Shown: positions 1-64,000 of the stretch, one piece after another
Position numbering within the stretch: position 1 is the stretch's first letter
How the letters are laid out: the number at the start of each line of letters is the position of its first letter
Source of the DNA: Acetobacter fallax
GTDB taxonomy: Bacteria; Pseudomonadota; Alphaproteobacteria; Acetobacterales; Acetobacteraceae
Direction of reading: 5' to 3'
Assembly (NCBI RefSeq): GCF_011516735.1
Contig: NZ_WOSX01000005.1
Span: 62,001-126,000, forward strand
DNA length: 64,000 nt
Translations under genes and position numbers: made by a program
Notes under the pieces: generated by a model
Database searches by the model: none
Told to the model about the DNA's origin: nothing
What the model saw: only the letters and a program-made list of their open reading frames with translations

Positions 1-196
1 TGCTGACGAGGAGATTGCGCGTCGGATGGATGCGGCTCTTGCCGAGATTTCCCACTGGCGGGAATTCGATCATGTGATTGTCAATTCGGATCTTGACCGG
101 GCGATTTTTGAGGCGCGTTCGATTTTGACGGCAGCACGGTTGCGAACGACGCGACAGACAGGGCTTGCTGAGTTCGTCACCGGTTTTCTCGGCTGA
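1..196 (+). CDS. gmk: Guanylate kinase, C-terminal fragment
   Basis: This is the last ~64 codons of a gene that begins before the window. The frame starts at base 2 and stops with TGA at 194-196. The peptide has the guanylate kinase C-terminal pattern: a run ending in EEIARRM, then EISHWREFDHVIVNSDLD, then a basic helix (TAARLRTTRQTG). In the family this segment carries the end of the lid and the nucleotide-binding D/N residues; the enzyme phosphorylates GMP to GDP in the cytoplasm. It lies 15 bp upstream of hldE on the same strand. The P-loop is outside the window, so the call rests only on the C-terminal motif. Confidence 0.85.
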   Translation, partial: ADEEIARRMDAALAEISHWREFDHVIVNSDLDRAIFEARSILTAARLRTTRQTGLAEFVTGFLG

Positions 197-211
197 TCCG
201 GATTTATTACG

Positions 212-1645
212 ATGGATTTTTCCCGGATCACCGTTCTCTGTGTCGGCGATGTGATGCTGGATCGGTTTGTTTACGGCGATATGGAGCGCATTTCGCCGGA
301 GGCACCGGTGCCGGTGCTGCTGCTGAACAGGCGGACGGAGATGCCTGGTGGCGCGGGCAACGTCGCCAGCAATGTGATCTCGCTGGGCGGCCGGGCCATT
401 CTGATCGGTCTGGTGGGCGAGGACGAGGCGGCGGTGACGCTGCGGGACACGTTGCGTCTCCGGGCGAAGGTTTCGGAGATGCTGGTGCCGACGCCGTTTC
501 GGCCGACGATTTGCAAGACACGGTTTATTGCGGCGCATCAGCAGGTGGTGCGAACGGATGAGGAGAGCCGGCTGCCGCTTCAGACGGAAGAAGCGGAGCT
601 TCTGTGTCAGGCGATCGATGCGCGGCTGGACGAGGCAACTGTTGTGATTCTTTCCGATTATGGAAAGGGTGTTTGTGACGGCATGGTGGTACGTCATCTG
701 ATTGGCGCAGCGCGGTTGCGGAATATTCCGGTATTTGTGGACCCGAAGACGCTGGATTTCCGACATTATCGCGGGGCGACCTGTATTACGCCGAACGCGA
801 AGGAACTGGCGGCGGCCTCCGGGATGCCGGTTTCGGATAATGCCGGCGTGGAGGCCGCCGCACGCAAGGTGATGGCGCGGGCTGAGGCGGATGCAATTCT
901 GGCGACGCGCTCCGAGAAAGGCATGATGCTGGTACCTGCCGCGGGTGAGGCGATTGCGGTGCCTGCCCGCGCGCGCGAAGTGTTTGACGTTTCCGGCGCG
1001 GGTGACACGGTGATTGCGACGATGGCGCTGGCTGTCGGTTCCGGCATGGCGTTCGACCAGGCGATGCGGGTTGCGAATGCGGCGGCGGGTGTTGTCGTGG
1101 CCAAGCTCGGGACGGCGACGGCGGATATTGGCGAGGTGATGCGTGAGTTGCAGGCGCAGGACGGGCCGGAGGAAGCGCCGCATCTGCTGACGCTGGCGCA
1201 GGCGAAGCGTCAGGTTCTGGACTGGAAAGAGCATGGTCTGACCGTTGGTTTTACGAACGGGTGTTTCGACATCATTCATCCGGGGCATGTCAGTCTGCTG
1301 GCGGCGGCGCGGGGGGCGTGTGACCGGCTGATTGTGGCGCTGAACGATGATGCCAGTGTGCGGCGGCTGAAGGGCGAGACGCGGCCGGTGAACGGGCTTG
1401 GCAGCCGGGCGGCGGTGATGGCGGCGATCCGGTCGGTGGATGCTGTGGTGGCGTTTTCAGAGGACACGCCTCTGGAGATCATCCGCGCGCTGATGCCGGA
1501 AGTTCTTGTGAAAGGCTCTGATTACAGGCCGGAGGATGTGGTCGGGGCTTCGGATGTGATTGCGGGCGGAGGGCGGCTGGTTCTGGCGGATCTGCGGGAC
1601 GGGCATTCGACAACGGCGACGATCGGGCGGATTCAGGGGGGGTGA
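212..1645 (+). CDS. hldE: Bifunctional heptose-7-phosphate kinase / heptose-1-phosphate adenylyltransferase (HldE/RfaE)
   Basis: The 477-residue length matches full-length HldE. Residues ~1-315 are a PfkB/ribokinase-type sugar kinase; the ATP/anion-hole motif DVSGAGDT is near 259-266 and the N-terminal GDVMLD strand is visible. Residues ~340-477 are a cytidylyltransferase-fold domain with FTNGCFDIIHPGH near 348-361, the HxGH nucleotidyltransferase signature. In the family the two domains make heptose-1,7-bisphosphate and ADP-heptose, the precursor of LPS inner-core heptose and of O-heptosylated proteins. No domain is missing. It follows gmk by 15 bp and may share its transcript. A short GC stem before a T-run lies just past the stop. 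Confidence 0.96.
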   Translation: MDFSRITVLCVGDVMLDRFVYGDMERISPEAPVPVLLLNRRTEMPGGAGNVASNVISLGGRAILIGLVGEDEAAVTLRDTLRLRAKVSEMLVPTPFRPTICKTRFIAAHQQVVRTDEESRLPLQTEEAELLCQAIDARLDEATVVILSDYGKGVCDGMVVRHLIGAARLRNIPVFVDPKTLDFRHYRGATCITPNAKELAAASGMPVSDNAGVEAAARKVMARAEADAILATRSEKGMMLVPAAGEAIAVPARAREVFDVSGAGDTVIATMALAVGSGMAFDQAMRVANAAAGVVVAKLGTATADIGEVMRELQAQDGPEEAPHLLTLAQAKRQVLDWKEHGLTVGFTNGCFDIIHPGHVSLLAAARGACDRLIVALNDDASVRRLKGETRPVNGLGSRAAVMAAIRSVDAVVAFSEDTPLEIIRALMPEVLVKGSDYRPEDVVGASDVIAGGGRLVLADLRDGHSTTATIGRIQGG

Positions 1646-1667
1646 GCCGGGGGCGGCTCTGTTTTTC
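1643..1667 (+). terminator. Candidate intrinsic terminator after hldE
   Basis: GAGCC at 1644-1648 pairs with GGCTC at 1655-1659 across a 6-nt G-rich loop, followed directly by TGTTTTT at 1660-1666. The stem is only 5 bp but fully GC-rich. It overlaps the hldE stop codon. Confidence 0.5.
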
Positions 1668-1757
1668 ATGGTTTTCGCAAACAGATACTGACCGGACGTG
1701 TTCCAATGATGACTTCAGGACTGTCGGCTTATGGAGTGTTACGGGACGTAAGCAGCC

Positions 1758-2393
1758 ATGGTCATTAACGGAGAACTTATGGACGCCGGCAGGCACGGAT
1801 GGCCAAAGCCATCGGCTGTTATGACCTTCGAAAATGGCGATCCTGACGAAAATCCCTGGGTAGCCGGGAAGCCAGTGCAGGAAGACATCAGGATAGAAAA
1901 TTACTCTCCGGAATGGCCTGCATGTTTTGAAACCAGCAGGCGAATCATTGCAGAGGTTCTTCCGGGAATCGCTTTGCATATTGAGCATGTGGGCTCAACG
2001 GCGGTCCCGATGCTTGCTGCAAAGCCTGTTATTGATATCGACCTGATTGTCAGTGATCCGGACCGGGAAGACGGTTACATCCCGCGCCTGACAGCTTCAG
2101 GCTATGTTCTGACAGTTCGCGAACGCTCCTGGTATCAGCACCGGATGTTACGATATGGCCATCCCCGGATTAATCTGCATGTCTTTGGACCTGAATGCCC
2201 CGAGCATTTCCGGCATGTTCTGTTCAGGGACTGGCTTTGTGACCATCCGGAGGATCGGGCACGGTATACGGCGGCGAAAGAAGAGGCAAAAATCAGTGTC
2301 GCGAATGCGTATGATTATAACATGAAGAAACAAAAGACGGTGCGCGAAATCTATCATAAGATATTCGTAAGTCGCGGCTGGAGTGTCGGCTAG
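1758..2393 (+). CDS. GrpB family protein (nucleotidyltransferase-fold)
   Basis: The protein has 211 codons from ATG 1758. From about residue 45 it shows the GrpB/UPF0157 pattern: IENYSPEWPACFE, then HVGSTAVPMLAAKPVIDIDLIV, then the HINLHVF-like segment (here RINLHVFGPECPEHFRH), ending with a helical KEEAKISVANAYDYNMKK stretch. The GSTA..L..KP.ID.D block resembles a nucleotidyltransferase active site. In some members the domain is fused to dephospho-CoA kinase, but the activity is not established. The first ~40 residues are not part of the usual domain, so a later ATG (1782 or ~1821) may be the true start. It is a single gene, with a repeat block downstream. Confidence 0.85.
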   Translation: MVINGELMDAGRHGWPKPSAVMTFENGDPDENPWVAGKPVQEDIRIENYSPEWPACFETSRRIIAEVLPGIALHIEHVGSTAVPMLAAKPVIDIDLIVSDPDREDGYIPRLTASGYVLTVRERSWYQHRMLRYGHPRINLHVFGPECPEHFRHVLFRDWLCDHPEDRARYTAAKEEAKISVANAYDYNMKKQKTVREIYHKIFVSRGWSVG

Positions 2394-2509
2394 CGGGACA
2401 ACCATATCCGGGTCGCGATGACTGCCGTGGGTGATTGTAGTGAAAAAGCCCGGAACGGGTGCCGGCAATTGTGATTATATTGCTTTATTTCAAATCGTTA
2501 TAACCGAAT

Positions 2510-2870
2510 TACTGGTCTTTGGTCTGCATGAGAGTGACAGGCCCGGCCCGAAGCCGGAAAGGGTTGCGGACCCCTTCACCCCGATCTGTTGATCAGCAGG
2601 CGGGTTTCCAGAGGTTCTGTTGTCGTTCAGTGTTGATCTGTGATTTTTCAAAGGGTTAGCAGAATCCGGGCTCTGCCCGGACCCGGCAGGGACCGTCACG
2701 CGAAGGCGTGCTGCGCACGACGGCCCCTGCACCCCGATTGATTAATAACAAAATGGTTTCCAAAGGTCTGTGACCTTTGGTGGATTCCAGGGCAAAGCCC
2801 TGGGAAGAAGCCAACGCCCAACGACGACAGAACCTTTGCAAACCGTTTTATTGTACACAAACCGATGTGT
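2510..2870. repeat. Mosaic palindromic intergenic repeat, block 1
   Basis: This gap between the GrpB-like gene and the GST gene holds several modules of the window-wide family. They include GGGTTGCGGACCCCTTCACC at ~2560, the TGTTGATCTGTGATTTTTC module at ~2630, CGGGCTCTGCCCGGACCCGG at ~2668, a small hairpin insert (CGTCACGCG..GGCGTG) at ~2693, CCAAAGGTCTGTGACCTTTGG at ~2760 and CAGGGCAAAGCCCTGGG at ~2790. Most modules are self-complementary. No gene is seen here. Confidence 0.85.
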
Positions 2871-2901
2871 AGGGACCGTTTCGGCCTCGGTGCAGTCTGG
2901 T

Positions 2902-3603
2902 TTAAACATTCAGAACCTTACGCAGTGAGGCCTCGATCTGGCCGCCGCAATAGGCGTCACCGTAATCCTGCCGTGCCTGAGCGGCCAGCCTGACCAGCGG
3001 TGGCAGCGCGGCGACACGACGGGTCAGGCTGGCCGTTAAGGGCGCTGCATCCTCAAGGATCGCTCCGATCGCAGGGAAGCGGTCCGTCATGGTCGACCAG
3101 AGGGTCGCCGTCACGATATCGGCGATGCCGGGCGCCTCGCCGCCGAGCAGAAAACCGGACTCTGCTTTCAGATTGTGGCGCCGTCCGGTTTCATCCCAGA
3201 ATGACATCCACTTCTTCAGGCGGGGAACGAAATCCTGCCAGCGCTTTTCTGTCCACATCTCACGACCGCCATCCAGGGTGATCTCGTCAATCACGTCATT
3301 GGCGTCGTTGACGATCTTCATGGTCAGGGCGCGGAGAGCCGGGGTGGCAGGCATGAGACTGAGCGTCTCGCCCAGATAGAGGATGATGGCCGGCATCTCG
3401 GCAATGGCGAAGTCCGCCTTCCTGTCGATCAGCATGGGCGGCCCCATGAACGGGACCGGCATGTCTCTGACCGGCCCTTCCATCAGCCTTGAGATTGCGG
3501 CGTCACCAGCCTCGGTCCAGGTTTTACCGCTCCAGGCCAGGACCGCGCGCACGAACTGGCCGCGAAACGGCGCGGACCAGTAGTAGAGATCGTAGTCGGA
3601 CAT
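2902..3603 (-). CDS. Glutathione S-transferase family protein
   Basis: The protein has 233 residues. The N-terminus MSDYDLYYWSAPFRGQFVRA has the thioredoxin-like GST start, with a Tyr/Trp-Ser pair where the catalytic Ser/Tyr is expected, and MGPPMLIDR..AIAEMPAIILYLGE fits the glutathione-binding cis-Pro/[ED]S strand region, although the usual SxAI is altered to AEMPAI. The C-terminal two-thirds is the all-helical domain, with FLLGGEAPGIADIVTATLW matching the N-capping-box/hydrophobic-staple motif. It is likely a cytosolic detoxification or redox enzyme; the substrate is unknown. It is divergent from the pirin gene, and a glutathione reductase lies at ~41 kb in the same window. Confidence 0.85.
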   Translation of the reverse strand: MSDYDLYYWSAPFRGQFVRAVLAWSGKTWTEAGDAAISRLMEGPVRDMPVPFMGPPMLIDRKADFAIAEMPAIILYLGETLSLMPATPALRALTMKIVNDANDVIDEITLDGGREMWTEKRWQDFVPRLKKWMSFWDETGRRHNLKAESGFLLGGEAPGIADIVTATLWSTMTDRFPAIGAILEDAAPLTASLTRRVAALPPLVRLAAQARQDYGDAYCGGQIEASLRKVLNV

Positions 3604-4048
3604 GTCCCGGACTCCTGGCTATGCAACCGATCTGTCAACAACGCTGGCAGGGTCTCTCCGTTCGGACAGGGAGTACCATCTTTTGATGATCTGCAACCGC
3701 TCGCTGGTGATTGCCGTTATGAAACCGGAGCGCGGAGGCCTCTGGTCCCTGCCGGATTCTTGCTGAGCCCGGGATTGCCCGGTCAGATTTTCATGCCTGC
3801 GGTCAGTGTCACGATGGCGCGCGCTCTTCCGGGGACGCTTGCGGCATACTGGCGTTCAGAGAGCGAAGAACGCGCTGCTGAAGCGGGCGTTTGCACAGTC
3901 GGGACGTGATTGACGGGTCGGGTGAAGTCCTGACCGTCATCAGGGTGCGGCATCGGGATTTCTCACTCTGTTTATACCGGTGGGGTGTCCCTATCTTCAG
4001 AGTACGGGCGGCGCTCCATGGCGGGGTCTGCCGTGCAGGAGACGTGAC
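3604..4048. other. Divergent intergenic region, no gene seen
   Basis: These 445 bp separate the start of the GST-like gene (minus) from the start of pirin (plus), so both promoters should lie here. I found no RNA gene, no convincing -35/-10 pair and no coding frame with a ribosome site. It contains CCCGGGATTGCCCGG at ~3768, a short imperfect palindrome possibly related to the intergenic repeat family. Confidence 0.5.
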
Positions 4049-4921
4049 ATGAACAAGACGATCACTGGTCGCTTTGGCAATAATCAGGGGCACTGGGTCG
4101 GGGATGGTTTTCCGGTCCGGTCGCTGTTTTCCTATAGCGGCCTGGGAGAAGCGATCAGTCCGTTTCTGCTGCTCGATTATGCCGGTCCGTATCATTTCGA
4201 ACCGACGGATAAACGGCGCGGGGTGGGTCAGCATCCGCATCGCGGGTTTGAGACGGTGACGCTCGTTTATGATGGCGAGGTGGAGCATCGGGATTCCACC
4301 GGGCATGGCGGCGTGATCGGTCCAGGCGATGTGCAGTGGATGACGGCGGGGGGCGGTATTTTGCATGAGGAATATCATGCACCGTCTTTTGCGAAGACGG
4401 GCGGGCCGTTTCGGATGGTGCAGCTCCGGGTGAATCTGCCTGCGAAGGACAAGATGGTGCCGGGTGGCTATCAGGCGATCACATCCGCGGAAATTCCGGT
4501 GGTGGATCTTCCTGATGGCGCGGGCAGGGCGCGGGTGATTGCCGGGGAGCTGCTGGGCCGGACGGGACCGGCGCGGACGTTTTCGCCGGTCAATGTCTGG
4601 GATCTTCGGCTCACGCGGGATGCGTCGCTCACGCTGGATCTGCCTGAGGGGCATACGACGATGCTTGTGGGGCTGACGGGGCATATCACGGTCGCGGGTG
4701 GTGGCGGTGAACTTGGCGAGGCGGAGATGCTGCTGCTCAGCCGTGAGGGGAAGGCGGTGTCTCTCAGGGCGGACGGGGATGCGATGGTTCTGGTGCTGAC
4801 GGGTCAGCCGCTGAATGAGCCGATTATCGGTCAGGGGCCGTTTGTGATGAACACGCAGGCGGAAATTGCTCAGGCTTTCGATGATTTTCGTAAAGGGCGG
4901 TTTGTGACCACGGCGGTCTGA
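4049..4921 (+). CDS. Pirin family protein (cupin)
   Basis: The protein has 290 residues from ATG 4049, chosen because AGGAG lies at 4037-4041; an in-frame extension to 3980 lacks a site and similarity. It is a bicupin pirin. HPHRGFET (H62, H64) and GILHEE (H106, E108) supply the canonical iron ligands. The N-terminal cupin is followed by a second one (residues ~170-270) ending in a conserved-looking GPFVMN segment. Family members act as redox-sensing cofactors or as quercetin 2,3-dioxygenases, so the role here is undecided. It is divergent from the GST gene and monocistronic, with a repeat block just after the stop. Confidence 0.92.
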   Translation: MNKTITGRFGNNQGHWVGDGFPVRSLFSYSGLGEAISPFLLLDYAGPYHFEPTDKRRGVGQHPHRGFETVTLVYDGEVEHRDSTGHGGVIGPGDVQWMTAGGGILHEEYHAPSFAKTGGPFRMVQLRVNLPAKDKMVPGGYQAITSAEIPVVDLPDGAGRARVIAGELLGRTGPARTFSPVNVWDLRLTRDASLTLDLPEGHTTMLVGLTGHITVAGGGGELGEAEMLLLSREGKAVSLRADGDAMVLVLTGQPLNEPIIGQGPFVMNTQAEIAQAFDDFRKGRFVTTAV

Positions 4922-4929
4922 TGTGAGGC

Positions 4930-5085
4930 CCTGCTGTCGTTACGTGTTGATCTGTGATTTTTCAAAAAGCTGGCGGAATCAGGGCTCTGCCCGAACCCGG
5001 CAGGGAGCGTCACGCGGCGGCGTGATGCGCAGGGCGAAGCCCTGAGGAGGTCCGGCATATAACGACAACAGAGCCGGGCCTTCCT
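4930..5085. repeat. Mosaic palindromic intergenic repeat, block 2
   Basis: Starting 9 bp after the pirin stop, this block carries the CTGTCGTTACGTGTTGATCT module, AGGGCTCTGCCCGAACCCGG, the same small hairpin insert as block 1 (GTCACGCGGCGGCGTGATGC) and GCAGGGCGAAGCCCTG. It shares module order with block 1 but lacks the CCAAAGGTC palindrome. Confidence 0.85.
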
Positions 5086-5343
5086 GCTTTCTGTGAGTTT
5101 GGGGATTGTTCGGGAACTGCGGAAGACGTGTCTTCCTCTGCCGTATATTGCCCGGACCGGACAGATCAATGTGTGGGAGAACGGGGTATATGTTGTGGCA
5201 AGCCACTGTATCTGTGTGTCGGAGCGATATTCAAGGTTGCATGGCGTAAATAAGTCATATCACGAAAGAAAACATGTCGAATCCTTGACGGGAATCCTTC
5301 TGTTACCAATATATTTGTAATATTCGCAAAAGGAATTGCCTGA

Positions 5344-5643
5344 ATGTCGACACGCGACACACTATGCGCTGCGGTAAAAGCCCGGAGCAACGTCAGTTTT
5401 ACATATCACGGGCGGTCTCTGACTGGTTCTCCGCACGCTGTGGGGAAAGGCGATGGCGAAGACCGGGTGCTGATTTATGTTGGCAGTGATGAGCATAAAA
5501 AGGGCGATGTTCCGGGGGGGCAGTGGAAATGCCTGCCGCTTGCCGATCTGTCCGATGTCGGGACGGACAGCGGGCCGTTTCATGCCGGCCATCCCGGAAA
5601 ACATGAGACGGCAGGGCTGCATGAGGTCGATGTTTCCATCTGA
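5344..5643 (+). CDS. Small WYL-like protein, function unknown
   Basis: The protein has 99 residues, with AAGGA at ~5330 before ATG 5344. The sequence (AVKARSNVSFTYHGRSLTGS, PHAVGKGDGEDRVLIYVGSD, GQWKCLPLADLSDV) follows the layout of a solitary WYL-type ligand-sensing beta domain: R-x-V-x-F-x-Y-x-G, then PHA-G, a V-L-x-Y strand, and a G-W-x2-x2-L-x-D-I-like strand. WYL domains usually sit behind a DNA-binding domain, which is absent here. It comes first in a row of small genes (5344-6154) on one strand. Assignment is by pattern only. Confidence 0.6.
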   Translation: MSTRDTLCAAVKARSNVSFTYHGRSLTGSPHAVGKGDGEDRVLIYVGSDEHKKGDVPGGQWKCLPLADLSDVGTDSGPFHAGHPGKHETAGLHEVDVSI

Positions 5644-5737
5644 TCCCTTCTGATGATGTTTAATCCCTTCCTGCCATTCAGTGGCGAAGGGGCCGGGGAT
5701 TCTCTGAGAGTTTTCCTGACTGATAATGGAGACGACG

Positions 5738-5980
5738 ATGGCACATGATCCGCTTCCGCATGAAACCTCCAGCCTGCATGAACTGGCAGAGAGGGCACGT
5801 AAGCAGCCTAAATTGCTGACGAAACCTGAGCTTGAAAAGCTTGCCGATTTTGTTCTGAAGAGTGCTGAGCACGCGACTGAAGAGCAGAAGATTACAGCGA
5901 AAAAAGTAGTGCATAATCCGAAAGGTGTCGAAGCCAGCGATATTGTTGCGCTCGCTGAGCAGATTCTGGATCGGAAATAG
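5738..5980 (+). CDS. Conserved-looking small helical protein, function unknown
   Basis: The protein has 80 residues from ATG 5738, preferred over ATG 5726 because GGAG at 5728-5731 is correctly spaced only for the second ATG. It is soluble, highly charged and helical (SSLHELAERARKQPKLLTKP, ELEKLADFVLKSAEHATEEQ), with no membrane segment. I do not recognise the family. The stop at 5978-5980 overlaps the ribosome site of the next small gene, so the two are probably co-translated. Confidence 0.6.
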   Translation: MAHDPLPHETSSLHELAERARKQPKLLTKPELEKLADFVLKSAEHATEEQKITAKKVVHNPKGVEASDIVALAEQILDRK

Positions 5981-5989
5981 GAGCGTATT

Positions 5990-6154
5990 ATGACCGGACA
6001 TTCTCATGAGCTTCCGTCTGATCAGTCCCTTGAGCATCGTCTGAACGCGGTTCGGCGTGACCTTGCACGGGCTGAGAAGGAAGAACCGCATCGGGTGCAT
6101 GCGCTGACGGCTGAAGTGAAGAAGCTTGAAGATGAGCTGAAAGGCTATCGGTAA
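5990..6154 (+). CDS. Small charged protein (54 residues), function unknown
   Basis: ATG 5990 to TAA 6152-6154. AGGAG at 5979-5983 overlaps the stop of the preceding gene with 6-nt spacing, which supports expression and coupling. The peptide has a His-rich N-terminus (MTGHSHELPSD) and a long Arg/Glu/Lys helix (QSLEHRLNAVRRDLARAEKE, then AEVKKLEDELKGYR) that could form a coiled coil. I do not recognise it. Confidence 0.6.
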   Translation: MTGHSHELPSDQSLEHRLNAVRRDLARAEKEEPHRVHALTAEVKKLEDELKGYR

Positions 6155-6296
6155 AAGATTTTTTCCGGAGGACCGATCTGTGAGTGCGGCCCTCCGGAAT
6201 ATGTCATCAGACTGGCGCCGGACATTGTTTCGCCTGTATGGTTGAGCGCAGACGGGCTGCTGTGTTCAGCGGCCTGGCCAGCCGGAGGTGCGTTGC

Positions 6297-7304
6297 ATGA
6301 TCCCCTTTTCTGTTCTGGATCTCTCGCTTATCACGCAGGGTTCGACGCCGGCGGATGCGTTTCGTAATACACTGGATTTTGCCGGCCTTGCGGAGACGCT
6401 CGGGTTCCGGCGTTACTGGCTTGCCGAGCATCATGCGATGCCGGGGATTGCTTCCGCGGCCACGGCTGTTCTGATCGGGCAGGTGGCTGGCGCGACGCAG
6501 CGTATTCGCGTCGGAGCTGGTGGTATTATGCTGCCGAATCATTCGCCGCTGGTGATTGCGGAGCAGTTCGGCACGCTGGAAACGCTTTTTCCCGGTCGCA
6601 TTGATCTCGGGCTGGGTCGGGCGCCTGGAGCGGATCAGCGCACGGCGCGGGCGCTGCGACGCAACCCGGATGCGCCCGATCGGTTTCCGGACGATGTTGT
6701 CGAGCTCCTTCAGTATTTCGAGCCTGCTGGCGAGGAAGACAGGCATCTGGTCCGGGCCATCCCTGGCGCGGGACTGCGGGTGCCGGTATGGCTTCTCGGA
6801 TCATCGCTGTTTTCAGCGGTGCTCGCGGCGCAGCTGGGGCTGCCTTACGCTTTCGCGTCTCATTTCGCGCCGGGACAGATGGAAGAGGCTGTTGCGCTTT
6901 ATCGCGACCGTTTCGAGCCGTCAGAGCGGTGTCCAAAACCGCATGTCATGCTGACGGCGAATATGATTCTCGCCGATGATGAGGCTGAGGCGCGGTATCT
7001 GGCGACATCGCTTCAGCAGTATTTCATTGCTCTGCGGCGGGGCCGTCCGGTCGCGTTTCCGCCGCCGGTCGAAGCAGTGGCGGGACTGTGGTCGGAACAG
7101 GAGCAGGCCATGCTCGATCACACGCTTTCATGCACGTTTACGGGATCGATTCCTACGATTGCGCCGCATTTGCAGAGTTTCATTGCGCGTTATCGGCCTG
7201 ATGAACTCATGGTCGCAGTTCCGGTCTGCGACCATGCGCGGCGACGACGCTCGCTGGAGCTTGTCGCGCAGCTTTCCGATTCAGCCGACAAAGCAGCGAT
7301 TTAA
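6297..7304 (+). CDS. Luciferase-like monooxygenase (LLM class flavin-dependent oxidoreductase)
   Basis: The protein has 335 residues from ATG 6297, placed by GGAGG at 6284-6288; an upstream GTG at 6288 is inside that site. The sequence is a bacterial-luciferase TIM barrel of the single-component alkanal monooxygenase-like group: [12 protein letters not shown] start, [40 protein letters not shown] and [19 protein letters not shown] are the family's FMN- and substrate-cleft segments. It probably uses reduced flavin and O2; the substrate is unknown. Its last 4 bp overlap the tail of the convergent YqaE-like gene. Confidence 0.92.
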
Positions 7305-7489
7305 CGGAAGCCGGCTGCCTTCAGTTTCTGATCTGTTTTATACTGGCTCAGGGCGTAGACAGCCCATATTGCCGCTGGCAGCCAGCCGAGCAGGGTGATC
7401 TGGAGAAACAGGCAGAATATGCCGGCGATCGGGCGCCCGATTGTGAAAAATGTCAGCCAGGGCAGAAGAAAGGCGATGATAAGACGCAA
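7301..7489 (-). CDS. YqaE/Pmp3-family small membrane protein
   Basis: The protein has 62 residues. Two hydrophobic segments ([20 protein letters not shown] and [20 protein letters not shown]) surround a short turn, with a basic tail. This is the Pmp3/YqaE arrangement, in which small proteins affect membrane potential and stress tolerance. The N-terminal segment is less canonical ([23 protein letters not shown]), but the [14 protein letters not shown] block is typical. Tail-to-tail 4-bp overlap with the luciferase-like gene. Confidence 0.8.
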
Positions 7490-7589
7490 GGAGATCGCTC
7501 CGTGGAAACTGGACGACCGTACTGGCCGCGTTTGCTACTAAAGCGTCCTTTATTTCCAGATGTCCAGAGGGACAGTCTCTGACCTGTGT

Positions 7590-7930
7590 GAGACTATCGG
7601 GGCTCTGCCCGGGAACCCGGCAAAGGCGCGTCTTCGCAAGCCGTTTTATTAAAACAGATCGGGGTGCAGGGGCCTGCGATCCCTGCCGGGTCCGGGCTGA
7701 GCACGGATGCTCTCGTCCAAAGCTCAGTTTTTACAGAATCTGATGCTATAATCGGAGGGTCTGATCTTTGACCTCCGTGAGGACGGGAGGGCTCTGCCCT
7801 GAAACCCGGCAAAGGCTCGCCTTTGCAAACCGTTTATTATTAAAACAGATCGGGGTGCAGAGGCCTGCGGACCCTGCCGGGTCCGGGCTGAGCCCGGAGT
7901 TATCGTCCACAGCTCAGTCTGCACAACAGG
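7590..7930. repeat. Mosaic repeat, block 3: two near-copies of a ~150-bp unit
   Basis: A unit running GGGGCTCTGCCCGGGAACCCGG, AAAGGCG..TTCGCAA, CGTTTTATTA, AAACAGATCGGGGTGCAG, GGCCTGCG, CCCTGCCGGGTCCGGGCTGA, TCGTCCA, CTCAGT occurs at ~7597-7730 and again at ~7789-7922, separated by ~60 bp containing TATAATCGGAGGG. The copies differ at scattered positions (GCTGAGCACGGATG against GCTGAGCCCGGAG), so the duplication is not recent. There is no gene. Confidence 0.8.
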
Positions 7931-7948
7931 CGCTGGTATAAGGCGCCT

Positions 7949-8473
7949 TCAGGCGGCAATAGCCTGACCCAGGGCTGTCCGCAGCTTTTCTTCGGATTCC
8001 GGGGACAGCGAAGTCTGGATGATCCGTGCATGACCTTTCAGCGTTGCAAGCTGGGCCATGACCTTTTCCGGCTCGGCTTTTCTGATCAGCACGAACAGGG
8101 CTGACGTGTTGGGCGTGAGGGTTTCACCGAGATGTTTGATGAAATTATCGTCGATGCCGTAATCGCTGAACTTTCCATCCAGCGCACCGGCGCCGGCGCC
8201 GGCGAGGCTGCCCACGACAAAACCTGCGAGCGGGTTAAGGAAGATCAGGCCGACGAGGGCACCCCAGAATCCACCGGACAGCAGCCCCCAGGACGCGCCG
8301 ACCTTTTCGAGATTGACGCTCTGATCAAGGTGGATTTTGCCATCCTGCGTGCGCCGGACGACGACCGCATCTTCCAGATCGAGAAGGTATTCTTTTTCGA
8401 GTTCACGGCAATTTGCCAGTTCGGCTTTTGCGCCGTCCAGGCTGTCGAAACCCACAACTACAAGCGTGCTCAT
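7949..8473 (-). CDS. DUF1269-type membrane protein
   Basis: The protein has 174 residues. It starts STLVVVGFDSLDGAKAELAN and contains LLDLEDAVVVRRTQDGKIHL, which is the DUF1269 N-terminal pattern. Then comes a Gly/Ala-rich hydrophobic stretch at ~62-98 (LLSGGFWGALVGLIFLNPLA, GFVVGSLAGAGAGAL), probably a membrane hairpin or glycine zipper, and a soluble C-terminus with ALFVLIRKAEPEKV. The function of the family is not established. The upstream neighbour at 8510-8761 on the same strand is another small membrane-anchored protein, so they may be co-transcribed. Confidence 0.85.
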   Translation of the reverse strand: MSTLVVVGFDSLDGAKAELANCRELEKEYLLDLEDAVVVRRTQDGKIHLDQSVNLEKVGASWGLLSGGFWGALVGLIFLNPLAGFVVGSLAGAGAGALDGKFSDYGIDDNFIKHLGETLTPNTSALFVLIRKAEPEKVMAQLATLKGHARIIQTSLSPESEEKLRTALGQAIAA

Positions 8474-8509
8474 CGCAATCTCTTTCAGTAAAGTTCGTTA
8501 CAGCAGAAT

Positions 8510-8761
8510 TCAGTCAGCGGATTTGCGTCCGAATACGTAGCTGAGGAGAGAGACGGCGGTGAGAATCAGCAGGCCATAAACTTTGCAGGACGTTGGGATC
8601 TTATTCTCGTGATCCTGCACATCGCCTTTGATTGTCTCAAGGTGTCCGGCCACCTGCTTTTGCAGTTCTTCCTTGTGCTCATGCAGGGATTTTTCAAGAT
8701 GCTTCGCGATATCGTGAAGGTCTTCCGGGCTGAGTTTTTTCAGAGTTTCGGCTGCGCTCAT
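8510..8761 (-). CDS. Small tail-anchored helical protein, function unknown
   Basis: The protein has 83 residues. It has a long amphipathic, probably coiled-coil helix (DLHDIAKHLEKSLHEHKEEL onward to ~55) and one C-terminal transmembrane segment (VYGLLILTAVSLLSYVFG, ~62-79) followed by RKSAD. That layout implies a membrane-anchored protein with a cytoplasmic helix. I do not recognise a family. It lies 36 bp upstream of the DUF1269 gene on the same strand. Confidence 0.65.
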   Translation of the reverse strand: MSAAETLKKLSPEDLHDIAKHLEKSLHEHKEELQKQVAGHLETIKGDVQDHENKIPTSCKVYGLLILTAVSLLSYVFGRKSAD

Positions 8762-8892
8762 GATCCGTATCGTCCTGTGTTGAGTCGTTCAGGTCAGCCA
8801 GGGAAGACTCCCGGGCACGTCCCTTAGATGTCGCGCCCGAAAGAATGATTTTCAAGATCTGAAGCGAAAACACCTGCGTGACCCACCCCTGC

Positions 8893-10338
8893 TCACAGCA
8901 CGGGGCCGACCATGCCGAGCACGTTATTCCACAGCACACGGTATTTCGGCCATTGCATGACGGCATCAAGTGTCACGGGAAGGGAGGCGTCGATATAGGT
9001 TTGTTGTCTTGCACGGATTTCGGCCGTGAAAGCCCGATCCACGAAGAGGATGTTGTTCTCGAAGTTGAGATCGAAGCTGCGGCGGTCGAGATTGGCTGAG
9101 CCGATCATGGTCATCTGTCCGTCGACCGTCAGGGCTTTCGTGTGGAGAAGCCCGTGCGGGTATTCACGGAGGATGACACCGGCATCGAGGAGTTCACGAT
9201 AATAGCTCCGGCTGGCTCCGGCGACGATCCAGGAATCGTTGCGTTGCGGAACGGTGAGCGTTGTTTTCACGCCCCGGCGGGCGGCGGCGCAGAGAGCGGC
9301 CTGGATGGGTTCATCGGGGACATAATAGGGCGTTGTGACCGTCAGTTCCCGCGCTGATGCGCTCATCAGGGCGACGAACACGTCCGGCATGGCCGCGTAA
9401 CGGACGGCGGCGCTTGTTCCGATGACCTGCGCGACAAAGCCTTTCCCTTCCGGCAGGACCGCGGAGGTGATGAGGCTGGTGAGATCTTCTTCGGTGTGGG
9501 CGATCCAGTCGGTGGCGAAGAGGTGCTGGTTCTGCAGCACGACGGGGCCTTCGAACCGGGCCACCAGATCGACCCACGGAGCATATTTTGCTTTCACCCG
9601 GAATGCGGCGTCGGCGCAGTTCTGACTGCCGCAATAGGTGACTTTGTTGTCGATGACGACGATTTTGCGATGGTTTCGCATATCGAAGCGGCCACGGAAC
9701 AGGCGCAGGAGCGGATTGCCGATGGGGAGTGCCCGCACGAGCCGGACGCCGGCATCGCTCATATTCTTCCAGTGGGGACTGTGAATCAGGCGGCGCGATC
9801 CGAGATCGTCGGCCATGACGCGGCAGGTGATTCCGCGTATGGCGGCGCGTTTAAGGGCTTCCACCACTTTCATGCCGTTATTGTCGGCGAGCCAGATGTA
9901 GAAGCTGATATGGACGTGTTCGCGGGCGGCGTCGATATCGGCCACGATGGCGGCGATGGCGGCATCGGCGTCCGGCATCAGTGTCGCGCTGTTGCTGCCG
10001 AGTGGCGGGTAGCCGCTGGCGGACTGGCCGACGCGGAACAGCGGAGCCAGGCGCGGTGGCAGGCCGAATTCCTGCTCCGCATCAATCAGGGCATCGCTTT
10101 GTTTGCCGGGGACAGGAATGTCTCTGAGGGCGCGGCGTATCCTCACCACGATGCGCGGGCTGAGATTTGTCTCTCCCAGCAGCATGTAAGCGACCATGCC
10201 GAGAATTGGCAGGGCGCCGATGATGGCCACCCAGGCGACCCGGGAGGCTGGCTCGCGATGTGGTCTCAGCAGGACACGACCGATGAAGAGAACCTGAAAA
10301 CTGATAGTGATGGCCGCGCCAAGCCAGTTCCATTGCAT
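8893..10338 (-). CDS. cls: Cardiolipin synthase (phospholipase D superfamily)
   Basis: The protein has 481 residues, the normal ClsA length. Two N-terminal transmembrane helices (~8-25 and 33-55) are followed by two PLD catalytic motifs: H223-x-K225-x4-D230 in NHRKIVVID, and H399-x-K401-x4-D406 in LLHTKALTVD with the GSANLDRRSF continuation. The enzyme condenses two phosphatidylglycerols into cardiolipin at the inner membrane. All catalytic residues are present. It is divergent from the MocR-type regulator at 10.5 kb. Confidence 0.96.
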   Translation of the reverse strand: MQWNWLGAAITISFQVLFIGRVLLRPHREPASRVAWVAIIGALPILGMVAYMLLGETNLSPRIVVRIRRALRDIPVPGKQSDALIDAEQEFGLPPRLAPLFRVGQSASGYPPLGSNSATLMPDADAAIAAIVADIDAAREHVHISFYIWLADNNGMKVVEALKRAAIRGITCRVMADDLGSRRLIHSPHWKNMSDAGVRLVRALPIGNPLLRLFRGRFDMRNHRKIVVIDNKVTYCGSQNCADAAFRVKAKYAPWVDLVARFEGPVVLQNQHLFATDWIAHTEEDLTSLITSAVLPEGKGFVAQVIGTSAAVRYAAMPDVFVALMSASARELTVTTPYYVPDEPIQAALCAAARRGVKTTLTVPQRNDSWIVAGASRSYYRELLDAGVILREYPHGLLHTKALTVDGQMTMIGSANLDRRSFDLNFENNILFVDRAFTAEIRARQQTYIDASLPVTLDAVMQWPKYRVLWNNVLGMVGPVL

Positions 10339-10540
10339 AATCTGCGTTCCGGCCTGTTCTGATAGTACGCGAAAAAAGGGGCACCGTATCCTCAGGGCGG
10401 ATCATGGACAACAGGAGCCGGTGAGGAAGCGCGTCTCACCATCACGACCGGCCGGAAGGCCGGGTTATGTGATGTGTAAGGGGTGTGACGGTGCTTGCAT
10501 AAGACCCTGCGTTCCGTTTGTGTGAGGACAGGAAGAGATC

Positions 10541-10636
10541 ATGATACGGAAAGGGTCTTTGCCGCATGCGTCTTCAATCGCCCTGGACGCCGCGTTTGTG
10601 CGGTGGTTCTCAGCCACCGGCGGAGCGACTGGCTGA
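10541..10636 (+). CDS. Possible 31-residue leader ORF, or the true N-terminus of the MocR gene in another frame
   Basis: ATG 10541 is preceded by AGGAAGAG at ~10529-10537, a much better ribosome site than anything before the annotated MocR ATG at 10566. The peptide begins MIRKGSLPHASS and contains ALDAAFVRWFSA before TGA at 10634-10636, overlapping the first 71 bases of the MocR frame. A +1/-1 shift near 10620-10630 would join it to AERLADALAED of MocR. It could be a leader peptide, a sequencing or natural frameshift, or chance. Confidence 0.35.
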   Translation: MIRKGSLPHASSIALDAAFVRWFSATGGATG

Positions 10637-11945
10637 CGCTCTGGCGGAGGACATTCTTGGCGGTGTGCTTGTGGCGGGGGATCGTCTGCCGGCCCATCGT
10701 GAGCTGGCCTGGCGGCTTGGCATCGGCATCGGGTCGGTGACGCGGGCCAGTGCGATCCTGGAGCGTCGTGGTCTTGTCAGAGTGGTGAAGGGCCGGGGCA
10801 CGTTTGTGTCGGCGCGACCGGGGCACCATCACAGTTTTCTTGATCTGGCCGCGAATATGCCGCCGCCGATGTTCAGTGACCGCGCGCTGGCGCGGACGCT
10901 GACCCGTCTGGCGAAAGGTGTCGATCCGGCGCTGTTCAATGTCTATCCGCCGGTGGCGGGACATCTCGGGCATCGGCGGATCATGGCGCACTGGCTGGAG
11001 GAACTGGGGCTGGCGGTCTCTCCCGAGATGTTGCTTCTGACCAGCGGTGCCCAGCAGGCGCTCAGCGTCGCGCTGGCTGTGGCGCGACAGAGTGCTGATG
11101 TCGTGATCACGGAAAGTCTGACTTATCCCGGTATGCTCGGGGCCATTCGTCAGACGGGAATGACGCTGCGCGGCGTAGCGATGGATGGCGGGGGAATGTG
11201 TCCGGTCGCGCTGGAGAGCGTGCTGACAGAGCTTCGTGATCAGCGCGCGGTTCTTTATCTGACACCGACCATGCACAACCCGACAACGGCGACGATGGAA
11301 CGGGGGCGGCGGGAAGACATCGTGCGGCTCTGCCGACGGTTCGATGCGTTGATTATTGAGGACGGGGTGTATGTCTGTGTGCCGGACAACGCGCTGCCGG
11401 ATCTGGTTTCACTTGCGCCGGAGCGGACATTTCATGTGAGCAGCCTGTCGAAGATTCTGAGTCCCGGGCTGCGGATCGGGGCACTGATACCGCCTGATGC
11501 CTATCGGGAGGCTTGTCTTTCCGCGCTGTTGTGTTCGTCGCTGATGATTGCGCCACTCTCCTATGCGATGATGGCGCAGTGGATGCAGGATGGCACGGCG
11601 GCCTCGGTGCGGCAGTCCCTGCGTGGCGAAGCGGGGCGGCGGCGCGGGCTGGCAGCCTCAATCCTGGGGGCATGGATGGTGCCGCCGGTTTATGACGCGT
11701 TTCATGTCTGGCTGCCGATGCTGCCTGAGCAGACTGTGGCTGTTATCAACCATGCCCGTTCTTACGGTGTTCTGGTGACTGATCCGGCGCCTTTCCGGAC
11801 TGAGGCGGGATCAGGGAAATCCGGAATAAGGCTGTGTCTGGGGCTGGCGTCCCTACCCGATCTGACGGAGGCGTTGCATCGGGTCAAAGCGGCGTGCCTG
11901 GCGACGGATGCAAAAGTGTCACGCGACACTATTCCGGTGGCCTGA
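10566..11945 (+). CDS. MocR/PdxR-type transcriptional regulator (GntR HTH fused to class I aminotransferase domain)
   Basis: The protein has 459 residues. Residues ~18-85 form a GntR winged helix (ERLADALAEDILGGVLVAGD, RLPAHRELAWRLGIGIGSVT, then GLVRVVKGRGTFVSAR). Residues ~95-450 are a fold-type I aminotransferase with the PLP-binding lysine K296 in SSLSKILSPGLRIG and the PTMHNPTTATM segment. Members bind DNA and sense a PLP adduct of an amine. The ATG at 10566 has no visible ribosome site, whereas an overlapping frame at 10541 does, so the N-terminus is uncertain. Directly downstream on the same strand are the UPF0261 and PEP-hydrolase-like genes, which are plausible targets by position only. 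Confidence 0.9.
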   Translation: MRLQSPWTPRLCGGSQPPAERLADALAEDILGGVLVAGDRLPAHRELAWRLGIGIGSVTRASAILERRGLVRVVKGRGTFVSARPGHHHSFLDLAANMPPPMFSDRALARTLTRLAKGVDPALFNVYPPVAGHLGHRRIMAHWLEELGLAVSPEMLLLTSGAQQALSVALAVARQSADVVITESLTYPGMLGAIRQTGMTLRGVAMDGGGMCPVALESVLTELRDQRAVLYLTPTMHNPTTATMERGRREDIVRLCRRFDALIIEDGVYVCVPDNALPDLVSLAPERTFHVSSLSKILSPGLRIGALIPPDAYREACLSALLCSSLMIAPLSYAMMAQWMQDGTAASVRQSLRGEAGRRRGLAASILGAWMVPPVYDAFHVWLPMLPEQTVAVINHARSYGVLVTDPAPFRTEAGSGKSGIRLCLGLASLPDLTEALHRVKAACLATDAKVSRDTIPVA

Positions 11946-12004
11946 AAGTGTCTCGGCTGCTTATGTGGCCTGACGCGGATCAGTCATGACCGGGAGTCAG
12001 TCTT

Positions 12005-12115
12005 ATGCTTATGAGCGGAACGCCGATTACTGTCGCTGTCACGCTTCATCTGAAGTCCGGGCATGTGAAGTCCGGGCATGAGAGTCTTTTTCAGGACATG
12101 GATCTGCTGCCGTGA
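12005..12115 (+). CDS. Short ORF (36 residues) coupled to the UPF0261 gene
   Basis: ATG 12005 has GGGAG at 11992-11996. The TGA at 12113-12115 overlaps the GTG start at 12112 of the next gene, which itself has no good ribosome site, so translational coupling is likely. The peptide starts MLMSGTPITVAVTLHLKSGH and contains a perfect 15-bp in-frame tandem duplication (12051-12065 and 12066-12080). The ITVAVTLHLKSGH strand weakly resembles the start of antibiotic-biosynthesis-monooxygenase-like proteins, so it may be a remnant. It is unproven as a gene. Confidence 0.4.
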   Translation: MLMSGTPITVAVTLHLKSGHVKSGHESLFQDMDLLP

Positions 12116-13341
12116 CGGGTCGGGTTTACATTCTCGGCACGGTGGACACGAAGTCGGAAGAGTTGCGGTATCTGAAAGCGGTTCTGACGGCCCGACGGGC
12201 TGAGGCCAGCATCGTGGATGTGAGCACTGGCGACATGCCGCATGAGGCTGATGTGACGGCGGCGGAGGTCGCGGCGTATCATCCTGACGGGGCCGGGGCG
12301 GTGTTTTGCGGGGACAGGGGGCGGGCGATCGCGGCGATGTCGCTGGCGCTGACACGATTTCTTACGGATCGGGACGATCTGGGCGGGGCGCTCGCGATTG
12401 GTGGTTCGGGCGGGACGGCGCTGGTGGCGCCGGCTTTGCAGGCTTTGCCGATCGGGGTGCCGAAGCTGATGGTCTCGACTGTCGCTTCGGGAAACACGGC
12501 GCCTTATGTTGGGGAATCCGATATCGGGATGGTTTATTCCGTTGTTGATATGCAGGGGCTGAACCGGATTTCGCGGGTGGTTCTGGCCAATGCGGCGGAT
12601 GCGATGGCGGGGATGGTGCTGAACGCGCCGCCGGCTTGCGATGATGGACTTACTTCTGTCGGGATCACGATGTTTGGGGTGACGACGCCCTGTGTGGCGC
12701 GGATCACTGAGGCGCTGCGGGACCGGTTTGAGTGTCTGGTGTTTCATGCGACGGGCGCGGGTGGGCGGTCCATGGAGCGGCTGATCGATCAGGGGGTGAT
12801 CCGGGGTGTTCTGGATGTGACCACGACGGAGTTCTGCGATTATGTCGCGGGCGGGATCTTTCCCTGTGGCGAGGAGCGGCTGGATGCGGTGAGCCGGACG
12901 GGGGTGCCGTATGTCGGAAGTTGCGGCGGGCTTGATATGGTGAATTTCGGAGCGCGGGCGACAGTTCCTGAGCAGTATCGGGATCGGGTGTTTGTGGAGC
13001 ACAATCCGTTTATCACGCTGATGCGCACTTCGGCGGAGGAGTGCGCGGCGATGGGGCGTGTGATTGGCGGGAAGCTGAACCAGTGTCAGGGGGAGGTGCG
13101 TTTCTTCTATCCTGAGAGTGGTTTTTCGTTGCTTGACCAGTCGGGCGGTCCGTTTTCCGATCCAAAGGCTGATGCGGCTTTTCTGGAAGCTCTGTCTGCC
13201 ACGCTGGAGGAAACGGAACGGCGCCGTCTGATCCGCCTTCCTTATGCGCTCAACGATCCGGCGTTTGCCGATGCGATGACGCGTGAATTTGAAACTCTGT
13301 TTAAGGAGAGAACTGATTATGCCGGCTATTCCACGCAGTAA
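12112..13341 (+). CDS. UPF0261 / Tm-1-like ATP-binding domain protein
   Basis: The protein has 409 residues from GTG 12112. It begins [18 protein letters not shown], which is the UPF0261 signature, continues with [20 protein letters not shown] and [20 protein letters not shown], and later has [19 protein letters not shown]. Family members correspond to the N-terminal, ATP-binding half of the plant antiviral protein Tm-1; the bacterial role is not established. The gene overlaps the next one by 23 bp (13319-13341), strong evidence of coupling. It probably forms an operon with the short ORF at 12005 and the TIM-barrel gene. Confidence 0.9.
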
Positions 13342-14149
13342 GATTCTTGAGAAATTCCGCGGGATGATCGCGGCGCGTCAGCCGATTGTGGGGGGGGGTG
13401 CCGGAACGGGACTTTCTGCGAAGTGCGAAGCTGCCGGAGGGATTGATCTGATTGTGATCTATAATTCCGGCCGGTATCGCATGGCGGGGCGCGGGTCTCT
13501 GGCCGGGCTGCTGGCTTATGGCAATGCGAACCAGATTGTCATGGAGATGGCGCGGGAGGTGTTGCCGGTTGTGCCGGATACGCCAGTTCTGGCGGGTGTG
13601 AACGGGACGGACCCGTTTGTGGATTTCGATGTTTTTCTCGACGATGTCCGGCGTGTCGGGTTTTCGGGGATTCAGAATTTTCCGACTGTTGGTCTGATTG
13701 ACGGGAATTTCCGTAAGAACCTGGAAGAGACCGGGATGAGCTACAGCATGGAGGTCGATGTCGTTGCGCGGGCACATAAGAAAGATCTTCTGACGACGCC
13801 ATATGTTTTTGATTCGCAGCAGGCAAAGGACATGGCGCAGGTAGGGGCCGATGTGCTTGTGGCCCATATGGGACTGACGACGGGCGGAACGATCGGGGCT
13901 GAAACGGCGTTTACGCTGGATGACTGTATTAAGCTGATCAATGAGATTACCGATGCGGCACGGACCGTTCGGGATGATGTGATTGTGCTGTGTCATGGTG
14001 GCCCCATTGCGATGCCGCCTGATGCGCAGAAGGTTCTGGCCGGGTGTCCGGATTGCCATGGGTTCTATGGAGCATCCAGCATGGAACGACTGCCGACGGA
14101 GACGGCGCTTGTCGAACAGACAAAAACCTTCAAGGCGATGACGCGCTAA
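13319..14149 (+). CDS. Phosphoenolpyruvate hydrolase family protein (Tm-1 C-terminal TIM-barrel half)
   Basis: The protein has 276 residues from ATG 13319, with AAGGAGAG at 13303-13310 inside the preceding gene. It is a TIM barrel: [84 protein letters not shown] and [14 protein letters not shown] are characteristic of the PEP-hydrolase-like family, which matches the C-terminal half of Tm-1. The reaction has not been established for most members. It overlaps the UPF0261 gene by 23 bp, so the two probably act together as a split Tm-1-like pair. Confidence 0.9.
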
Positions 14150-14235
14150 AAAACAAGCCGGCGTCCGCAGGTTTCTCCCGCGGTTATCACGGGCAGCGCC
14201 CTGATGCGCCGGACCTGTAAAAAAGGTCTCTTATC

Positions 14236-15354
14236 ATGCTGAAGAAAACCATCCTGTCCGGCGTAGCTGCCGGCGTTTTCGCTCTGGCCTCTGTGGGGGA
14301 GGCCGCTCCACTCCCCTCTTCGGCATTGCATGTGGCCGTGACATCGCAGCGTGTGATGAATGCGGTGACGGTTTCGGATGATAAGCGTCTTTTTGTCTCG
14401 TTTCCCTATTGGGGTGGCGGATCGGAACCGGGGCCGACGGTGGCGGAACTGGATGCGAAGGGCGTGCCTCATGCCTGGCCGGATGAATCCTGGAATAACC
14501 GGGGCCATGAGCATGATCTGCTGCATAATTTTGTGCGGGTGAATGCGATCCGGATCGGGCCGGACGGGTATTTGTGGGTCGTGGATTCCGGGGATGCGAA
14601 TGTGGGTGGCAAGCCCAACCCGCCGGACGGGGCGCCGGCGAAGCTGGTGGCGTTCGATCTGAGTTCCGGCAAGCCGGTTCATACGATTGTGCTGAAGCAG
14701 GGTACGACGCCGCATAGTTACGTGGATGATCTGCGTTTTCATGGCGACACGCTGATTCTGACGGATGCGGGTGATCCGGGGCTTATCCTAGTGAATCTGA
14801 AAACGGGACAGCAGCGTCGGGTGTTACAACATGCGAAGTCCACGACGGATGAGCGCCCGATGTATGCTGAGGGAAAGCTGCTGATCAGTAACGGGAAGCC
14901 GGCGCGGGTGCATGCGGATCAGCTTGAGGTTTCACCTGACGGGTCCGTGCTTTATTTCCAGCCCAGTTCGGGACCGATGTGGAAAATCTCCACGGCTGAT
15001 CTGGAAAATCCGACGCTGAATGATGAAGATCTCTCACGGCGGGTCTCGCTGTTTTACGATACGCCGACGACCGGAGGAACGGTAATTGATGGTCAGGGGA
15101 ATCTCTATGTCTCTGATGTCAATAAGCTGCGATTGCTGAAGATTACGCCGCAGGGCAGGGCTTCGGTGCTGATTGCGGATAAGCGGCTGGTCTGGGCGGA
15201 TGCGATGTGGATCGACAGCACCGGCAAGCTCTGGATTCCGGCGGTGCAGCTGAACCGGACGGCGTCGTTTCAGGCGGATGGAGTTTCGCGGGTGCAGAGA
15301 CCGGTTGCAATCTATACACTGGATCTCGGGCTGGAGCCTCAGCATCGGTTCTGA
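14236..15354 (+). CDS. Secreted major-royal-jelly/Yellow-type beta-propeller protein
   Basis: The protein has 372 residues with a Sec signal peptide (MLKKTILSGVAAGVFALASV, cleavage near GEA-AP). The mature part has the MRJP/Yellow pattern: DKRLFVSFPYWGGGSEPGPT, WPDESWNNRGHEHDL, RIGPDGYLWVVDSG, then YVDDLRFHGDTLILTDAGDP. Bacterial members are annotated as L-dopachrome-tautomerase-related or SMP-30-like propellers; the substrate is unknown. It should act in the periplasm. It stands 86 bp after the PEP-hydrolase-like gene and just before another periplasmic propeller, on the same strand. Confidence 0.85.
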   Translation: MLKKTILSGVAAGVFALASVGEAAPLPSSALHVAVTSQRVMNAVTVSDDKRLFVSFPYWGGGSEPGPTVAELDAKGVPHAWPDESWNNRGHEHDLLHNFVRVNAIRIGPDGYLWVVDSGDANVGGKPNPPDGAPAKLVAFDLSSGKPVHTIVLKQGTTPHSYVDDLRFHGDTLILTDAGDPGLILVNLKTGQQRRVLQHAKSTTDERPMYAEGKLLISNGKPARVHADQLEVSPDGSVLYFQPSSGPMWKISTADLENPTLNDEDLSRRVSLFYDTPTTGGTVIDGQGNLYVSDVNKLRLLKITPQGRASVLIADKRLVWADAMWIDSTGKLWIPAVQLNRTASFQADGVSRVQRPVAIYTLDLGLEPQHRF

Positions 15355-15447
15355 TCCGGGGCTTCTGTTCGTTCGGGTTCAACGGCTGCTGACTCGTCAG
15401 AAGCTCCGGAAACAGGTTTGTGGGGTGTGCGTGTGAGAGAGGTGAGT

Positions 15448-16554
15448 ATGGGGTGGGGTCGTCTGTTTTTTGTGGCTGCGGCTCTGGCTGCGTCGGTTCC
15501 TGCCCTTGCGGCGCCCCCTGTGGACCGGCTGACGGTCCCGGCGGGTTTTCATATTGCGCTCTATGCGGATCGGGTGCCGTCGGCGCGGGAGATGGCGGTC
15601 GGGGATGACGGGACCGTGTTTGTCGGCTCGATGGCGGCCGGGAATGTTTATGCTCTGTCGGGGATGGATGCGAACGGGCGGGCGCGGGCGGTGCGGGTGA
15701 TTGCCCGCGGGTTACGGCAGCCGGTGGGGGTCGCGTTCCGGAAGGGTGATCTTTATATTTCGGATACGACGCGGATTGTCGTGTTGCGGGATATTGAGCA
15801 TCACCTTGACAGGCCACCTGAACCTGAGGTGGTTGCGGATCATCTGCCTTATCGGGCGGGGGATCATTCGTGGAAATTCATCGCATTCGGACCGGATGAC
15901 CGGCTGTATGTGCCGATCGGGGCGCCGTGCAATATCTGTGATGTGGGGCATGCCTTCGGAAAGCTGATCAGCATGAAGGCTGACGGCACGAACTGGCGTG
16001 ATGAGGCTTACGGGATTCGGAACACGGTCGGGTTTACGTGGCAGCCGGGGACGCAGAATTTGTGGTTCACGGATAATGGGCGGGACATGCTTGGAGACGA
16101 TGTGCCGTCTGACGAGCTGAATGAGCGGACGGTTCCGGGACAGTCATTCGGGTATCCTTACTGTCATCAGGGTGATGTTCCCGATCCTGTGTTTGGCAGG
16201 CAACATGCCTGCAGCGAATTTGTGCCGCCTGTGGTGAAGCTGGGGGCGCATGTGGCCTCTCTGGGGCTTCGGTTTTACGAAGGCGGGATGTTTCCGGCGT
16301 CTTATCGCGGTGATCTGCTGATTGCCGAGCATGGATCATGGAACCGGACTGAGCTTTCGGGCTACCAGGTGGTGTCGGTGCATTTCGGTGTGGACGGGAA
16401 ACCAGGGACTCCTGAGGTTCTGGTCGGTGGTTTTCGCGAGGGACAGGATGCGTGGGGACGACCTGCGGATGTGCAGCCTCTTCCGGATGGAAGTGTGCTG
16501 ATCAGCGATGATACGGCGGATGCGGTGTATCGACTGAGTTATGACGGGAAGTGA
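15448..16554 (+). CDS. PQQ-dependent sugar dehydrogenase family protein (sorbosone dehydrogenase type)
   Basis: The protein has 368 residues from ATG 15448, with AGAGAGGTG just upstream; an earlier GTG at 15418 would put extra residues before the signal peptide. Signal peptide: GRLFFVAAALAASVPALA. The body is the GSDH six-bladed propeller: LTVPAGFHIALYADRVPSAR, GLRQPVGVAF, VPIGAPCNICDVGH, the last being typical of membrane or soluble sorbosone dehydrogenases, then WFTDNGRDMLGDDVPSDELN and GQSFGYPYCHQGD. It probably oxidises a sugar or aldose lactone precursor in the periplasm using PQQ; no haem c motif is present. The partner electron acceptor is not in the window. Confidence 0.88.
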   Translation: MGWGRLFFVAAALAASVPALAAPPVDRLTVPAGFHIALYADRVPSAREMAVGDDGTVFVGSMAAGNVYALSGMDANGRARAVRVIARGLRQPVGVAFRKGDLYISDTTRIVVLRDIEHHLDRPPEPEVVADHLPYRAGDHSWKFIAFGPDDRLYVPIGAPCNICDVGHAFGKLISMKADGTNWRDEAYGIRNTVGFTWQPGTQNLWFTDNGRDMLGDDVPSDELNERTVPGQSFGYPYCHQGDVPDPVFGRQHACSEFVPPVVKLGAHVASLGLRFYEGGMFPASYRGDLLIAEHGSWNRTELSGYQVVSVHFGVDGKPGTPEVLVGGFREGQDAWGRPADVQPLPDGSVLISDDTADAVYRLSYDGK

Positions 16555-16591
16555 TGGGGGTCTTTCAGACTGTTTCAAATGATTCATTTAA

Positions 16592-16760
16592 TATTCTGTG
16601 ATTTTCAAAGGTCTGGTGGAAGGTCGGGCCCTGCCCGGACCCGGAAGGGGTTGCAGCCCCCTTCACCCCGATCTGTTTCTGGGTTCGGAAGGTCTGTGAC
16701 CTTTGGCAGGTTGCCAGACAGAGCATAGCCCTGAGACAGCACCGGCACGTAATGCACGCA
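16592..16760. repeat. Mosaic palindromic intergenic repeat, block 4
   Basis: It holds CTGTGATTTTCAAAGGTCTGG, GGGCCCTGCCCGGACCCGGA, AGGGGTTGCAGCCCCCTTCA, GAAGGTCTGTGACCTTTGGC and AGCATAGCCCTGAGA. The last modules are degraded compared with blocks 1 and 7. It ends ~35 bp before the start of the deformylase-like gene. Confidence 0.8.
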
Positions 16761-16795
16761 GCGTCTTTCAGCAGACCCTTTCCAGGAGATCATCC

Positions 16796-17302
16796 GTGAC
16801 AGTCCGGTCAATCGTGAGTTTTCCGGATCAGCAGCTTCGTGTTGCAGCTGATCCGGTAACGGTATTTGACGATTATCTCTGTCAGCTTGCGACCGATCTG
16901 CTCGACACGGTGCGGGCTGCACCGGGAATCGGAATTACGGGGCCGCATATTGGTGTGGCGCTGCGTGTGGTTGTGCTGGACCTGCCGGATGCGGCCGGAC
17001 CGGTGACGTACGTCAATCCGGAGATTGTGTGGGCTTCTGATGATGTTCTTCGGCATGAAGAGGGAAGTATCTCGATGCCGGGGGCTGTTGAACAGATTGA
17101 GCGCGCGGCGCGGGTTCGCGTGCGGTATCAGGACCTCGACGGGGTGACGCGGAGCGAAGAAGCATCTGGCCTGCGGGCTGCGTGCCACCAGCATGAGATT
17201 GATCAGCTGAACGGGATGTTCTGGCTACACAGGTTATCCGGTCTGCGTCGGACGCGTCTGCTGGCGCGGCATGAGAAGCTGAAGCGTGGCGGTGGCGCAT
17301 GA
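16796..17302 (+). CDS. Peptide deformylase-like protein with altered catalytic motifs
   Basis: The protein has 168 residues from GTG 16796, with AGGAG at 16783-16787. Overall it aligns with peptide deformylase: IVSFPDQQLR start, motif 1 region GIGITGPHIGV (44-54), YVNPEIV, motif 2 region EEGSISMPG (88-96), motif 3 region CHQHEIDQLNG. However, the motif 1 Gln is His51, the metal-binding Cys of EGCLS is Ser91, and the second His of HExxH is Gln137; only H133-E134 remain. By family knowledge this should abolish normal Fe2+ deformylase activity. It is likely a specialised paralogue, with the housekeeping def gene elsewhere. It is a single gene, convergent with the LysR gene. Confidence 0.85.
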   Translation: MTVRSIVSFPDQQLRVAADPVTVFDDYLCQLATDLLDTVRAAPGIGITGPHIGVALRVVVLDLPDAAGPVTYVNPEIVWASDDVLRHEEGSISMPGAVEQIERAARVRVRYQDLDGVTRSEEASGLRAACHQHEIDQLNGMFWLHRLSGLRRTRLLARHEKLKRGGGA

Positions 17303-17364
17303 AGTCGGTGCGTCTGACTGATGTACGCGGCGAGGCCGGACGATATTGTTGCTGACTGGTGTTA

Positions 17365-18282
17365 TCAGTCCTGGAGAAAACCTGCTGTGTGAATGTAGGG
17401 CCTGAGGTCACTCAGGAACTCCCGGATGCTGGCGCGCGTGTGCTGGCGGTTGGGGAGAACGGCGTAGAGGTCGATCTGCTCTCCCTGCAAATCGGGGAAA
17501 ATCCTGACGAGCTTTCCGTCTTCAAGATCCTGATAGACATCGCAAAGCAGTTTGTAGGCAATACCCTGACCGGAGAGCACCCAGTCATGAATGATTTCGG
17601 CATTTGTGGTTGAGAGACGCGGCTCCACTGTGACGACATCGGTTTCAGTCTCGTTGCCGATCACCCATTTATTCAGGAGCGCCATCGTCTTGTTACGACG
17701 CAGGCAGAGGCAGTCGTGCTTTGGCAGTTCGCCCGGATGAGCTGGCAGAGAACGGCGGGCGATGTAGTCCGGTGAGGCGCACAGAACGCGCATGGTGGAT
17801 GCGAGGCGGGTGACCATGGCGCCGCCGGCTTCGGGGAGGCCCAGCCTCAGCACGACGTCGAGGTAATCGCTGAAATCGTAGACGCCCTCGGAGGCGAGGG
17901 CCAGACTGATCGACAGTTTCGGGTGTTTCGCGCTGAATGTCCCGATGAACGGGGCGATCTGCCGGCGACCCAGTTCCACGGGCGCTCCGATGCTCAGTGT
18001 GCCCCTCGGGGCGCTGGCTGAGGAGAAGATCTCCTCTTCGAGACGGTCGATATCGGCGACGATGTTGAGGGCGCGTTCGTAGTAAAGGCGGCCTGTTTCG
18101 CTCAGTCCGAAATGTCTCGTGTTCCGGATGACGAGTGTGCTGCCCAGTCTGGCTTCGAGGCGGGACAGGCGCCGTGATACGGCGGCGGGCGAGTTTCCGA
18201 CGTTTCGTGCGCAGGCGGTGAGGCTGCCAGCGTCCACCAGGCTTGTGAAGAAGCGCAGGTCTCCGGTTTCGTCACTGGACAA
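17365..18282 (-). CDS. LysR-family transcriptional regulator
   Basis: The protein has 305 residues. The N-terminal winged helix (DLRFFTSLVDAGSLTACARN, VGNSPAAVSRRLSRLEARLG, STLVIRNTRHFGLSETGRLY) is a typical LysR HTH in residues 1-65. It is followed by a periplasmic-binding-fold effector domain (TLSIGAPVELGRRQIAPFIG onward). The conserved AVSRRLSRLE recognition helix is intact. It is divergently transcribed from the lipocalin-like gene at 18.4 kb, and the space between them contains a 10-bp inverted repeat, so that gene is the likely target. The inducer is unknown. Confidence 0.93.
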   Translation of the reverse strand: MSSDETGDLRFFTSLVDAGSLTACARNVGNSPAAVSRRLSRLEARLGSTLVIRNTRHFGLSETGRLYYERALNIVADIDRLEEEIFSSASAPRGTLSIGAPVELGRRQIAPFIGTFSAKHPKLSISLALASEGVYDFSDYLDVVLRLGLPEAGGAMVTRLASTMRVLCASPDYIARRSLPAHPGELPKHDCLCLRRNKTMALLNKWVIGNETETDVVTVEPRLSTTNAEIIHDWVLSGQGIAYKLLCDVYQDLEDGKLVRIFPDLQGEQIDLYAVLPNRQHTRASIREFLSDLRPYIHTAGFLQD

Positions 18283-18330
18283 GGGGTGTCTCCGCTGAGG
18301 CCGGTCGTGGGATCTTTGCGTCCAGCGTAA

Positions 18331-18401
18331 TATTATTTTTCCCGGAAAGTTACTACCGGTCTTTGCTGCCGGAGGGCATGGTCATGTGATCAAAAATAAT
18401 A
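18331..18401. promoter_or_regulatory. AT-rich inverted repeat between divergent LysR and lipocalin-like genes
   Basis: TATTATTTTT at 18331-18340 and AAAAATAATA at 18392-18401 are exact reverse complements, with centres 61 bp apart. They sit in the 165-bp gap between the LysR start (18282) and the target gene start. The spacing is about six helical turns, which could suit a LysR tetramer bridging two sites, but the half-sites do not show the textbook T-N11-A box. Inference only. Confidence 0.4.
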
Positions 18402-18447
18402 ACAACGCGAAATTCCCTTGCTATAGCTGTTATAAAGTAGGCGGGTG

Positions 18448-18957
18448 ATGCAGCGTCAGCAACGGAACAGGAAGATGACCGCGCAGGATGTCCTTCGGCA
18501 GAACGGGTCTGTTAACGGAAATGAAGACCTGAGACAGCAGCTCATCGGGACGTGGAAGCTTGTGTCTTACAGAGTGGAAGAGAAGGAGAGTGGCTCTTTC
18601 ATCCACGCGATGGGGCCATCACCGAGAGGGCGGGTTGTATTTACCCAGGATGGCTGGGTGGCTTTCAATCTGGAAGGCAGCCACCGGCATCCGGCTGAGT
18701 GCGATGAAGACCGCGCCCGGCTGATGCGAACATTGGTGGCGTATATTGGTCGCTATCGGGTTGAGGGCGATCAGTGGATCACGCAGGTTGAGACGGCCTG
18801 GGCACCTGAGTGGGTGGGCACGGAGCAGCGGCGCACCGTTGCGGTGAGTGGCGTGCATGCAGATGTAACGACACCGTGGCGGGAGATGCCGAACTGGGCG
18901 GAAGGTCGGTTATCACGGAGTCTGATCCGGTTCCGGCGGGCAGACTGCGAGGAGTGA
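18448..18957 (+). CDS. Lipocalin-like domain protein
   Basis: The protein has 169 residues from ATG 18448; a second ATG at 18475 is possible and neither has an ideal ribosome site. From residue ~28 it reads LRQQLIGTWKLVSYRVEEKE, then PRGRVVFTQDGWVAFNLEGS and YIGRYRVEGDQWITQVETAW, which is the G-x-W-x-L-V-S-Y start and beta-barrel pattern of the bacterial lipocalin-like (lipocalin_5) domain. There is no signal peptide. It probably binds or acts on a small hydrophobic molecule, identity unknown. Divergent from the LysR gene. Confidence 0.82.
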   Translation: MQRQQRNRKMTAQDVLRQNGSVNGNEDLRQQLIGTWKLVSYRVEEKESGSFIHAMGPSPRGRVVFTQDGWVAFNLEGSHRHPAECDEDRARLMRTLVAYIGRYRVEGDQWITQVETAWAPEWVGTEQRRTVAVSGVHADVTTPWREMPNWAEGRLSRSLIRFRRADCEE

Positions 18958-19094
18958 TGCTGGTATCGTAAGGGGATGCGACGGATATGCGCGTCCCTGT
19001 TTTCGGGAGCCCTGCTACAGTATCTGCCATCTTGAGGTCATCGGGACAGAGTTGCGCTTGTGGCTGGATGTGTTTGTGGTGTGCAGAACATTTT

Positions 19095-19268
19095 TCAGAA
19101 CATGCCGCGGTCAGGAATGGTATGTGGGTCCGCCTCAATGACGTCTCGTGCGGTGGCGAACTGATTTTTGTCATCTGACGCTGCTGTACTGACGTCGGCG
19201 CAGCCAGACAGAGCTGGCAGCAAAGAGAGTGTTATTACCGTCAGGATCAGTGTTACTCTGTTTTTCAT
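19095..19268 (-). CDS. Small lipoprotein, function unknown
   Basis: The protein has 57 residues from ATG 19266-19268 (minus), with GTGGGAAT upstream; an in-frame GTG four codons earlier lies inside that site. The N-terminus MKNRVTLILTVITLSLLPAL is followed by SGC, a clear lipobox (L-S-G-C), leaving a ~35-residue mature lipoprotein rich in Asp/Ala (DVSTAASDDKNQFATARDVI). No relative recognised. It borders the AT-rich island. Confidence 0.65.
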   Translation of the reverse strand: MKNRVTLILTVITLSLLPALSGCADVSTAASDDKNQFATARDVIEADPHTIPDRGMF

Positions 19269-19800
19269 TGCGATTCCCACTATTTTTATTTATATATTTT
19301 TACTAAATACTTTTATGTGAATTATTTATTCTCTATCTGTATTTGTATTACTTAACTATCTTACGCTCGTTCAGAGCGTAGTCAGCCAGACCCGATGGCT
19401 TTCCCTGCCAATCGGAATTTCGAAACAGGCATGACGCTGCAATCAGGATTATGAAGCGACGCTGACGTGGGAGGAGCAGAATATCTGGTCATAACTATTC
19501 CCTCAGCCTCCCTTGTCATTGATCTCCGACGTGGAACTTAGGAATACCGCCACAGTAAATCAACAAAAAATTTATTCTATTTTATGTATATATTGATAAT
19601 TTCTAATTATGAAGAAATATTAAAATTTCTTGATCGGCTTTGGCACTGTAAACCTCTCCTGCATTCACGTCATGTATTTCTTATAAATGTTCTGTTTATT
19701 TGAGTATTTGTTTGAATTTCTTCAGTGTAGCGCCGTTGAGGACAGGTTATTTTACCCTTCGATACAGACGGCGGAGTAAACGAACGGTTGTTAAAGGCTC
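19269..19800. other. AT-rich island without recognisable gene
   Basis: This ~530-bp stretch is strikingly AT-rich at both ends (19270-19360 and 19550-19735: runs such as TTTATTTATATATTTTTAC), while the middle is nearer the window average. A 7-bp stem hairpin lies at 19362-19380 (TACGCTC-GTTCA-GAGCGTA). I see no coding frame longer than ~40 codons with a ribosome site and no transposase remnant. It may be the promoter/leader region of the small lipoprotein plus foreign or decayed DNA. Confidence 0.55.
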
Positions 19801-19920
19801 AGTTGTCGTTACGTATTGATCTGTTATTTTTTAAATAGTTCGAAGAATCCGGGCTTTACCCAAACCCGGCCCTCCGCCAGCGCTTTCAAAAACAACAGAT
19901 CAATACGTAATGCGGCCCCG
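19797..19920. repeat. Inverted-repeat form of the mosaic element, block 5
   Basis: TTACGTATTGATCTGTT at 19809-19825 (extending to 19831) is repeated in inverse orientation at 19888-19910, 23 bp with one mismatch, enclosing ~56 bp that include CGGGCTTTACCCAAACCCGG. Elsewhere this TTACG..TTGATCTGT module appears at one end only; here both ends are kept, so this may be close to a complete unit. Confidence 0.75.
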
Positions 19921-19941
19921 GCGAAATTCCCCGGAAGGTCC

Positions 19942-21408
19942 TCAGAGCCCGGGATCGCCCGGCAGTGTTTCCCAGCCCGGGCCGATGATGGCGGCGCGGC
20001 GGCGGCCGGCGCCGTCGAGGCGGAGAACGATGATGTTCTGTTCTTCGAGCCATCCGAGCATGCGGCGGGCGCGACCGGTGGAATGGGTTCCGTAGATGCG
20101 GGCTATGTCCCGGTCGGGCGGGCAGGTTTTGCCGTCGAGGGCGGCGCGGGCAAGGGTGAGGAAGACGGGCTGCATGTCTTCGGGGAGGGTTGAGGCGATA
20201 GCCTCGGCTTCCTGCCACTCGGGGGTTTCGGCGGCTTCGGGGGTTGTGCCGCTGCGGGCCGTGGCGAGAGCGCGGCGAAAGCTACGCATGTCGAGGGCTT
20301 CGCGGCCGAGGCCGGCGATGCGGCAGCGCACGAGGAAGTCCTGGTAGAGGGAGGCCGGAGGGCGGAAGCCGCCGTCGTCTTCGTCGAGGACCTCACGCAG
20401 GAGGGCGGCAAGCTGCTGTCGGCGCTCGGCGGGGTCGATCGGGTCTTCGGGCCGGGATTCTGCGTCTGAGAGGGTTTCGCCGTGGGAGGCGAGCTGGGTG
20501 AGGAGATCGGGCGGCGGCGGGGCTGTGCGGCGCGGGCGGGCGATAAGTTCGGGCTCGGGGAGCGGGGCGAGGATGAGATCGGCGACCTGCTCGGTGGGCG
20601 GGGAGAACGGGGCGAGGACGGGGCCGGCAGAACGGCTTTCGGTGTGGACGTCACCGACGCGGATGGTCATGGGGCGACGGCTGATGGCGGGACCGAGGGC
20701 GACGAAGTTACCACGCTGGAGGTCACGGAAGGCTTCGGCCTGGCGGCGTTCCATGCCGAGGAGGTCGGCAGCGCGGGCCATGTCGATGTCGAGAAAAGTT
20801 CGTCCCATGAGGAAGTTTGAGGCTTCGGCGGCGACGTTTTTGGCGAGTTTGGCGAGGCGCTGTGTGGCGATGACGCCGGCGAGGCCGCGTTTACGGCCAC
20901 GGCACATGAGGTTGGTCATGGCGCCCAGTGAAGCACGGCGGGCCTCGTCGGAGACTTCGCCTGCTGAGGCGGGGGCGAAGAGCTGGGCTTCGTCGACGAT
21001 GACGAGGACGGGATACCAGTGCGCGCGGGGAACGTCGAACATACCGCCGAGAAAAGCGGCGGCACGGCGCATCTGGAGATCGGCGTCCAGTCCCTCCAGG
21101 TTGAGGACGACGGAGGCGCGATGGACGCGCATGCGCTCGCCTGCAGCCTGAAGCGCGGCTTCGGTGTGTTCGGCGGCGTCGATGACGAGGTGGCTGTAGG
21201 CCTCGGCGAGGCTGACGAAATCGCCCTCCGGGTCGATGATGGCCTGCTGGACGAGGTTGCCGGTCTGTTCGAGCAGGCGACGGAGAAGATGCGACTTTCC
21301 GGAGCCGGAATTACCCTGGACGAGCAGTCTTGTGGCGAGGAGTTCGGCGAGATTCATTATTGCCGGTCCGCCGCCGACGATCTGTCCCATTTCGATGCTG
21401 CTGCTCAT
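19942..21408 (-). CDS. HerA-like DUF87 ATPase
   Basis: The protein has 488 residues from ATG 21408; an upstream ATG at 21498 lies at the edge of a repeat block and neither has a clear ribosome site. Walker A is GNSGSGKS (32-39), DPEGDFVSLAEA follows (~59-70), Walker B is VLVIVDEA (134-141), and there is a MTNLMCRGRKRGLAGVIATQ sensor-type segment. These mark the HerA/FtsK-type DUF87 ATPases that translocate DNA or move other polymers. The C-terminal ~170 residues are Pro/Glu-rich and end in a helical domain. The usual HerA partner nuclease NurA is not next to it. Function unproven. Confidence 0.85.
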   Translation of the reverse strand: MSSSIEMGQIVGGGPAIMNLAELLATRLLVQGNSGSGKSHLLRRLLEQTGNLVQQAIIDPEGDFVSLAEAYSHLVIDAAEHTEAALQAAGERMRVHRASVVLNLEGLDADLQMRRAAAFLGGMFDVPRAHWYPVLVIVDEAQLFAPASAGEVSDEARRASLGAMTNLMCRGRKRGLAGVIATQRLAKLAKNVAAEASNFLMGRTFLDIDMARAADLLGMERRQAEAFRDLQRGNFVALGPAISRRPMTIRVGDVHTESRSAGPVLAPFSPPTEQVADLILAPLPEPELIARPRRTAPPPPDLLTQLASHGETLSDAESRPEDPIDPAERRQQLAALLREVLDEDDGGFRPPASLYQDFLVRCRIAGLGREALDMRSFRRALATARSGTTPEAAETPEWQEAEAIASTLPEDMQPVFLTLARAALDGKTCPPDRDIARIYGTHSTGRARRMLGWLEEQNIIVLRLDGAGRRRAAIIGPGWETLPGDPGL

Positions 21409-21499
21409 GGTGCCGGGGATAGCTTGCCGACTCCCTGTGAGGCAACCGGGAACAGGCGGGAATGCTGCCTCAGGGGCTTTATCGGAGGTTGGGTGCATC

Positions 21500-21600
21500 G
21501 AAGAACCCGGGCTCTGCCCTGGAACCCGCCAAAGGTCGCAGACCCTTGGAAACCATTTTATTATTAATCAATCGGGGTGCAGCGGCATGCGGTCCCGGGC
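21500..21600. repeat. Mosaic palindromic intergenic repeat, block 6
   Basis: Short block with CGGGCTCTGCCCTGGAACCC, CCAAAGGTCGCAGACCCTTGG (imperfect palindrome), CATTTTATTATTAATCAATC and GGGGTGCAGCGGCATGCGGT. It lies between the HerA-like gene start and the flavoprotein stop. Confidence 0.8.
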
Positions 21601-21611
21601 GAGGTCGGCGA

Positions 21612-22847
21612 CTACCGGTTCAGCCAGTTCAGAGCGCCTAGAGCGGCGGCGCGTCCGGTGGCCATGCAGGCCTGGAGGAGATAGCCGCCGGTGGGGGCTT
21701 CCCAGTCGAGCATTTCGCCGCAGACGAAGATGCCGGGGATAGCGTGAAGCATGAAGTGGCTGTCCACGGCGGACTGGGGGACGCCACCGGCGGTGGAGAT
21801 GGCGCGGTCGAGGGAGTCCGGGGCTGTGAGGCGGATCGGGAGGGCCTTGATACGGCGGGCGAGATCGGCGGGAGTTGTTGAGAGGTCACCGGCTTCGCGC
21901 AGGAGTGCTGTGGCGACGGGGGGAAGCTGAGCCGCTTTCCGGAGGCGGTTGGAAAGGCTTTCGCGGGCGCGGGTTTTGCTGAAGCGATCTGTGAGAATGG
22001 CGAGGTCGAGATCGGGGCGGAGATCGAGGAAGACAGTGGTGGGACCGTTCTGTTCGATGGCGTCGCGGAGGGGAGCGGACAGAGCGTAGAGAGCGCCGCC
22101 CTCGATACCGGTGCGGGTGATGATGGCTTCACCGCGGATGGTGACTGTGTTGAAGGTCAGGGCGATGCGTTTGAGAGGGGTTCCGGCGAAGCGGTCTCGG
22201 AGAATGTCGGACCAGACGACATGGAAGCCACAATTGGCGGGGCGGAAGGGTGCGAGGGGGATGCCTTGCCGGAGGAGGAGTGTGGCCCATGAGCCGTCTG
22301 AGCCGAGACGGGACCAGCTTGCGCCACCGAGGGCGAGGATGGTGGCGTCGGGTGGAGCGATGTCTGCGGGGGATCCGTCTTTTTGTGTGAAGGTGAGATG
22401 GTTGTCGGTGTTCCAGCCTGTCCAGGTGGTGTTGGGACGGAAGATGACACCGAGGGTGTTGAGGCGGGCGAGCCAGGCGCGGAGGAGAGGCGAGGCTTTC
22501 ATGGCTTTGGGAAAGATGCGGCCGGAGCTCCCGGTGAAGCAAGGCAGGCCGAGGTCTTCGGCCCAGGCGACCATCATCTTCGGCGTGAAGTCCGCGAGGG
22601 CCGGGGCGAGCCAGGGGGCGGCGGTGCCATAGCGGGTGAGGAAGTGCGGTTCGGGTTCGGCGTTTGTCAGGTTGAGGCCGCTTTTTCCGGCCATCAGCAG
22701 TTTGCGACCGGCGGTGGGCATGCGGTCGGTGACGGTGACGACGCAGCCGGCTGTGGCGAGGATTTCGGCGGCAGCAAGGCCGGCGGGGCCTGCGCCGACG
22801 ATGACGATGTGGCGTGCCGGCTCAGGAATTGCTGGTGTTGCGCTCAT
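21612..22847 (-). CDS. BaiN/HI0933-like FAD-dependent flavoprotein (TIGR03862 type)
   Basis: The protein has 411 residues from ATG 22847, with AGGAAC just upstream. The N-terminus HIVIVGAGPAGLAAAEILAT is a Rossmann FAD-binding motif; TAGRKLLMAGKSGLNLTNAE matches the RK-x-x-x-[SA]GxGRCNxTN motif of the HI0933/BaiN family; the C-terminus GIFVCGEMLDWEAPTGGYLL is the family's G-E-x-x-D-x-x-xxTGGYNLQ second FAD segment. The truncated form with SGLNLTN instead of GRCNxTN is typical of the TIGR03862 subgroup. It is presumably an oxidoreductase; the substrate is unknown. Confidence 0.88.
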   Translation of the reverse strand: MSATPAIPEPARHIVIVGAGPAGLAAAEILATAGCVVTVTDRMPTAGRKLLMAGKSGLNLTNAEPEPHFLTRYGTAAPWLAPALADFTPKMMVAWAEDLGLPCFTGSSGRIFPKAMKASPLLRAWLARLNTLGVIFRPNTTWTGWNTDNHLTFTQKDGSPADIAPPDATILALGGASWSRLGSDGSWATLLLRQGIPLAPFRPANCGFHVVWSDILRDRFAGTPLKRIALTFNTVTIRGEAIITRTGIEGGALYALSAPLRDAIEQNGPTTVFLDLRPDLDLAILTDRFSKTRARESLSNRLRKAAQLPPVATALLREAGDLSTTPADLARRIKALPIRLTAPDSLDRAISTAGGVPQSAVDSHFMLHAIPGIFVCGEMLDWEAPTGGYLLQACMATGRAAALGALNWLNR

Positions 22848-23003
22848 GATGTTCCTGCCTGTGCCCCGGTCTGTTTTTCGGTGTGTTGAGGCTCTCATAG
22901 CCTCAAAGAAGGGTGCCGTGACAGGTTATGGTGGTTTTATGTGAGGGGAAGAGGTCGGGCTCTGTTTTCCGGATGGGCACGTGATGCTGGCCTGCGGGCG
23001 ATG

Positions 23004-24089
23004 TTACAGGACGGGTGGCGGGGCTGAAGCCGGAGGGCGTTTAAGTTTCCACACGTAGGCGATCACGGCGGCGACGGCCTGGAAATATTCGTAGGGAATT
23101 TCTGTGTCTTCGGGGAGTGTATAGAGCGAGCGGGCGAGCGGGGGATTCGAGACGATCGGGACTTTTGATTCGTTTGCAAATTCTCTGATTCTGGCGGCAA
23201 GTTCGTCCATGCCTTTTGCCACGACCCGGGGCGCGTTGCCGGCTCCCTGATCGTATTCGAGCGCGACGGCATAATGCGTCGGGTTGGTGATGACGACTGT
23301 TGCGTTTTTCACGGCTTCACGGATGCGTTTGCGCGTCCGCCGCATCCGCAACTGCTTCTGACGGCCTTTGACGTGCGGGTCGCCTTCTGTCTGTCTGGTC
23401 TCTTCCTTAGTGTCATGCCGGCTCATTTTAAGACCCTGCAGGCGGTGATAACGTGTCCATACTTCGTCGAGGACGACGATGATCATCTGCACGACGAGCA
23501 CGGCGACGAGAGTCCGCATTGTCAGGTCGTATAATGTGGTTGCGAAAACCTGGGGCGACCAGTCCATGGTGTTCGGTGCCAGCCTGAGCGTATCAGTCAC
23601 CACGCCGTAGAGAAGAAACGAAAAAGCCCCGAGTTTGGCAATAGATTTTATTGTATCGATCAGGCTCGTCACGCTGAAGATGCGCTTGATGCCTTTCATC
23701 GGGTTGAGGCGTGTGAGATCCGGGATCAGTGCTTCGGTGCGGATCAGAAAGCCGGACTGAAGCGTGGATGTGGTTACGGCAGCGACGGCGGCGGCTCCTG
23801 CGACTGGCAGGCCGAGCAGCATGGCTGTTTTCATCGCGAACAACATGACCTGCGCGGCTGTGGACGGATCGAAATCGATATCGCCTGAATGTTCCAGAAG
23901 GCCTTTCATTTCCAGCACAAACCGGCGAGCTCCGGTGGGCAGCACCATGACCAGAGCGATGCTTGCCAGACCCAGGCTTGAAAACAGATGCAGTTCGCGC
24001 GACTGGGCGATGTTGCCTTCTTCGCGCGCCCGTTCGAGCCGTCGGCCGGTCGGGGCTTCTGTCGTGTCACCCGTATCGGAGTCAGCCAC
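23004..24089 (-). CDS. flhB: Flagellar export switch protein FlhB
   Basis: The protein has 361 residues. It starts DTGDTTEAPTGRRLERAREE, the standard E-x-PTxRRLxxARExG opening, followed by four transmembrane helices (~38-55, 85-108, 148-170, 190-210) and a cytoplasmic domain with the autocleavage motif NPTH at 269-272. FlhB sits in the export gate and, after cleavage between N269 and P270, switches from hook to filament substrates. It is the last gene of the fliE-side gene group and ~50 bp from fliR on the same strand. All key features are present. Confidence 0.97.
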   Translation of the reverse strand: MADSDTGDTTEAPTGRRLERAREEGNIAQSRELHLFSSLGLASIALVMVLPTGARRFVLEMKGLLEHSGDIDFDPSTAAQVMLFAMKTAMLLGLPVAGAAAVAAVTTSTLQSGFLIRTEALIPDLTRLNPMKGIKRIFSVTSLIDTIKSIAKLGAFSFLLYGVVTDTLRLAPNTMDWSPQVFATTLYDLTMRTLVAVLVVQMIIVVLDEVWTRYHRLQGLKMSRHDTKEETRQTEGDPHVKGRQKQLRMRRTRKRIREAVKNATVVITNPTHYAVALEYDQGAGNAPRVVAKGMDELAARIREFANESKVPIVSNPPLARSLYTLPEDTEIPYEYFQAVAAVIAYVWKLKRPPASAPPPVL

Positions 24090-24140
24090 GGCTTATCTCC
24101 GGACTACTTTTCTGGCATGACGCGTTTTGCAGATTCTGGC

Positions 24141-24941
24141 TCATAGTCCGCCGATTCCGGGCAGACTGGCCAGTGCTGCATCAAGATGCTGCGTCCATGT
24201 TGCGACCATGCCACGAATGAGAAGCGCCAGCAGAAAGATGCCACCCAGAAGCTGCGCGGGCATGGCGAGAGAATACACCTGGAGGCCCGGAGAGAAGCGG
24301 CTTAGCAGCCCCAGCATGGCAGGCCACACGGTTCCGAGCAGCACGAAAGGCATCGCGAGCTGGAATGCCAGCAGAAAGGAACGCTGCGTCATCTCCGTAA
24401 CACTGTGTGCCGCATCACCCATGAGAGGAAAATGTCCGGGTGGGAAGACCTGATAGCTTCCGGCGAGAGCATAAAGCGGGAAAACGTAAAGGCCGGTCGA
24501 AAACATCACGACAGGCACTGAAAGCGAGGCAAGGTGACTGACGGCGGTGCTCTGGGCACCAAGGTCCGGGTCTGGTTGCAGGACGTTTGAAAGTCCGGTG
24601 AATGTTGAAAGAATCTGCACGGAGACAGGAAAAGACAGAGCCATCAGCTGGGCAAGCCAGCCGATGAGACCTCCGCTCAGCGTTTCGGAGCAGATCAGCA
24701 CGATGGCGCGCCCGGGATCAAGAATATCTCCGGTTTCCGCTGCCAGAAAATGATTTTTCAGAACAGGGAACATCAGAAAGGCGATACTGATTGCCAGGCC
24801 GGCTTTTATCGTCGATGGAACGGTCTGCGTGCTGAGGCCGGGCAGCGTGACAACCATCGCGACGACACGACACAGGATGGCTACGAAAACGACCATCTGC
24901 GTCGGCAGAGCCGCAATGAAGACTGTCAGGTCGCCACTCAA
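24141..24941 (-). CDS. fliR: Flagellar export gate protein FliR
   Basis: The protein has 266 residues, hydrophobic almost throughout, with about six membrane segments. It begins TVFIAALPTQMVVFVAILCR and contains LPGLSTQTVPSTIKAGLAIS (the FliR PxxG...P..VK.GLA pattern), GLIGWLAQLMALSFPVSVQI and GLSNVLQPDPDLGAQSTAVS. FliR assembles with FliP and FliQ into the gate of the flagellar type III apparatus. Its start overlaps the fliQ stop by 4 bp (ATGA at 24938-24941). Confidence 0.95.
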   Translation of the reverse strand: MSGDLTVFIAALPTQMVVFVAILCRVVAMVVTLPGLSTQTVPSTIKAGLAISIAFLMFPVLKNHFLAAETGDILDPGRAIVLICSETLSGGLIGWLAQLMALSFPVSVQILSTFTGLSNVLQPDPDLGAQSTAVSHLASLSVPVVMFSTGLYVFPLYALAGSYQVFPPGHFPLMGDAAHSVTEMTQRSFLLAFQLAMPFVLLGTVWPAMLGLLSRFSPGLQVYSLAMPAQLLGGIFLLALLIRGMVATWTQHLDAALASLPGIGGL

Positions 24942-25210
24942 GAGGCGCCCGCGACGATGACCTGATCAAAAATATGCCGTGTATAAGAAAGAAGTGTTGA
25001 ATACATAAACGAACCGGCGAACAGAAGAGCCGACATTGAGGCCACGAATTTTGGCACGAATGACAACGTCGATTCATTAATCTGGGTGACGGCCTGCAGG
25101 ATGGAGATCAGCAGGCCCGCAGCCAGGGACGCGATCAGTGAAGGAGCGCCGATTTTTACCGCAACGATGAGCGTCTCTCGTAACAGGGACGCGATATCAA
25201 CAGAATTCAT
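24938..25210 (-). CDS. fliQ: Flagellar export gate protein FliQ
   Basis: The protein has 90 residues, the standard FliQ size, with two membrane helices. MNSVDIASLLRETLIVAVKI and APSLIASLAAGLLISILQAV are followed by the family motif TQINESTLSFVPKF, which faces the cytoplasm. A 4-bp overlap with fliR indicates coupling. It lies 38 bp downstream of fliE. Confidence 0.96.
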   Translation of the reverse strand: MNSVDIASLLRETLIVAVKIGAPSLIASLAAGLLISILQAVTQINESTLSFVPKFVASMSALLFAGSFMYSTLLSYTRHIFDQVIVAGAS

Positions 25211-25248
25211 AAAATAAAATGTCCTGAAATAAATAAGCTTTCCGGATA

Positions 25249-25584
25249 TCAGATCGTCATGCGCATGACATCCTGATAGGACTGAATCACCCGGTCACGG
25301 ACGGTCGAGGCTGTCTGAAGGACAATCTGGGCCTGTGAGATCGAGGTGACGATATCGGTCAGGTTTCCCTGCCCGTTCAGGCCTGCGGCTGCCTTTGCTT
25401 CCGTATCTTTTCCGTTCTGAACCGCGCCCTGGATGGCACTTTGCAGAGCATCCCCGAAGCTTGTGCCGGAATCGGTGCCGGCACTGTCATCAATGGAGGA
25501 CGCCTGGTCGGCGAGAGAAGCGCCGGATTGCGTTCGCGCGTATGCGGCGGCGGCTGTTTTATTCGCGACGGAGGAGATCATCAT
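25249..25584 (-). CDS. fliE: Flagellar hook-basal body protein FliE
   Basis: The protein has 111 residues. The C-terminal half is FliE: SFGDALQSAIQGAVQNGKDT, then LTDIVTSISQAQIVLQTAST and VRDRVIQSYQDVMRMTI at the end, which matches the conserved K..AY.EIMRM.I finish. FliE links the MS ring to the rod. The N-terminus is Ala/Ser-rich and low complexity. The start overlaps the flgC stop by 4 bp (25581-25584). Confidence 0.93.
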   Translation of the reverse strand: MMISSVANKTAAAAYARTQSGASLADQASSIDDSAGTDSGTSFGDALQSAIQGAVQNGKDTEAKAAAGLNGQGNLTDIVTSISQAQIVLQTASTVRDRVIQSYQDVMRMTI

Positions 25585-25988
25585 TTCAGCAGGTCAATCG
25601 TTCTGGTGATCATGGAGCGGGTGGTCTGCAGAGTGTTCAGATTTGCCTCGTAAGAACGCTGAGCTTCGTGAGAATCCATGATTTCAACCATAGTATTGAC
25701 GTTTGATGTTTTGACATAGCCGCGTGCATCGGCGGCTGGGTGCGTCGGATCGTAACGCATCTGAAAATCGGACATGTCGTGGTCGATTTTTTTGACACTA
25801 ACGTTCGAGACACCTGTATTCTGATCAATCGTATTCTGAAATGTTATTGTCTTGCGGCGATAGGGATCAGCTCCGGGTGTGGAACCGGTCGTATCCTGAT
25901 TGGCGATATTTTCCGCGACAACACGAAGACGCTGTGACTGCGCTTCCATGCCCGCAGCGGAAATTCCCATTGTGCTGTTGATATCCAT
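25581..25988 (-). CDS. flgC: Flagellar basal-body rod protein FlgC
   Basis: The protein has 135 residues, the usual FlgC length. The N-terminus STMGISAAGMEAQSQRLRVV, AENIANQDTTGSTPG is the rod-protein pattern ending in NIAN, and the C-terminus YVKTSNVNTMVEIMDSHEAQ, RSYEANLNTLQTTRSMITRT is the heptad helix typical of rod/hook proteins. It lies 15 bp downstream of flgB and overlaps fliE by 4 bp. Confidence 0.96.
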   Translation of the reverse strand: MDINSTMGISAAGMEAQSQRLRVVAENIANQDTTGSTPGADPYRRKTITFQNTIDQNTGVSNVSVKKIDHDMSDFQMRYDPTHPAADARGYVKTSNVNTMVEIMDSHEAQRSYEANLNTLQTTRSMITRTIDLLK

Positions 25989-26003
25989 ACGTGATCGTTC
26001 TCA

Positions 26004-26399
26004 CTATTTTCCAAGAACGAACGTCAGCATACTTTTGTAAGCTGAATAGACATTTGTCGCGAAACGCTGCTGATCGCCTGTTTCGGCAACCTCTTCCATC
26101 TGGCTCTCCAGAGAAACAGCATTGCCGTTCGGGGCCTGCTCACCCTCCGTCGTGACGGAAGAGGACCGGCCCCGGCCTCCAACCGGGATGTGGCGGGGAG
26201 AGGTTGTGGCCAGACCGACCTGGAACTGAGCCAGCGCGCTGGAAAATGGCGTGATATCCTGGGCTGTATAACCAGGCGTGTCGGCATTGGCGACATTGTT
26301 CGCGAGCACCTGCTCGCGTTGTTCCAGCCAGGACATCCGCCTCTGGGCCAGTCCGAAAAGATCAGTTCCGCCTGTGGCGGGACGTGAGGCATCCAGCAT
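26004..26399 (-). CDS. flgB: Flagellar basal-body rod protein FlgB
   Basis: The protein has 131 residues from ATG 26399, preferred because GCGGAG is well spaced before it and the protein then begins close to the rod motif; a longer frame to 26507 adds 36 residues outside the family. It contains LAQRRMSWLEQREQVLANNV, ANADTPGYTAQDI, the FlgB/FlgC N-terminal signature, and a C-terminal helical NVYSAYKSMLTFVLGK. It is first in the minus-strand operon flgB-flgC-fliE-fliQ-fliR-flhB. Its promoter should lie in the 170-bp divergent gap shared with fliO. Confidence 0.93.
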   Translation of the reverse strand: MLDASRPATGGTDLFGLAQRRMSWLEQREQVLANNVANADTPGYTAQDITPFSSALAQFQVGLATTSPRHIPVGGRGRSSSVTTEGEQAPNGNAVSLESQMEEVAETGDQQRFATNVYSAYKSMLTFVLGK

Positions 26400-26536
26400 C
26401 CGGTTCTCCGCAAGGTTAAACAGGTGGGCCGGTGCAGACCGGTCCGTCTGCTGACCATGCGTTGTGAAACGCTGAAATATCGTTAAAAGGCCGGAGCAAT
26501 GGAGCATTTGTTTATTCGGTCATGAAATCACTAAAC

Positions 26537-26553
26537 GTAAACGTATTGTTTAC
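26537..26553. promoter_or_regulatory. Palindrome in the divergent flgB/fliO promoter region
   Basis: GTAAAC (26537-26542), GTATT spacer, GTTTAC (26548-26553) is a perfect 6-5-6 inverted repeat in an AT-rich part of the only gap in the flagellar cluster. It is a candidate operator for both directions. The binding protein is unknown. Confidence 0.45.
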
Positions 26554-26570
26554 TTTGGGATCGCAAATCT

Positions 26571-26885
26571 GTGGCTCTTCTGAACCGCCTCACGGAATGC
26601 GCCCGTATGGGATTTTATGACATCATTACGACTGTGGCGGCGCTTGTTGCGGTCCTTGCCATGATTCTGCTCAGCCGGAGTGGCTGGCAGGTTCTGGCGC
26701 GGCTGCGCGGTCCGGTAAGGAATAACGCTGGTCTCGCTCTGGACGGATCGCTTGCTCTGGATGCACGTCGCCGCCTCAGCGTCATTTCCTGTCACGGGCG
26801 AAAGGTTCTGCTTCTGACGGGCGGACCGTCCGATGTTGTCGTCGGGTGGCTCCCGGAACCCGGAACAGAGGATCAGTCCTCGTGA
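26571..26885 (+). CDS. fliO: Flagellar biosynthetic protein FliO-like
   Basis: The protein has 104 residues from GTG 26571, with ATG 26607 as an alternative that begins right before the membrane helix. One transmembrane segment (YDIITTVAALVAVLAMILLS) is followed by a small cytoplasmic beta domain: LALDARRRLSVISCHGRKVL, LLTGGPSDVVVGWLP. This is the FliO pattern (L...R.L.V....R..LL.G.....L..L). FliO helps FliP assemble. The stop overlaps the fliP start (GTGA, 26882-26885), and the position directly before fliP supports the call despite weak sequence conservation in this family. Confidence 0.82.
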   Translation: MALLNRLTECARMGFYDIITTVAALVAVLAMILLSRSGWQVLARLRGPVRNNAGLALDGSLALDARRRLSVISCHGRKVLLLTGGPSDVVVGWLPEPGTEDQSS

Positions 26886-27676
26886 AGGCAGGTTTCACGT
26901 CCCCGACAGGGAGATTCCGGAGCGGCAACATTTCTGTTGTGCTGCTGTCTTCACTGGTGATTCTGGTGCTTGCTGCCGGGTGGCCTCATGCGGCTCATGC
27001 ACAATCTCTCAATATCGATCTCGGGCAGAAAGGCGACTCCGGCACTGCCGGGCGGCTGGTGCAGCTTTCGGCGCTGATTACGGTTCTGTCGCTTGCTCCC
27101 AGCCTGCTGGTGATGGTGACGGCATTCACACGGATCATCATCGTGCTGTCGCTGCTGCGGAGTGCGATTGGCGCGCAGGGCACGCCGCCGAACACAGTGC
27201 TGATCGGGCTGGCGATTTTTCTGACTTTTTTTGTCATGCAACCGGTGATGGAGCAGTCATGGGCGAATGGCATTTCTCCGCTCATCGCAGGGAAAATTGC
27301 TGAGCTGGATGGTCTGCGCGCAGCGGCCGAACCGTTTCATGGTTTCATGGTTGCCAATGCCCGTCCTGCCGATCTGGCGACATTCTTTCATCTGGCGAAT
27401 GTTCATCCTCCGGCAGCGGCGGCTGACACTCCATGGCGCGTTCTGATGCCGGCTTTCATGATCGGGGAACTACGCCGGGGTTTTGAGATGGGCTTTTTGC
27501 TCTATCTGCCGTTTCTCGTGATCGACATCGTGGTGTCGACGGTACTGATGAGTCTGGGCATGATGATGCTGCCGCCGGCTACGATCTCCCTGCCGTTCAA
27601 ACTGATTTTCTTTGTGATGGTGGATGGCTGGCAGCTTGTCGCGGGGAGCCTCGTCCGCAGTTTCGGGGGCGGATAG
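26882..27676 (+). CDS. fliP: Flagellar export gate protein FliP
   Basis: The protein has 264 residues from GTG 26882, which overlaps the fliO stop; GAGGA at ~26868 serves as ribosome site. A cleavable signal peptide ends at HAAHA before QSLN. Then LSALITVLSLAPSLLVMVTA, FTRIIIVLSLLRSAIG and GTPPNTVLIGLAIFLTFFVM form the classic FliP block, and the C-terminus has PAFMIGELRRGFEMGFLLYL, PFLVIDIVVSTVLMSLGMMM, LPPATISLPFKLIFFVMVDG. All are near-invariant in FliP. It is divergent from the flgB operon; after it come only repeats. Confidence 0.97.
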   Translation: MKAGFTSPTGRFRSGNISVVLLSSLVILVLAAGWPHAAHAQSLNIDLGQKGDSGTAGRLVQLSALITVLSLAPSLLVMVTAFTRIIIVLSLLRSAIGAQGTPPNTVLIGLAIFLTFFVMQPVMEQSWANGISPLIAGKIAELDGLRAAAEPFHGFMVANARPADLATFFHLANVHPPAAAADTPWRVLMPAFMIGELRRGFEMGFLLYLPFLVIDIVVSTVLMSLGMMMLPPATISLPFKLIFFVMVDGWQLVAGSLVRSFGGG

Positions 27677-27689
27677 AGAAACGTCCCCT

Positions 27690-28215
27690 CCCCTGATTTA
27701 TGTAAGAAAACGGTTTTCAAAGGCGAGCCTTTGCCGGGTTCCGGGGCAGAGCCCTGCCAGTTCTGCACCTGCCAGTCTCACACAGGACCCTCTGGTATTA
27801 GTTGGCACCTTCCCGGGGCTTTGCCCGTGATGACCACCAAAGGTCGCAGACCTTTGGAAAGACTCTGTTCGCGTTATATATTGATCTTTGATTTTTCAAA
27901 GGGTTAGCAGAATCCGGGCTCTGCCCGAACCCGGCAGGGACCGCAGGCCCCTGCACCCCGATTGATTAATAATAAAATGGTTTCCAAAGGTCTGTGACCT
28001 TTGGTGGGTTCCAGGGCAAAGCCCTGGGAAGGAGCCAGCACTTAATGGCAACAGAGACTTTGTAAACCGGCCTGTTTATCAAAACAGATCCGGGTGAAGG
28101 GGGCTGCGACCCCTTCCGGGTTCGGGCACAGCCCGTGCTGCCGACGGACCTTTGAAAAACCACACGTCAACATTTAACGATAACAAAGGCCCGCGACCTT
28201 TGGCGGTCATCACGG
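27690..28215. repeat. Mosaic palindromic intergenic repeat, block 7 (largest, ~525 bp)
   Basis: Located between fliP and the convergent GGT-like gene, this block strings together several modules in both orientations: GGCGAGCCTTTGCCGGGTTC, GGGGCAGAGCCCTG, CCCTCTGGTATTAG, CAAAGGTCGCAGACCTTTGG, TTGATCTTTGATTTTTCAAA, CGGGCTCTGCCCGAACCCGG, CCAAAGGTCTGTGACCTTTGG, CAGGGCAAAGCCCTGGG, AACAGATCCGGGTGAAGGGG and TTGAAAAACCACACGTCAAC. It reads as several units inserted into or recombined with each other. No gene. Confidence 0.85.
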
Positions 28216-28251
28216 TAACGGCCTGAGACTCCTGGCACTCACATATGCGGA

Positions 28252-29709
28252 TCAGTCGCGGGCTGATCCTGAGGCATAGCCGCCGCCGCGTGGGTCAACT
28301 GAGCCGAAGCAGCGGGCGCTGTTGCCCGGCAGACCGGAACGGCAGGAGATCGCGTTGGCACGACCGGACGATGTCGCGGGTTTCAGCTGATCATCACCCC
28401 GGAGCGCACCGGAAAGAGCGGCGGCTGCCGCATCCGAGGCATCGCCCTGACCGGAGGCTGTTGCCGCCGCGACGAACGCCCCGTCGCGATGGGCAATGGC
28501 GCCGGGGAGCAGCGGACGTGGCAGATGAGCCGAGGATGCGGCGAGCACGATGCCCGTGGAGCCAGCGACGCGGCCTGTTCCGAACAGATTGTTCATCGTC
28601 AGCACGCAGGAGACAGCCTCACCCTGCCGGTCCACGACAGCGTAGGATGTCGATGCGGGCAGGTTCGGAAGTGTGCCGCCGGATGGCGTGCGGCCGGAAT
28701 CGAGCAGTTCCTGAGCCCGCGCGGCGAGAACGGAAGCAGAGCTGCCGCCTTCGCTGGCACGCCAGCCGGCGACAGCCCGAGCGCCTGCGCCGCCGGAGGT
28801 GGACTGGCCATTTTCCATCGCTCTCCAGGCCACGGCCATTCCGTAACCACCATCCGCCGGTGGTGGCAGGAAAGAAACCTGGGTGCCCTGCACGGTAACC
28901 GTAAGGGGCATGACGACCTGCGGGAGGGCAGCGCGGAGACCAGCCATGGTGAGGCCGCCACCGGCTGCATCGCTTGCTGCGACGAAGGTGCGGGCCAGTG
29001 AACCGATATAGAGATCGCCCGGCCCGGCAGAACGGATTCGCTCCAGAGAGCCGGCAAGCCTCGGCTGGGTAAGGATGTCACCTGCTTTCATAACGGTGCC
29101 GTCGGAACGTCCGAAGATATGGAGGGCGCCGTCATCCGCCAGAAGCGGGGCCTGCACCGCGGCAAGATCGGAGGCAAGCTGGGTGCCCACTTCCAGGCCA
29201 CCACGGGCGAGCTGAAGAGCGGGCTGGGTCAGTTCGGCAAAATCGACGCTGCCATAACGGAGCTGCATCATGAACAGGCCGCGGGCCAGCATGGGCGACG
29301 AGGCAGGGCGATCCGCGTGTGGCGTCGGACCCTGCACAGCATCGGGCGGGGAATCGCCCGTTGGAAGGAAAACGAAGGCCTGACCGCCATTTCTGTCACC
29401 GGGACGCCAGGCAAGGCAGGCGCCGCCTGCACCAAGCGAGGCGCGGGATGGCAGAGTGGCCGACAGAGCGAGACCCAGGGCCGCGGCGGCATCGGCCGCG
29501 TTGCCGCCACGTTGCAGAACGGTCTGAGCGGCGAGAGCGGCCTGGGGCTCGTCGGCGACGATGGTGCCGACATAGCCGGAAATCATATGTGAACCGGAAC
29601 CGAACAGGGAGAGTACGGCATGTTCTGTGCCGCCGTTGTTCCCGAAAGGAAGGAGCGAACAGGCGGAGACAAGTCCTGCGGCGGCCACGACAGCGCCGTT
29701 GCGCTGCAT
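28252..29709 (-). CDS. Gamma-glutamyltranspeptidase-like lipoprotein with degenerate active site
   Basis: The protein has 485 residues from ATG 29709, chosen because it starts a lipoprotein signal (MQRNGAVVAAAGLVSAC) with a VSAC lipobox; the frame is open to 29844. The fold is GGT: MISGYVGTIVADEPQAALAA, VLQRGGNAADAAAALGLALS, a large-subunit core, then SYAVVDRQGEAVSCVLTMNN, LFGTGRVAGSTGIVLA. In E. coli the nucleophile lies in TTHYSVVD; here that is STSYAVVD, so the Thr is replaced by Ser and the following His by Ser. The R-E-T-A-P substrate loop is not recognisable and the C-terminal PGGSRI region is missing. It is probably not a normal GGT; an envelope role is likely but unknown. Confidence 0.78.
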   Translation of the reverse strand: MQRNGAVVAAAGLVSACSLLPFGNNGGTEHAVLSLFGSGSHMISGYVGTIVADEPQAALAAQTVLQRGGNAADAAAALGLALSATLPSRASLGAGGACLAWRPGDRNGGQAFVFLPTGDSPPDAVQGPTPHADRPASSPMLARGLFMMQLRYGSVDFAELTQPALQLARGGLEVGTQLASDLAAVQAPLLADDGALHIFGRSDGTVMKAGDILTQPRLAGSLERIRSAGPGDLYIGSLARTFVAASDAAGGGLTMAGLRAALPQVVMPLTVTVQGTQVSFLPPPADGGYGMAVAWRAMENGQSTSGGAGARAVAGWRASEGGSSASVLAARAQELLDSGRTPSGGTLPNLPASTSYAVVDRQGEAVSCVLTMNNLFGTGRVAGSTGIVLAASSAHLPRPLLPGAIAHRDGAFVAAATASGQGDASDAAAAALSGALRGDDQLKPATSSGRANAISCRSGLPGNSARCFGSVDPRGGGYASGSARD

Positions 29710-30310
29710 CACGGAGGCTGTCCTGCGGAAACGACTTGAGGCAGGCGCTTTTGCGCGCGAGGCAGACTGGGGTCTCACGGGACGCTCACGCACGCGACAG
29801 GCACTCCATACATCTTCGGCCGGGAGCGTTAACACGGGACGCACCAGGCCAGTGTCACCAGACGGCAGGGATCCGACCGTCTCATTAATGCCGCAGAATG
29901 CGACATCAGCCCCACTCGTTAGCTTTCTTCCGCGCAGGCGGCAACGGGTGGCGCGTAGTGATTGCTGTTCCGGTTGTGGGCAAAATGCGAGCCGGATACT
30001 TCCGGCACAATGCCGGTGGTCTGGCTGGCGTGGGTCAATGGTTATGCACCAGGCTTTGTCGGGATGCGGTTCGATCTGGCTTCGGCCTGAGGGAAATGCT
30101 GGCTCAGGCCAGACCGCATGATCTGCTTATTTCCGTGTCGCGTTGCTGCGAGCGTCGAAATCCGCGACTTCTGAGTGGGTAATGAGCGTCTCAATGCGTC
30201 GATAAAGGCCCGGTTCGCGTAAGTGCTGATGCTAACAGAGCCAACAACAAAGGCTTTACGACGAATACCGCGTGGCCTCAGTGCGGTTTTCCGGGCAGCG
30301 GTATTTCTCG
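29710..30310. other. Intergenic region with one hairpin, no gene seen
   Basis: About 600 bp lie between the start of the GGT-like gene and the end of the next minus-strand gene. A frame of 94 codons exists on the plus strand (29898-30182) but it is Arg/Cys-rich and lacks a ribosome site. GGCCTGAG (30084-30091) and CTCAGGCC (30103-30110) form an 8-bp stem. No repeat-family modules and no RNA gene recognised. Confidence 0.45.
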
Positions 30311-30958
30311 TTACTGTTCTGCGAATGTCGCTGACACGCCGTGTTCACGGTTGTAGGCCAGCTGTGTTTTCGTCAGCTGGAAGCCGACTTCAAACTGATA
30401 ATCGTTCTGTCCGTTTGTTGGTTTGATCGGCAGATCGACGGTGACGAGGCGGGTATCGACCGCGACTGTCGAGCTGCCGGCGGGGAAGGCCACGGCCTGC
30501 TCGAAGATGTGTTTTCCGACGATTTTGTCATTGTGGACGACCGCGACGAACCACGGCAGCGTCAGTGAATCATATTTCGCGGCTGGTCCACGACGAACCA
30601 CCATGTGGACGCCGACGCGGGTTTGCAGGTTTTTTTTCTTCTCGTTTTCGCCCGCTGAAACGCAGTCTCCGCTCAGATGGGTGATGCTGGCTCGTGTCAC
30701 GAGGTGATCGAAGCTCGGACCTTTAGCGGAATAATTATAATAATCCGCGACTTCGGCCGGGATGTGCATGGCGGGGCATGTCGGGGCGAAACCGACGCCG
30801 TCATCTTCTCCGCAGGCCACCAGGGTGAGCGGAAGCGTGATCGCAATGGCGAGGCCCGCCAGTTGCCGGGCGAGCGGTGCGCGGAGAGCGGAGGCGATCC
30901 GAATCGGGGAACGGAGTTCCGTCACGGGGGAGAGGAAACGGGACAGAGGATGGGTCAT
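30311..30958 (-). CDS. Putative lipoprotein, Acetobacteraceae-type, function unknown
   Basis: The protein has 215 residues. After an Arg/Pro-rich N-terminus comes a hydrophobic stretch ending in a lipobox (LAGLAIAITLPLTLVAC), then GEDDGVGFAPTCPAMHIPAE. The mature region contains DCVSAGENEKKKNLQTRVGV, HMVVRRGPAAKYDSLTLPWF, and FEVGFQLTKTQLAYNREHG near the end, suggesting a beta-rich domain anchored to the periplasmic face. The true start may be later than 30958, closer to the signal. I recognise no enzymatic motif. It is divergent from ispH. Confidence 0.7.
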   Translation of the reverse strand: MTHPLSRFLSPVTELRSPIRIASALRAPLARQLAGLAIAITLPLTLVACGEDDGVGFAPTCPAMHIPAEVADYYNYSAKGPSFDHLVTRASITHLSGDCVSAGENEKKKNLQTRVGVHMVVRRGPAAKYDSLTLPWFVAVVHNDKIVGKHIFEQAVAFPAGSSTVAVDTRLVTVDLPIKPTNGQNDYQFEVGFQLTKTQLAYNREHGVSATFAEQ

Positions 30959-31324
30959 GCGGCAGTCCAGGATAGCAGGTCATGCATCCGACGGACGCAC
31001 AGCCGTCGTGAGCGGAGAGCCTGAAGGGAAACGGGCGGGCAGAAAAGTGACGGGACAAAAAGCATGAGGCGAAGTATTAAACATCAAGTGCGTCCGGGAA
31101 AACCGGGCCGAACCAGAAATCAGTGTGCGGGCCGCACGGGGAGCGCTTCCAGGCCGCATTCGTATGCCCGGATTATCGCCTGCCGGACGGATCGGTCCGA
31201 CCGATATGGCTTGCGCGATCCGCGTGTCTTGCGTAGGGCGAGGCAAAACTGATTATCTCCTGGCCGGACCGGACATCAGTGCCGGCCGCCCCGTATATCG
31301 CCCGCCGAACGTTTGGGGAACACC

Positions 31325-32323
31325 ATGCCCGACCAGCTTATCTCGACACTCAGGCCTGAGACCGCGGATGCGGACACCCGCGCACTCAAAGTTCTTCTGG
31401 CTGGCCCGCGTGGCTTCTGTGCCGGCGTCGATCGCGCCATCCGCGTGGTTGAGGAAGCCATCCGGGCTTATGGCGCGCCGGTCTATGTCCGTCATGAGAT
31501 CGTGCATAACCGGACGGTTGTTGAGGAGCTTGAGGCGAAAGGGGCGATCTTCGTTGAGGAACTCGACGAGGTGCCGGCGGACGGACATGTTGTCTTTTCC
31601 GCGCATGGCGTTCCGAAGACGGTGCCGGCTGAGGCTGCACGCCGGAATCTGCTTTATCTTGATGCGACCTGTCCGCTGGTTTCCAAGGTTCATCGCGAGG
31701 CTGAGCGGCATTATGCCGATGGTGGCCCGGAGAGCCGTCATATTCTGATGATTGGTCATGCCGGGCATCCGGAAGTGATTGGCACGATGGGGCAGCTACC
31801 TGTCGGTGCTGTTACGCTGATCAACGACGCGGAAGAGGCCCGGACGGTTCAGCCGGACGATCCGACGCGTCTTGCCTTCATCACCCAGACGACGCTCTCG
31901 GTGGATGACACGGCTGAGATTGTGGACATTCTCCGGGATCGTTTCCCTCTCATCGAAGGGCCGAAGCGCGAGGATATCTGCTACGCGACGACGAACCGTC
32001 AGGAAGCGGTGAAGGCGATCGCGCCGGAATGCGACCTGGTGATCGTGATCGGGTCTCCGAACTCATCGAACTCGCAGCGCCTGCGTGAGGTTGCGGAGCG
32101 GTCGGGCACGAAGCGGGCACTGCTGGTGCCGAAGCTCGCGGCTCTGGACTGGTCGGTTCTGGATGGTGTGAACTCGGTGGGCATTACGGCGGGGGCTTCG
32201 GCTCCGGAGGCTCTGGTGCAGGAAATGGTCAATGCGCTCGCGAAGCGTTACACGCTGGAGATCATTGAGCGGACCGTGAAGGAAGAGAACGTGACGTTCC
32301 GCCTTCCTGCGCCGCTTGGTTGA
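31325..32323 (+). CDS. ispH: 4-hydroxy-3-methylbut-2-enyl diphosphate reductase
   Basis: The protein has 332 residues from ATG 31325. The three iron-sulfur cysteines are C32 ([13 protein letters not shown]), C116 ([12 protein letters not shown]) and C219 ([11 protein letters not shown]), with substrate-binding histidines H61 ([13 protein letters not shown]) and H94 ([10 protein letters not shown]). The enzyme catalyses the last step of the MEP isoprenoid pathway, giving IPP and DMAPP, precursors of quinones and hopanoids. It heads an operon with thrB and rnhA, an order also known in other alphaproteobacteria. ATG 31313 in frame is possible but GGGGAA sits better for 31325. Confidence 0.97.
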
Positions 32324-32443
32324 AGCGGCATGGTGTTGTGACCGGCGGATCGCCGGTCAGGCGCGGGCTGATGGCTCATCGGGTATCTTTTTTATCGGGA
32401 TTGGCTGAGTTTCTCTGATCCCGGCTTGCTCTGAAGGGAGCTC

Positions 32444-33436
32444 ATGGCCGTCTACACGGAAGTCGAGGATGAAGCCCTCGCCGGTTTTCTGACCGAATAT
32501 GACATCGGCCGTCTGACGGCTTTCCGTGGCATTGCTGAAGGTGTGGAAAACAGCAACTTCGTTCTGCGCACGCGGCAGGATGAGACGGACCGGGATTTTA
32601 TTCTCACGCTTTACGAGAAGCGGGTGAATCCGGCGGAATTGCCATGGTTTCTGAGGCTGATGCGTCATCTCGCCACGAATGGCCTGTCCTGTCCGCTGCC
32701 TGTTGAGGGTCGTGACGGGCAGGCTCTGCGCGAACTGGCAGGCAGGCCGGCGGCGATTACGACGTTTCTTCCGGGTGTGTGGCCCCGGCATATTCATGTG
32801 GAGCATTGCGCGCCTCTGGGTGCTGCGCTGGCGACTCTGCATGTTGCGGGTCAGGACTATGCGGCTGAGCGGCCTAACGGGCTTGGGCCTGAGGCATGGC
32901 GGCCTCTGCTTCGGGCTTCTCAGGGCTCCGGTGCGACGGAGCAGGCATTTCCGGGGCTGAGTGAAGAGCTGGATCTGGCGCTGGACAGGATTCTGCCAGC
33001 GTGGCCTGTAGCGTCGGGGCCTTCTGCTCTGCCTCGCGGGCAGATTCATGCTGATCTCTTTCCGGACAATGTGTTTTTTCTCGATGGGGCGATTTCCGGG
33101 CTGATCGATTTCTATTTCGCCTGCACGGATCTGCTGGCTTATGACGTGGCCATCTGTCTCAACGCGTGGTGTTTTGGCGATGACGGCACATTTAATGTGA
33201 CCTGTGCCCGGCGGCTGCTGGAGGGATATGAGAGCGTTCGTCCCCTGACTAAGGCTGAGCGCACGGCGTTGCCGGTCCTCTGCTCGGGCGCTGCGATGCG
33301 TTTTGCTTTGACGCGGCTTTATGACTGGGTGAACACGCCGCCGGGCGCGATGGTGACGCGCAAGGACCCGATGGCTTATGTGCGGCGGCTGCGCTTTCAC
33401 ATGGCTTCACCGACTCTGGAGGCTTACGGTGTCTGA
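32444..33436 (+). CDS. thrB: Homoserine kinase (ThrB, APH-fold type)
   Basis: The protein has 330 residues, with AAGGGAG upstream of ATG 32444. This is the aminoglycoside-phosphotransferase-fold homoserine kinase of alphaproteobacteria: [55 protein letters not shown], the catalytic loop [20 protein letters not shown] and metal-binding [20 protein letters not shown]. It phosphorylates homoserine in threonine synthesis. Its stop overlaps the rnhA GTG start, so translation is coupled. Confidence 0.96.
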
Positions 33437-33929
33437 TGTGACTGAGACTGTGGATCTGGTGGAAGATCCGGGGCTGGATGCCTCTGCTGTTGTTCAGGTG
33501 TGGACGGATGGCGGGTGCCGGCCCAATCCCGGACCTGGTGGCTGGGGCGTTTTGCTGCGCTTTAAAGGGCGGGAGCGGGAGTTGTCTGGCGGTGAGGCGG
33601 AGACAACCAATAACCGGATGGAACTGACGGCGGCGGCGGAAGCTCTGGAGACTCTCACCCGGCCCTGTGTGGTGGCGATCCATACGGACAGTGAGTATGT
33701 GAAAAACGGAATTACCCGCTGGCATACGGGCTGGGTGCGGCGGAACTGGCGGAATGCGTCGGGCGATCCGGTGAAGAACATGGATCTCTGGCGCCGTTTG
33801 CTGGATGCGGCGAAGCAGCATGAGGTGTCGTGGCACTGGGTTCGCGGGCATTCCGGGGTGCCTGAGAATGAGCGCGTGGATCAGCTTGCGACGGCGGCGC
33901 GGATTACTGTTGAGGCTGCGGGGCAGTAA
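33429..33929 (+). CDS. rnhA: Ribonuclease HI
   Basis: The protein has 166 residues from GTG 33429; GGAGG at 33418-33422 is inside thrB. Catalytic residues are D27 ([17 protein letters not shown]), E65 ([13 protein letters not shown]), D87 ([18 protein letters not shown]), and the last Asp in [10 protein letters not shown], with the RGHSG loop intact. It removes RNA from RNA-DNA hybrids. Third gene of ispH-thrB-rnhA. It has a ~20-residue N-terminal extension compared with the E. coli enzyme. Convergent with the fusion gene at 33995. Confidence 0.97.
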
Positions 33930-33964
33930 GCGCGCGGCTGCCTGGTTCGGGCTTGCTGATTAAG

Positions 33965-33988
33965 GAAGGGGAACCGAAGTTCCCCTTC
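33965..33988. terminator. Candidate bidirectional terminator between rnhA and the fusion gene
   Basis: GAAGGGGAAC (33965-33974), loop CGAA, GTTCCCCTTC (33979-33988) is a perfect 10-bp stem lying between two convergent stops. No long T-run follows on either side, so it may need Rho or act as a transcript stabiliser. Confidence 0.6.
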
Positions 33989-33994
33989 TGAGTG

Positions 33995-36900
33995 TTATGC
34001 TGAGCGGCTGAAAGGCCCCATCGCCTCCAGCGCGGCTTCCGGCCGGCCGAGGGCGCCCGCGAGGGTTCTGCTGACCTCGCCTTCGCTGAATTTCCCCCGG
34101 ATCAGACGGGAGCCGGCCTGCCCCAGAGTGTCGACCATGTCCGGGTCCTGATGAAGGCGCACGATCTGTGCCGCGATCTCCCCTGCATCTTTCTGCACCA
34201 GGTCGCTCAGGTCTGCGGGCAGATCAATGCCTTCGGCGGCCATGGGGCTCATGACGCAGGGCAGTCCGGCGGCGAAGGTTTCCAGAACTTTGCCTTTGAT
34301 CCCGGCGCCGAACCGCAATGGCGCGACACCCAGGCGGACGTTTTCGAAGAGATCGTCCCGCAGATTTTCGATTCTGCCGGCAATGTGCACCCCGCCGCAT
34401 GATGCGTCTGCTTCACGGGCAAGATCTTCGATGTCCGCGTCTGCGTCGCTTCCAGCCAGTATGCACCGGATCTCCGGGGCCTGCTGCCAGACACGGGGCA
34501 TGACTTCGCTGACCAGCCATTCGGCGGCATCGCGGTTCGGGCCGTGACTGTAATTACCGAGGAAAGCCACGCCATGACGTTCTGACGCGGATTTTCTGAC
34601 GGGCTGCGGTGCGATGTCCCATGGCACGACGTGGACGTTCAGTGCGGGCATAAGCCGCCGGAGTTCTGAGGCTTCGAAACCGGAATGGGTTATAACGACA
34701 TCGGACATGAGCGCCGCTGTGACTTCGAGCGTGCGGGTCCGGCCGGCCTCGTAGGCCAGATCCGTGTTGCCTTCGATCCCGGCCTGGCGCGCCATGCGGA
34801 GATAGTGAAGATCAGCCACGCTGTAGATCACGCGGCTGCCGCCCATGTAGCGTCTGACCAGCCCGGCATAGGATGAGGCGATGCTGACACGATGGAGATA
34901 GACGACATCGAATGTGCCGGCCTGACGTCTCAGCACATCTTCGGGCGACTGGTAGAAAGGCGCGCAGGCCACTGACACGCCTTCGGCTTCCATGGCGGCG
35001 ATCAGATCCTGCGGAATGTTTGCCGCGGGTGAGACGAATGTCACCTGGTAACCAAGGCGTCCGAGCGTACGGATATGAGAGTAAATCGCCTGCGATCCGG
35101 CGTCACATCCCACACGCGGGAACTGTTCGTCGATGACAAGGGCACGGCGCAGTTTCGGTATGTCTGCGGCGGCCCGGCCCGCAAGACGGCGGGACCGTTC
35201 CAGTTCGGCTCTCTCTTCGCGCCGGGTATCATGATCGGCTTTTTGCTGGCTGATGCGTTCTGCCTGACGGGTCACGAAGGCGAGTGCCCTGCGGCGCTCC
35301 TCGTCGGTTTCCAGTCCTGCAACGGCTCTTTCGACGAAAGCTTCCATGTCGTCATTGAAGTCGCCTGCTACGGAAAGATGCTTTGGCGATCCGTGAAGAT
35401 GATGATCCGTGCCGGCGTGACGCACTTCGATGACATGGGGTGTGGCAGGATCAAGCAGCGTGCCGAAAGTCAGCTCAAACGCGGCCCAGCCATTCCCGAT
35501 ACCGGCTGAGGCGAGGTCCGGACGCTGGCTGGTTGCGCAGATCGTTGTGATATAATGTCCATCCACGAATACATCGACCTGCATTCTCTCCCATGGTCTG
35601 TCTTCATTCCATGCCCAGCCATTGAGCCTGTTCCGGCTGGCGAAATCCAGCCAGCCGTGGAATCTGCCGGTTTTTTCTGGCCGGTCACCGGCTTCCGGAT
35701 TTTCCGTCGTGACCGGCCGATGCGGGGATGGCTCCTGATGATGCGAGGGCTCTGTGCCTGCGGCCTGCGCGCAGAGTGCGGCGAGATCGACATAGCCCGC
35801 GTGGACCGGGACAGTCCCTGCTCCGTGTGGCCGGGCACGTTCTGCGAGCTGTCGCCAGATTTTTGCGAGATGTTCTCCGCCTTCGACGCGGGGGGCGCAG
35901 TAGATTGCTTCTTCGCGTTTTGCATCGGGGTAGCGGGCGTAATAATCGGCGGCGTTCTGAAACATGCCGCGCGATCCGTCTTCCACGTAGGTTTCGGAGG
36001 GGGCGCCTTCTGCCAGGAGCAGATCGTGGCTTTCCAGTTCGAGGTGGATATAGGCCACTTCGCCGGGCTCTTCATCCTGCACGATGCTGATGCCGTTGAT
36101 CAGCGCGCTGGCGGGAACGAGCACGCCATCGACATACATGGCGTGAAGGGGTGACACGCGGAGATCGCGTTGCGGGATGTTGTCGGCGATGGCACCGGCT
36201 TTGATGGTGACCGGAAGCAGTTTTTTGTTTTTCCCCACGAATTCGGGGGCGTAGCTGCGGCGACCGATCCAGCGGACGGGGCGTAGTTCACCGGACGCTG
36301 TGCGGACGAGATCGCCGATCTCCAGGGTCTCGATCGCGGCTTCTCCGTCCTGAACCGCGATGCGTGTTCCCGGGCAGTAGCAGGCGATGTAGCTCAGTTG
36401 CATGCCCTTATCGCCGGAACTGTCCGTGGTGACTGTAGAGGACGAGAAATCGGCGGCGTCAAACCCTGGGACTGGAGATGCCAGGCTGATAGTGTCAACG
36501 GTTTTACCGGAACTGTCCAGAATCGTGATTGCGGAGTCAGAATAAGACACTGAGTACTGGGTCGGATCGAGGTCGATCTGAAGGGTTGCACCCTTTACCA
36601 GAGAGAGATTCGTCAGCGTGTCGTCGAGGCCACCGATTTCCAGTGTGCCGCCATTTTCAACGGTAATGCCGTTGATGGTCGAATTTACGCCGTCGAGATC
36701 CAGAATATCAACGTAACCACTGCTGCTGATGGTCACGTTACTGACGCTGGCACCGGCTTCCAGCGTCGCGGAGCCACCGGACCCGACAACGATGCCGGAG
36801 AGTGTTCCGCCGGACTGAACGTCTTCCAGGCCACCGGAACCAATGGTGACATCATAGGAACTGCCACTACCCTGGACCTGCTGCTGGCCGCCGGACAGAA

Positions 36901-37513
36901 TCGTGGTGTTGCTGGCGTAACCGCCGCTTGTGACGGCCTGGTTGACACTGAATCCCGTTCCGCTGAGCGTGGTGTCAACAGCCGAGCCACCGGCGTTGAT
37001 GGTCTGAAGCGCGTTGCCGAGGACAGTGGCCCCAGACGCGATTCCGCCCGCTGCTACAGTCTGTAATGCCTGCGTGTTGCCGGTGCCTGAGGACAGCATT
37101 GCCCCCGTATCTGTTCCATAGACATTCTCCGACGCCCCGGCATCAATGATCATGTTTCTGGCGGTGCCCTGCGACCAAACAACCGTCGAGGTTCCTGATG
37201 TCATGGTGACATCGCTGATGGTGGCCCCGTTTTCAACAGCGAACCCACCGGACCCCGTGCTGCCGCCGGAAACCGTGCCGCCGGAAACCGTGCCTTCGGT
37301 TCCCGGACTGGCGTTACCTGTAATGCCAACAAAAAGAGAGCCGCCGGATATGAGCGTGATGCCAGATACAACGCCACCGGATGAGACATAGGCGGTGCCT
37401 CCGGAATTAACCGTGAGGCCACTCACGACAGCTGTGTCGATGATTTTGAGCGTATCGCCGCTACTAACGGTCTGGTTAGTCTGCGTGCCCGTGTTCACCG
37501 TCGTTGTTGTCAT
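33995..37513 (-). CDS. Adhesin-type repeat / Hint domain / glycosyltransferase fusion protein
   Basis: The protein has 1172 residues in one uninterrupted frame; GGAGG precedes ATG 37513. Residues ~15-310: ~20-residue Gly/Ser/Thr strand-loop-strand repeats (SGGTAYVSSGGVVSGITLIS, SGGYASNTTILSGGQQQVQG) as in AIDA-I-like passengers. Residues ~376-520: Hint domain, nucleophile C378 in ACYCPGTRIAV, ETLEIGDLVRT, RPVRWIGRR, and H457 in RVSPLHAMYVDG. Residues ~617-715: small beta domain (GWLDFASRNRLNGWAWNEDR, RPDLASAGIGNG) known beside bacterial glycosyltransferases. ~720-780: charged coiled coil. ~788-1160: GT-B glycosyltransferase, GT4 type (ALVIDEQFPRVGCDAGSQAI, VAFLGNYSHGPNRDAAEWL, VAPLRFGAGIKGKVLETFAA, GLPCV). 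There is no Sec signal. Repeats and Hint together are known in Acetobacteraceae; joining a glycosyltransferase is unusual. Roles are inferred. Confidence 0.88.
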   Translation of the reverse strand: MTTTTVNTGTQTNQTVSSGDTLKIIDTAVVSGLTVNSGGTAYVSSGGVVSGITLISGGSLFVGITGNASPGTEGTVSGGTVSGGSTGSGGFAVENGATISDVTMTSGTSTVVWSQGTARNMIIDAGASENVYGTDTGAMLSSGTGNTQALQTVAAGGIASGATVLGNALQTINAGGSAVDTTLSGTGFSVNQAVTSGGYASNTTILSGGQQQVQGSGSSYDVTIGSGGLEDVQSGGTLSGIVVGSGGSATLEAGASVSNVTISSSGYVDILDLDGVNSTINGITVENGGTLEIGGLDDTLTNLSLVKGATLQIDLDPTQYSVSYSDSAITILDSSGKTVDTISLASPVPGFDAADFSSSTVTTDSSGDKGMQLSYIACYCPGTRIAVQDGEAAIETLEIGDLVRTASGELRPVRWIGRRSYAPEFVGKNKKLLPVTIKAGAIADNIPQRDLRVSPLHAMYVDGVLVPASALINGISIVQDEEPGEVAYIHLELESHDLLLAEGAPSETYVEDGSRGMFQNAADYYARYPDAKREEAIYCAPRVEGGEHLAKIWRQLAERARPHGAGTVPVHAGYVDLAALCAQAAGTEPSHHQEPSPHRPVTTENPEAGDRPEKTGRFHGWLDFASRNRLNGWAWNEDRPWERMQVDVFVDGHYITTICATSQRPDLASAGIGNGWAAFELTFGTLLDPATPHVIEVRHAGTDHHLHGSPKHLSVAGDFNDDMEAFVERAVAGLETDEERRRALAFVTRQAERISQQKADHDTRREERAELERSRRLAGRAAADIPKLRRALVIDEQFPRVGCDAGSQAIYSHIRTLGRLGYQVTFVSPAANIPQDLIAAMEAEGVSVACAPFYQSPEDVLRRQAGTFDVVYLHRVSIASSYAGLVRRYMGGSRVIYSVADLHYLRMARQAGIEGNTDLAYEAGRTRTLEVTAALMSDVVITHSGFEASELRRLMPALNVHVVPWDIAPQPVRKSASERHGVAFLGNYSHGPNRDAAEWLVSEVMPRVWQQAPEIRCILAGSDADADIEDLAREADASCGGVHIAGRIENLRDDLFENVRLGVAPLRFGAGIKGKVLETFAAGLPCVMSPMAAEGIDLPADLSDLVQKDAGEIAAQIVRLHQDPDMVDTLGQAGSRLIRGKFSEGEVSRTLAGALGRPEAALEAMGPFSRSA

Positions 37514-37685
37514 GAGTGCCTCCGAAAATCACGCGAAGCCTTTTTTTGGCTAACGGTGCTGTGAAATGTTTCCGGGTCTCATTCTTCCGACAAATCGCTA
37601 ATTTTTCGGATACAATGCTTTCTGGCTGTTCATAATTGGAGTTCAGGGCCTGTCGTCAGACCGTTTCGAAGCTCTGTCCGAACGC

Positions 37686-37721
37686 AAAACGGCCGCGCCG
37701 GGTGGAGACCCGGGCGCGGCC
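37686..37721 (-). terminator. Strong intrinsic terminator for the secreted-protein gene at 37750
   Basis: GGCCGCGCCGGGT (37691-37703) and ACCCGGGCGCGGCC (37708-37721) form a ~13-bp GC stem with one bulge; read on the minus strand it is followed by GTTTTGCG. It also lies ~180 bp upstream of the fusion gene start, insulating it from amtB-side transcription. Confidence 0.75.
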
Positions 37722-37749
37722 ATCAGAGACAAAATATGTCAGTGGAAAA

Positions 37750-38253
37750 TCACTGACCTTTCAGACGCTTATTGCAGAGGCTGTAATATCCGCCGCCCTT
37801 CTGGATCCAGCGCAGGCCACCGTTTCCGCCGGTTGCCTTATTGGCCTTGTACTGGTCATCGCATGTTTTACGGCGACCGGTGCCAGCGCTGAGCGAGGAA
37901 TATTTCGAAGAAATCTGACCCGGGTAGACCACGTTGCCGGTCGGGGTAGCGCTTGCGGTTGTCTTCGCTGCGGGTGCGGCGGGAGTCGCCGTTGCCGGAG
38001 CAGCGGCGGGGGCGGATGCTGCCGGGGTGGTGTCTTCCGGTTCGGCCTCGGAGCCGGTGCATTGCGCGGCCTTGAATTCCTTGTAGGTCTGTCCGGATGT
38101 GAGGGTTCCGCTTTTCCGCGCTTCGGTGAATTTCGCGCGACATTCCTTAGCGGTCATCGCCTGTGCGGCATCTGCGGAACCGAGCCAGAGAGCGCCTCCG
38201 GCAAGCAGGGCGAGCGACGTGGCGGCGGCGCGCGCTGAACGATTGAAGCCCAT
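37750..38253 (-). CDS. Secreted two-part Cys protein with Pro/Ala/Thr linker, function unknown
   Basis: The protein has 167 residues. Signal peptide: RAAATSLALLAGGALWLGSA, cleavage near DAAQA. The mature protein has an N-terminal piece with paired cysteines (MTAKECRAKFTEARKSGTLT, then KEFKAAQC), a low-complexity Ala/Pro/Thr linker (~75-110), and a C-terminal piece with KTCDDQYKANKATGGNGGLR, WIQKGGGYYSLCNKRLKGQ. It is probably periplasmic or outer-surface. The N-terminal part faintly resembles small PsiF-like Cys repeats, but I would not assign a family. It has its own terminator and lies between amtB and the fusion gene. Confidence 0.7.
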   Translation of the reverse strand: MGFNRSARAAATSLALLAGGALWLGSADAAQAMTAKECRAKFTEARKSGTLTSGQTYKEFKAAQCTGSEAEPEDTTPAASAPAAAPATATPAAPAAKTTASATPTGNVVYPGQISSKYSSLSAGTGRRKTCDDQYKANKATGGNGGLRWIQKGGGYYSLCNKRLKGQ

Positions 38254-38387
38254 CAGCTATCCTTATTCTTCTCAGGTTCACATGCACGCCCTGTGGCATG
38301 ACGCGCTGTCGTCGATGCCTGCGTTGAAGGGCGGGCATCCGGGCATTCCATGGCCCCTTGCGACTCTACAGCGTGACCGCCGGATAT

Positions 38388-38421
38388 GACAGAGGCCGGA
38401 TCATGGACTCCGGCCTCTGTC
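38388..38421 (-). terminator. Hairpin downstream of amtB
   Basis: GACAGAGGCCGGA (38388-38400) and TCCGGCCTCTGTC (38409-38421) form a perfect 13-bp stem with an 8-nt loop, 38 bp after the amtB stop. No T-run follows on the minus strand. It is likely a terminator or mRNA 3'-end stabiliser for amtB. Confidence 0.6.
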
Positions 38422-38458
38422 GCTAGTCTGCGATTGTCACGTCGGCCTTTGTGCCGCG

Positions 38459-39823
38459 TTATGAGATCCGTTCGCCGTGCAGGGCGACATCCAGGCCTTC
38501 CTGCTCGGCTTCCGCCGGCACACGCAGACCGAGGACGGCATCGACGATTTTCAGCAGAATGAAGGTCATGACGCCACACCAGACGATGGTCACGCCGACG
38601 GCCTCCGCCTGAATCAGCAACTGATGGAGTGAGCCCGGGGAGCCGGCCGGATTCGCATCTGTCGCGGAGAGCGGGCCGTAAGCCAGCACACCGGTCAGCA
38701 GGGCGCCGACGATGCCGCCGACACCGTGGACACCGAAGGCGTCGAGGCTGTCATCGTAACTGAACATGTGTTTGAGCGTGGTGGCGCTCCAGTAGCAGAC
38801 GACTCCGGTGACGAGGCCAATGATCAGGGCGCCCCCCGGCAGAACGAAACCGGCGGCGGGGGTAATGGCGACCAGGCCGCCGACCGCGCCGGAGATGATG
38901 CCGAGAACTGTTGGTTTGCCTGTGCGGACCCATTCGGCCAGCATCCAGGCGACGCCGGCGGCGGCGGCGGCGATCTGTGTGGTGGCCATGGCCATGCCGG
39001 CGCGGCCGTTGGCACCAACGGCGGAGCCGGCATTGAAGCCGAACCAGCCGACCCAGAGCAGGGAGGCGCCGATGACGGCGTAGGTGAGGTTGAAGGGTGC
39101 CATGTCGTCTGTGCCGAGGCCGCGACGTTTGCCGAGAACGATGGCGCAGACGAGTCCGGCGATACCGGCGTTGATGTGGACGACCGTGCCACCGGCGAAG
39201 TCGAGCGTGCCGAGGCCGAGCAGCCAGCCCACGGGGCTCCAGACCCAGTGCGCGACGGGGGCGTAGACGAGCAGCGACCAGAGGATGGTGAACACGCACA
39301 TGGAGGAGAACTTCATGCGCTCGGCATAGGCGCCGGCGATCAGGGCCGGGGTGATGATGGCGAAGGTCATCTGGAACGTCATGAAGACGCTCTCGGGGAT
39401 GGTCATCACGGTTGCGTTCGGCGAATCGGCACCGAGGGTGAAGCCGACATCGGCGCCTCTGGAGATATGGTCGCCGATTGTTGCCAGGAAGGCTTTCGAG
39501 AGGCCGCCGATATAGGGCGTGCCGGTCGAGAATGCGAGGGAGTAGCCTGCGATCATCCAGACGACGGTGATGATGCAGCAGATGGCGAAGCTCTGCATGA
39601 CGGTGGACAGCACGTTTTTCTTACGCACCATGCCGGCGTAGAACAGGGCCAGTCCGGGGATGGTCATCATCAGGACGAGAGCGGTGCTCACGAGCATCCA
39701 GGCGGTGTCGCCGCTGTCGATTGCGGGAGGAGCATCGGCGGCCTGCGCGGGGATGGCGGCGGCCAGTCCTGCGATCAGCGCGGCGCCGGCGGCGGACGTT
39801 TTCATGCCCGGAAACAGGCGCAT
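38459..39823 (-). CDS. amtB: Ammonium transporter AmtB
   Basis: The protein has 454 residues from ATG 39823; ATG 39805, six codons later, is equally plausible. Signal peptide AAGAALIAGLAAAIPAQAAD, then eleven membrane helices. DTAWMLVSTALVLMMTIPGL, ALFYAGMVRKKNVLS is the conserved first helix; AHWVWSPVGWL carries the first pore His, DFAGGTVVHINAGIAGLVCA the family signature, and DAFGVHGVGGIVGALLTGVL the second pore His. It conducts ammonium into the cell. Usually glnK lies next to amtB, but here it does not. The 5' side contains a 7-bp palindrome at 39951 and a repeat block. Confidence 0.95.
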   Translation of the reverse strand: MRLFPGMKTSAAGAALIAGLAAAIPAQAADAPPAIDSGDTAWMLVSTALVLMMTIPGLALFYAGMVRKKNVLSTVMQSFAICCIITVVWMIAGYSLAFSTGTPYIGGLSKAFLATIGDHISRGADVGFTLGADSPNATVMTIPESVFMTFQMTFAIITPALIAGAYAERMKFSSMCVFTILWSLLVYAPVAHWVWSPVGWLLGLGTLDFAGGTVVHINAGIAGLVCAIVLGKRRGLGTDDMAPFNLTYAVIGASLLWVGWFGFNAGSAVGANGRAGMAMATTQIAAAAAGVAWMLAEWVRTGKPTVLGIISGAVGGLVAITPAAGFVLPGGALIIGLVTGVVCYWSATTLKHMFSYDDSLDAFGVHGVGGIVGALLTGVLAYGPLSATDANPAGSPGSLHQLLIQAEAVGVTIVWCGVMTFILLKIVDAVLGLRVPAEAEQEGLDVALHGERIS

Positions 39824-39950
39824 CCTGTTTTTTTGCTCCGGGTTTCGTCCTGCGAACGAAGAAAACTGAATATCCATTAACGCGTGTGGCCCCCTGCCCC
39901 ATTCGCATCTGCGGTCGGGGGGATCAGGGCGTGACGGTCTTTGTCCTCCG

Positions 39951-39969
39951 TGCCCCGTCTGCCGGGGCA
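39951..39969. promoter_or_regulatory. Palindrome upstream of amtB
   Basis: TGCCCCG (39951-39957), TCTGC, CGGGGCA (39963-39969): a perfect 7-5-7 inverted repeat ~130 bp before the amtB start. The layout resembles an NtrC-type TGCAC-N-GTGCA site, but the core bases differ, so it may equally be a leader hairpin. Confidence 0.35.
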
Positions 39970-40099
39970 GATCAGGGCGAAAGCGGACATAGGAATGCCA
40001 TGCGCTGATCCCGCCGGCCACACGACGACCGAACAAAATCTTCACTTTGTTACGTAGCTTATCCGAAACGAAATGCTCAAGCCCTGTGACGGTGACAAA

Positions 40100-40545
40100 C
40101 GCACTAATACCAGAGGTTGTGGTGGCAGACCTTTGGCTGAGAGAAGCCGGGCTCTGCCCGAACCCGGAAGGGGTCGTGGACCCTTTCACCCCGATCTGCT
40201 GATAAATAATACCAGAGGGTCTGGCCTTTGAGCTGTGCGAGACTGGCCGGTGCAGGACCGGGAGGTGCAGGACTGGCTGGGCTCTGCCCTGGAACCCGGC
40301 AAAGGCTCGCCTTTGCAAACCGTTTTATCGTTTTATGATCAGCAAACCGGGGTGCAGGGGCCTGCGGTCCCTGCCGGGTCCGGGCTGAGCCCGGATACTC
40401 TCATCGACAGGTCAGTCTTCACAACCTCTGGTATAAGCCGGTTTCCAAAGGTCTGCGACCTTTGGCGGGTTCCAGGGCAGCCCCCTGCCAGTCCCACACC
40501 GGCCAGTCCCACACGGCTCAAAGGTCAGACCCTCTGGCACCATGT
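40100..40545. repeat. Mosaic palindromic intergenic repeat, block 8
   Basis: The block contains CGCACTAATACCAGAGG, GGGCTCTGCCCGAACCCGGA, AGGGGTCGTGGACCCTTTCA, a second TAATACCAGAGGGTCTGG, GGGCTCTGCCCTGGAACCCG, AAAGGCTCGCCTTTGCAAAC, GGGGTGCAGGGGCCTGCGGT, CCGGGTCCGGGCTGAGCCCG, CCAAAGGTCTGCGACCTTTGG and GTTCCAGGGCAGCCCCCTGC. The unit order is close to block 3, followed by modules of block 7. It lies between the gor stop and the amtB promoter. Confidence 0.85.
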
Positions 40546-40561
40546 CGGCTCCGGCATTGCG

Positions 40562-41977
40562 TCAGTCGTCTGCCCTCCCCCGGGCACCGGCCACGCGGGT
40601 ACGGGTCCGCATTGTGACGAACTCCTCGGCGGATGTTGGGTGGATGCCGATGGTGCGGTCGAAATCGGCCTTGTGCAGGCCGGCTGTGACGGCGATGGCC
40701 AGGCCCTGCATCAGTTCCGGCGCGTCCTCGCCGATCATGTGGGCCCCGACGACTTTCTGCGTGGCCTGATCGACGACCAGTTTCATGAGGGTGCGTCGCT
40801 CTCGCCCGCTCAGGGTGTGGCGCATCGGGCGGAATTTCGAGACGTAGATATCGGTGGCGCCCTGTTCGGCGGCCTCGGCTTCGGTGAGGCCGACACTGGC
40901 GAGAGGCGGGGTGAAGAACACGGCTTTCGGGGTGGTGTCGAAGGACCAGCCCCGGGCGTGATCGCTGTAGAGGCGATCCGCGAGGATATGCCCTTCGGCG
41001 ATGGCGACGGGGGTCAGGTTCAGATGGTTGGTGACATCGCCGATCGCGAAGATGCCGGGGTCCGTTGTCTCGAAGTGACGGTCGATTTCGATGCGGCCAT
41101 CCTCTGTTGTCCGGACACGGGTGGTTTCCAGGCCCAGTTTTTCAGTCTTCGGGTGGCGTCCGGTGGCCATCAGCACGCAGTCTGCTTCAAGGCGGGTGCC
41201 GTTATCCAGCGTGACGGTGAGAGCGTCACCGTTCCGGACGATGCGGGTCGGGCTGGATTTTTCGTGCTGACGCACGCCGCGCTGGTCGATAGCATCGTGA
41301 AGGGCCGTGCGGAGATCTTCATCGAAGCCGCGCAGGGGGAGCGCCTGTCTGTAGACGAGATCGACGCTGGCACCGAGGCCAGCGAAAATTCCGGCGAATT
41401 CGATACCGATATAGCCTGCGCCGATGATGCAGACCCTGCGGGGCATGGAGGGGAGGCTGAACACCTCGTCGGAAGTGATGGCCAGGTCTGCCCCCATGAC
41501 GGGCAGCTTTGTGGGCGTGGAGCCTGTTGCGATGACGATATGTCTGGCGGTGATTCGCCCGGGTTTCGCTTCGGGATCGAGGCCTGTGGGTGTGGTGACG
41601 ATCGTGTGGGTGTTTTCGAAGCGGGCGTGACCTGTGATGAGGCGGACGCCGGCTTTTTCGAGCATTGAGACATAGATGCCGTTCAGGCGGTGGATCTCGC
41701 GGTCTTTCGCGTCGATCAGTTTTACCCAGTCATGGGTGCCGGGTTCGGTGTTCCAGCCGAATCCGTGGCTGTCGGCGACGTAATCGCCGTATTCGCTGGC
41801 CTGGACCATGAGTTTTTTCGGCACGCAGCCGAGATTGACGCAGGTTCCGCCCCAGTGGCGTCCTTCGACGACGGCGACCCGGGCTCCGTGGCTGGCAGCG
41901 ATGCGGGCGCAGCGGACGCCGCCCGATCCTGCGCCGATGACCAGGAGATCGACGTCGTAGAGTGTGTTTTCGGGCAT
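40562..41977 (-). CDS. gor: Glutathione-disulfide reductase
   Basis: The protein has 471 residues. FAD motif DLLVIGAGSGGVRCARIAAS, redox-active disulfide C46/C51 in HWGGTCVNLGCVPKKLMVQA, NAD(P)H-binding GAGYIGIEFAGIFAGLGASV, ATGRHPKTEKLGLE, DPGIFAIGDVTNHLNLTPVA, and the C-terminal dimer domain ending with the catalytic HPTSAEEFVTM. The cluster GXGYIxxEFAxI with downstream Arg residues fits NADPH. It regenerates reduced glutathione, in line with the GST gene at 2.9 kb. Confidence 0.95.
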   Translation of the reverse strand: MPENTLYDVDLLVIGAGSGGVRCARIAASHGARVAVVEGRHWGGTCVNLGCVPKKLMVQASEYGDYVADSHGFGWNTEPGTHDWVKLIDAKDREIHRLNGIYVSMLEKAGVRLITGHARFENTHTIVTTPTGLDPEAKPGRITARHIVIATGSTPTKLPVMGADLAITSDEVFSLPSMPRRVCIIGAGYIGIEFAGIFAGLGASVDLVYRQALPLRGFDEDLRTALHDAIDQRGVRQHEKSSPTRIVRNGDALTVTLDNGTRLEADCVLMATGRHPKTEKLGLETTRVRTTEDGRIEIDRHFETTDPGIFAIGDVTNHLNLTPVAIAEGHILADRLYSDHARGWSFDTTPKAVFFTPPLASVGLTEAEAAEQGATDIYVSKFRPMRHTLSGRERRTLMKLVVDQATQKVVGAHMIGEDAPELMQGLAIAVTAGLHKADFDRTIGIHPTSAEEFVTMRTRTRVAGARGRADD

Positions 41978-41999
41978 CTGTGCTTCGGGGCTCCGCCTG

Positions 42000-42110
42000 G
42001 GGGGAATCGGTTATTATGCCCGGGCTCTGCCCGGACCCGGCAGGGACCACACACAGGCCCCTGCACCCCGGTTTATTTTAGCTCAATGGTTTGCAAAGGT
42101 CTGCGGTCTG
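42000..42110. repeat. Mosaic palindromic intergenic repeat, block 9
   Basis: Short block between the fpr stop and the gor start: CGGGCTCTGCCCGGACCCGG, CAGGGACCACACACAGGCCC, CTGCACCCCGGTTTATT and ATGGTTTGCAAAGGTCTGCG. It has an inserted CACACA compared with other blocks. Confidence 0.8.
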
Positions 42111-42116
42111 AGTTTT

Positions 42117-42995
42117 TCAGCGCTCGGCGAACGCCTTTTCGACGACATACGCCCCCGGACGCGAGTTGTTGCCTTCGTCGAAGCCGCGCGCTTCGAGGAG
42201 TTTCTCGGTGTCGGCCAGCATTTCCGGCGAACCACAGATCATCACACGGTCATGCTCGGGGTCGATTTCCGGGATATTCAGGTCGCGGAAGATCCTGCCG
42301 TTTTCTATCAGGGTGGTGATGCGGTCGGAGACTTCGAACTCTTCGCGGGTGACGGCCGGGTAGTAGCGGAGTTTCGAGGAGATGTATTCGCCAAGGAACT
42401 CATGCCCGCGCAGGTCGGCGCTGATGTATTTCTGATAGGCGAGTTCGCTTCTGATGCGGACGGTGTGCGTCAGGATGACGTTGTCGTAGCGCTCGTAGCA
42501 CTCAGGGTCACGGATGAGGCTCATGAACGGGGCGAGGCCGGTGCCGGTCGAGAGGAAATAGAGATTGCGGCCAGGACGCAGGTTGTCGAGCAGCAGGGTG
42601 CCGACGGGCTTGCGCCCGATCAGCACGGTATCACCGACCTTGACGTGTTGCAGGCGCGAGGTGAGCGGGCCGTCCGGCACGGCGATGGAGAGGAACTCCA
42701 TGTGGTCTTCGTAGTTCGCCGAGGCGATGGAATAGGCGCGGAGGAGCGGCTTGCCGTCCACCTCGATTCCGATCATCGCAAACTGGCCGTTTTCGAACCG
42801 GAGCGCCGGGTCGCGCGTTGTGGTGAAGCTGAACAGGCGGTCTGTCCAGTGATGCACCGTCAGCACTTCCGCCGGGTAGAGGTGCGGGTATTCTTTCGTC
42901 GGCGTGGCCAGATGCCACACGCCTTCATGGCCTTCGACCGGCAGGAGGCCGGAGGGAGCCAGTTCGGGAGCGAGGCGCGTCAGCGTTTCGGACAT
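42117..42995 (-). CDS. fpr: Ferredoxin/flavodoxin--NADP reductase
   Basis: The protein has 292 residues. EVLTVHHWTDRLFSFTTTRD, PALRFENGQFAMIGIEVDGK, LRAYSIASANYEDHMEFLSI (FAD-binding RAYSxAS), YFLSTGTGLAPFMSLIRDPE (NADP pyrophosphate binding), and the C-terminal VMICGSPEMLADTEKLLEAR, YVVEKAFAER are the bacterial Fpr pattern. There are ~35 extra residues at the N-terminus compared with the usual ~258. It links NADPH to ferredoxin or flavodoxin in iron-sulfur and redox stress metabolism. A repeat block separates it from gor downstream. Confidence 0.94.
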   Translation of the reverse strand: MSETLTRLAPELAPSGLLPVEGHEGVWHLATPTKEYPHLYPAEVLTVHHWTDRLFSFTTTRDPALRFENGQFAMIGIEVDGKPLLRAYSIASANYEDHMEFLSIAVPDGPLTSRLQHVKVGDTVLIGRKPVGTLLLDNLRPGRNLYFLSTGTGLAPFMSLIRDPECYERYDNVILTHTVRIRSELAYQKYISADLRGHEFLGEYISSKLRYYPAVTREEFEVSDRITTLIENGRIFRDLNIPEIDPEHDRVMICGSPEMLADTEKLLEARGFDEGNNSRPGAYVVEKAFAER

Positions 42996-43259
42996 GGCCG
43001 GGAAGTCTCCGTGTTTAAGGGCGTCACACTGTGGAACAGGGGCCGTCTGGTCGTGCAGAACCTGTCCGGCGGGCGTGCGCCAGATTGCCGGGCGAATTGG
43101 GTGGCGTTTTTAAGGGCAAGTGCTGTCTTATACCAGCATAATTTGTGCGAATCTGGTGCGAAGCCGGGACAAAGCACATGGTGAGGGCGTGGTTTTCGGG
43201 GGCTGGTCATTTTCTGATGCGCGGAGCTGAAGCTGCGCATTCTTAAGAAACCAGGGTGC

Positions 43260-43823
43260 TCATGGCTTCTGTTCAGCCATTTTGGGCAAGGCCGGGTCCG
43301 ACCGAAGGGGAGCCTGATCGAAGACCTGTGTTGAGTTTGCGGGCGCGCACATCTGGCGGGCGAAGTGCTGATGCAGGTCGCCGGGGGGAATGTCGAGCAC
43401 GAGGAGGTCCGGTGTGACGCAGTTTCCGGCGTCATAGGCGTCACTGGCGACCCAGTGCAGGCGGGTTGTCAGTTCGGGCTCCGGCGCAATGGCAACGGGG
43501 AGCATGACCGGACCAGGATGCATGCCGGGCGACGGGCGCCGTTCAGCGGGCACAAAGTGGCCGCTGCTGTCCTCGAAGTGCAGATGCGGCAGCGTCTGTA
43601 CCGTGCAGGGTGATGCGCTGATATTGCGCAGCACCAGTAATGTGCCGCTCTGTGACATGCCGTTAAAGGCACCATTTTCGTCGTCGAAGCTGAGGGAAAG
43701 GTCCGCTGCGGTGCAACCGGGATATTGATATTCCCTGACCGGGGCGGTCTCCGCTCCGAAGAGCGGTGAAACGACCGTGCCGAGGGCCAGTGCGACGGCA
43801 AAGCGAACGAGTATGGTGGTCAC
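43260..43823 (-). CDS. Secreted DUF4232-like protein
   Basis: The protein has 187 residues from GTG 43823, chosen because a signal peptide (TTILVRFAVALALGTVVSPL) begins there; the frame is open farther upstream through the previous gene. The mature region starts YPGCTAADLSLSFDDENGAF, has SGTLLVLRNISASPCTVQTL, then a long beta-rich body with three further Cys, resembling the DUF4232 immunoglobulin-like fold (C-x-A-x-x-L at the start, a N-x-S-x-x-x-C-x-L strand). It is predicted periplasmic; function unknown. It begins 13 bp after the stop of the gene at 43837, suggesting coupling. Confidence 0.7.
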   Translation of the reverse strand: MTTILVRFAVALALGTVVSPLFGAETAPVREYQYPGCTAADLSLSFDDENGAFNGMSQSGTLLVLRNISASPCTVQTLPHLHFEDSSGHFVPAERRPSPGMHPGPVMLPVAIAPEPELTTRLHWVASDAYDAGNCVTPDLLVLDIPPGDLHQHFARQMCAPANSTQVFDQAPLRSDPALPKMAEQKP

Positions 43824-43836
43824 TGGTCGCACTCTG

Positions 43837-44304
43837 TCATGGTCCGGGCACCACATCCGGCCCTGGGCGGGCGACAAAACCGAGCACGTGGCCGGTTGCC
43901 GGATCAAGATGGCAGGCCCATGAAAACGATGTCCAGCGGATTGTTGCTGTTCCTGCATGGAGGAACTGGCCCCGGCCTTCCACCAGTGCGGGACTGACCA
44001 CATGCTGGCTGTCCAGCCGCTCGTCCTGAAGGAAGAACCGGTACGGAGAGCTTCCGAGTTTCACAAGGGTCTTTCGGGCTGCGTCCTGACAGAGGAAGGT
44101 TGTCATCAGCCAGGCCGCACCCTGATCCCGTGTGGCCCTGCGTTCGTCAGGATTCTTCATTGCTGCGAGATGCTGGTCGATGATCTGCTGTTCGACGGGT
44201 GATGGACGGATCCCTGTTGAGTCAGCGTGTGATGATGTGATGAATGCCGGGAACGTTATGACGCAGATAATAATTCCGCTGAGATATCCGTTCATGTTTC
44301 TCAT
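43837..44304 (-). CDS. Secreted protein, function unknown
   Basis: The protein has 155 residues. N-terminal signal segment NGYLSGIIICVITFPAFITS with cleavage near SSHA-DS. The mature part contains VEQQIIDQHLAAMKNPDERR, AAWLMTTFLCQDAARKTLVK, a beta-rich middle and a Trp/Cys strand (IRWTSFSWACHLDPATGHVL) before a Pro-rich end. No family recognised. It is directly upstream of the DUF4232-like gene and probably co-expressed and exported with it. ATG 44295 is an alternative start. Confidence 0.65.
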   Translation of the reverse strand: MRNMNGYLSGIIICVITFPAFITSSHADSTGIRPSPVEQQIIDQHLAAMKNPDERRATRDQGAAWLMTTFLCQDAARKTLVKLGSSPYRFFLQDERLDSQHVVSPALVEGRGQFLHAGTATIRWTSFSWACHLDPATGHVLGFVARPGPDVVPGP

Positions 44305-44499
44305 TCAACCTGATCCGGCACTATTCTGTTCGCCTGCGCTTTTGCCTGTGTTTTAAAATCAGTGTTTTAAAATATGACGCGCTGTGTGTCTTCACGTTGC
44401 CGGATATTCGCTGAAAAGGTCATAGGAAATCAGCATCATAAGCATATTCCGGGAGAGCGTTTGTCTGGCGCGTACTTTTGATTATCGAAGCGTAGCGGG

Positions 44500-44690
44500 G
44501 ATTTGCCCCGCTGCAAAGGCACGCTTCTCGTTGCCGGCAAGCGCTTCGTCAGGGCTTTGCCCTAAAACCTGCCAAAGGTCTTTGACATTTGGAAACCTGC
44601 TTATTTATCAAACGATAAAGATGAAGAGATCCGCGACCCCCTGCCGGGTGCGGGCAGAGCCCGCTTCCCTGCCCGGACTTATTTTTCTCA
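44500..44690. repeat. Mosaic palindromic intergenic repeat, block 10 (degraded)
   Basis: The 383-bp gap 44305-44687 holds an AT-rich 5' part without features, then GCGGGGATTTGCCCCGC (hairpin, ~44496), CAGGGCTTTGCCCTAAAACC, CCAAAGGTCTTTGACATTTGG, CTGCTTATTTATCA, CCCCCTGCCGGGTGCGGGCA and GAGCCCGC. The palindromes carry more mismatches than in other blocks. The block runs almost to the stop of the S10 peptidase. Confidence 0.75.
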
Positions 44691-46364
44691 GTTCGGAAGG
44701 TTGTCGTTGGCGCGGATGAAGGCGGCGGCATTATCGTGCAGTTCCTTCAGAGCGGGCGCGTGGGTGTAGACCATATGCCCTGACATATACTGATGGAATT
44801 CGATATTTCCGGCCAGCTTACGTGGAATGGGGAGGTGGTTCATCTCATAGATACCCTCGAAATACGGAGTGCCGAGATCGAAATAGCCCTGGTTGAGCTG
44901 CACTTTCAGGGAGGGATTCTGTTTCATGGCATCAGCAAGATCCGGCAATACGTTGGGCAGACCGCGTTTTGAGGAGGGCATGCCGGGCTGTGCGTGGCTG
45001 AAATCCCATTTGCCGATTGAGTGGGCGCTGGGTTTGTATTCCTGGTAAGCGCCGGTTGCGCTGTCGCCACCATAATGCAGGACTTCGCGAGAGTAATCAT
45101 TGAAAGCCGAGAGGTAGGCGGAGCCGAGCGCCGAGCCCATCGGGTCATAATACGGGTGCTGGGAGAGCGGATCGATCGAGAAGCCCGAGAAGCGGCTGTC
45201 GAGGCGACCGGTGTCGATGTCCTGATCTCCCAGGAGGGTTTTTTCAAATTCTCCGCCATCGACACGCAGACTGGCGTGTTTGATGTAGTCCACTGGCAGG
45301 CCTGTATAACCGTGTAGCTTTTCGGCGATTTCGTTGAATTTCGCTTCCGGCAGGGCGGTTCCCTGTTGCAGCGCGGCTGTGTAGTCGGTCAGCGTGAAAT
45401 GCTCGACCTCGTGAAGGAAGGCGGGCAGATCTGTCGGCATCGGGGAAAGTTTTTTGTGATACCAGGCTGTTGCGGCGAAGCTCGGCAGGGCCAGGATGTA
45501 GGGCATATCCATGCCGGGGTTGGCCTGCGGGCGGTCGATGGTGTTGTCGTAGTTCAGGATCTGGGACAGGAGCATGACGCCGTTCAGGTCGATGCTTTTG
45601 TCTTCCGCCAGCATGTTGGCGACGATTGCGGACCGGGTTGTGCCGTAGCTTTCACCGAACAGGAATTTCGGCGAGTTGTAGCGTTTGTAGCGACCGAGAA
45701 ACTGCGCGATGAAATCGGTGAAGGCGCGGGCATCGGGGTCGGTGCCGTAAAAGGCTTTGTCCTTGTCCTTACCGCCAAGGCGACCGAAGCCGGTTCCGGG
45801 AGCGTCGATGAACACCAGGTCGGTGACATCGAGCAGGCTGTCATCGTTGTCGATCAGTGTGTAAGGCGCGGCGGGGGTGTGCGTGTCGTCTGCTGTCCGG
45901 ATACGGCGGGGACCGAAGGCGCCCATGTGGAGCCAGACCGTCGCTGAGCCGGGGCCGCCGTTATAGACGAAAGTGATGGGGCGCGAGGCGGCGGGAACGC
46001 CTTTTTTGAAATAGGCGACGTAGAACATGGACGCGACGGGTTCGTCTTCCGGCTTCGTTGTTTTTTCCGGCGCGGCGTCATCCCAGCCTTTGGGGTGGAC
46101 GATCAGCGTGCCGGCGATGGCCTGATAGGCGATTCTCTGGCCGCGGATGGAGACGGCACCGTCGCTGACGACCTGCTGTGGTTTGAAGGAGAACGGGCTG
46201 TCTTCTTTGTGTGTTTCGGCGGAGGTGGGTTTTACCGGTCCGGAGACATCGCTGGCACAGGCTGACGGAGCGGAAAGCGCGGTCGATGCGATGATTGCGA
46301 GGGGGAGGGAGAGAGGGAGAAGGCGGCGGAAGGCGGATTTCGGCCCGGTGTAAGGACAGATCAT
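44688..46364 (-). CDS. Peptidase S10 family serine carboxypeptidase
   Basis: The protein has 558 residues with signal peptide LLPLSLPLAIIASTALSAPS. The S10 motifs are RPITFVYNGGPGSATVWLHM (oxyanion region), DLVFIDAPGTGFGRLGG, the nucleophile S239 in FGESYGTTRSA, and the C-terminal H530 in MSGHMVYTHAP, with an Asp in NQGYFDLGTPYFEG. Bacterial members with this NGGPGS..WLHMG form are periplasmic and trim peptides from the C-terminus. The triad looks complete. It is a single gene, with repeats after it. Confidence 0.92.
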   Translation of the reverse strand: MICPYTGPKSAFRRLLPLSLPLAIIASTALSAPSACASDVSGPVKPTSAETHKEDSPFSFKPQQVVSDGAVSIRGQRIAYQAIAGTLIVHPKGWDDAAPEKTTKPEDEPVASMFYVAYFKKGVPAASRPITFVYNGGPGSATVWLHMGAFGPRRIRTADDTHTPAAPYTLIDNDDSLLDVTDLVFIDAPGTGFGRLGGKDKDKAFYGTDPDARAFTDFIAQFLGRYKRYNSPKFLFGESYGTTRSAIVANMLAEDKSIDLNGVMLLSQILNYDNTIDRPQANPGMDMPYILALPSFAATAWYHKKLSPMPTDLPAFLHEVEHFTLTDYTAALQQGTALPEAKFNEIAEKLHGYTGLPVDYIKHASLRVDGGEFEKTLLGDQDIDTGRLDSRFSGFSIDPLSQHPYYDPMGSALGSAYLSAFNDYSREVLHYGGDSATGAYQEYKPSAHSIGKWDFSHAQPGMPSSKRGLPNVLPDLADAMKQNPSLKVQLNQGYFDLGTPYFEGIYEMNHLPIPRKLAGNIEFHQYMSGHMVYTHAPALKELHDNAAAFIRANDNLPN

Positions 46365-46754
46365 GGCGGACTCTTCGTTAAGGCTGAACAGGACTTGCTA
46401 TAATGAAGGTGGACCGATTCGGGCGGGGAACGCAACCTGGCGGGCCATAAGGTGGCAATGCATGGTATGCACTGTGGCATCGCCGGTTCGGGTTATGATG
46501 AAACACATCGCACCGTTGGGGCTGATTCATGAAACACTGAGATATTCCGTGAAACTCTCAGCATGTCGCGCCGAGCCGCGCTGACCGGATGACGCTTTCC
46601 GACACCGTTGAGATGACGGTGATCACCCTTCACATCGACGATGAGCCGGCGCTGGTCGCGACGCTGACGGTGTCGTCATCATGTGTGAGCGCACGCCATT
46701 TCCGGCGGCAGATATCGCCGGGCCGGTCCGTGTTATTTTGTGAGGGTGGTGGTT
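46365..46754. other. Intergenic region upstream of the S10 peptidase gene
   Basis: These ~390 bp lie between the S10 start (46364, minus) and the stop of the hypothetical gene at 46755 (also minus). A plus-strand TGCTATAAT at 46397-46404 resembles an extended -10, but no -35 or ribosome-bound gene follows. A plus-strand frame at 46589-46852 runs into the antisense of the next gene and is not credible. Otherwise I see nothing. Confidence 0.45.
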
Positions 46755-47198
46755 TTACGACGAGCGTTTCCCGCTATCGCGCATGGCGACAACCAGGTTC
46801 ATATGGGGAGCGAGAAGACGCTGCGGAAGCGTTGGAAGATAGATTCGGATAACGTCCAGCTTCTTCGAGTCAGGGAGTGCGGCGAAGACCGGACGTGATC
46901 CGGATTCATCACCACCCTCAGCGTAGCTTTTTGCAATCGCGGCGGTAATTGTCGCGGGGACGGAGGCGAGGAGGGCTTTTTGCGCCGGGGTCAGCAACCT
47001 GTCACGTAAAGGCCCTGACAGTGTGCGTATTTCCGCGACTTTCGGTGCTTCGTAAGGCTTGAGCTGGCTCAGGGGGAACTCGACCTCGACGCCGTTGCCT
47101 TGCAGCACGTAGCCGGTCTGGCCTTCGATATCGACCAGCTTGCCGTCGTGAGCCCCTCTGAGGTCCGATACATGATCACCGATCGACAGATGGACCAC
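46755..47198 (-). CDS. Conserved-looking cytoplasmic protein, function unknown
   Basis: The protein has 147 residues, with AGGTGAG upstream of ATG 47198. The N-terminal ~50 residues (LSIGDHVSDLRGAHDGKLVD, IEGQTGYVLQGNGVEVEFPL) look like a small SH3-type beta barrel, and the rest is helical, with LTPAQKALLASVPATITAAI and KKLDVIRIYLPTLPQRLLAP. No signal, no membrane segment, no catalytic motif. It might bind nucleic acid or a partner protein, by fold guess only. It lies 130 bp downstream of the YncE-type gene on the same strand. Confidence 0.65.
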   Translation of the reverse strand: MVHLSIGDHVSDLRGAHDGKLVDIEGQTGYVLQGNGVEVEFPLSQLKPYEAPKVAEIRTLSGPLRDRLLTPAQKALLASVPATITAAIAKSYAEGGDESGSRPVFAALPDSKKLDVIRIYLPTLPQRLLAPHMNLVVAMRDSGKRSS

Positions 47199-47328
47199 AG
47201 CTCACCTCCTGATATCCGCACAGATGCGGTTCACAGGGGGTCATGGATAAGACGACCGGTCAAGCAATCAGGTGACGTCAGGGTTTGCGGGCCGGCGCGA
47301 TGAGACGCCGCCCCACGGACGGCCCTTA

Positions 47329-48534
47329 TCAGCGCATGATACCGGTGTGACCGACGGAGTAACGGCCTGGCTGCGGCCAGACGGTCAGGCCGTGGGGTTC
47401 GGCGCCGACGGGAATCTCTTTCATCGCGCCTGTTGTGGTGTCGATCGCATAGACGACATCATCGAAGCGTCCGGAGAGCCAGAGCAGTTTTCCGTCGGCG
47501 CTGACATTGCCCATATCGGGGCTGCCGCCGCCGGGGACCGGCCAGGTTCTGATGACCTTATTTGTGGCGAAGTCTACGACCGAGACGCTGCCATCCTTGC
47601 TGTGGCGCGGGCCGTGGACCTTATGCGAGCCACGATTTGCGACATACATGACGGTGTCGTCGCGGCTTGGGTAGATGCCGTGCGTGCCGACGCCGGTATG
47701 GATGAAGCCGGTCTCTTTGAACGTGTCTCCATCGAGAACGAATACGCCGTCTGCATGCATGTCGGCGACGTAGAAGGTTTTGCCGTTCGGAGCGGCCAGG
47801 ATGTCCTGGGGCATACCGCCGGTGGAGAGCTTCAGATAGCCGAGCAGCCGGCGGTTAACTGTATCGACTTTGGCGACCATGCCGCCGAATTCGCAGGTGA
47901 AGATCGCGTAGCGGCCGTCGATGGAGAAGGCGGCGTGGTTGATACCGCGACATTCCGGCGCTTCGACGGAGCCCTGCATCGCCATGGTGTGCGGGTCACG
48001 GAAATCGAGGCGTTTGCGGGCTTCGGCCACGACGATTGCCGATTTTCCGTCGGGGGTGAAATACATATTGTACGGGTCATCGACCGGGATGGCCTGACCC
48101 GGCTTGCCGGTACGCGGGTTGATCGGAGTCAGGCTGCCCTGGGTTGTGCCTTCGGCATTGTTGGTCGCCCAGAGGGTACGCAGATCCCAGGACGGGACGA
48201 CGTGCTGCGGGCTGCGGCCAACCGGGAAGCGATCGACGACGGTCATTGTTGCGGGATCAATCACGTAGACATCGTTTGACCGGAGGTTCGGCACGTAGAT
48301 CCGGGCAGGATCTTTCGCCACTTCCGGCGCGATGTTGTCCGGACGGGCTTCCGAATAGATGTTGTTCGGATTGATTACCGGGGGCATGCCGGGGATGGTC
48401 TGGATCGCACTGGCTGTCGCAGGTGCGGGCAGGGCCGCAGCGGGCTCCGGGGTCTGGGCCCGGGCTGGCGCCAGAGCGCATATGCCAAGCAGTGCCGCTG
48501 TCGCAACGCCGGTCAGAAATGTATTTTTCATCAT
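47329..48534 (-). CDS. Secreted YncE-family beta-propeller protein
   Basis: The protein has 401 residues with signal peptide FLTGVATAALLGICALAPAR. The mature protein is a seven-bladed propeller with repeating VYVIDPATMTVVDRFPVGRS, QHVVPSWDLRTLWATNN, GMPQDILAAPNGKTFYVADM, HADGVFVLDGD, VSADGKLLWLSGRFDDVVYA units typical of YncE/cytochrome-cd1-like propellers. In acetic acid bacteria and methylotrophs such proteins often go with PQQ-dependent oxidation, but no cofactor site is visible. It should act in the periplasm. Single gene. Confidence 0.85.
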   Translation of the reverse strand: MMKNTFLTGVATAALLGICALAPARAQTPEPAAALPAPATASAIQTIPGMPPVINPNNIYSEARPDNIAPEVAKDPARIYVPNLRSNDVYVIDPATMTVVDRFPVGRSPQHVVPSWDLRTLWATNNAEGTTQGSLTPINPRTGKPGQAIPVDDPYNMYFTPDGKSAIVVAEARKRLDFRDPHTMAMQGSVEAPECRGINHAAFSIDGRYAIFTCEFGGMVAKVDTVNRRLLGYLKLSTGGMPQDILAAPNGKTFYVADMHADGVFVLDGDTFKETGFIHTGVGTHGIYPSRDDTVMYVANRGSHKVHGPRHSKDGSVSVVDFATNKVIRTWPVPGGGSPDMGNVSADGKLLWLSGRFDDVVYAIDTTTGAMKEIPVGAEPHGLTVWPQPGRYSVGHTGIMR

Positions 48535-48599
48535 AATATGTCAGCTTCCTCCGCGGGCGCACGCATAGCACAGGCGCGGGGGGCGGCAAGCGATCTGCA

Positions 48600-48838
48600 T
48601 CAAACCGGTGAAAAATATGGTGTGTGGGAGGTGTGCCCGCAGGCCTGGCCTGAGACCACACGCTCCTGCACCACGATGTGTTTTCAATAAAATGGTTTCC
48701 AAAGGTCTGTGACCTTTGGTGGGTTCCAGGGCAAAGCCCTGAGAAGATGCTGGCACTTAACGCTAACAAAGCCTTTGAAAACAGGTTTGTTTAACGGATC
48801 GGGGCGCACAGGGGCTGTAGTCCGGATGGGTTCCGGGG
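48600..48838. repeat. Mosaic palindromic intergenic repeat, block 11
   Basis: Between tsaD stop and the YncE-type start: a degraded GCAGGCCTGGCCTGAG and TCCTGCACCACGATGTG pair, then AATAAAATGGTTTCC, CCAAAGGTCTGTGACCTTTGG, CAGGGCAAAGCCCTGAG, GGCACTTAACGCTAACAAAG, and GATCGGGGCGCACAGGGGCT. The second half is nearly identical to parts of blocks 1, 7 and 13. Confidence 0.85.
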
Positions 48839-49957
48839 TCAGGCCGGCTCGAAACGGCCGGCCATTTCCGCCAGAGGCCAGCGGGGGCGTGGACGCATGG
48901 CGCGGTCATCGGGGACGGGCAGATCGCGGCGGGCGGCTTCGCGGCAGATTTCGAGGGCCGCCCATCCGACCATGACGGCGTTATCCGTGCAGAGGCGGAG
49001 TGGCGGGGCCACGAAAGGGAGGCTGTGTTCGGCGGCGAGCCCGGTGAGGCAGGCCCGGAGCACGCTGTTGGCCGCTACGCCGCCGGCGGCGACGAGGGCG
49101 GTGGGGCGTTCCATCATCGCGAGGGCGTGAGTGACGCGGTCCCTGATGACGTCCGCGACGGCCTGCTGGAAACTGGCGGCGAGGTCGGCGGCGACCTGGC
49201 GTGGCAGAGGGGCCGATCCGAAGGGTTCGAGCTGACGGGCGATGGCGGTTTTCAGGCCGGAAAAGGAGAAATCGCAGCCTGCGCGTCCTTTCAGGGGGCG
49301 CGGCAGGGCGAAGGCGGTGGGGTTCCCTTCCCTTGCGAGTGTTTCCAGGGCGGGGCCGCCGGGCCAGCCGAGGCCGAGCATTTTGGCGACTTTATCGAAG
49401 GCTTCGCCGGCGGCGTCGTCGATTGTGCCGCCGAGGCGGCGATAATGTCCGACGCCTTCGACGGCGAGGCACTGGCAGTGCCCCCCTGAGACGAGCAGCA
49501 GCAGGTAAGGGAATAAAAGTTGCCCGTCAAAAACACCGGGCAGCCTTGCCGAGAGTGCATGTGCTTCGATGTGATTGACGGCGATGAACGGCTTTCCGAG
49601 CGCGATGGCGAGGCCTTTTCCGAAGCTGGCGCCGACGATCAGGCCGCCGATCAGACCGGGCCCGGTGCTGGCGGCGACGGCGCTCAGATCAGACCGTCTG
49701 AGGCCGGACGATTCCAGTGTTTTTCGTGCCAGATCGGGCAATAATGCCAGATGCGCCCTTGCGGCGATCTCGGGCACGACGCCTCCGAAAGCGGCGTGAT
49801 CTTCCTGGGAAATCAGGCGTTCGGCGAGGATGGTTCCGTCCGGTGCGAGGATGGCGCAGGCGGTCTCGTCGCAGGAGGACTCGATGGCCAGGAGGGGACC
49901 CTCGGGACTCGTCTTTCCGACAGGATAAGCATTGCTCCTGATGCTGTCTGGCGTCAT
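48839..49957 (-). CDS. tsaD: tRNA N6-adenosine threonylcarbamoyltransferase TsaD
   Basis: The protein has 372 residues. The family landmarks are AIESSCDETACAILAPDG near the start, GGVVPEIAARAHLALLP, the metal-binding H129 and H133 in VNHIEAHALSARL, LLLVSGGHCQ, DDAAGEAFDKVAKMLGLGWP, and LVAAGGVAANSVLR. It transfers the threonylcarbamoyl group to A37 of ANN-decoding tRNAs together with TsaB/TsaE. An extra ~20 residues precede the usual start. It is divergent from hemC with only 41 bp between them, an arrangement known in other alphaproteobacteria. Confidence 0.97.
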   Translation of the reverse strand: MTPDSIRSNAYPVGKTSPEGPLLAIESSCDETACAILAPDGTILAERLISQEDHAAFGGVVPEIAARAHLALLPDLARKTLESSGLRRSDLSAVAASTGPGLIGGLIVGASFGKGLAIALGKPFIAVNHIEAHALSARLPGVFDGQLLFPYLLLLVSGGHCQCLAVEGVGHYRRLGGTIDDAAGEAFDKVAKMLGLGWPGGPALETLAREGNPTAFALPRPLKGRAGCDFSFSGLKTAIARQLEPFGSAPLPRQVAADLAASFQQAVADVIRDRVTHALAMMERPTALVAAGGVAANSVLRACLTGLAAEHSLPFVAPPLRLCTDNAVMVGWAALEICREAARRDLPVPDDRAMRPRPRWPLAEMAGRFEPA

Positions 49958-49998
49958 GTCACCTTTCCTTCACCCTGCGCTGGTAATAAATACGCGAC

Positions 49999-51072
49999 AT
50001 GGTTTCCGCACAGCCAACCCAACCGTCCCCGTCCGCAGCCCTGCAGAAAATTGCAGCGCAGGCGGCAGCCCGCCAGAAGATGGCGGTTCCGCAGCACCGT
50101 CGCCAGCAGTTGCCGCTGCGTGTCGGGACACGCGGCTCGCCGCTGGCATTATGGCAGACGCGGGCCTTTCTGACACGACTGACCCGCTTTTGTCCTGTTC
50201 TGCGGGACATGAACGCGTTTCAGGAGCACCTGATCAACACGACGGGCGATCAGGTGCAGAATCGCGCGCTGGCGGAGATTGGCGGCAAGGGGTTGTTCGC
50301 GAAGGAAATTCACGAAGCGCTGGCTGACGGGCGAATCGACTTTGCGGTGCATAGTCTGAAGGATCTGGAGACCACGCTGCCGGACGGGCTGGTTCTGGCC
50401 TGCACGATGCGGCGCGAGGATGCGCGGGATGCGCTGATTCTCGGACCGGGGCTGACGCCGGGCGATGATCCGGCTGATCCCTACTCTGCCCTGCCTTATG
50501 GTGCGCTGGTCGGCTGTGCTTCGGTGCGCAGGCAAGCGCAGATATTGCATGTGCGGCCCGATCTCCGCTTCGGGCTGCTGCGGGGCAATGTGCAGACGCG
50601 GCTGGACAAGCTGGCGGCCCGTCAGTGCGATGCGACTCTGCTGGCTCTGGCCGGTCTGCGTCGTCTTGGGATGGAGGATCGGGCCTCTGTGGTGATCGAT
50701 CCGAACGTGATGGTACCTTCCGCCGGGCAGGGCATTGTCGGGGTGACGGTTCGTGAGAGCGATATTGAGCTGCGCGAATTGCTGTCGGCGATTGAGGATT
50801 ATGAGGCGCGGGCGGTTTCGACGGCTGAGCGGGCCTTGCTGGCTGAGCTGGATGGCTCGTGCCGGACGCCGATTGGCGGTTATGCCCGGTTACTGACGCC
50901 TGTGGCCGGTCCGAAGAGCCAGCTTCATCTGACAGGACTCGTCGCCTCCGAAGACGGGACGTTTCTGCTGAAGCGCGAGATTGTGGGTTCTGCGGCCGAT
51001 GCGGAACGGATGGGGCGTGAACTCGGGCACAGTCTGCGCGCGGACAGTCCGTCCGATATTTTCACGGACTGA
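49999..51072 (+). CDS. hemC: Hydroxymethylbilane synthase (porphobilinogen deaminase)
   Basis: The protein has 357 residues with a ~38-residue Ala/Gln-rich extension before the family start LPLRVGTRGSPLALWQTRAF. GGKGLFAKEIHEALADGRID, FAVHSLKDLETTLPDGLVLA (catalytic Asp) and SVRRQAQILHVRPDLRFGLL, RGNVQTRLDKL follow, and the dipyrromethane cofactor cysteine is C288 in DGSCRTPIGGYA. It makes hydroxymethylbilane for haem and corrinoid synthesis. No ribosome site is seen at ATG 49999, and ATG 50080 is an alternative. hemD follows only after a repeat block. Confidence 0.95.
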   Translation: MVSAQPTQPSPSAALQKIAAQAAARQKMAVPQHRRQQLPLRVGTRGSPLALWQTRAFLTRLTRFCPVLRDMNAFQEHLINTTGDQVQNRALAEIGGKGLFAKEIHEALADGRIDFAVHSLKDLETTLPDGLVLACTMRREDARDALILGPGLTPGDDPADPYSALPYGALVGCASVRRQAQILHVRPDLRFGLLRGNVQTRLDKLAARQCDATLLALAGLRRLGMEDRASVVIDPNVMVPSAGQGIVGVTVRESDIELRELLSAIEDYEARAVSTAERALLAELDGSCRTPIGGYARLLTPVAGPKSQLHLTGLVASEDGTFLLKREIVGSAADAERMGRELGHSLRADSPSDIFTD

Positions 51073-51104
51073 TACCTGAAGTCCATGGAGACTGACCTTC
51101 GGAT

Positions 51105-51480
51105 AAGCGAAGCCGGACCCGGCAGGGGCCACCGGCCCGTGCGCCACGGTTTTCTGATCACAAAATGGTTTGCGAAGGCTCTGTTGCCGTCAGGTGCTGG
51201 CACTTTCTCAGGGCTTTGCCCTGAAACCTGCCAAAGGTCGCAGACCTTTGGAAACCGGCTTATTTATCAACAGATCAGGGTGAAGGAGTCTGTGACCCCT
51301 TCCGGGTTCGGGCAGAGCCCGGATCTTCTGTTAATCCTTTGAAAAATCACAGATCAACGCCTGACGCGAACAGAGCCCTTGCAAAGATTTTTGACCTTTG
51401 CCGGGTTCCAGGACAGCGCCCCGCCGCCAGTCTCCCACCTGTCATCAGTCGCATACAGGGCAAAGGCGAGCCCGGCTGGT
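51105..51480. repeat. Mosaic palindromic repeat, block 12, inserted between hemC and hemD
   Basis: CGGACCCGGCAGGGGCCACC, CAGGGCTTTGCCCTGAAACC, CCAAAGGTCGCAGACCTTTGG, AACCGGCTTATTTATCA, ACCCCTTCCGGGTTCGGGCA, GAGCCCGGATC, TTTGAAAAATCACAGATCAA and GGGTTCCAGGACAGCGCCC. Most modules here are in inverse orientation to block 1. The 481-bp hemC-hemD gap is almost filled by it. Confidence 0.85.
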
Positions 51481-51553
51481 ATGGGGTGATGACGACCCGT
51501 GCCGGTGTCGCGTGTGAGGGGTCGTTATGCGCTGAAAACGGGAGACGTGGGCA

Positions 51554-52276
51554 ATGACGGGTAAGAATGTATTGCCGCGCCGTAGGACCGGCGTTCTCAT
51601 TGGCCGTCCTGAACCGGGGCTTTCCGAGACCATGGAGGCCGTTCGAGCGCTTGGCTGGATTCCTTATGCGGCGCCCGCACTGACAATCGAGCCTCGTGTG
51701 ATACGACGACAGACAGGCATAGCCGCTGTGTTGCTGACCAGCAGCCAGGCGCTGCCGGCGCTCGCGGGCGCTGTCGGATCTGATGTGCCTGTATTTACTG
51801 TGGGCGATGCGACGGCGCGACGGGTGCGGGCGGTAGGTTTTCGTTCCGTGGAAAGCGCCGGGGCGGATGCCGTGGCGCTTGTCGGACTGGTGCGGTCGCG
51901 TGTTGCACCTGCTCCGGTGCTTTTGCTTTCAGGAGCCGGACAGGGGCTGGATCTGGCGCTGGCACTGCGGCAGGCGGGATTCATAGTTCGGCGCCGGGTG
52001 GCTTATGCGGCAACTCCTGTGCGCGATCTTCCGGTGCGGGTGCTGAACGCACTGCGAGCGGACGAGATTGGTGTCGTGATGGCGTTTTCCGCCCGGAGCG
52101 CGGCTGCGACGGGTGCGGCGCTGCGGGCGAGCGGTTATTCCGGCGAGAGGATGCATGGGATCGCGATTTCTGAGAATGCAGCTTTTGCGTTGAAAAAAAA
52201 CGATATCACGGATGTTGTGGTGGCGTGGCGTCCGGATGCGGAAGCCATGCTTGCCGCGCTGGGTTCTGTGTTCTGA
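51554..52276 (+). CDS. hemD: Uroporphyrinogen-III synthase
   Basis: The protein has 240 residues, usual HemD length. Conservation in this family is low; the call rests on TGVLIGRPEPGLSETMEAVR, LGWIPYAAPALTIEPR, IAAVLLTSSQALPALAGAVG, PVFTVGDATARRVRAVGFRS and GVVMAFSARSAAATGAALRA, which follow the HemD two-lobed pattern, and on its place after hemC. It closes and inverts ring D of hydroxymethylbilane. A long repeat block separates the two, so hemD may have its own promoter. Confidence 0.88.
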   Translation: MTGKNVLPRRRTGVLIGRPEPGLSETMEAVRALGWIPYAAPALTIEPRVIRRQTGIAAVLLTSSQALPALAGAVGSDVPVFTVGDATARRVRAVGFRSVESAGADAVALVGLVRSRVAPAPVLLLSGAGQGLDLALALRQAGFIVRRRVAYAATPVRDLPVRVLNALRADEIGVVMAFSARSAAATGAALRASGYSGERMHGIAISENAAFALKKNDITDVVVAWRPDAEAMLAALGSVF

Positions 52277-52339
52277 AACGGGGCTTATACTGGCGGTTGG
52301 GGAACACTGGCTGCTGAGGGGGGAAGGTATTCGGGCGCT

Positions 52340-52605
52340 ACCGGGTCCGGCTGTTGTTTACAAAAGTCTGGCGGAATCCGGGCTCTGCCCGCACCCGGAA
52401 GGGGTCGCAGACCCCTTCACCCCGATTGGTTTATAATAAAATGGTTCCCAAAGGTCTGTGACCTTTGGTGGGTTCCAGGGCAAAGCCCTCGAAAGGAGCC
52501 AGTACTTAACGCTAACAGAACCTTAACATACCGTTATTTTAACAAATCCGGGTGAAGGAAATCCGCGACCTTTGCCGGGTGCGGGCAAAGCCCGCTCTCT
52601 CACCA
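52340..52605. repeat. Mosaic palindromic intergenic repeat, block 13
   Basis: Starting ~65 bp after hemD: CGGGCTCTGCCCGCACCCGG, AGGGGTCGCAGACCCCTTCA, CCCGATTGGTTTATAATAAA, CCAAAGGTCTGTGACCTTTGG, CAGGGCAAAGCCCTCG, AGTACTTAACGCTAACAGAA and AATCCGGGTGAAGGAAATCC, GGGTGCGGGCAAAGCCCGC. It ends right at the gntK stop. Confidence 0.85.
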
Positions 52606-52606
52606 T

Positions 52607-53206
52607 TCAGAAACCGGCTTTTCTGATCGACTTCTGATGATCGGCCTTCAGAGCTTCCAGTGCGTGAGCCACTTCCCCGGCTGGTGTTTCGCTCATTTCC
52701 AGTTCGATGGCGTGCTCATCCGGGCCGGGCAGTTCAAGCGCTTCAAGCTGGCTTCCGAGCAGGCTGGGCGGCATGTAGTGGTCTTTCCGCTGCATCATCC
52801 TGTTTGCCAGAATGTCCTGAGGAACTTTCAGAAAAAGAAAGACAATATCGGTTCCGCCCGCCCGGAGACGATCGCGGTACACACGCTTCAGAGCTGAGCA
52901 GGAGAGGACACAGCCAGTACCGGAGGTCGCGCATTCGTCGAGCCAGGCGCGGCATTTGTCCAGCCAGGGCCAGCGATCTTCGTCGGTCAGCGGGATACCG
53001 GCCGCCATTTTTTCAACATTGGCCGGAGGATGCAGGCCGTCGCCTTCCTGAAATGTCCATCCGAGAAGATTGTTCAGGCCGCTGGCAACTGTGGTTTTAC
53101 CGGACCCGGAGACGCCCATGACCACCACCACGCGCGGGGGCAGCCAGACGGGGGCAGAAGACGCCGCAGCGCTCTGTGCTGAGCGATCAGAAGACATTGC
53201 CGGCAC
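52607..53206 (-). CDS. gntK: Gluconokinase
   Basis: The protein has 199 residues. P-loop GVSGSGKT (31-38) in VVVMGVSGSGKTTVASGLNN, then FQEGDGLHPPANVEKMAAGI, PLTDEDRWPWLDKCRAWLDE, SCSALKRVYRDRLR, and HYMPPSLLGSQLEALELPGP are the GntK family blocks. It phosphorylates gluconate to 6-phosphogluconate, feeding gnd in the same cluster. The start overlaps the rpiA stop by 20 bp (ATG 53206; ATG 53197 is an alternative). Last gene of the minus-strand pentose-phosphate cluster. Confidence 0.95.
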   Translation of the reverse strand: MPAMSSDRSAQSAAASSAPVWLPPRVVVVMGVSGSGKTTVASGLNNLLGWTFQEGDGLHPPANVEKMAAGIPLTDEDRWPWLDKCRAWLDECATSGTGCVLSCSALKRVYRDRLRAGGTDIVFLFLKVPQDILANRMMQRKDHYMPPSLLGSQLEALELPGPDEHAIELEMSETPAGEVAHALEALKADHQKSIRKAGF

Positions 53207-53915
53207 CTGTGACGGTCACGTGAATGAGACCTTCCGGTCCGCATGTGACGGCTTCGCTGGCGATGCCGGTGAACAGGCCGGAATCGACAACGCCAACGAT
53301 CCGGCGGATGGCGTCCTCGGTGTCCGCAGGTTTTGCGATTGTCCCGAAATTACAGTCGAGGATCAGATTTCCGCCGTCACTGACAAAGAATTGTCCGGTC
53401 GGGCTGCGACGGGGGGAGACACGCGCGCCGAGACGGCCGAGATGGCGCGCTGTGCTTTCCCAGCCAAAGGGTGTGACTTCGACCGGCACCAGGCAGTCCG
53501 CGCCGAGATGATCAACAAGTTTGCTGTCATCAGCCACGACAACGAATTTTTTCGAAGCCGCAGCGACGATTTTTTCACGCAGCAACGCGCCGCCCAGACC
53601 TTTGATGAGATTGAGTGTGCCCCGTTCGATTTCGTCGGCGCCGTCGATGGCGAGATCGACACTCTCGTGTTCGGCGAAGCTGGTCAGTGGAACTCCGAGA
53701 CTGCGCGCCAGCTTTTCAGTTGCGATTGAGGTGGGGATTCCTAGAAAGCGGAGACCTTCGCGATGTCTGCGCCCCAGAGCTTCTACCAGAAAGACGGCGG
53801 TGCTGCCGGTGCCCAGGCCGACGATCATACCATCCTGCACCATATCGGCTGCGAACTCCGCCGCCTGACGCTTGTATTCACGCACCTGATCCGCTGCGGC
53901 TGTCGCAGAACTCAT
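53187..53915 (-). CDS. rpiA: Ribose-5-phosphate isomerase A
   Basis: The protein has 242 residues. DGMIVGLGTGSTAVFLVEAL, LGIPTSIATEKLARSLG, SVDLAIDGADEIERGTLNLI, KGLGGALLREKIVAAASKKF, VVVADDSKLVDHLGADCLVP and VTCGPEGLIHVTVTGAGNVF correspond to the conserved RpiA active site and C-terminus. It interconverts ribose-5- and ribulose-5-phosphate in the non-oxidative pentose-phosphate pathway. It lies 11 bp downstream of pgl and overlaps gntK by 20 bp. Confidence 0.97.
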   Translation of the reverse strand: MSSATAAADQVREYKRQAAEFAADMVQDGMIVGLGTGSTAVFLVEALGRRHREGLRFLGIPTSIATEKLARSLGVPLTSFAEHESVDLAIDGADEIERGTLNLIKGLGGALLREKIVAAASKKFVVVADDSKLVDHLGADCLVPVEVTPFGWESTARHLGRLGARVSPRRSPTGQFFVSDGGNLILDCNFGTIAKPADTEDAIRRIVGVVDSGLFTGIASEAVTCGPEGLIHVTVTGAGNVF

Positions 53916-53926
53916 ATTTTTCTTCC

Positions 53927-54658
53927 TTATGCTGCGGCGTCTTTATCCACGATCCATTCGATCTGGCCATCCGAGGTGATGTGGCTGGCCGGCTCGACCG
54001 GGTCTCCTTTCCGGACACGGGTATAAACGGCGGCTTTTGGGGCACCCGTGACCAGAAACAGCACATAGCGGCTGGAGGCGATCGCCGGATAGGTCAATGT
54101 CAGGCGCGTATGCGGTGCGTCGTCCGGGACGCAGGGCGCGACCCAGCGGGTTTTCTCCTCAAGCACGGGCTGACGTGGAAACAGGGATGCTGTGTGTCCG
54201 TTTTCCCCCAGGCCCAGCAGGACAACATCGAAGAGAGGCTTGTCGTTGCGCAGCACCGGCGAACCATAGTGCGCCTGCAGCACGGCTTCATAAGCGCGGG
54301 CGGCCTCGTCCGGGTCGCCCTGATCGGGCATCGGGTGGATGTTTTGTGTCGAAATCGCGACGCGGGAAAACAGGGTTTTCCGGAGCATCCCGCGATTGCT
54401 GTCGGGCGAGTCTTCCGGAACAAACCGGTCATCACCGAAGAAAAACTCCGTTCGGTTCCAGGGAAAACGCTCAGCGTAATCCGGTTCTGCCATCATCGCG
54501 TAAAGCCGCTTTGGCGTGGACCCGCCGGAGAGGGCGACACGGAAGACCCCGGTGGCGCGGAGGGCTTCCGTGAGAAGAAAATCGGCGACGTGGCGGGCGA
54601 CGGCGTCGCTGTCAGCAAGCACAATGGCCTTTGCCGAGACAACATCATGGCCGTTCAT
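53927..54658 (-). CDS. pgl: 6-Phosphogluconolactonase
   Basis: The protein has 243 residues of the NagB/RpiA/Pgl fold. FRVALSGGSTPKRLYAMMAE (phosphate-binding), RTEFFFGDDRFVPEDSPDSN, RGMLRKTLFSRV, and FDVVLLGLGENGHTASLFPR are the standard DevB-type motifs. It hydrolyses 6-phosphogluconolactone to 6-phosphogluconate between glucose-6-phosphate dehydrogenase and gnd; zwf itself is not in the window. The start overlaps the preceding HAD gene stop by 4 bp, so it is coupled. Confidence 0.96.
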   Translation of the reverse strand: MNGHDVVSAKAIVLADSDAVARHVADFLLTEALRATGVFRVALSGGSTPKRLYAMMAEPDYAERFPWNRTEFFFGDDRFVPEDSPDSNRGMLRKTLFSRVAISTQNIHPMPDQGDPDEAARAYEAVLQAHYGSPVLRNDKPLFDVVLLGLGENGHTASLFPRQPVLEEKTRWVAPCVPDDAPHTRLTLTYPAIASSRYVLFLVTGAPKAAVYTRVRKGDPVEPASHITSDGQIEWIVDKDAAA

Positions 54659-55497
54659 TTGCTGTCTCCCGGCACATAGCGTTCGATGGCGATCGCAAAG
54701 CCTTCATCGTCGCAGGATTCGGTGACGTGAGTCGCCTGTGCTTTGACCGCCTCGCTCGCCTGCCCCATGGCCACCGAGAGGCCGGAGGCATGAAACATTG
54801 GAATATCATTGGACTGATCGCCAAGAGTAGCAATCTGTGTTGCGGGAATATCAAGCAGTCGTGACAGGGTGTGCACGACGCTGCCCTTATTTGCATCCGG
54901 GTGGGTGACGTCGAGATAATAAGGCTGGGAGAGGGCCGCGAAGGCGTTGTTTCCGAGAGTTTTCCGCGTCTCGGCTTCAAGCTGTTTCATGGTGTCCGGG
55001 TTGTCGCTGACCCCTGTTATTTTCACGACGCCGTCGGTGATGGAATCGATGTCAGCACATGCGATGGGACCGAACTTCACTGTCCGGCGCTCGCGGGCGA
55101 CATGTGGATGCGTGATGTCAGGAACGATCCAGTCATTTCCACGATAGATCCAGACATCGACACCGCGGTCCCGCATGAGGGCTCGCGTCTTTTTCACGCA
55201 GTCCGGCGACAGGGTGAGCGACTGAACCACGGAGAAATCGGGCATGACCATCAGGCCACCGTTGAAACCGGCGATGGGTGTGTCGAGTTGCAGCGGTGCG
55301 ATCAGCATTTCCATTCCTTTCGGGGGCCGACCGGAGGTGATGGCGAAGCGGATGCCGCGTTTGCGCAGGCGGGCGACTGCGCTGATGGCCCGTTCTGTCA
55401 GAACTTTTTCCCGCGTGACGAGGGTGCCGTCCACATCCGCCAGAACGAGGCGGATGCCGGCACCTTCGTGCGATGTCGCGGGCGCGGCCACTGTCAC
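54655..55497 (-). CDS. Cof-type HAD phosphatase (copy 2 in the pentose-phosphate operon)
   Basis: The protein has 280 residues. HAD motif 1 is VLADVDGTLVTREK, motif 2 lies in IRFAITSGRPPKGMEMLIAP, and motif 3/4 is LGDQSNDIPMFHASGLSVAM. The large insert between them is a Cof-type (C2B) cap. It resembles the next gene upstream in length and order of motifs, suggesting an old tandem duplication. It overlaps both neighbours by 4 bp. A sugar-phosphate phosphatase role is likely; the substrate is unknown. Confidence 0.9.
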   Translation of the reverse strand: MTVAAPATSHEGAGIRLVLADVDGTLVTREKVLTERAISAVARLRKRGIRFAITSGRPPKGMEMLIAPLQLDTPIAGFNGGLMVMPDFSVVQSLTLSPDCVKKTRALMRDRGVDVWIYRGNDWIVPDITHPHVARERRTVKFGPIACADIDSITDGVVKITGVSDNPDTMKQLEAETRKTLGNNAFAALSQPYYLDVTHPDANKGSVVHTLSRLLDIPATQIATLGDQSNDIPMFHASGLSVAMGQASEAVKAQATHVTESCDDEGFAIAIERYVPGDSK

Positions 55498-56363
55498 TTT
55501 GCTCCGGCTACCGGAACGCGGGGGAGCACGAAGGTTTCGATTGCTTTTGCCCAGCCATTCGCTTCGTTCGTGTCGGTCTGAACATGCGCGTGGGAGGCAA
55601 CTTCATCCGTTGCGTTCCCCATGGCGATGGCGAGACCGGCGATATCCAGCATCGGGATGTCGTTGCGCATGTCGCCCAGGCAGGCGATTTCGTTCACAGG
55701 GACGTTCAGGAGGCGTCCGAGTTCACGCAGGGCGTGGCCCTTATTGGCTTCGAGTGGCGTGATGTCGAGATAATAGGGTGCGGAGCGGGCAACACTGGCC
55801 TGGCCTTCCAGCATCTGCCCGACTTCGCCTTCCATGCGTTCCAGAAGATCATAATCCGCGCTGGAGCCGGTCACTTTTCCGACCTTGTCTTCCCAGGGCG
55901 TAAAGTCCTTTGCGACCACTGGCGTTGTTCTGATCACGCGTTTTTCGTTGGGCACATAGCCGGTGCTGTCATCATGGACGACCCAGTCTTTTCCGGAAAA
56001 GAGCCACGCATCGACATCATGGACGTCGAACATATCGAGTGCGTCCCGCACTGCGCCGGCGCTGAGAACGAGGGATGACAGCACGTTACTTTCCGCGTCA
56101 CAGATGATGGCGCCGTTGAGGCCGGCATAGGGCGTGTGGATTTTCAGGGCGTCGAAATACATGGCGATACCCTGCGGCGCGCGGCTGCTGACCAGGCAGA
56201 CCGGCACGCCTGCAGCGCGGAGTTTCGCGATGGCATCGAGCGTTGCGTGCGTCACCTGTTTGTCCGGGGTGAGCAGGGTGCCGTCCATATCCGTCACGAC
56301 GAGGCGAACGGTCTTTGTAGGCGCCGGTTTGGCATCATGCCGTGCTATGTCGTCAGTTCTCAA
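55494..56363 (-). CDS. Cof-type HAD phosphatase (copy 1 in the pentose-phosphate operon)
   Basis: The protein has 289 residues. Motif 1 VVTDMDGTLLTPDK, motif 2 in VPVCLVSSRAPQGIAMYFDA, Lys and LGDMRNDIPMLDIAGLAIAM as motifs 3/4, with a Cof-type cap between. It shares with copy 2 the early TPYAGLNGAIICD / IAGFNGGLMV segment and the YYLDITPLEANKG / YYLDVTHPDANKG segment, which shows common origin, though the cap regions have diverged and may give a different substrate. It follows gnd by 42 bp and overlaps copy 2 by 4 bp. Confidence 0.9.
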   Translation of the reverse strand: MRTDDIARHDAKPAPTKTVRLVVTDMDGTLLTPDKQVTHATLDAIAKLRAAGVPVCLVSSRAPQGIAMYFDALKIHTPYAGLNGAIICDAESNVLSSLVLSAGAVRDALDMFDVHDVDAWLFSGKDWVVHDDSTGYVPNEKRVIRTTPVVAKDFTPWEDKVGKVTGSSADYDLLERMEGEVGQMLEGQASVARSAPYYLDITPLEANKGHALRELGRLLNVPVNEIACLGDMRNDIPMLDIAGLAIAMGNATDEVASHAHVQTDTNEANGWAKAIETFVLPRVPVAGAK

Positions 56364-56405
56364 AATTCCACTCCATGTGCGGCAGTCGGGCGCCCGTGTT
56401 GCTGA

Positions 56406-57404
56406 TTATTTCTTCTGTTCCACATGGCCGCCAAAGCCGAACCGCATGGCGGACAGCACTTTCTCGGCGTAATTATTGCCTGTGCGTGAGCGGAAGCGTG
56501 TGAACAGGGCGGCGGTCATGACCGGGACTGGCACGGACTCTTCGATGGCGGCTTCGATTGTCCAGCGGCCTTCGCCGGAATCCTGAACCTGACCAGAGAA
56601 TTCTGACAGTTCTCCGTTTTTCGCCATTGCTTCCGCTGTGAGATCGAGCAGCCAGGAGGACACGACGCTGCCACGACGCCAGACTTCGGCGATATCGGCC
56701 ATGTTCAGCGGGAAGCGTTCGTTTTCGGGAAGAAGCGGAGAGTCCTTGCTTTTCATGACGTCGAAGCCTTCGGCGAAGGCCTGCATCATGCCGTATTCGA
56801 TGCCGTTATGGACCATTTTCACGAAATGACCTGAACCGGCCGGACCGCAATGCAGATAACCCTGCTCGGCGCGTGGATCGAGACTCTCTTTGTCGCGACC
56901 CGGCGTGACGGGCACGTCTCCCTTGCCGGGCGCCAGGGCGCTCAGGATGGGATCGATATGCGAGGCTGCCGCGGGCGTGCCGCCATACATCATGCAGTAG
57001 CCGCGTTCGAGACCCCAGACACCGCCTGAGGTTCCGACATCGACATAGTCGATACCTTTTTCAGCCAGTGCAGCAGCGCGGCGGAGATCGTCTTTGTAAT
57101 AGCTGTTGCCGCCATCGATCAGGATGTCGCCTTTTCCGAAGAGATCACCGAAGGTTTTCACAGCCTGTTCGGTGATGTCGCCTGCCGGCAGCATCAGCCA
57201 GACGACTTTTTTCGGTCCCTGGAGCTTTGACGCCAGATCGGCCTCGCCCGAAGCGCCGGTGGCCCGGCCACCTTCCGCCCGGGCCACGATTTTTTCGACG
57301 GCGGACGGGTCGCGGTCATAGACGACGACATCATGTCCATGCCGGGTCAGTCTGACGGCGATGTTGCCGCCCATTCGGCCGAGACCGACGATACCGATCT
57401 GCAT
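56406..57404 (-). CDS. gnd: 6-Phosphogluconate dehydrogenase, short NAD-type
   Basis: The protein has 332 residues, the short form, against ~470 in the E. coli type. Rossmann motif [20 protein letters not shown] followed by [14 protein letters not shown]: an Asp at the end of the second strand, where NADP enzymes have Asn-Arg-Thr, suggests NAD preference, as reported for the related Gluconobacter enzyme. [34 protein letters not shown] and [20 protein letters not shown] are the substrate-site blocks. It oxidatively decarboxylates 6-phosphogluconate to ribulose-5-phosphate. It is 17 bp downstream of tal-pgi. Confidence 0.95.
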
Positions 57405-57421
57405 ACTCTGATTTCCTCCGC

Positions 57422-60277
57422 TCAGATGACGGCTTTGATGGCCGAGGCCAGCGTTGCCAGGCCTGTTTTCAGATCGCCTTTGATGTGGACACGGAGGGCG
57501 CGGCGTCCACGTTCGGCGAGAACGTCGAAATCGCCACGGGCCTGTGCGGCTTTTACCACACCGAAGCTGTAACGCTCGCCGGGGACGGGCAGATCATGCG
57601 CGTCATCAGCGGTGATTTGCAGGAACACACCTGTGTCAGGGCCGCCTTTATAGGCCTGGCCTGTCGAGTGCAGGAAACGGGGGCCAAACTCGGCAGCTGT
57701 GGCGACGGTTTTTGCATCGCGGATGGCCAGCCTTGTGTGCTGAATCCATTCGATCGAAGCCCGGTCGCGCTCGATATAGGCGAGGAGACCGACATAATCA
57801 CCGGGTTTCACGCGGTCAAAATGGGCTTTCAGAATGGCCTGAGTGTTCGTGCCTTTCAGGGCCGAGGTATTTTTCGCATCGGCGAAGAAGGCGAGATCAC
57901 CGTCTGTGGCGAACGGGGCTTCCGCAGGAAGGGAACCGGTTTCGTTATAGGCTGATGTCAGCTTCTTTGTTTCGATTTTGCTGGCTTCGACGTCTGGCTG
58001 ATCGAACGGGTTGATCTTCAGATAAGCCCCGGCCACCGCTGTTGCGATTTCCCAGCGAAAAAATTCCTGCGCGATCTGGCGACGGTCATGCAGATTGATG
58101 GTGACGACCGGCTCGCCGGCGTCGATCAGGGTGCGGACGGCTTCGTCCTGCTCGTGGGAATGTTCGTTCGACAGGCGGAAGTAAACGAACAGGCGATCTT
58201 TGCCGTAATGTTTCGGACCGGCCAGAGTTTCGTCATCGACGGGGATCAGACCCTTACCGAGCTTGCCGGTTGATTCCGCGATGAGCTGTTCGGCCCAGGC
58301 ACCGAAATCGGCGATCTGTTTCGTTGCGATGATGGTGATTTTGTCGCGGCCGAACTCCGTGGCGCCGACGCCGAAGACGGTGCCAAGCAGGACGCCGGGG
58401 TTGACGGCAGGGGGGACGCTGCTGTCGGAGGCGCGGACGCCATGCAGTGCGTCATCCAGGAACAGTTTCAGCGGCACGCCGGATGCGGCAGCGGGAACGA
58501 TGCCGAAATTCGACAGCACGGAATAACGACCGCCAATCTGCTTTTCACCGAAAAAGACTTTCCAGAACCCGTCTTTTTTCGCCTGGGCTTCGAGTTTCGA
58601 TCCGGGATCGGTCACGGCGACGAAATGCTGGCCGGCTTTCTCGCCGAGCGTCTTCTTCGCCACATCGAAGAAATACGCGAGCATGATGTTGGGTTCGAGC
58701 GTGCTGCCTGATTTGGAAGAGACGATGAACAGCGTGTGTGCCGGATCGATTTTCTTCCCGAAGGTCGCGACCTGCTGAGGGTCGGTGCTGTCCAGAACAT
58801 AGAGATGGGCAAAACCTTCGTGCTTACCGAAGGTTTCCGCGAGCACTTCCGGGCCGAGGCTGGAGCCGCCCATGCCGAGGAGCAGGATCTGCTTAAAGCC
58901 GCGGGCTTTCACCTCTGTCTGGAAGGCTTCGAGTTCTTTCAGATGCGCCAGGCGATCATCGACGATATCGAGCCATTTCAGCCATTTTGACTCGTCGCTG
59001 CTGGTCCAGACCGAGGCATCGCGTGCCCAGAGCTTGCGGATCGTGCCGGCTTTACGCCAGGTGTCCAGGCCCTTTTTGACGGCTTCATCGAACGCGGTCG
59101 GAAGAGAAAGTTTTGTGTCCGCCAGCTTCTTTCCGAGGATTGCGTTCTGTTTGGCGGCCACGGAGCCCAGCAGGCTGTCAAAGGCTTCCGCGAAGGAGGC
59201 GACGCCTTCATCGACGAGTGTGCGGGTAATGCCTTCGAGATCGAGTCCGAGACGTTCTGCTTCTTTCATCACGTGTTCGGCTTCGCTGACGTTCTCGCCC
59301 AGTGAGGCACGCAGCTTGCCGTGATCGCGAAACGCATCCAGCGTGGCGGGCGGGATGGTGTTGACGGTTTCGGAGCCGATCAGTTCCTCAAGATACAGCA
59401 CGTCGCTGTAGGCTTTGTCTTTTGTGCCGGTGGAGGCCCAGAGCAGGCGCTGCGGCTGGGCGCCGGCGGCTTTCAGCTTCGACCAGCGGTCGCTTTTCAT
59501 GACGCCGAGCCAGTATTGCCAGGCCAGTTTCGCGTTCGCGATGGCGACCTTGCCGCGCACGGCGGAGAGAGCCTTGCTATCGGCATCTCCGGCTTTCACG
59601 CGGCGATCGATTTCGGCATCGATCTTGCCGTCGATGCGGCTGACGAAGAACGAGGCGACGGAAGCGATGCCGGAGACCGGCTTTCCGGCCTTCAGGCGGT
59701 GTTCAAGGCCGGAAAGCCATGCTTCGACGACTTTTTTGTAAGCATTGAGCGAGAACAGCAGCGTGACGTTGATGTTGATGCCGTCCGCGATTGATTTTTC
59801 GATAGCCGGCACGCCTTCGTTCGTGCCGGGAATCTTGATCATGAGATTGGGTTCGGCAACGGCGGTCCAGAGGCGAGCGGCTTCGTGTTCCGTACCCTGC
59901 GTGTCACGCGCCAGGTATGGCGAGACCTCAAGGCTCACATAGCCGTCGAGGGCTTTTGTGGCGTCGAATATCGGCTTCAGAAGTTTTGCGACTTCCCGGA
60001 TATCCTGAATGGCAAGCCGCTCGTAGAGCTGGCCGGCCGAAACAGTATCATGGGCGAGGATGTCGTGAATCTGCGCGTCGTAATCGGTGCCTTCACCCAT
60101 GGCTTTCTGAAAAATCGCCGGGTTGGAGGTTACGCCCTTTACGCCATCTTCCGCGATGAGCTTTGCCATTGAACCGTCCCGCGTGTAACCGCGTCGGACA
60201 AAATCCAGCCATGGCGACTGATCGAACTGTTCAAGCTCACGCAACGGACTTTTTCCGGTGCTCGACGTGGCGTTCAT
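57422..60277 (-). CDS. tal-pgi: Fused transaldolase / glucose-6-phosphate isomerase
   Basis: The protein has 951 residues from ATG 60277, with GAGGAG upstream; an open extension to 60361 runs through the terminator of tkt and is rejected. Residues ~1-370 are transaldolase: [19 protein letters not shown], the Schiff-base lysine K148 in [12 protein letters not shown], and [20 protein letters not shown]. Residues ~400-951 are phosphoglucose isomerase: [54 protein letters not shown]. The fusion is known from acetic acid bacteria and a few others. It joins the non-oxidative pentose-phosphate pathway to glucose-6-phosphate. Confidence 0.97.
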
Positions 60278-60329
60278 GGCAAATTCTCCTCTTCCCCGGC
60301 ATCGGTGACGACGCCGGCACTCTTTCATC

Positions 60330-60358
60330 AAAAAACCCCGCGTCACGAAGACGCGGGG
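60330..60358 (-). terminator. Intrinsic terminator after tkt
   Basis: CCCCGCGT (60336-60343) and ACGCGGGG (60351-60358) form an 8-bp GC stem with a 7-nt loop; on the minus strand it is followed by TTTTTT (60330-60335). It lies 15 bp after the tkt stop and ~50 bp before the tal-pgi start, so transcription of tal-pgi must depend on readthrough or on a promoter overlapping the end of tkt. Confidence 0.85.
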
Positions 60359-60372
60359 CATAGCATCAGATG

Positions 60373-62529
60373 TCAGGCACCCGCCTGTTTACGCGCGGCC
60401 TTCACGACCGCATCGACAGTGAATCCGAATTTCTTCATCAGTTCGGGCGCGGGGGCCGATGAACCGAAGCCATACATTCCGATCACTTCGCCGGTCAGGC
60501 CGACATAGCGATGCCAGCCGACGGCGGAGGCGGCTTCGACCGAGACGCGTCCGGTCACCTCCGGTGGCAGGACTTCATCACGGTAGGACTGTGGCTGCTC
60601 TTCGAACAGTTCCCAGCACGGCATGGAGACGACCCGCGCGGCCACGCCCTCCGCGACGAGCTGTTCGTAGGCCTCGACGACCAGACCCAGTTCGCTGCCG
60701 GTGGACATCAGGATGACGGCCGGTTTTTTACCGCTGTCAGCAAGGATGTAAGCGCCTTTGGCGAGGCCGCTGGCCGGAGCGTATTTGCTCCGATCAAGTG
60801 TCGGGAGGTTCTGACGGCTCAGGGCCAGAGCGACCGGACGATCCGTGAACGGGATCAGGGTGCGCCAGGCTTCTGCGACTTCGTTGGCGTCGCCGGGGCG
60901 GATGGTGATCAGGCCCGGTGTGGCCCGCAGCTGCACGAGCTGTTCGATGGGCTGGTGGGTCGGTCCGTCTTCGCCCACGCCGACGGAATCATGCGTGAAG
61001 ACGTAGATCGAGGGCACTTCCATCAGAGCCGAAAGACGGATCGGCGCTTTCATGTAATCGGAGAAGATCAGGAAGCCGGCGCCGAAGGCCCGCAGACCTG
61101 ACAGCGCGATACCGTTGACGATGGAGCCCATCGCATGTTCGCGCACGCCGAAATGCAGGTTGCGACCGGAATAGCTGCCGTTCCACTCCGGCGGCTGGAA
61201 TGCACCGCCGTTTTTGATCGCGGTTTTGGTTGATGGCGCCAGATCGGCCGCGCCACCGAGCAGCCAGGGCAGTTTTGCCGCGATGGCGTTGAGGACTTCG
61301 CCTGAGCTTGCGCGGGAGGCTATGCCTTTTGCGTCCGTTTTATAGGTGGGGATTTCCGAATCCCAGCCTTCCGGAAGACCACCGGAGAGGATCAGTTCGA
61401 TCTCTTTTGCGAGATCCGGGTACTGTTTGCTGTAAGCAGCGAAGAGTTCGTCCCATTTCGCATGAGCCGCTTTGCCGCGTGCGCCGAGCTTATCCTGGAA
61501 GTGCTGCTGCACGCCGTCCGGTACGTAGAAGCTTTTGTCTTCCGGCCAGCCATAAGCGCGTTTGGTTTCGCGGATTTCTTCCTCGCCAAGCGGCTCGCCA
61601 TGCGCGGCGGCGGTACCGGCCTTGTGAGGGGAGCCCCAGGCGATGATGGAATGGACGAGGATGAAGGTCGGGCGGGTCTTTTCCGCTTTTGCTTTTTCAA
61701 GCAGGTCCAGGAGGGTGGCCGTGTCGTTGGCATCCTTCAGGATGAGAACCTGCCAGCCATAGGCTTCGAAGCGCTTCGCCACGTCTTCCGTGAAGGCGAG
61801 GTCTGTGGAGCCTTCGATGGAAATCCGGTTGGCGTCGTAGATCCAGGTGAGGTTGTCGAGCTTCAGATGCGCGGCTGTGGAGGCGGCTTCGCTGGAGACA
61901 CCCTCCATCATGTCACCGTCACCGCAGACGGTATAGACGTGATAATCGAAGAGCGGGAAACCGGGCTTGTCGAAGCGGGCTGACAGCCATTTCTGCGCGA
62001 TGGCCATGCCGACCGAATTGCCGCAGCCCTGGCCGAGCGGTCCGGTCGTGGTCTCGACGCCGGCTGTGTGGCGATATTCCGGGTGGCCTGGTGTTTTGGA
62101 GCCGAGCTGACGGAATTTTTCCAGATCGCCGATCGTGAGTGACGGCTTATCTGTGGGTTTACCGTCTTTCAGATCACGGATGCCGGCCAGATAGATCAGG
62201 GAATAGAGCAGCATCGACGCGTGACCGACGGACAGCACGAAGCGGTCACGGCCGGGCCATCGGGGATCGGCCGGATCATAATTCAGCACGTCCTGCCACA
62301 AGGTGTAGGCCACGGGCGCGAGGGCCATGGCTGTGCCGGGATGACCTGAATTTGCTTTCTGCACCGCGTCCATGGACAGCGTGCGGATCGTGTTAATGGC
62401 GGTCTGGTCGATATCCTGTGCCGGGGTATGTTGTACCGGGGCGCCGCCGGTTTCCGGAGCGCGGGCCACTCCTGCGCGCCCGGACCCGAACTGACTGATC
62501 CCGGACTGACTGGCATGGGGAAAACGCAT
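60373..62529 (-). CDS. tkt: Transketolase
   Basis: The protein has 718 residues from ATG 62529, with AGAGGA at suitable spacing; the frame is open to 62688 without family similarity. It has a ~35-residue N-terminal lead, then INTIRTLSMDAVQKANSGHP, GTAMALAPVAYTLW, RHTAGVETTTGPLGQGCGNS, the thiamine diphosphate motif VCGDGDMMEGVSSEAASTAA, and in the second half FIFSDYMKAP-like and DSVGVGEDGPTHQPIEQLVQ. It transfers C2 units in the pentose-phosphate pathway. The downstream terminator at 60330 separates it from tal-pgi. Confidence 0.97.
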   Translation of the reverse strand: MRFPHASQSGISQFGSGRAGVARAPETGGAPVQHTPAQDIDQTAINTIRTLSMDAVQKANSGHPGTAMALAPVAYTLWQDVLNYDPADPRWPGRDRFVLSVGHASMLLYSLIYLAGIRDLKDGKPTDKPSLTIGDLEKFRQLGSKTPGHPEYRHTAGVETTTGPLGQGCGNSVGMAIAQKWLSARFDKPGFPLFDYHVYTVCGDGDMMEGVSSEAASTAAHLKLDNLTWIYDANRISIEGSTDLAFTEDVAKRFEAYGWQVLILKDANDTATLLDLLEKAKAEKTRPTFILVHSIIAWGSPHKAGTAAAHGEPLGEEEIRETKRAYGWPEDKSFYVPDGVQQHFQDKLGARGKAAHAKWDELFAAYSKQYPDLAKEIELILSGGLPEGWDSEIPTYKTDAKGIASRASSGEVLNAIAAKLPWLLGGAADLAPSTKTAIKNGGAFQPPEWNGSYSGRNLHFGVREHAMGSIVNGIALSGLRAFGAGFLIFSDYMKAPIRLSALMEVPSIYVFTHDSVGVGEDGPTHQPIEQLVQLRATPGLITIRPGDANEVAEAWRTLIPFTDRPVALALSRQNLPTLDRSKYAPASGLAKGAYILADSGKKPAVILMSTGSELGLVVEAYEQLVAEGVAARVVSMPCWELFEEQPQSYRDEVLPPEVTGRVSVEAASAVGWHRYVGLTGEVIGMYGFGSSAPAPELMKKFGFTVDAVVKAARKQAGA

Positions 62530-62751
62530 TACAACCGATCCTCTGTGACAGGCCTTCAATGGCTCCTGCCTCTTCACGGGCAGGAAATACCACGGACTCT
62601 TATTGACTGGCTTACATTCCCACGGCACCGATCGACCGGCAAGGCGAGGCGCGAAAACGGGAAAGCCGCTTGCAGGCTGCATGAACACAAGCGTTACCGG
62701 GGCTGACGGTTGCCCTGCTCACGGGCTTGTGAGCTTTTTCCGGATGAATTC

Positions 62752-64000
62752 TTAACTTTCAGCCGCGAGAGCACGGGCGCCGATGTCGGTGCGCCACACG
62801 GCATCGTCCCACCGGATGGCTCCGACGCCCTTATAAGCCCGCGTGATGGCCTCTCCGAGTGTGGGCGCGGTCGCGCAGACTGTCAGCACGCGGCCGCCGG
62901 ACGCGACCAGATCGCCGTTTGCATTGCGGCTGGTGCCGGCCTGGAACACGCGCACACCGGGCAGAGCTTCGGCGTCGTCAATTCCTGCGATGAGGCCACC
63001 TTTCGCATAGGTTTCGGGATAGCCGCGTGCGGCCAGCACGATGGCGGCCGAGGCCTCGTCCGAGAAGCCGATCGTCACGTCTGCGAGCGATCCTTTCGCG
63101 AGAGCCGCGAGAGCGGGAAGAAGGTCGGTGCTGAGCCGTATCAGCAGGGCCTGGGCCTCCGGGTCACCGAAACGCACATTATATTCGATCAGCTTCGGGC
63201 CTTCGGTCGTGAGCATGAGACCAGCGAAGATGATGCCATGAAAGGGGGTGCCGCGCCGGACCATTTCTTTCAGCATGGGGCGGACCATCAGGTCGAGTGC
63301 GTGGTTCTGTGCGGCGCGGTCGAAGCCGGCCGGCGGGGAGATTGCGCCCATACCGCCCGTGTTTGGCCCGGTATCGCCATCCCCGATGCGCTTGTGATCC
63401 TGCGCCGCGCCGATGAGCACGGCGGTTTCACCCGAGCAGAAGGCGAACAGCGAGACTTCCTCGCCGACAAGACATTCCTCAATCACGACTGCGTGGCCCG
63501 CATCGCCGAGCTTGTCGGAGGTCATCATGTCGCTGATAGCGGTTTCGGCTTCGGTGATGGTCTGTGCGACGACGACGCCTTTGCCGGCGGCCAGACCATC
63601 GGCCTTGACGACGATGGGAGCGCCGCGTCGGCGGACCAGCGCCATGGCGTGGGCCGGGTCTGTGAACCGTTCCCAGCGGGCGGTGGGAATTCCGGCGGCG
63701 TCACAGATTTCCTTTGTGAAGGTTTTGCTGCCTTCCAGGGCGGCGGCGGCCCGGGTGGGACCGGCGCAGGCGATCCCGGCTTCCGCGCAGGCATCGGCGA
63801 GGCCGGCGACCAGGGGGGCTTCGGGGCCGGGCACGACGAGGTCGATGGCTTCGCGGCGCGCGAAATCGACCAGGGCGGCCACGTTGCCTGCCGCGATGGC
63901 AACATTGGTGCCGCAGAGAGCCGTGCCGGGGTTGCCGGGGGCGATATAAAGCTGCGTGAGGTCGGGTGAGGCGGCGAGTGCCGCCGCGAGGGCATGTTCA
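62752..64000 (-). CDS. purD: Phosphoribosylamine--glycine ligase, cut by the window end
   Basis: About 416 codons are present, and by family length only ~10 N-terminal residues are missing: the frame continues to the window edge as EHALAAALAASPDLTQLYIA, PGNPGT, the usual PurD start. ATP-grasp features follow: PIVVKADGLAAGKGVVVAQT, IEECLVGEEVSLFAFCSGET, AQDHKRIGDGDTGPNTGGMG, GIIFAGLMLT and LIEYNVRFGDPEAQALLIRL. It makes glycinamide ribonucleotide in purine synthesis. An internal ATG at 63882 would drop the N-terminal domain and is not the start. Confidence 0.96.
   Translation of the reverse strand, partial: EHALAAALAASPDLTQLYIAPGNPGTALCGTNVAIAAGNVAALVDFARREAIDLVVPGPEAPLVAGLADACAEAGIACAGPTRAAAALEGSKTFTKEICDAAGIPTARWERFTDPAHAMALVRRRGAPIVVKADGLAAGKGVVVAQTITEAETAISDMMTSDKLGDAGHAVVIEECLVGEEVSLFAFCSGETAVLIGAAQDHKRIGDGDTGPNTGGMGAISPPAGFDRAAQNHALDLMVRPMLKEMVRRGTPFHGIIFAGLMLTTEGPKLIEYNVRFGDPEAQALLIRLSTDLLPALAALAKGSLADVTIGFSDEASAAIVLAARGYPETYAKGGLIAGIDDAEALPGVRVFQAGTSRNANGDLVASGGRVLTVCATAPTLGEAITRAYKGVGAIRWDDAVWRTDIGARALAAES

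Follow-up and report, generated by a model that had tools for sequence, protein, structure and literature searches.

The window, by which we mean the whole 64,000-nucleotide stretch of Acetobacter fallax DNA that was analyzed, contains a gene that may combine a cargo of AIDA-type repeats with an exchangeable maturation module composed of a Hint domain, an Ig-like domain, and a GT4-type glycosyltransferase (GT), the module serving many surface or extracellular cargos in Acetobacteraceae; we hold this reading with slightly less than even confidence. Comparison among genomes shows that the predicted module recurs, that its cargo is exchanged, that the Hint residues are conserved, that all parts are under selection, and that the Hint-bearing chains share a tendency toward an Ala/Gly end.

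The window gene encodes a multidomain fusion protein

The gene is a complete open reading frame of 1172 amino acids on the minus strand (positions 33995 to 37513, stop codon included), and GGAGG, a likely ribosome-binding site recognized in the sequence, is located 5 nt before the ATG (37519 to 37523, minus strand). The initial annotation had named no strand for this gene; the plus-strand reading of 33995 to 37513 is full of stops, and the open frame of 1172 codons lies on the minus strand. That annotation had described the domains, and the order in which they come, correctly; they were recovered by the Pfam matches to AIDA, Hint_2, and Glyco_trans_1_4 and by structure models of the β-domain, the helical part, and the GT-B fold. 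No Sec signal is visible by eye at the N-terminus, as had also been noted.

The same fusion is found in nine other fetched Acetobacter genomes, and pN/pS is below 1 for every segment of the window protein (five comparisons), which confirms that the multidomain fusion is real and above chance. Between the window gene and its nearest orthologue, omega is about 0.11 for the Hint part, 0.16 for the GT, and 0.27 for the repeats. An artefact of assembly or reading frame, for which no supporting point was found, is an exceedingly improbable source of the fusion: three of the nine genomes consist of 1 to 5 contigs (G033, G013, and G018), and the sequences flanking the junction are both constrained.

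The Hint domain

The Hint domain (residues 378 to 511; 35981 to 36382, minus strand) was assigned by alignment and by its match to Pfam Hint_2 (PF13403; 147.5 bits versus a cut-off of 28.4, E = 4.8e-43), and the alignment places a conserved extension with a CAPR motif directly after it (residues 512 to 560; 35834 to 35980, minus strand). C378 (codon 36380 to 36382) and H457 (36143 to 36145), which had been singled out as the Hint residues and are the candidate catalytic ones (nucleophile C1 and block-B His), are invariant in all compared sequences, i.e., in 70/70 GT-linked Hint sequences, the window included, and in 49/49 others; matches below 100 bits or shorter than about 125 residues were removed from this count, and four sequences with the β-domain but no GT lie outside it. 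The codon of H496 is located at 36026 to 36028, all three codons being on the minus strand. Where inteins have His-Asn, the Hint sequences have Glu507-Thr/Ser508 (Glu-Thr in the window protein), at positions that we take to match the intein end on the basis of a by-eye alignment to the intein motifs. Re-ligation of the chain by the Hint domain, which had been proposed alongside cleavage, is unlikely because this C-terminal His-Asn of inteins is missing.

Up to an E value of 1, the Pfam matches of the window protein include neither PT-HINT (PF07591) nor a Hog or SRR family; on one paralogue, PF07591 gives a weak match under the cut-off (E = 0.00038). The search by sequence for solved relatives of the Hint domain yielded one chance-level match (E = 0.65), and the portions of the literature covered by our search describe no function for Hint_2 domains. 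Hint_2 is present in 119 of the 150 genomes of the family sample and, in the class-wide sample, in 3/142 genomes besides the genome of the window and one family member; one of these three has 17 places, and the other two have matches only under the cut-off. A GT of the present kind accompanies 9 of 54 Hint_2 genes, counted as one per genome, in a tally that takes in eight genomes whose first-listed Hint gene was collected already (all eight GT-linked) and six genomes added last. The Hint domain does not need the GT, because the remaining 45/54 genes show no such GT nearby.

The Ig-like domain and the glycosyltransferase

The "small beta domain" of the initial annotation, here termed BETA (residues 613 to 720; 35354 to 35677, minus strand), is modeled as an Ig/FN3-like sandwich with a pLDDT of 92 and has no Pfam match up to an E value of 1. 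A profile search returned only three matches (E = 0.23 to 0.26), and no known fold family was identified by Foldseek at E ≤0.001 (best Z, 7.7). As modeled, BETA is no more than a common sandwich, and the lack of a match is no proof of a new fold. It is followed by a modeled helical segment (residues 721 to 785; 35159 to 35353, minus strand) and by a GT4 domain of the GT-B fold (residues 786 to 1155; 34049 to 35158, minus strand), the latter supported by Pfam, motif alignment, and structure comparison. Specifically, residues 981 to 1123 match Glyco_trans_1_4 (PF13692) with 65.8 bits (cut-off 27, E = 6.6e-18), and the GT model aligns best with 6kih (Z, 29.8; rmsd, 3.8; 353 residues). Both the GT-B fold and the helical part appear in a structure model of a larger part, with a pLDDT of 76.7 and a pTM of 0.48, which is low for the full module. 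The nearest NCBIfam model is TIGR03087, whose score on this GT (83.3 bits) is far under the cut-off of 316.65.

The window GT retains R875, D901, N993, K1073, and the other conserved positions checked. Of the remaining 63 linked GTs, all 63 retain D901 and N993 and 62 retain R875 and K1073, which suggests that these domains transfer sugars rather than only bind them. Conserved motif residues have disappeared from 5 of the 10 analyzed orthologues, whose Hint domain is intact, so sugar transfer by the fused GT is not needed in every case. The GT remains under purifying selection after this loss (omega of 0.05 to 0.10 among L156, L161, and L162), and two wider pairs give 0.18 and 0.25.

Recurrence of the unit and exchange of its cargo

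The link between Hint and GT that had been proposed for the single window gene recurs across loci, either within one gene or between neighbors. Eighty-three distinct loci holding a BETA-GT open reading frame were gathered by their GT part: the Hint domain is in the same frame in 40 and in another frame within 2 kb in 24, no clear Hint is nearby in 18, and one has only a degenerate Hint. Relatives thus do not always encode the repeat-Hint part and the GT separately; fused and split forms both exist. In the split form, the Hint gene mostly ends in BETA and the GT gene begins with BETA, so that fusions join at BETA. Hint and GT distances are correlated over 68 linked pairs (r = 0.73; 0 of 2000 permutations as high, species history not removed), and on the GT tree the fused and split states need six changes, at least two of which are forced by well-supported branches. 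These comparisons point to Hint, Ig-like domain, and GT4 as a recurring unit in acetic acid bacteria and relatives, encoded as one chain or as two neighboring genes. The fusion was not found on plasmids: some part of it is matched by 284 of 72,556 plasmid records, none of which covers 80% of the protein.

By BLAST, the 68 cargo parts fall into 34 groups, among which AIDA repeats, an ExeM/NucH-type nuclease, a subtilase, and other repeats were recognized. Pfam searches with 20 cargo parts gave no match at E = 0.1 for 12 and a match over the cut-off for only 2. NF033681 (ExeM/NucH; cut-off 300) scores 137 bits on the paralogue L010 of the same genome and 150 bits on the Gluconobacter locus L045. 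At another locus, the cargo and most of the Hint domain have been lost naturally.

The order of a long repeat filament, a Hint domain, and an enzyme is typical of polymorphic toxins, and the Hint domain might accordingly be thought to free the C-terminal GT as an effector. Such a role is very unlikely, however, as among named proteins the GT is closest to polysaccharide-type GT4s, the GT also occurs as a separate neighboring gene, its motif is lost in orthologues, and PT-HINT is not among the matches of the window protein.

The repeats and O-heptosylation

The repeats (about residues 15 to 310; 36584 to 37471, minus strand) are supported by profiles, by similarity to TibA, and by self-match. 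Pfam AIDA (PF16168) matches with 32.8 bits (cut-off 27, E = 7.3e-8), TIGR04415 of NCBIfam, which describes repeats targeted by O-heptosylation, matches five stretches with 26.1 bits, just under its cut-off of 30, and the best match to a solved structure is the TibA chain 4q1q (E = 6.7e-18). The self-match is maximal at a lag of 19 (0.235 versus a mean of 0.115 for lags 10 to 44), which puts the period near 19 and fits about 15 units in this region. An autotransporter barrel is absent from the Pfam matches up to an E value of 1, and the C-terminus is filled by the GT4 domain.

According to the initial annotation, the Ser/Thr-rich repeats may be glycosylated by the GT of the same molecule or of a sister molecule before the Hint domain releases the adhesin, a proposal that we now regard as rather unlikely. 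It draws support from the physical fusion or gene neighborhood of Hint and GT and from the retention of all conserved positions checked in the window GT. The genome nevertheless encodes two separate heptosyltransferases of the Aah/TibC type, matching TIGR04414 with 644.5 and 611.9 bits; for one of them, the match starts 235 bp past the end of a paralogous fusion. Such a match over the cut-off is also present in 21/21 same-genus genomes with the unit (defined by a match under E = 1e-100), as expected if the GT extends a first heptose, but of the 18 family genomes whose fetched locus carries a Hint-linked unit, 6 lack one. A TIGR04414 gene beside a Hint gene was rejected as a rule: most of these enzymes stand apart from Hint genes, because a Hint frame lies within only 3 of 20 stretches around TIGR04414 genes, taken as one per genome (L234, L238, and L241). 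Likewise discarded was the notion that the fused GT itself belongs to the Aah/TibC heptosyltransferases, there being no TIGR04414 match up to an E value of 1. Together with cargo of the unit that gave no sign of AIDA repeats and the motif loss in 5/10 orthologues, the separate enzymes weaken the claim that the GT modifies the repeats, while the association of Hint and GT itself stands. The fused GT might still lengthen the heptose or act on other residues of the cargo.

The Ala/Gly end, neighboring genes, and export

The C-terminal tail of the window protein (33998 to 34048, minus strand) ends in Ser-Ala and is the site of an Ala/Gly end signature. The last residue is A or G in 30/41 fused proteins, 23/24 Hint proteins with BETA, and 40/53 with Hint only, compared with 14/45 BETA-GT proteins without Hint, 10/45 other GT4 proteins, and 81/320 neighboring frames; the six Hint chains fetched later all conform (6/6). 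This end follows the GT in fusions and the Hint part in split pairs, and it is absent as a tendency from split GTs. The pattern holds with greedy 60% representatives; single-linkage control of redundancy was useless for the fused and GT classes, which merged into three and five clusters, respectively. For the stricter end A[AG], to which the SA of the window does not conform, the comparison of fused and BETA-GT proteins among 60% representatives gives only p = 0.051. The distribution suggests that the Ala/Gly end of Hint-bearing chains acts as a C-terminal tag, either a degron or an export signal. A reading of this end as a ClpXP degron draws on the AG end of TacA and on CtrA, whose DPNEQVNAA is C-terminal. 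A table in PMC8138137 gives DPNEQVNAA for CtrA, entered there as an N-terminus, and GAAPVKARG for PdeA, and a passage of PMC8973945 describes recognition of nonpolar C-terminal residues by ClpXP.

These data also bear on the idea that the GT is a glycan-binding or structural part past the need of catalysis, by whose fold the whole chain would be anchored after transport to the cell surface. Motif loss under continued purifying selection in an orthologue subclade and the position of the A/G end after the GT in fusions are in line with it; we nonetheless judge it unlikely in view of the motif kept in the window and most relatives, the A/G end in just 14 of 45 BETA-GT proteins without Hint, and the failure to find an export signal.

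No conserved partner operon was found around the unit. A recurrent neighbor cluster of eight loci proved to be assorted ABC ATPases with 25 to 34% identity, apart from close copies in L064, L147, and L148, and the other recurrent neighbors looked at reflect synteny of orthologues. One Hint gene of the same genome (C10) has HlyD- and C39-type ABC genes next to it; a dedicated exporter was dismissed, since among 115 loci searched no further one contains the HlyD relative and four give weak ABC matches alone. Promoter and terminator counts were near those of shuffled sequence (3 versus 1.0, SD 1.1, and 4 versus 3.7, respectively).

Proposed function of the module

In the maturation scheme that we prefer, the peptide bond that follows residue 377 would be converted to a thioester at C378, and N-terminal cleavage alone, with no splicing, would free the cargo. 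The GT4, tied to the Hint domain by a shared chain or as a separate partner, would either add a sugar to the cargo or precursor or recognize a glycan, O-heptosylation of the repeats being left to the separate Aah/TibC-type enzymes. The C-terminal tag may then remove the leftover Hint-GT piece, in the manner of a ClpXP-like AA/AG degron, or may send the precursor to an exporter.

Instead, a glycan or glycolipid bound to the Ig-like/GT-B part could attack the same thioester, so that the cargo becomes anchored C-terminally to a sugar polymer, with the GT domain serving as a recognition region by analogy to the sterol-recognition region of Hedgehog. The Hint domain has the N-terminal chemistry residues and lacks the terminal Asn, Hint and GT are constant while the cargo varies, and the GT fold is under strong selection even after motif loss, all of which would suit such a conjugation. 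We consider it quite unlikely, given that 45 of the 54 Hint_2 genes sampled lack a GT of this type, that split pairs encode the GT as a protein of its own, and that the conserved GT residues are kept in 62 to 63 of the 63 other linked GTs. The full Hedgehog counterpart, in which the cargo thioester at C378 passes to a glycan or glycolipid made or held by the Ig-like/GT-B part and the spent Hint-GT piece is cleared via the Ala/Gly tag, is likewise quite unlikely. If conjugation of this kind were true, the module would be a general device for coupling proteins to glycans, because its cargo is exchangeable, and acetic acid bacteria and relatives would carry surface proteins anchored C-terminally to sugars.

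Whichever chemistry applies, one Hint_2 subfamily can now be linked to a particular enzyme in a family where Hint_2 is common. Natural splits, motif loss in the GT of some orthologues, loss of cargo and most of the Hint at one locus, and exchange of cargo make the action of the Hint domain on its cargo testable in harmless bacteria, and the Ala/Gly end signature offers a second handle on the export or turnover of Hint-bearing proteins.

Comparison with known systems

The window protein shares its repeat type, and its genome the TIGR04414 enzymes, with AIDA-I/Aah and TibA/TibC, i.e., O-heptosylated self-associating autotransporters and their BAHT heptosyltransferases, but it has no matched barrel or visible signal peptide, its fused GT is a GT4, and a Hint domain is added. 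The cargos of L010 and L045 resemble the extracellular nucleases ExeM/NucH in their below-cut-off matches to NF033681, whereas these two proteins carry Hint-BETA-BETA-GT4 at the C side. The GT4s of TIGR03087 (stp1, of the PEP-CTERM/XrtA system) provide the nearest NCBIfam model of the window GT, which differs in scoring far under the cut-off and in being fused to or placed beside a Hint protein. BIL domains occur in variable bacterial proteins, according to a passage of PMC7765530; like B-type BIL domains, the window Hint has the N-terminal chemistry residues and lacks the intein C-terminal motif, but it belongs to Pfam Hint_2, shares its chain with an Ig-like domain and a GT4, and its cleavage is a prediction. 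Hedgehog, as outlined in an excerpt of PMC2362128, consists of an N-side cargo, a Hint domain, and a C-terminal region recognizing the sterol or adduct. The window protein likewise has its cargo at the N side, followed by the Hint domain and a C-terminal part that could recognize an adduct; in contrast to the Hog domain, for which this part is a sterol or adduct recognition region, that of the window protein is an Ig-like domain with a GT-B enzyme fold, for which no lipid or adduct is known.

Domain architecture of the fusion protein and residues of its Hint domain

The fusion gene occupies positions 33995 to 37513 on the minus strand, with the sequence GGAGG five bases upstream of its ATG; the uninterrupted frame of 1172 codons described in the initial annotation was confirmed. 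The proposed combination of repeats, Hint domain, and glycosyltransferase (GT) was borne out by profile searches, in which AIDA repeats, Hint_2 (residues 378 to 511; E = 4.8e-43), and a group-1 glycosyltransferase (residues 981 to 1123; E = 6.6e-18) all exceeded the Pfam cut-offs. In NCBIfam, the O-heptosylation-target repeat TIGR04415 matched five stretches slightly below its cut-off, and a match to TIGR03087 lay far below cut-off. The repeats have a period of approximately 19 residues, and over them TibA was the best match among solved structures. The segment initially annotated as a small beta domain was modeled as an Ig/FN3-like sandwich (pLDDT 92; here termed BETA), for which neither profile nor structure comparison gave a clear family assignment, and the GT part has a GT-B fold.

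C378 and H457, which had been singled out from the sequence, are invariant, together with H496, in the 119 Hint sequences compared (>100 bits; four additional Hint sequences with BETA and without GT are outside this count). Of 70 GT-linked Hint domains, 51 have Pro at position 377, where the window protein has Ala, and Glu-Thr/Ser stands in place of the intein-type His-Asn in the sequences compared. The Hint domain thus looks active, and it is predicted to cleave N-terminally without splicing, since C378, H457, and H496 are invariant and the His-Asn pair is replaced.

Distribution of the Hint-BETA-GT unit

The genome of Acetobacter fallax harbors seven Hint_2 genes, five of which are linked to a BETA-GT part, either in fused chains (the window protein, a 2639-aa protein on contig C16, and a 1749-aa protein on contig C4) or in split pairs with 35 bp (C51) or 117 bp (C23) between the genes. 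For the Hint_2 genes on C10 and C14, no GT was found in the stretches examined. The one on C10 (locus L012, 5911 to 14606) has as neighbors a large regulator-like gene, an HlyD-like adaptor, and a C39-type ABC exporter, which seems truncated at its end; a search of the other 114 Hint loci did not turn up the adaptor.

A collection of 140 loci was assembled starting from GT, comprising the best 80 matches (named loci) together with 32 family-sample and 28 genus stretches, which were picked from match tables, mainly as top-scoring ones, and are not a random sample. An ORF combining BETA with GT (>250 bits) was present in 87 loci, GT without BETA in 45 named loci, and a GT part that was below 250 bits or cut off in 8. 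After removal of four repeats, 83 BETA-GT loci remained: Hint (>100 bits) was in the same ORF at 40, in a separate ORF at most 2 kb away at 24 (one pair convergent, the other 23 sharing a strand), and degenerate at one, and it was not found at 18. Relatives thus do not always encode the two parts as separate genes, the case that the initial annotation had named as refuting its reading.

In split pairs, one BETA domain usually closes the Hint gene and another opens the GT gene. At locus L150 the Hint gene lies downstream of its BETA-GT gene, and at L130 the two are 1.8 kb apart. At L132 (10998 to 14393), a Hint-BETA and a BETA-GT gene are convergent, approximately 25 bp apart, rather than in tandem, and L057 (4444 to 9592) carries a tandem pair of Hint-BETA-GT copies, the first with a shortened GT match. 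The tree built from 68 linked GTs shows partial intermixing of fused and split forms, with 6 changes, at least 2 of them forced; Hint and GT distances correlate with r = 0.73, species history being left in.

A second collection started from Hint and used the Hint_2 match that came first for each of the 54 best-scoring genomes among the matches listed; 9 of these 54 genes have GT in their own or a neighboring ORF, five of the GT-less stretches ending less than 1 kb past the Hint gene, where a partner could be cut off. Judging from these 9 of 54 versus the 40 plus 24 of 83 loci collected via GT, linkage to GT is a minority trait among Hint_2 domains, yet common within this GT subfamily.

The cargo is variable

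The 68 cargo parts, i.e., the portions N-terminal to Hint, fell into 34 groups (BLAST, 100 bits), not all of them unrelated, as repeat types are common to several. Among 20 representatives scanned, 2 gave a match above cut-off and 12 had no match at E 0.1. Cargo named by Pfam or NCBIfam includes AIDA repeats, a subtilase (above cut-off), cell-wall-repeat-like stretches (below cut-off), and an ExeM/NucH-type extracellular nuclease on contig C4 and in Gluconobacter (above the Pfam cut-off, below the 300-bit cut-off of NCBIfam). The nuclease is joined to Hint-BETA-BETA-GT4 at L010 (6942 to 12191) of the A. fallax genome and at L045 to L049 of Gluconobacter; the family match was run on L010 and L045, and L046 to L049 were assigned by similarity. 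Judged by these sequences, the cargo of the unit is exchangeable, and a function limited to AIDA repeats therefore does not account for the module.

Separate heptosyltransferases

The A. fallax genome encodes two enzymes of the Aah/TibC-type heptosyltransferase family TIGR04414 (644.5 and 611.9 bits). The match of one (C16, 64493 to 65638) begins 235 bp past the AIDA-Hint-GT4 fusion of locus L009 (C16; 4339 to 12258), and for the other (C3, 28953 to 30083) no Hint ORF was found within the 19.5 kb fetched. A TIGR04414 gene likewise lies 360 bp upstream of, and divergent from, the fusion of genome G013 (L175) and approximately 1.1 kb downstream of that of G116 (L128). At L238 and L241, heptosyltransferase genes are located near GT-less Hint genes, with an AIDA-like ORF in between at L241.

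Among 37 genomes of the genus sample, the GT-Hint unit (called by a match under E 1e-100) and TIGR04414 above cut-off occurred together in 21, TIGR04414 alone in 3, neither in 13, and the unit alone in none (Fisher p = 1.6e-7, species history left in); the matches in G009 and G020 are broken or partial. Among the 27 genomes of the family set that supplied BETA-GT loci, 13 gave no TIGR04414 match above cut-off, and the same holds for 6 of the 18 whose fetched locus shows a clear link to Hint. By a crude motif count, cargo was repeat-rich in 7 of 14 parts from genomes with TIGR04414 versus 0 of 7 from genomes without (p = 0.03).

The initial annotation had suggested that the fused GT may modify the repeats of its own chain or of sister molecules. 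Both the two separate TIGR04414 enzymes of the same genome and the occurrence of the same unit on cargo without detected AIDA repeats speak against this; on the simplest reading, the AIDA repeats would be heptosylated in trans, and the fused GT4 would serve a need common to other cargo.

Retention and loss of GT motifs

All GT motif positions checked are present in the window protein. In 5 of 10 analyzed members of its clade (L156, L159, L161, L162, and L164; the set leaves out the further orthologues of G028 and G035), conserved motif residues are lost, namely, D795, G806, S807, R875, D901, H903, P992, N993, and K1073, which by their conservation are presumably active-site residues: among 61 GT4s without Hint linkage, 53 to 61 retain each of them. 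For L156, L161, and L162, omega was 0.05 to 0.10 for GT, 0.05 to 0.07 for Hint, and 0.14 to 0.21 for the repeats; the GT values of two wider pairs, L159-L162 and L159-L164, were 0.18 and 0.25, all values being rough because synonymous sites are near saturation. These five proteins carry a likely pseudo-glycosyltransferase fused to an intact Hint domain, with GT still under purifying selection. GT, unlike Hint, thus does not look always active. Conversely, L054 (7437 to 9974; Tanticharoenia, the same locus as L131) has an intact GT motif but no longer any cargo, and its Hint, now degenerate, has lost most of its score.

Ala/Gly ends of Hint-bearing chains

ORFs were classified by domain content, the Hint-bearing C termini coming from L008 to L013, L044 to L064, L124 to L223, and L246 to L274. 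Chains ending in Ala or Gly account for 30/41 of the fused class, 23/24 of Hint with BETA, and 40/53 of Hint only, against 14/45 BETA-GT ORFs without Hint, 10/45 other GT4s, and 81/320 neighboring ORFs (called mechanically at ≥250 aa, so that some may not be genes). For the ending A[AG], the respective numbers are 17/41, 16/24, and 21/53 against 2/45, 0/45, and 15/320. Among 60% representatives, Ala/Gly ends occur in 19/27 fused, 16/17 Hint-with-BETA, and 32/42 Hint-only chains, against 10/30 BETA-GT ORFs and 7/32 other GT4s; fused versus BETA-GT gives p = 0.005 for Ala/Gly and 0.051 for A[AG]. By-eye counts gave 10/14 Hint proteins of one genome outside the family and 5/6 of another family genome, and all 6 Hint proteins fetched once the pattern was known end in this way. 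The end follows GT in fusions, and in split pairs the Hint chain has it and the GT chain lacks it; it belongs to the chain of cargo and Hint, wherever that chain stops. Two possible roles are a C-terminal degron of the ClpXP kind and an export tag. In the first case, the chain would be cut in the cytoplasm and the used Hint-GT piece removed; in the second, the GT of fusions would travel together with the cargo.

Proposed mechanism and comparison with known systems

Comparison at the sequence level brings out a recurring module, exchange of its cargo, constraint, and an Ala/Gly tail. In the mechanism we propose, a thioester would form at C378 and the cargo would be released, the GT-fold part would have a glycan role on the cargo or its precursor, separate enzymes would heptosylate the repeats, and the tag would drive removal or export. 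The open-licence literature yielded no paper joining "Hint domain" and "Acetobacteraceae" and no title on a Hint-glycosyltransferase fusion, which is weak evidence of absence because only open-licence papers were covered. We file the window protein as a variant among Hint autoprocessing proteins.

B-type BIL domains are described as cleaving N-terminally without splicing (review, PMC7765530), which the Hint pattern found here fits, and TibA as heptosylated in trans by the separate enzyme TibC (PMC4358343), with which the separate TIGR04414 genes beside or apart from AIDA-Hint-GT4 fusions can be compared. The boldest reading, which we consider improbable, is that the GT-B part holds a glycan and that the cargo leaves the Hint thioester for this acceptor, much as Hedgehog is passed to cholesterol (PMC2362128).
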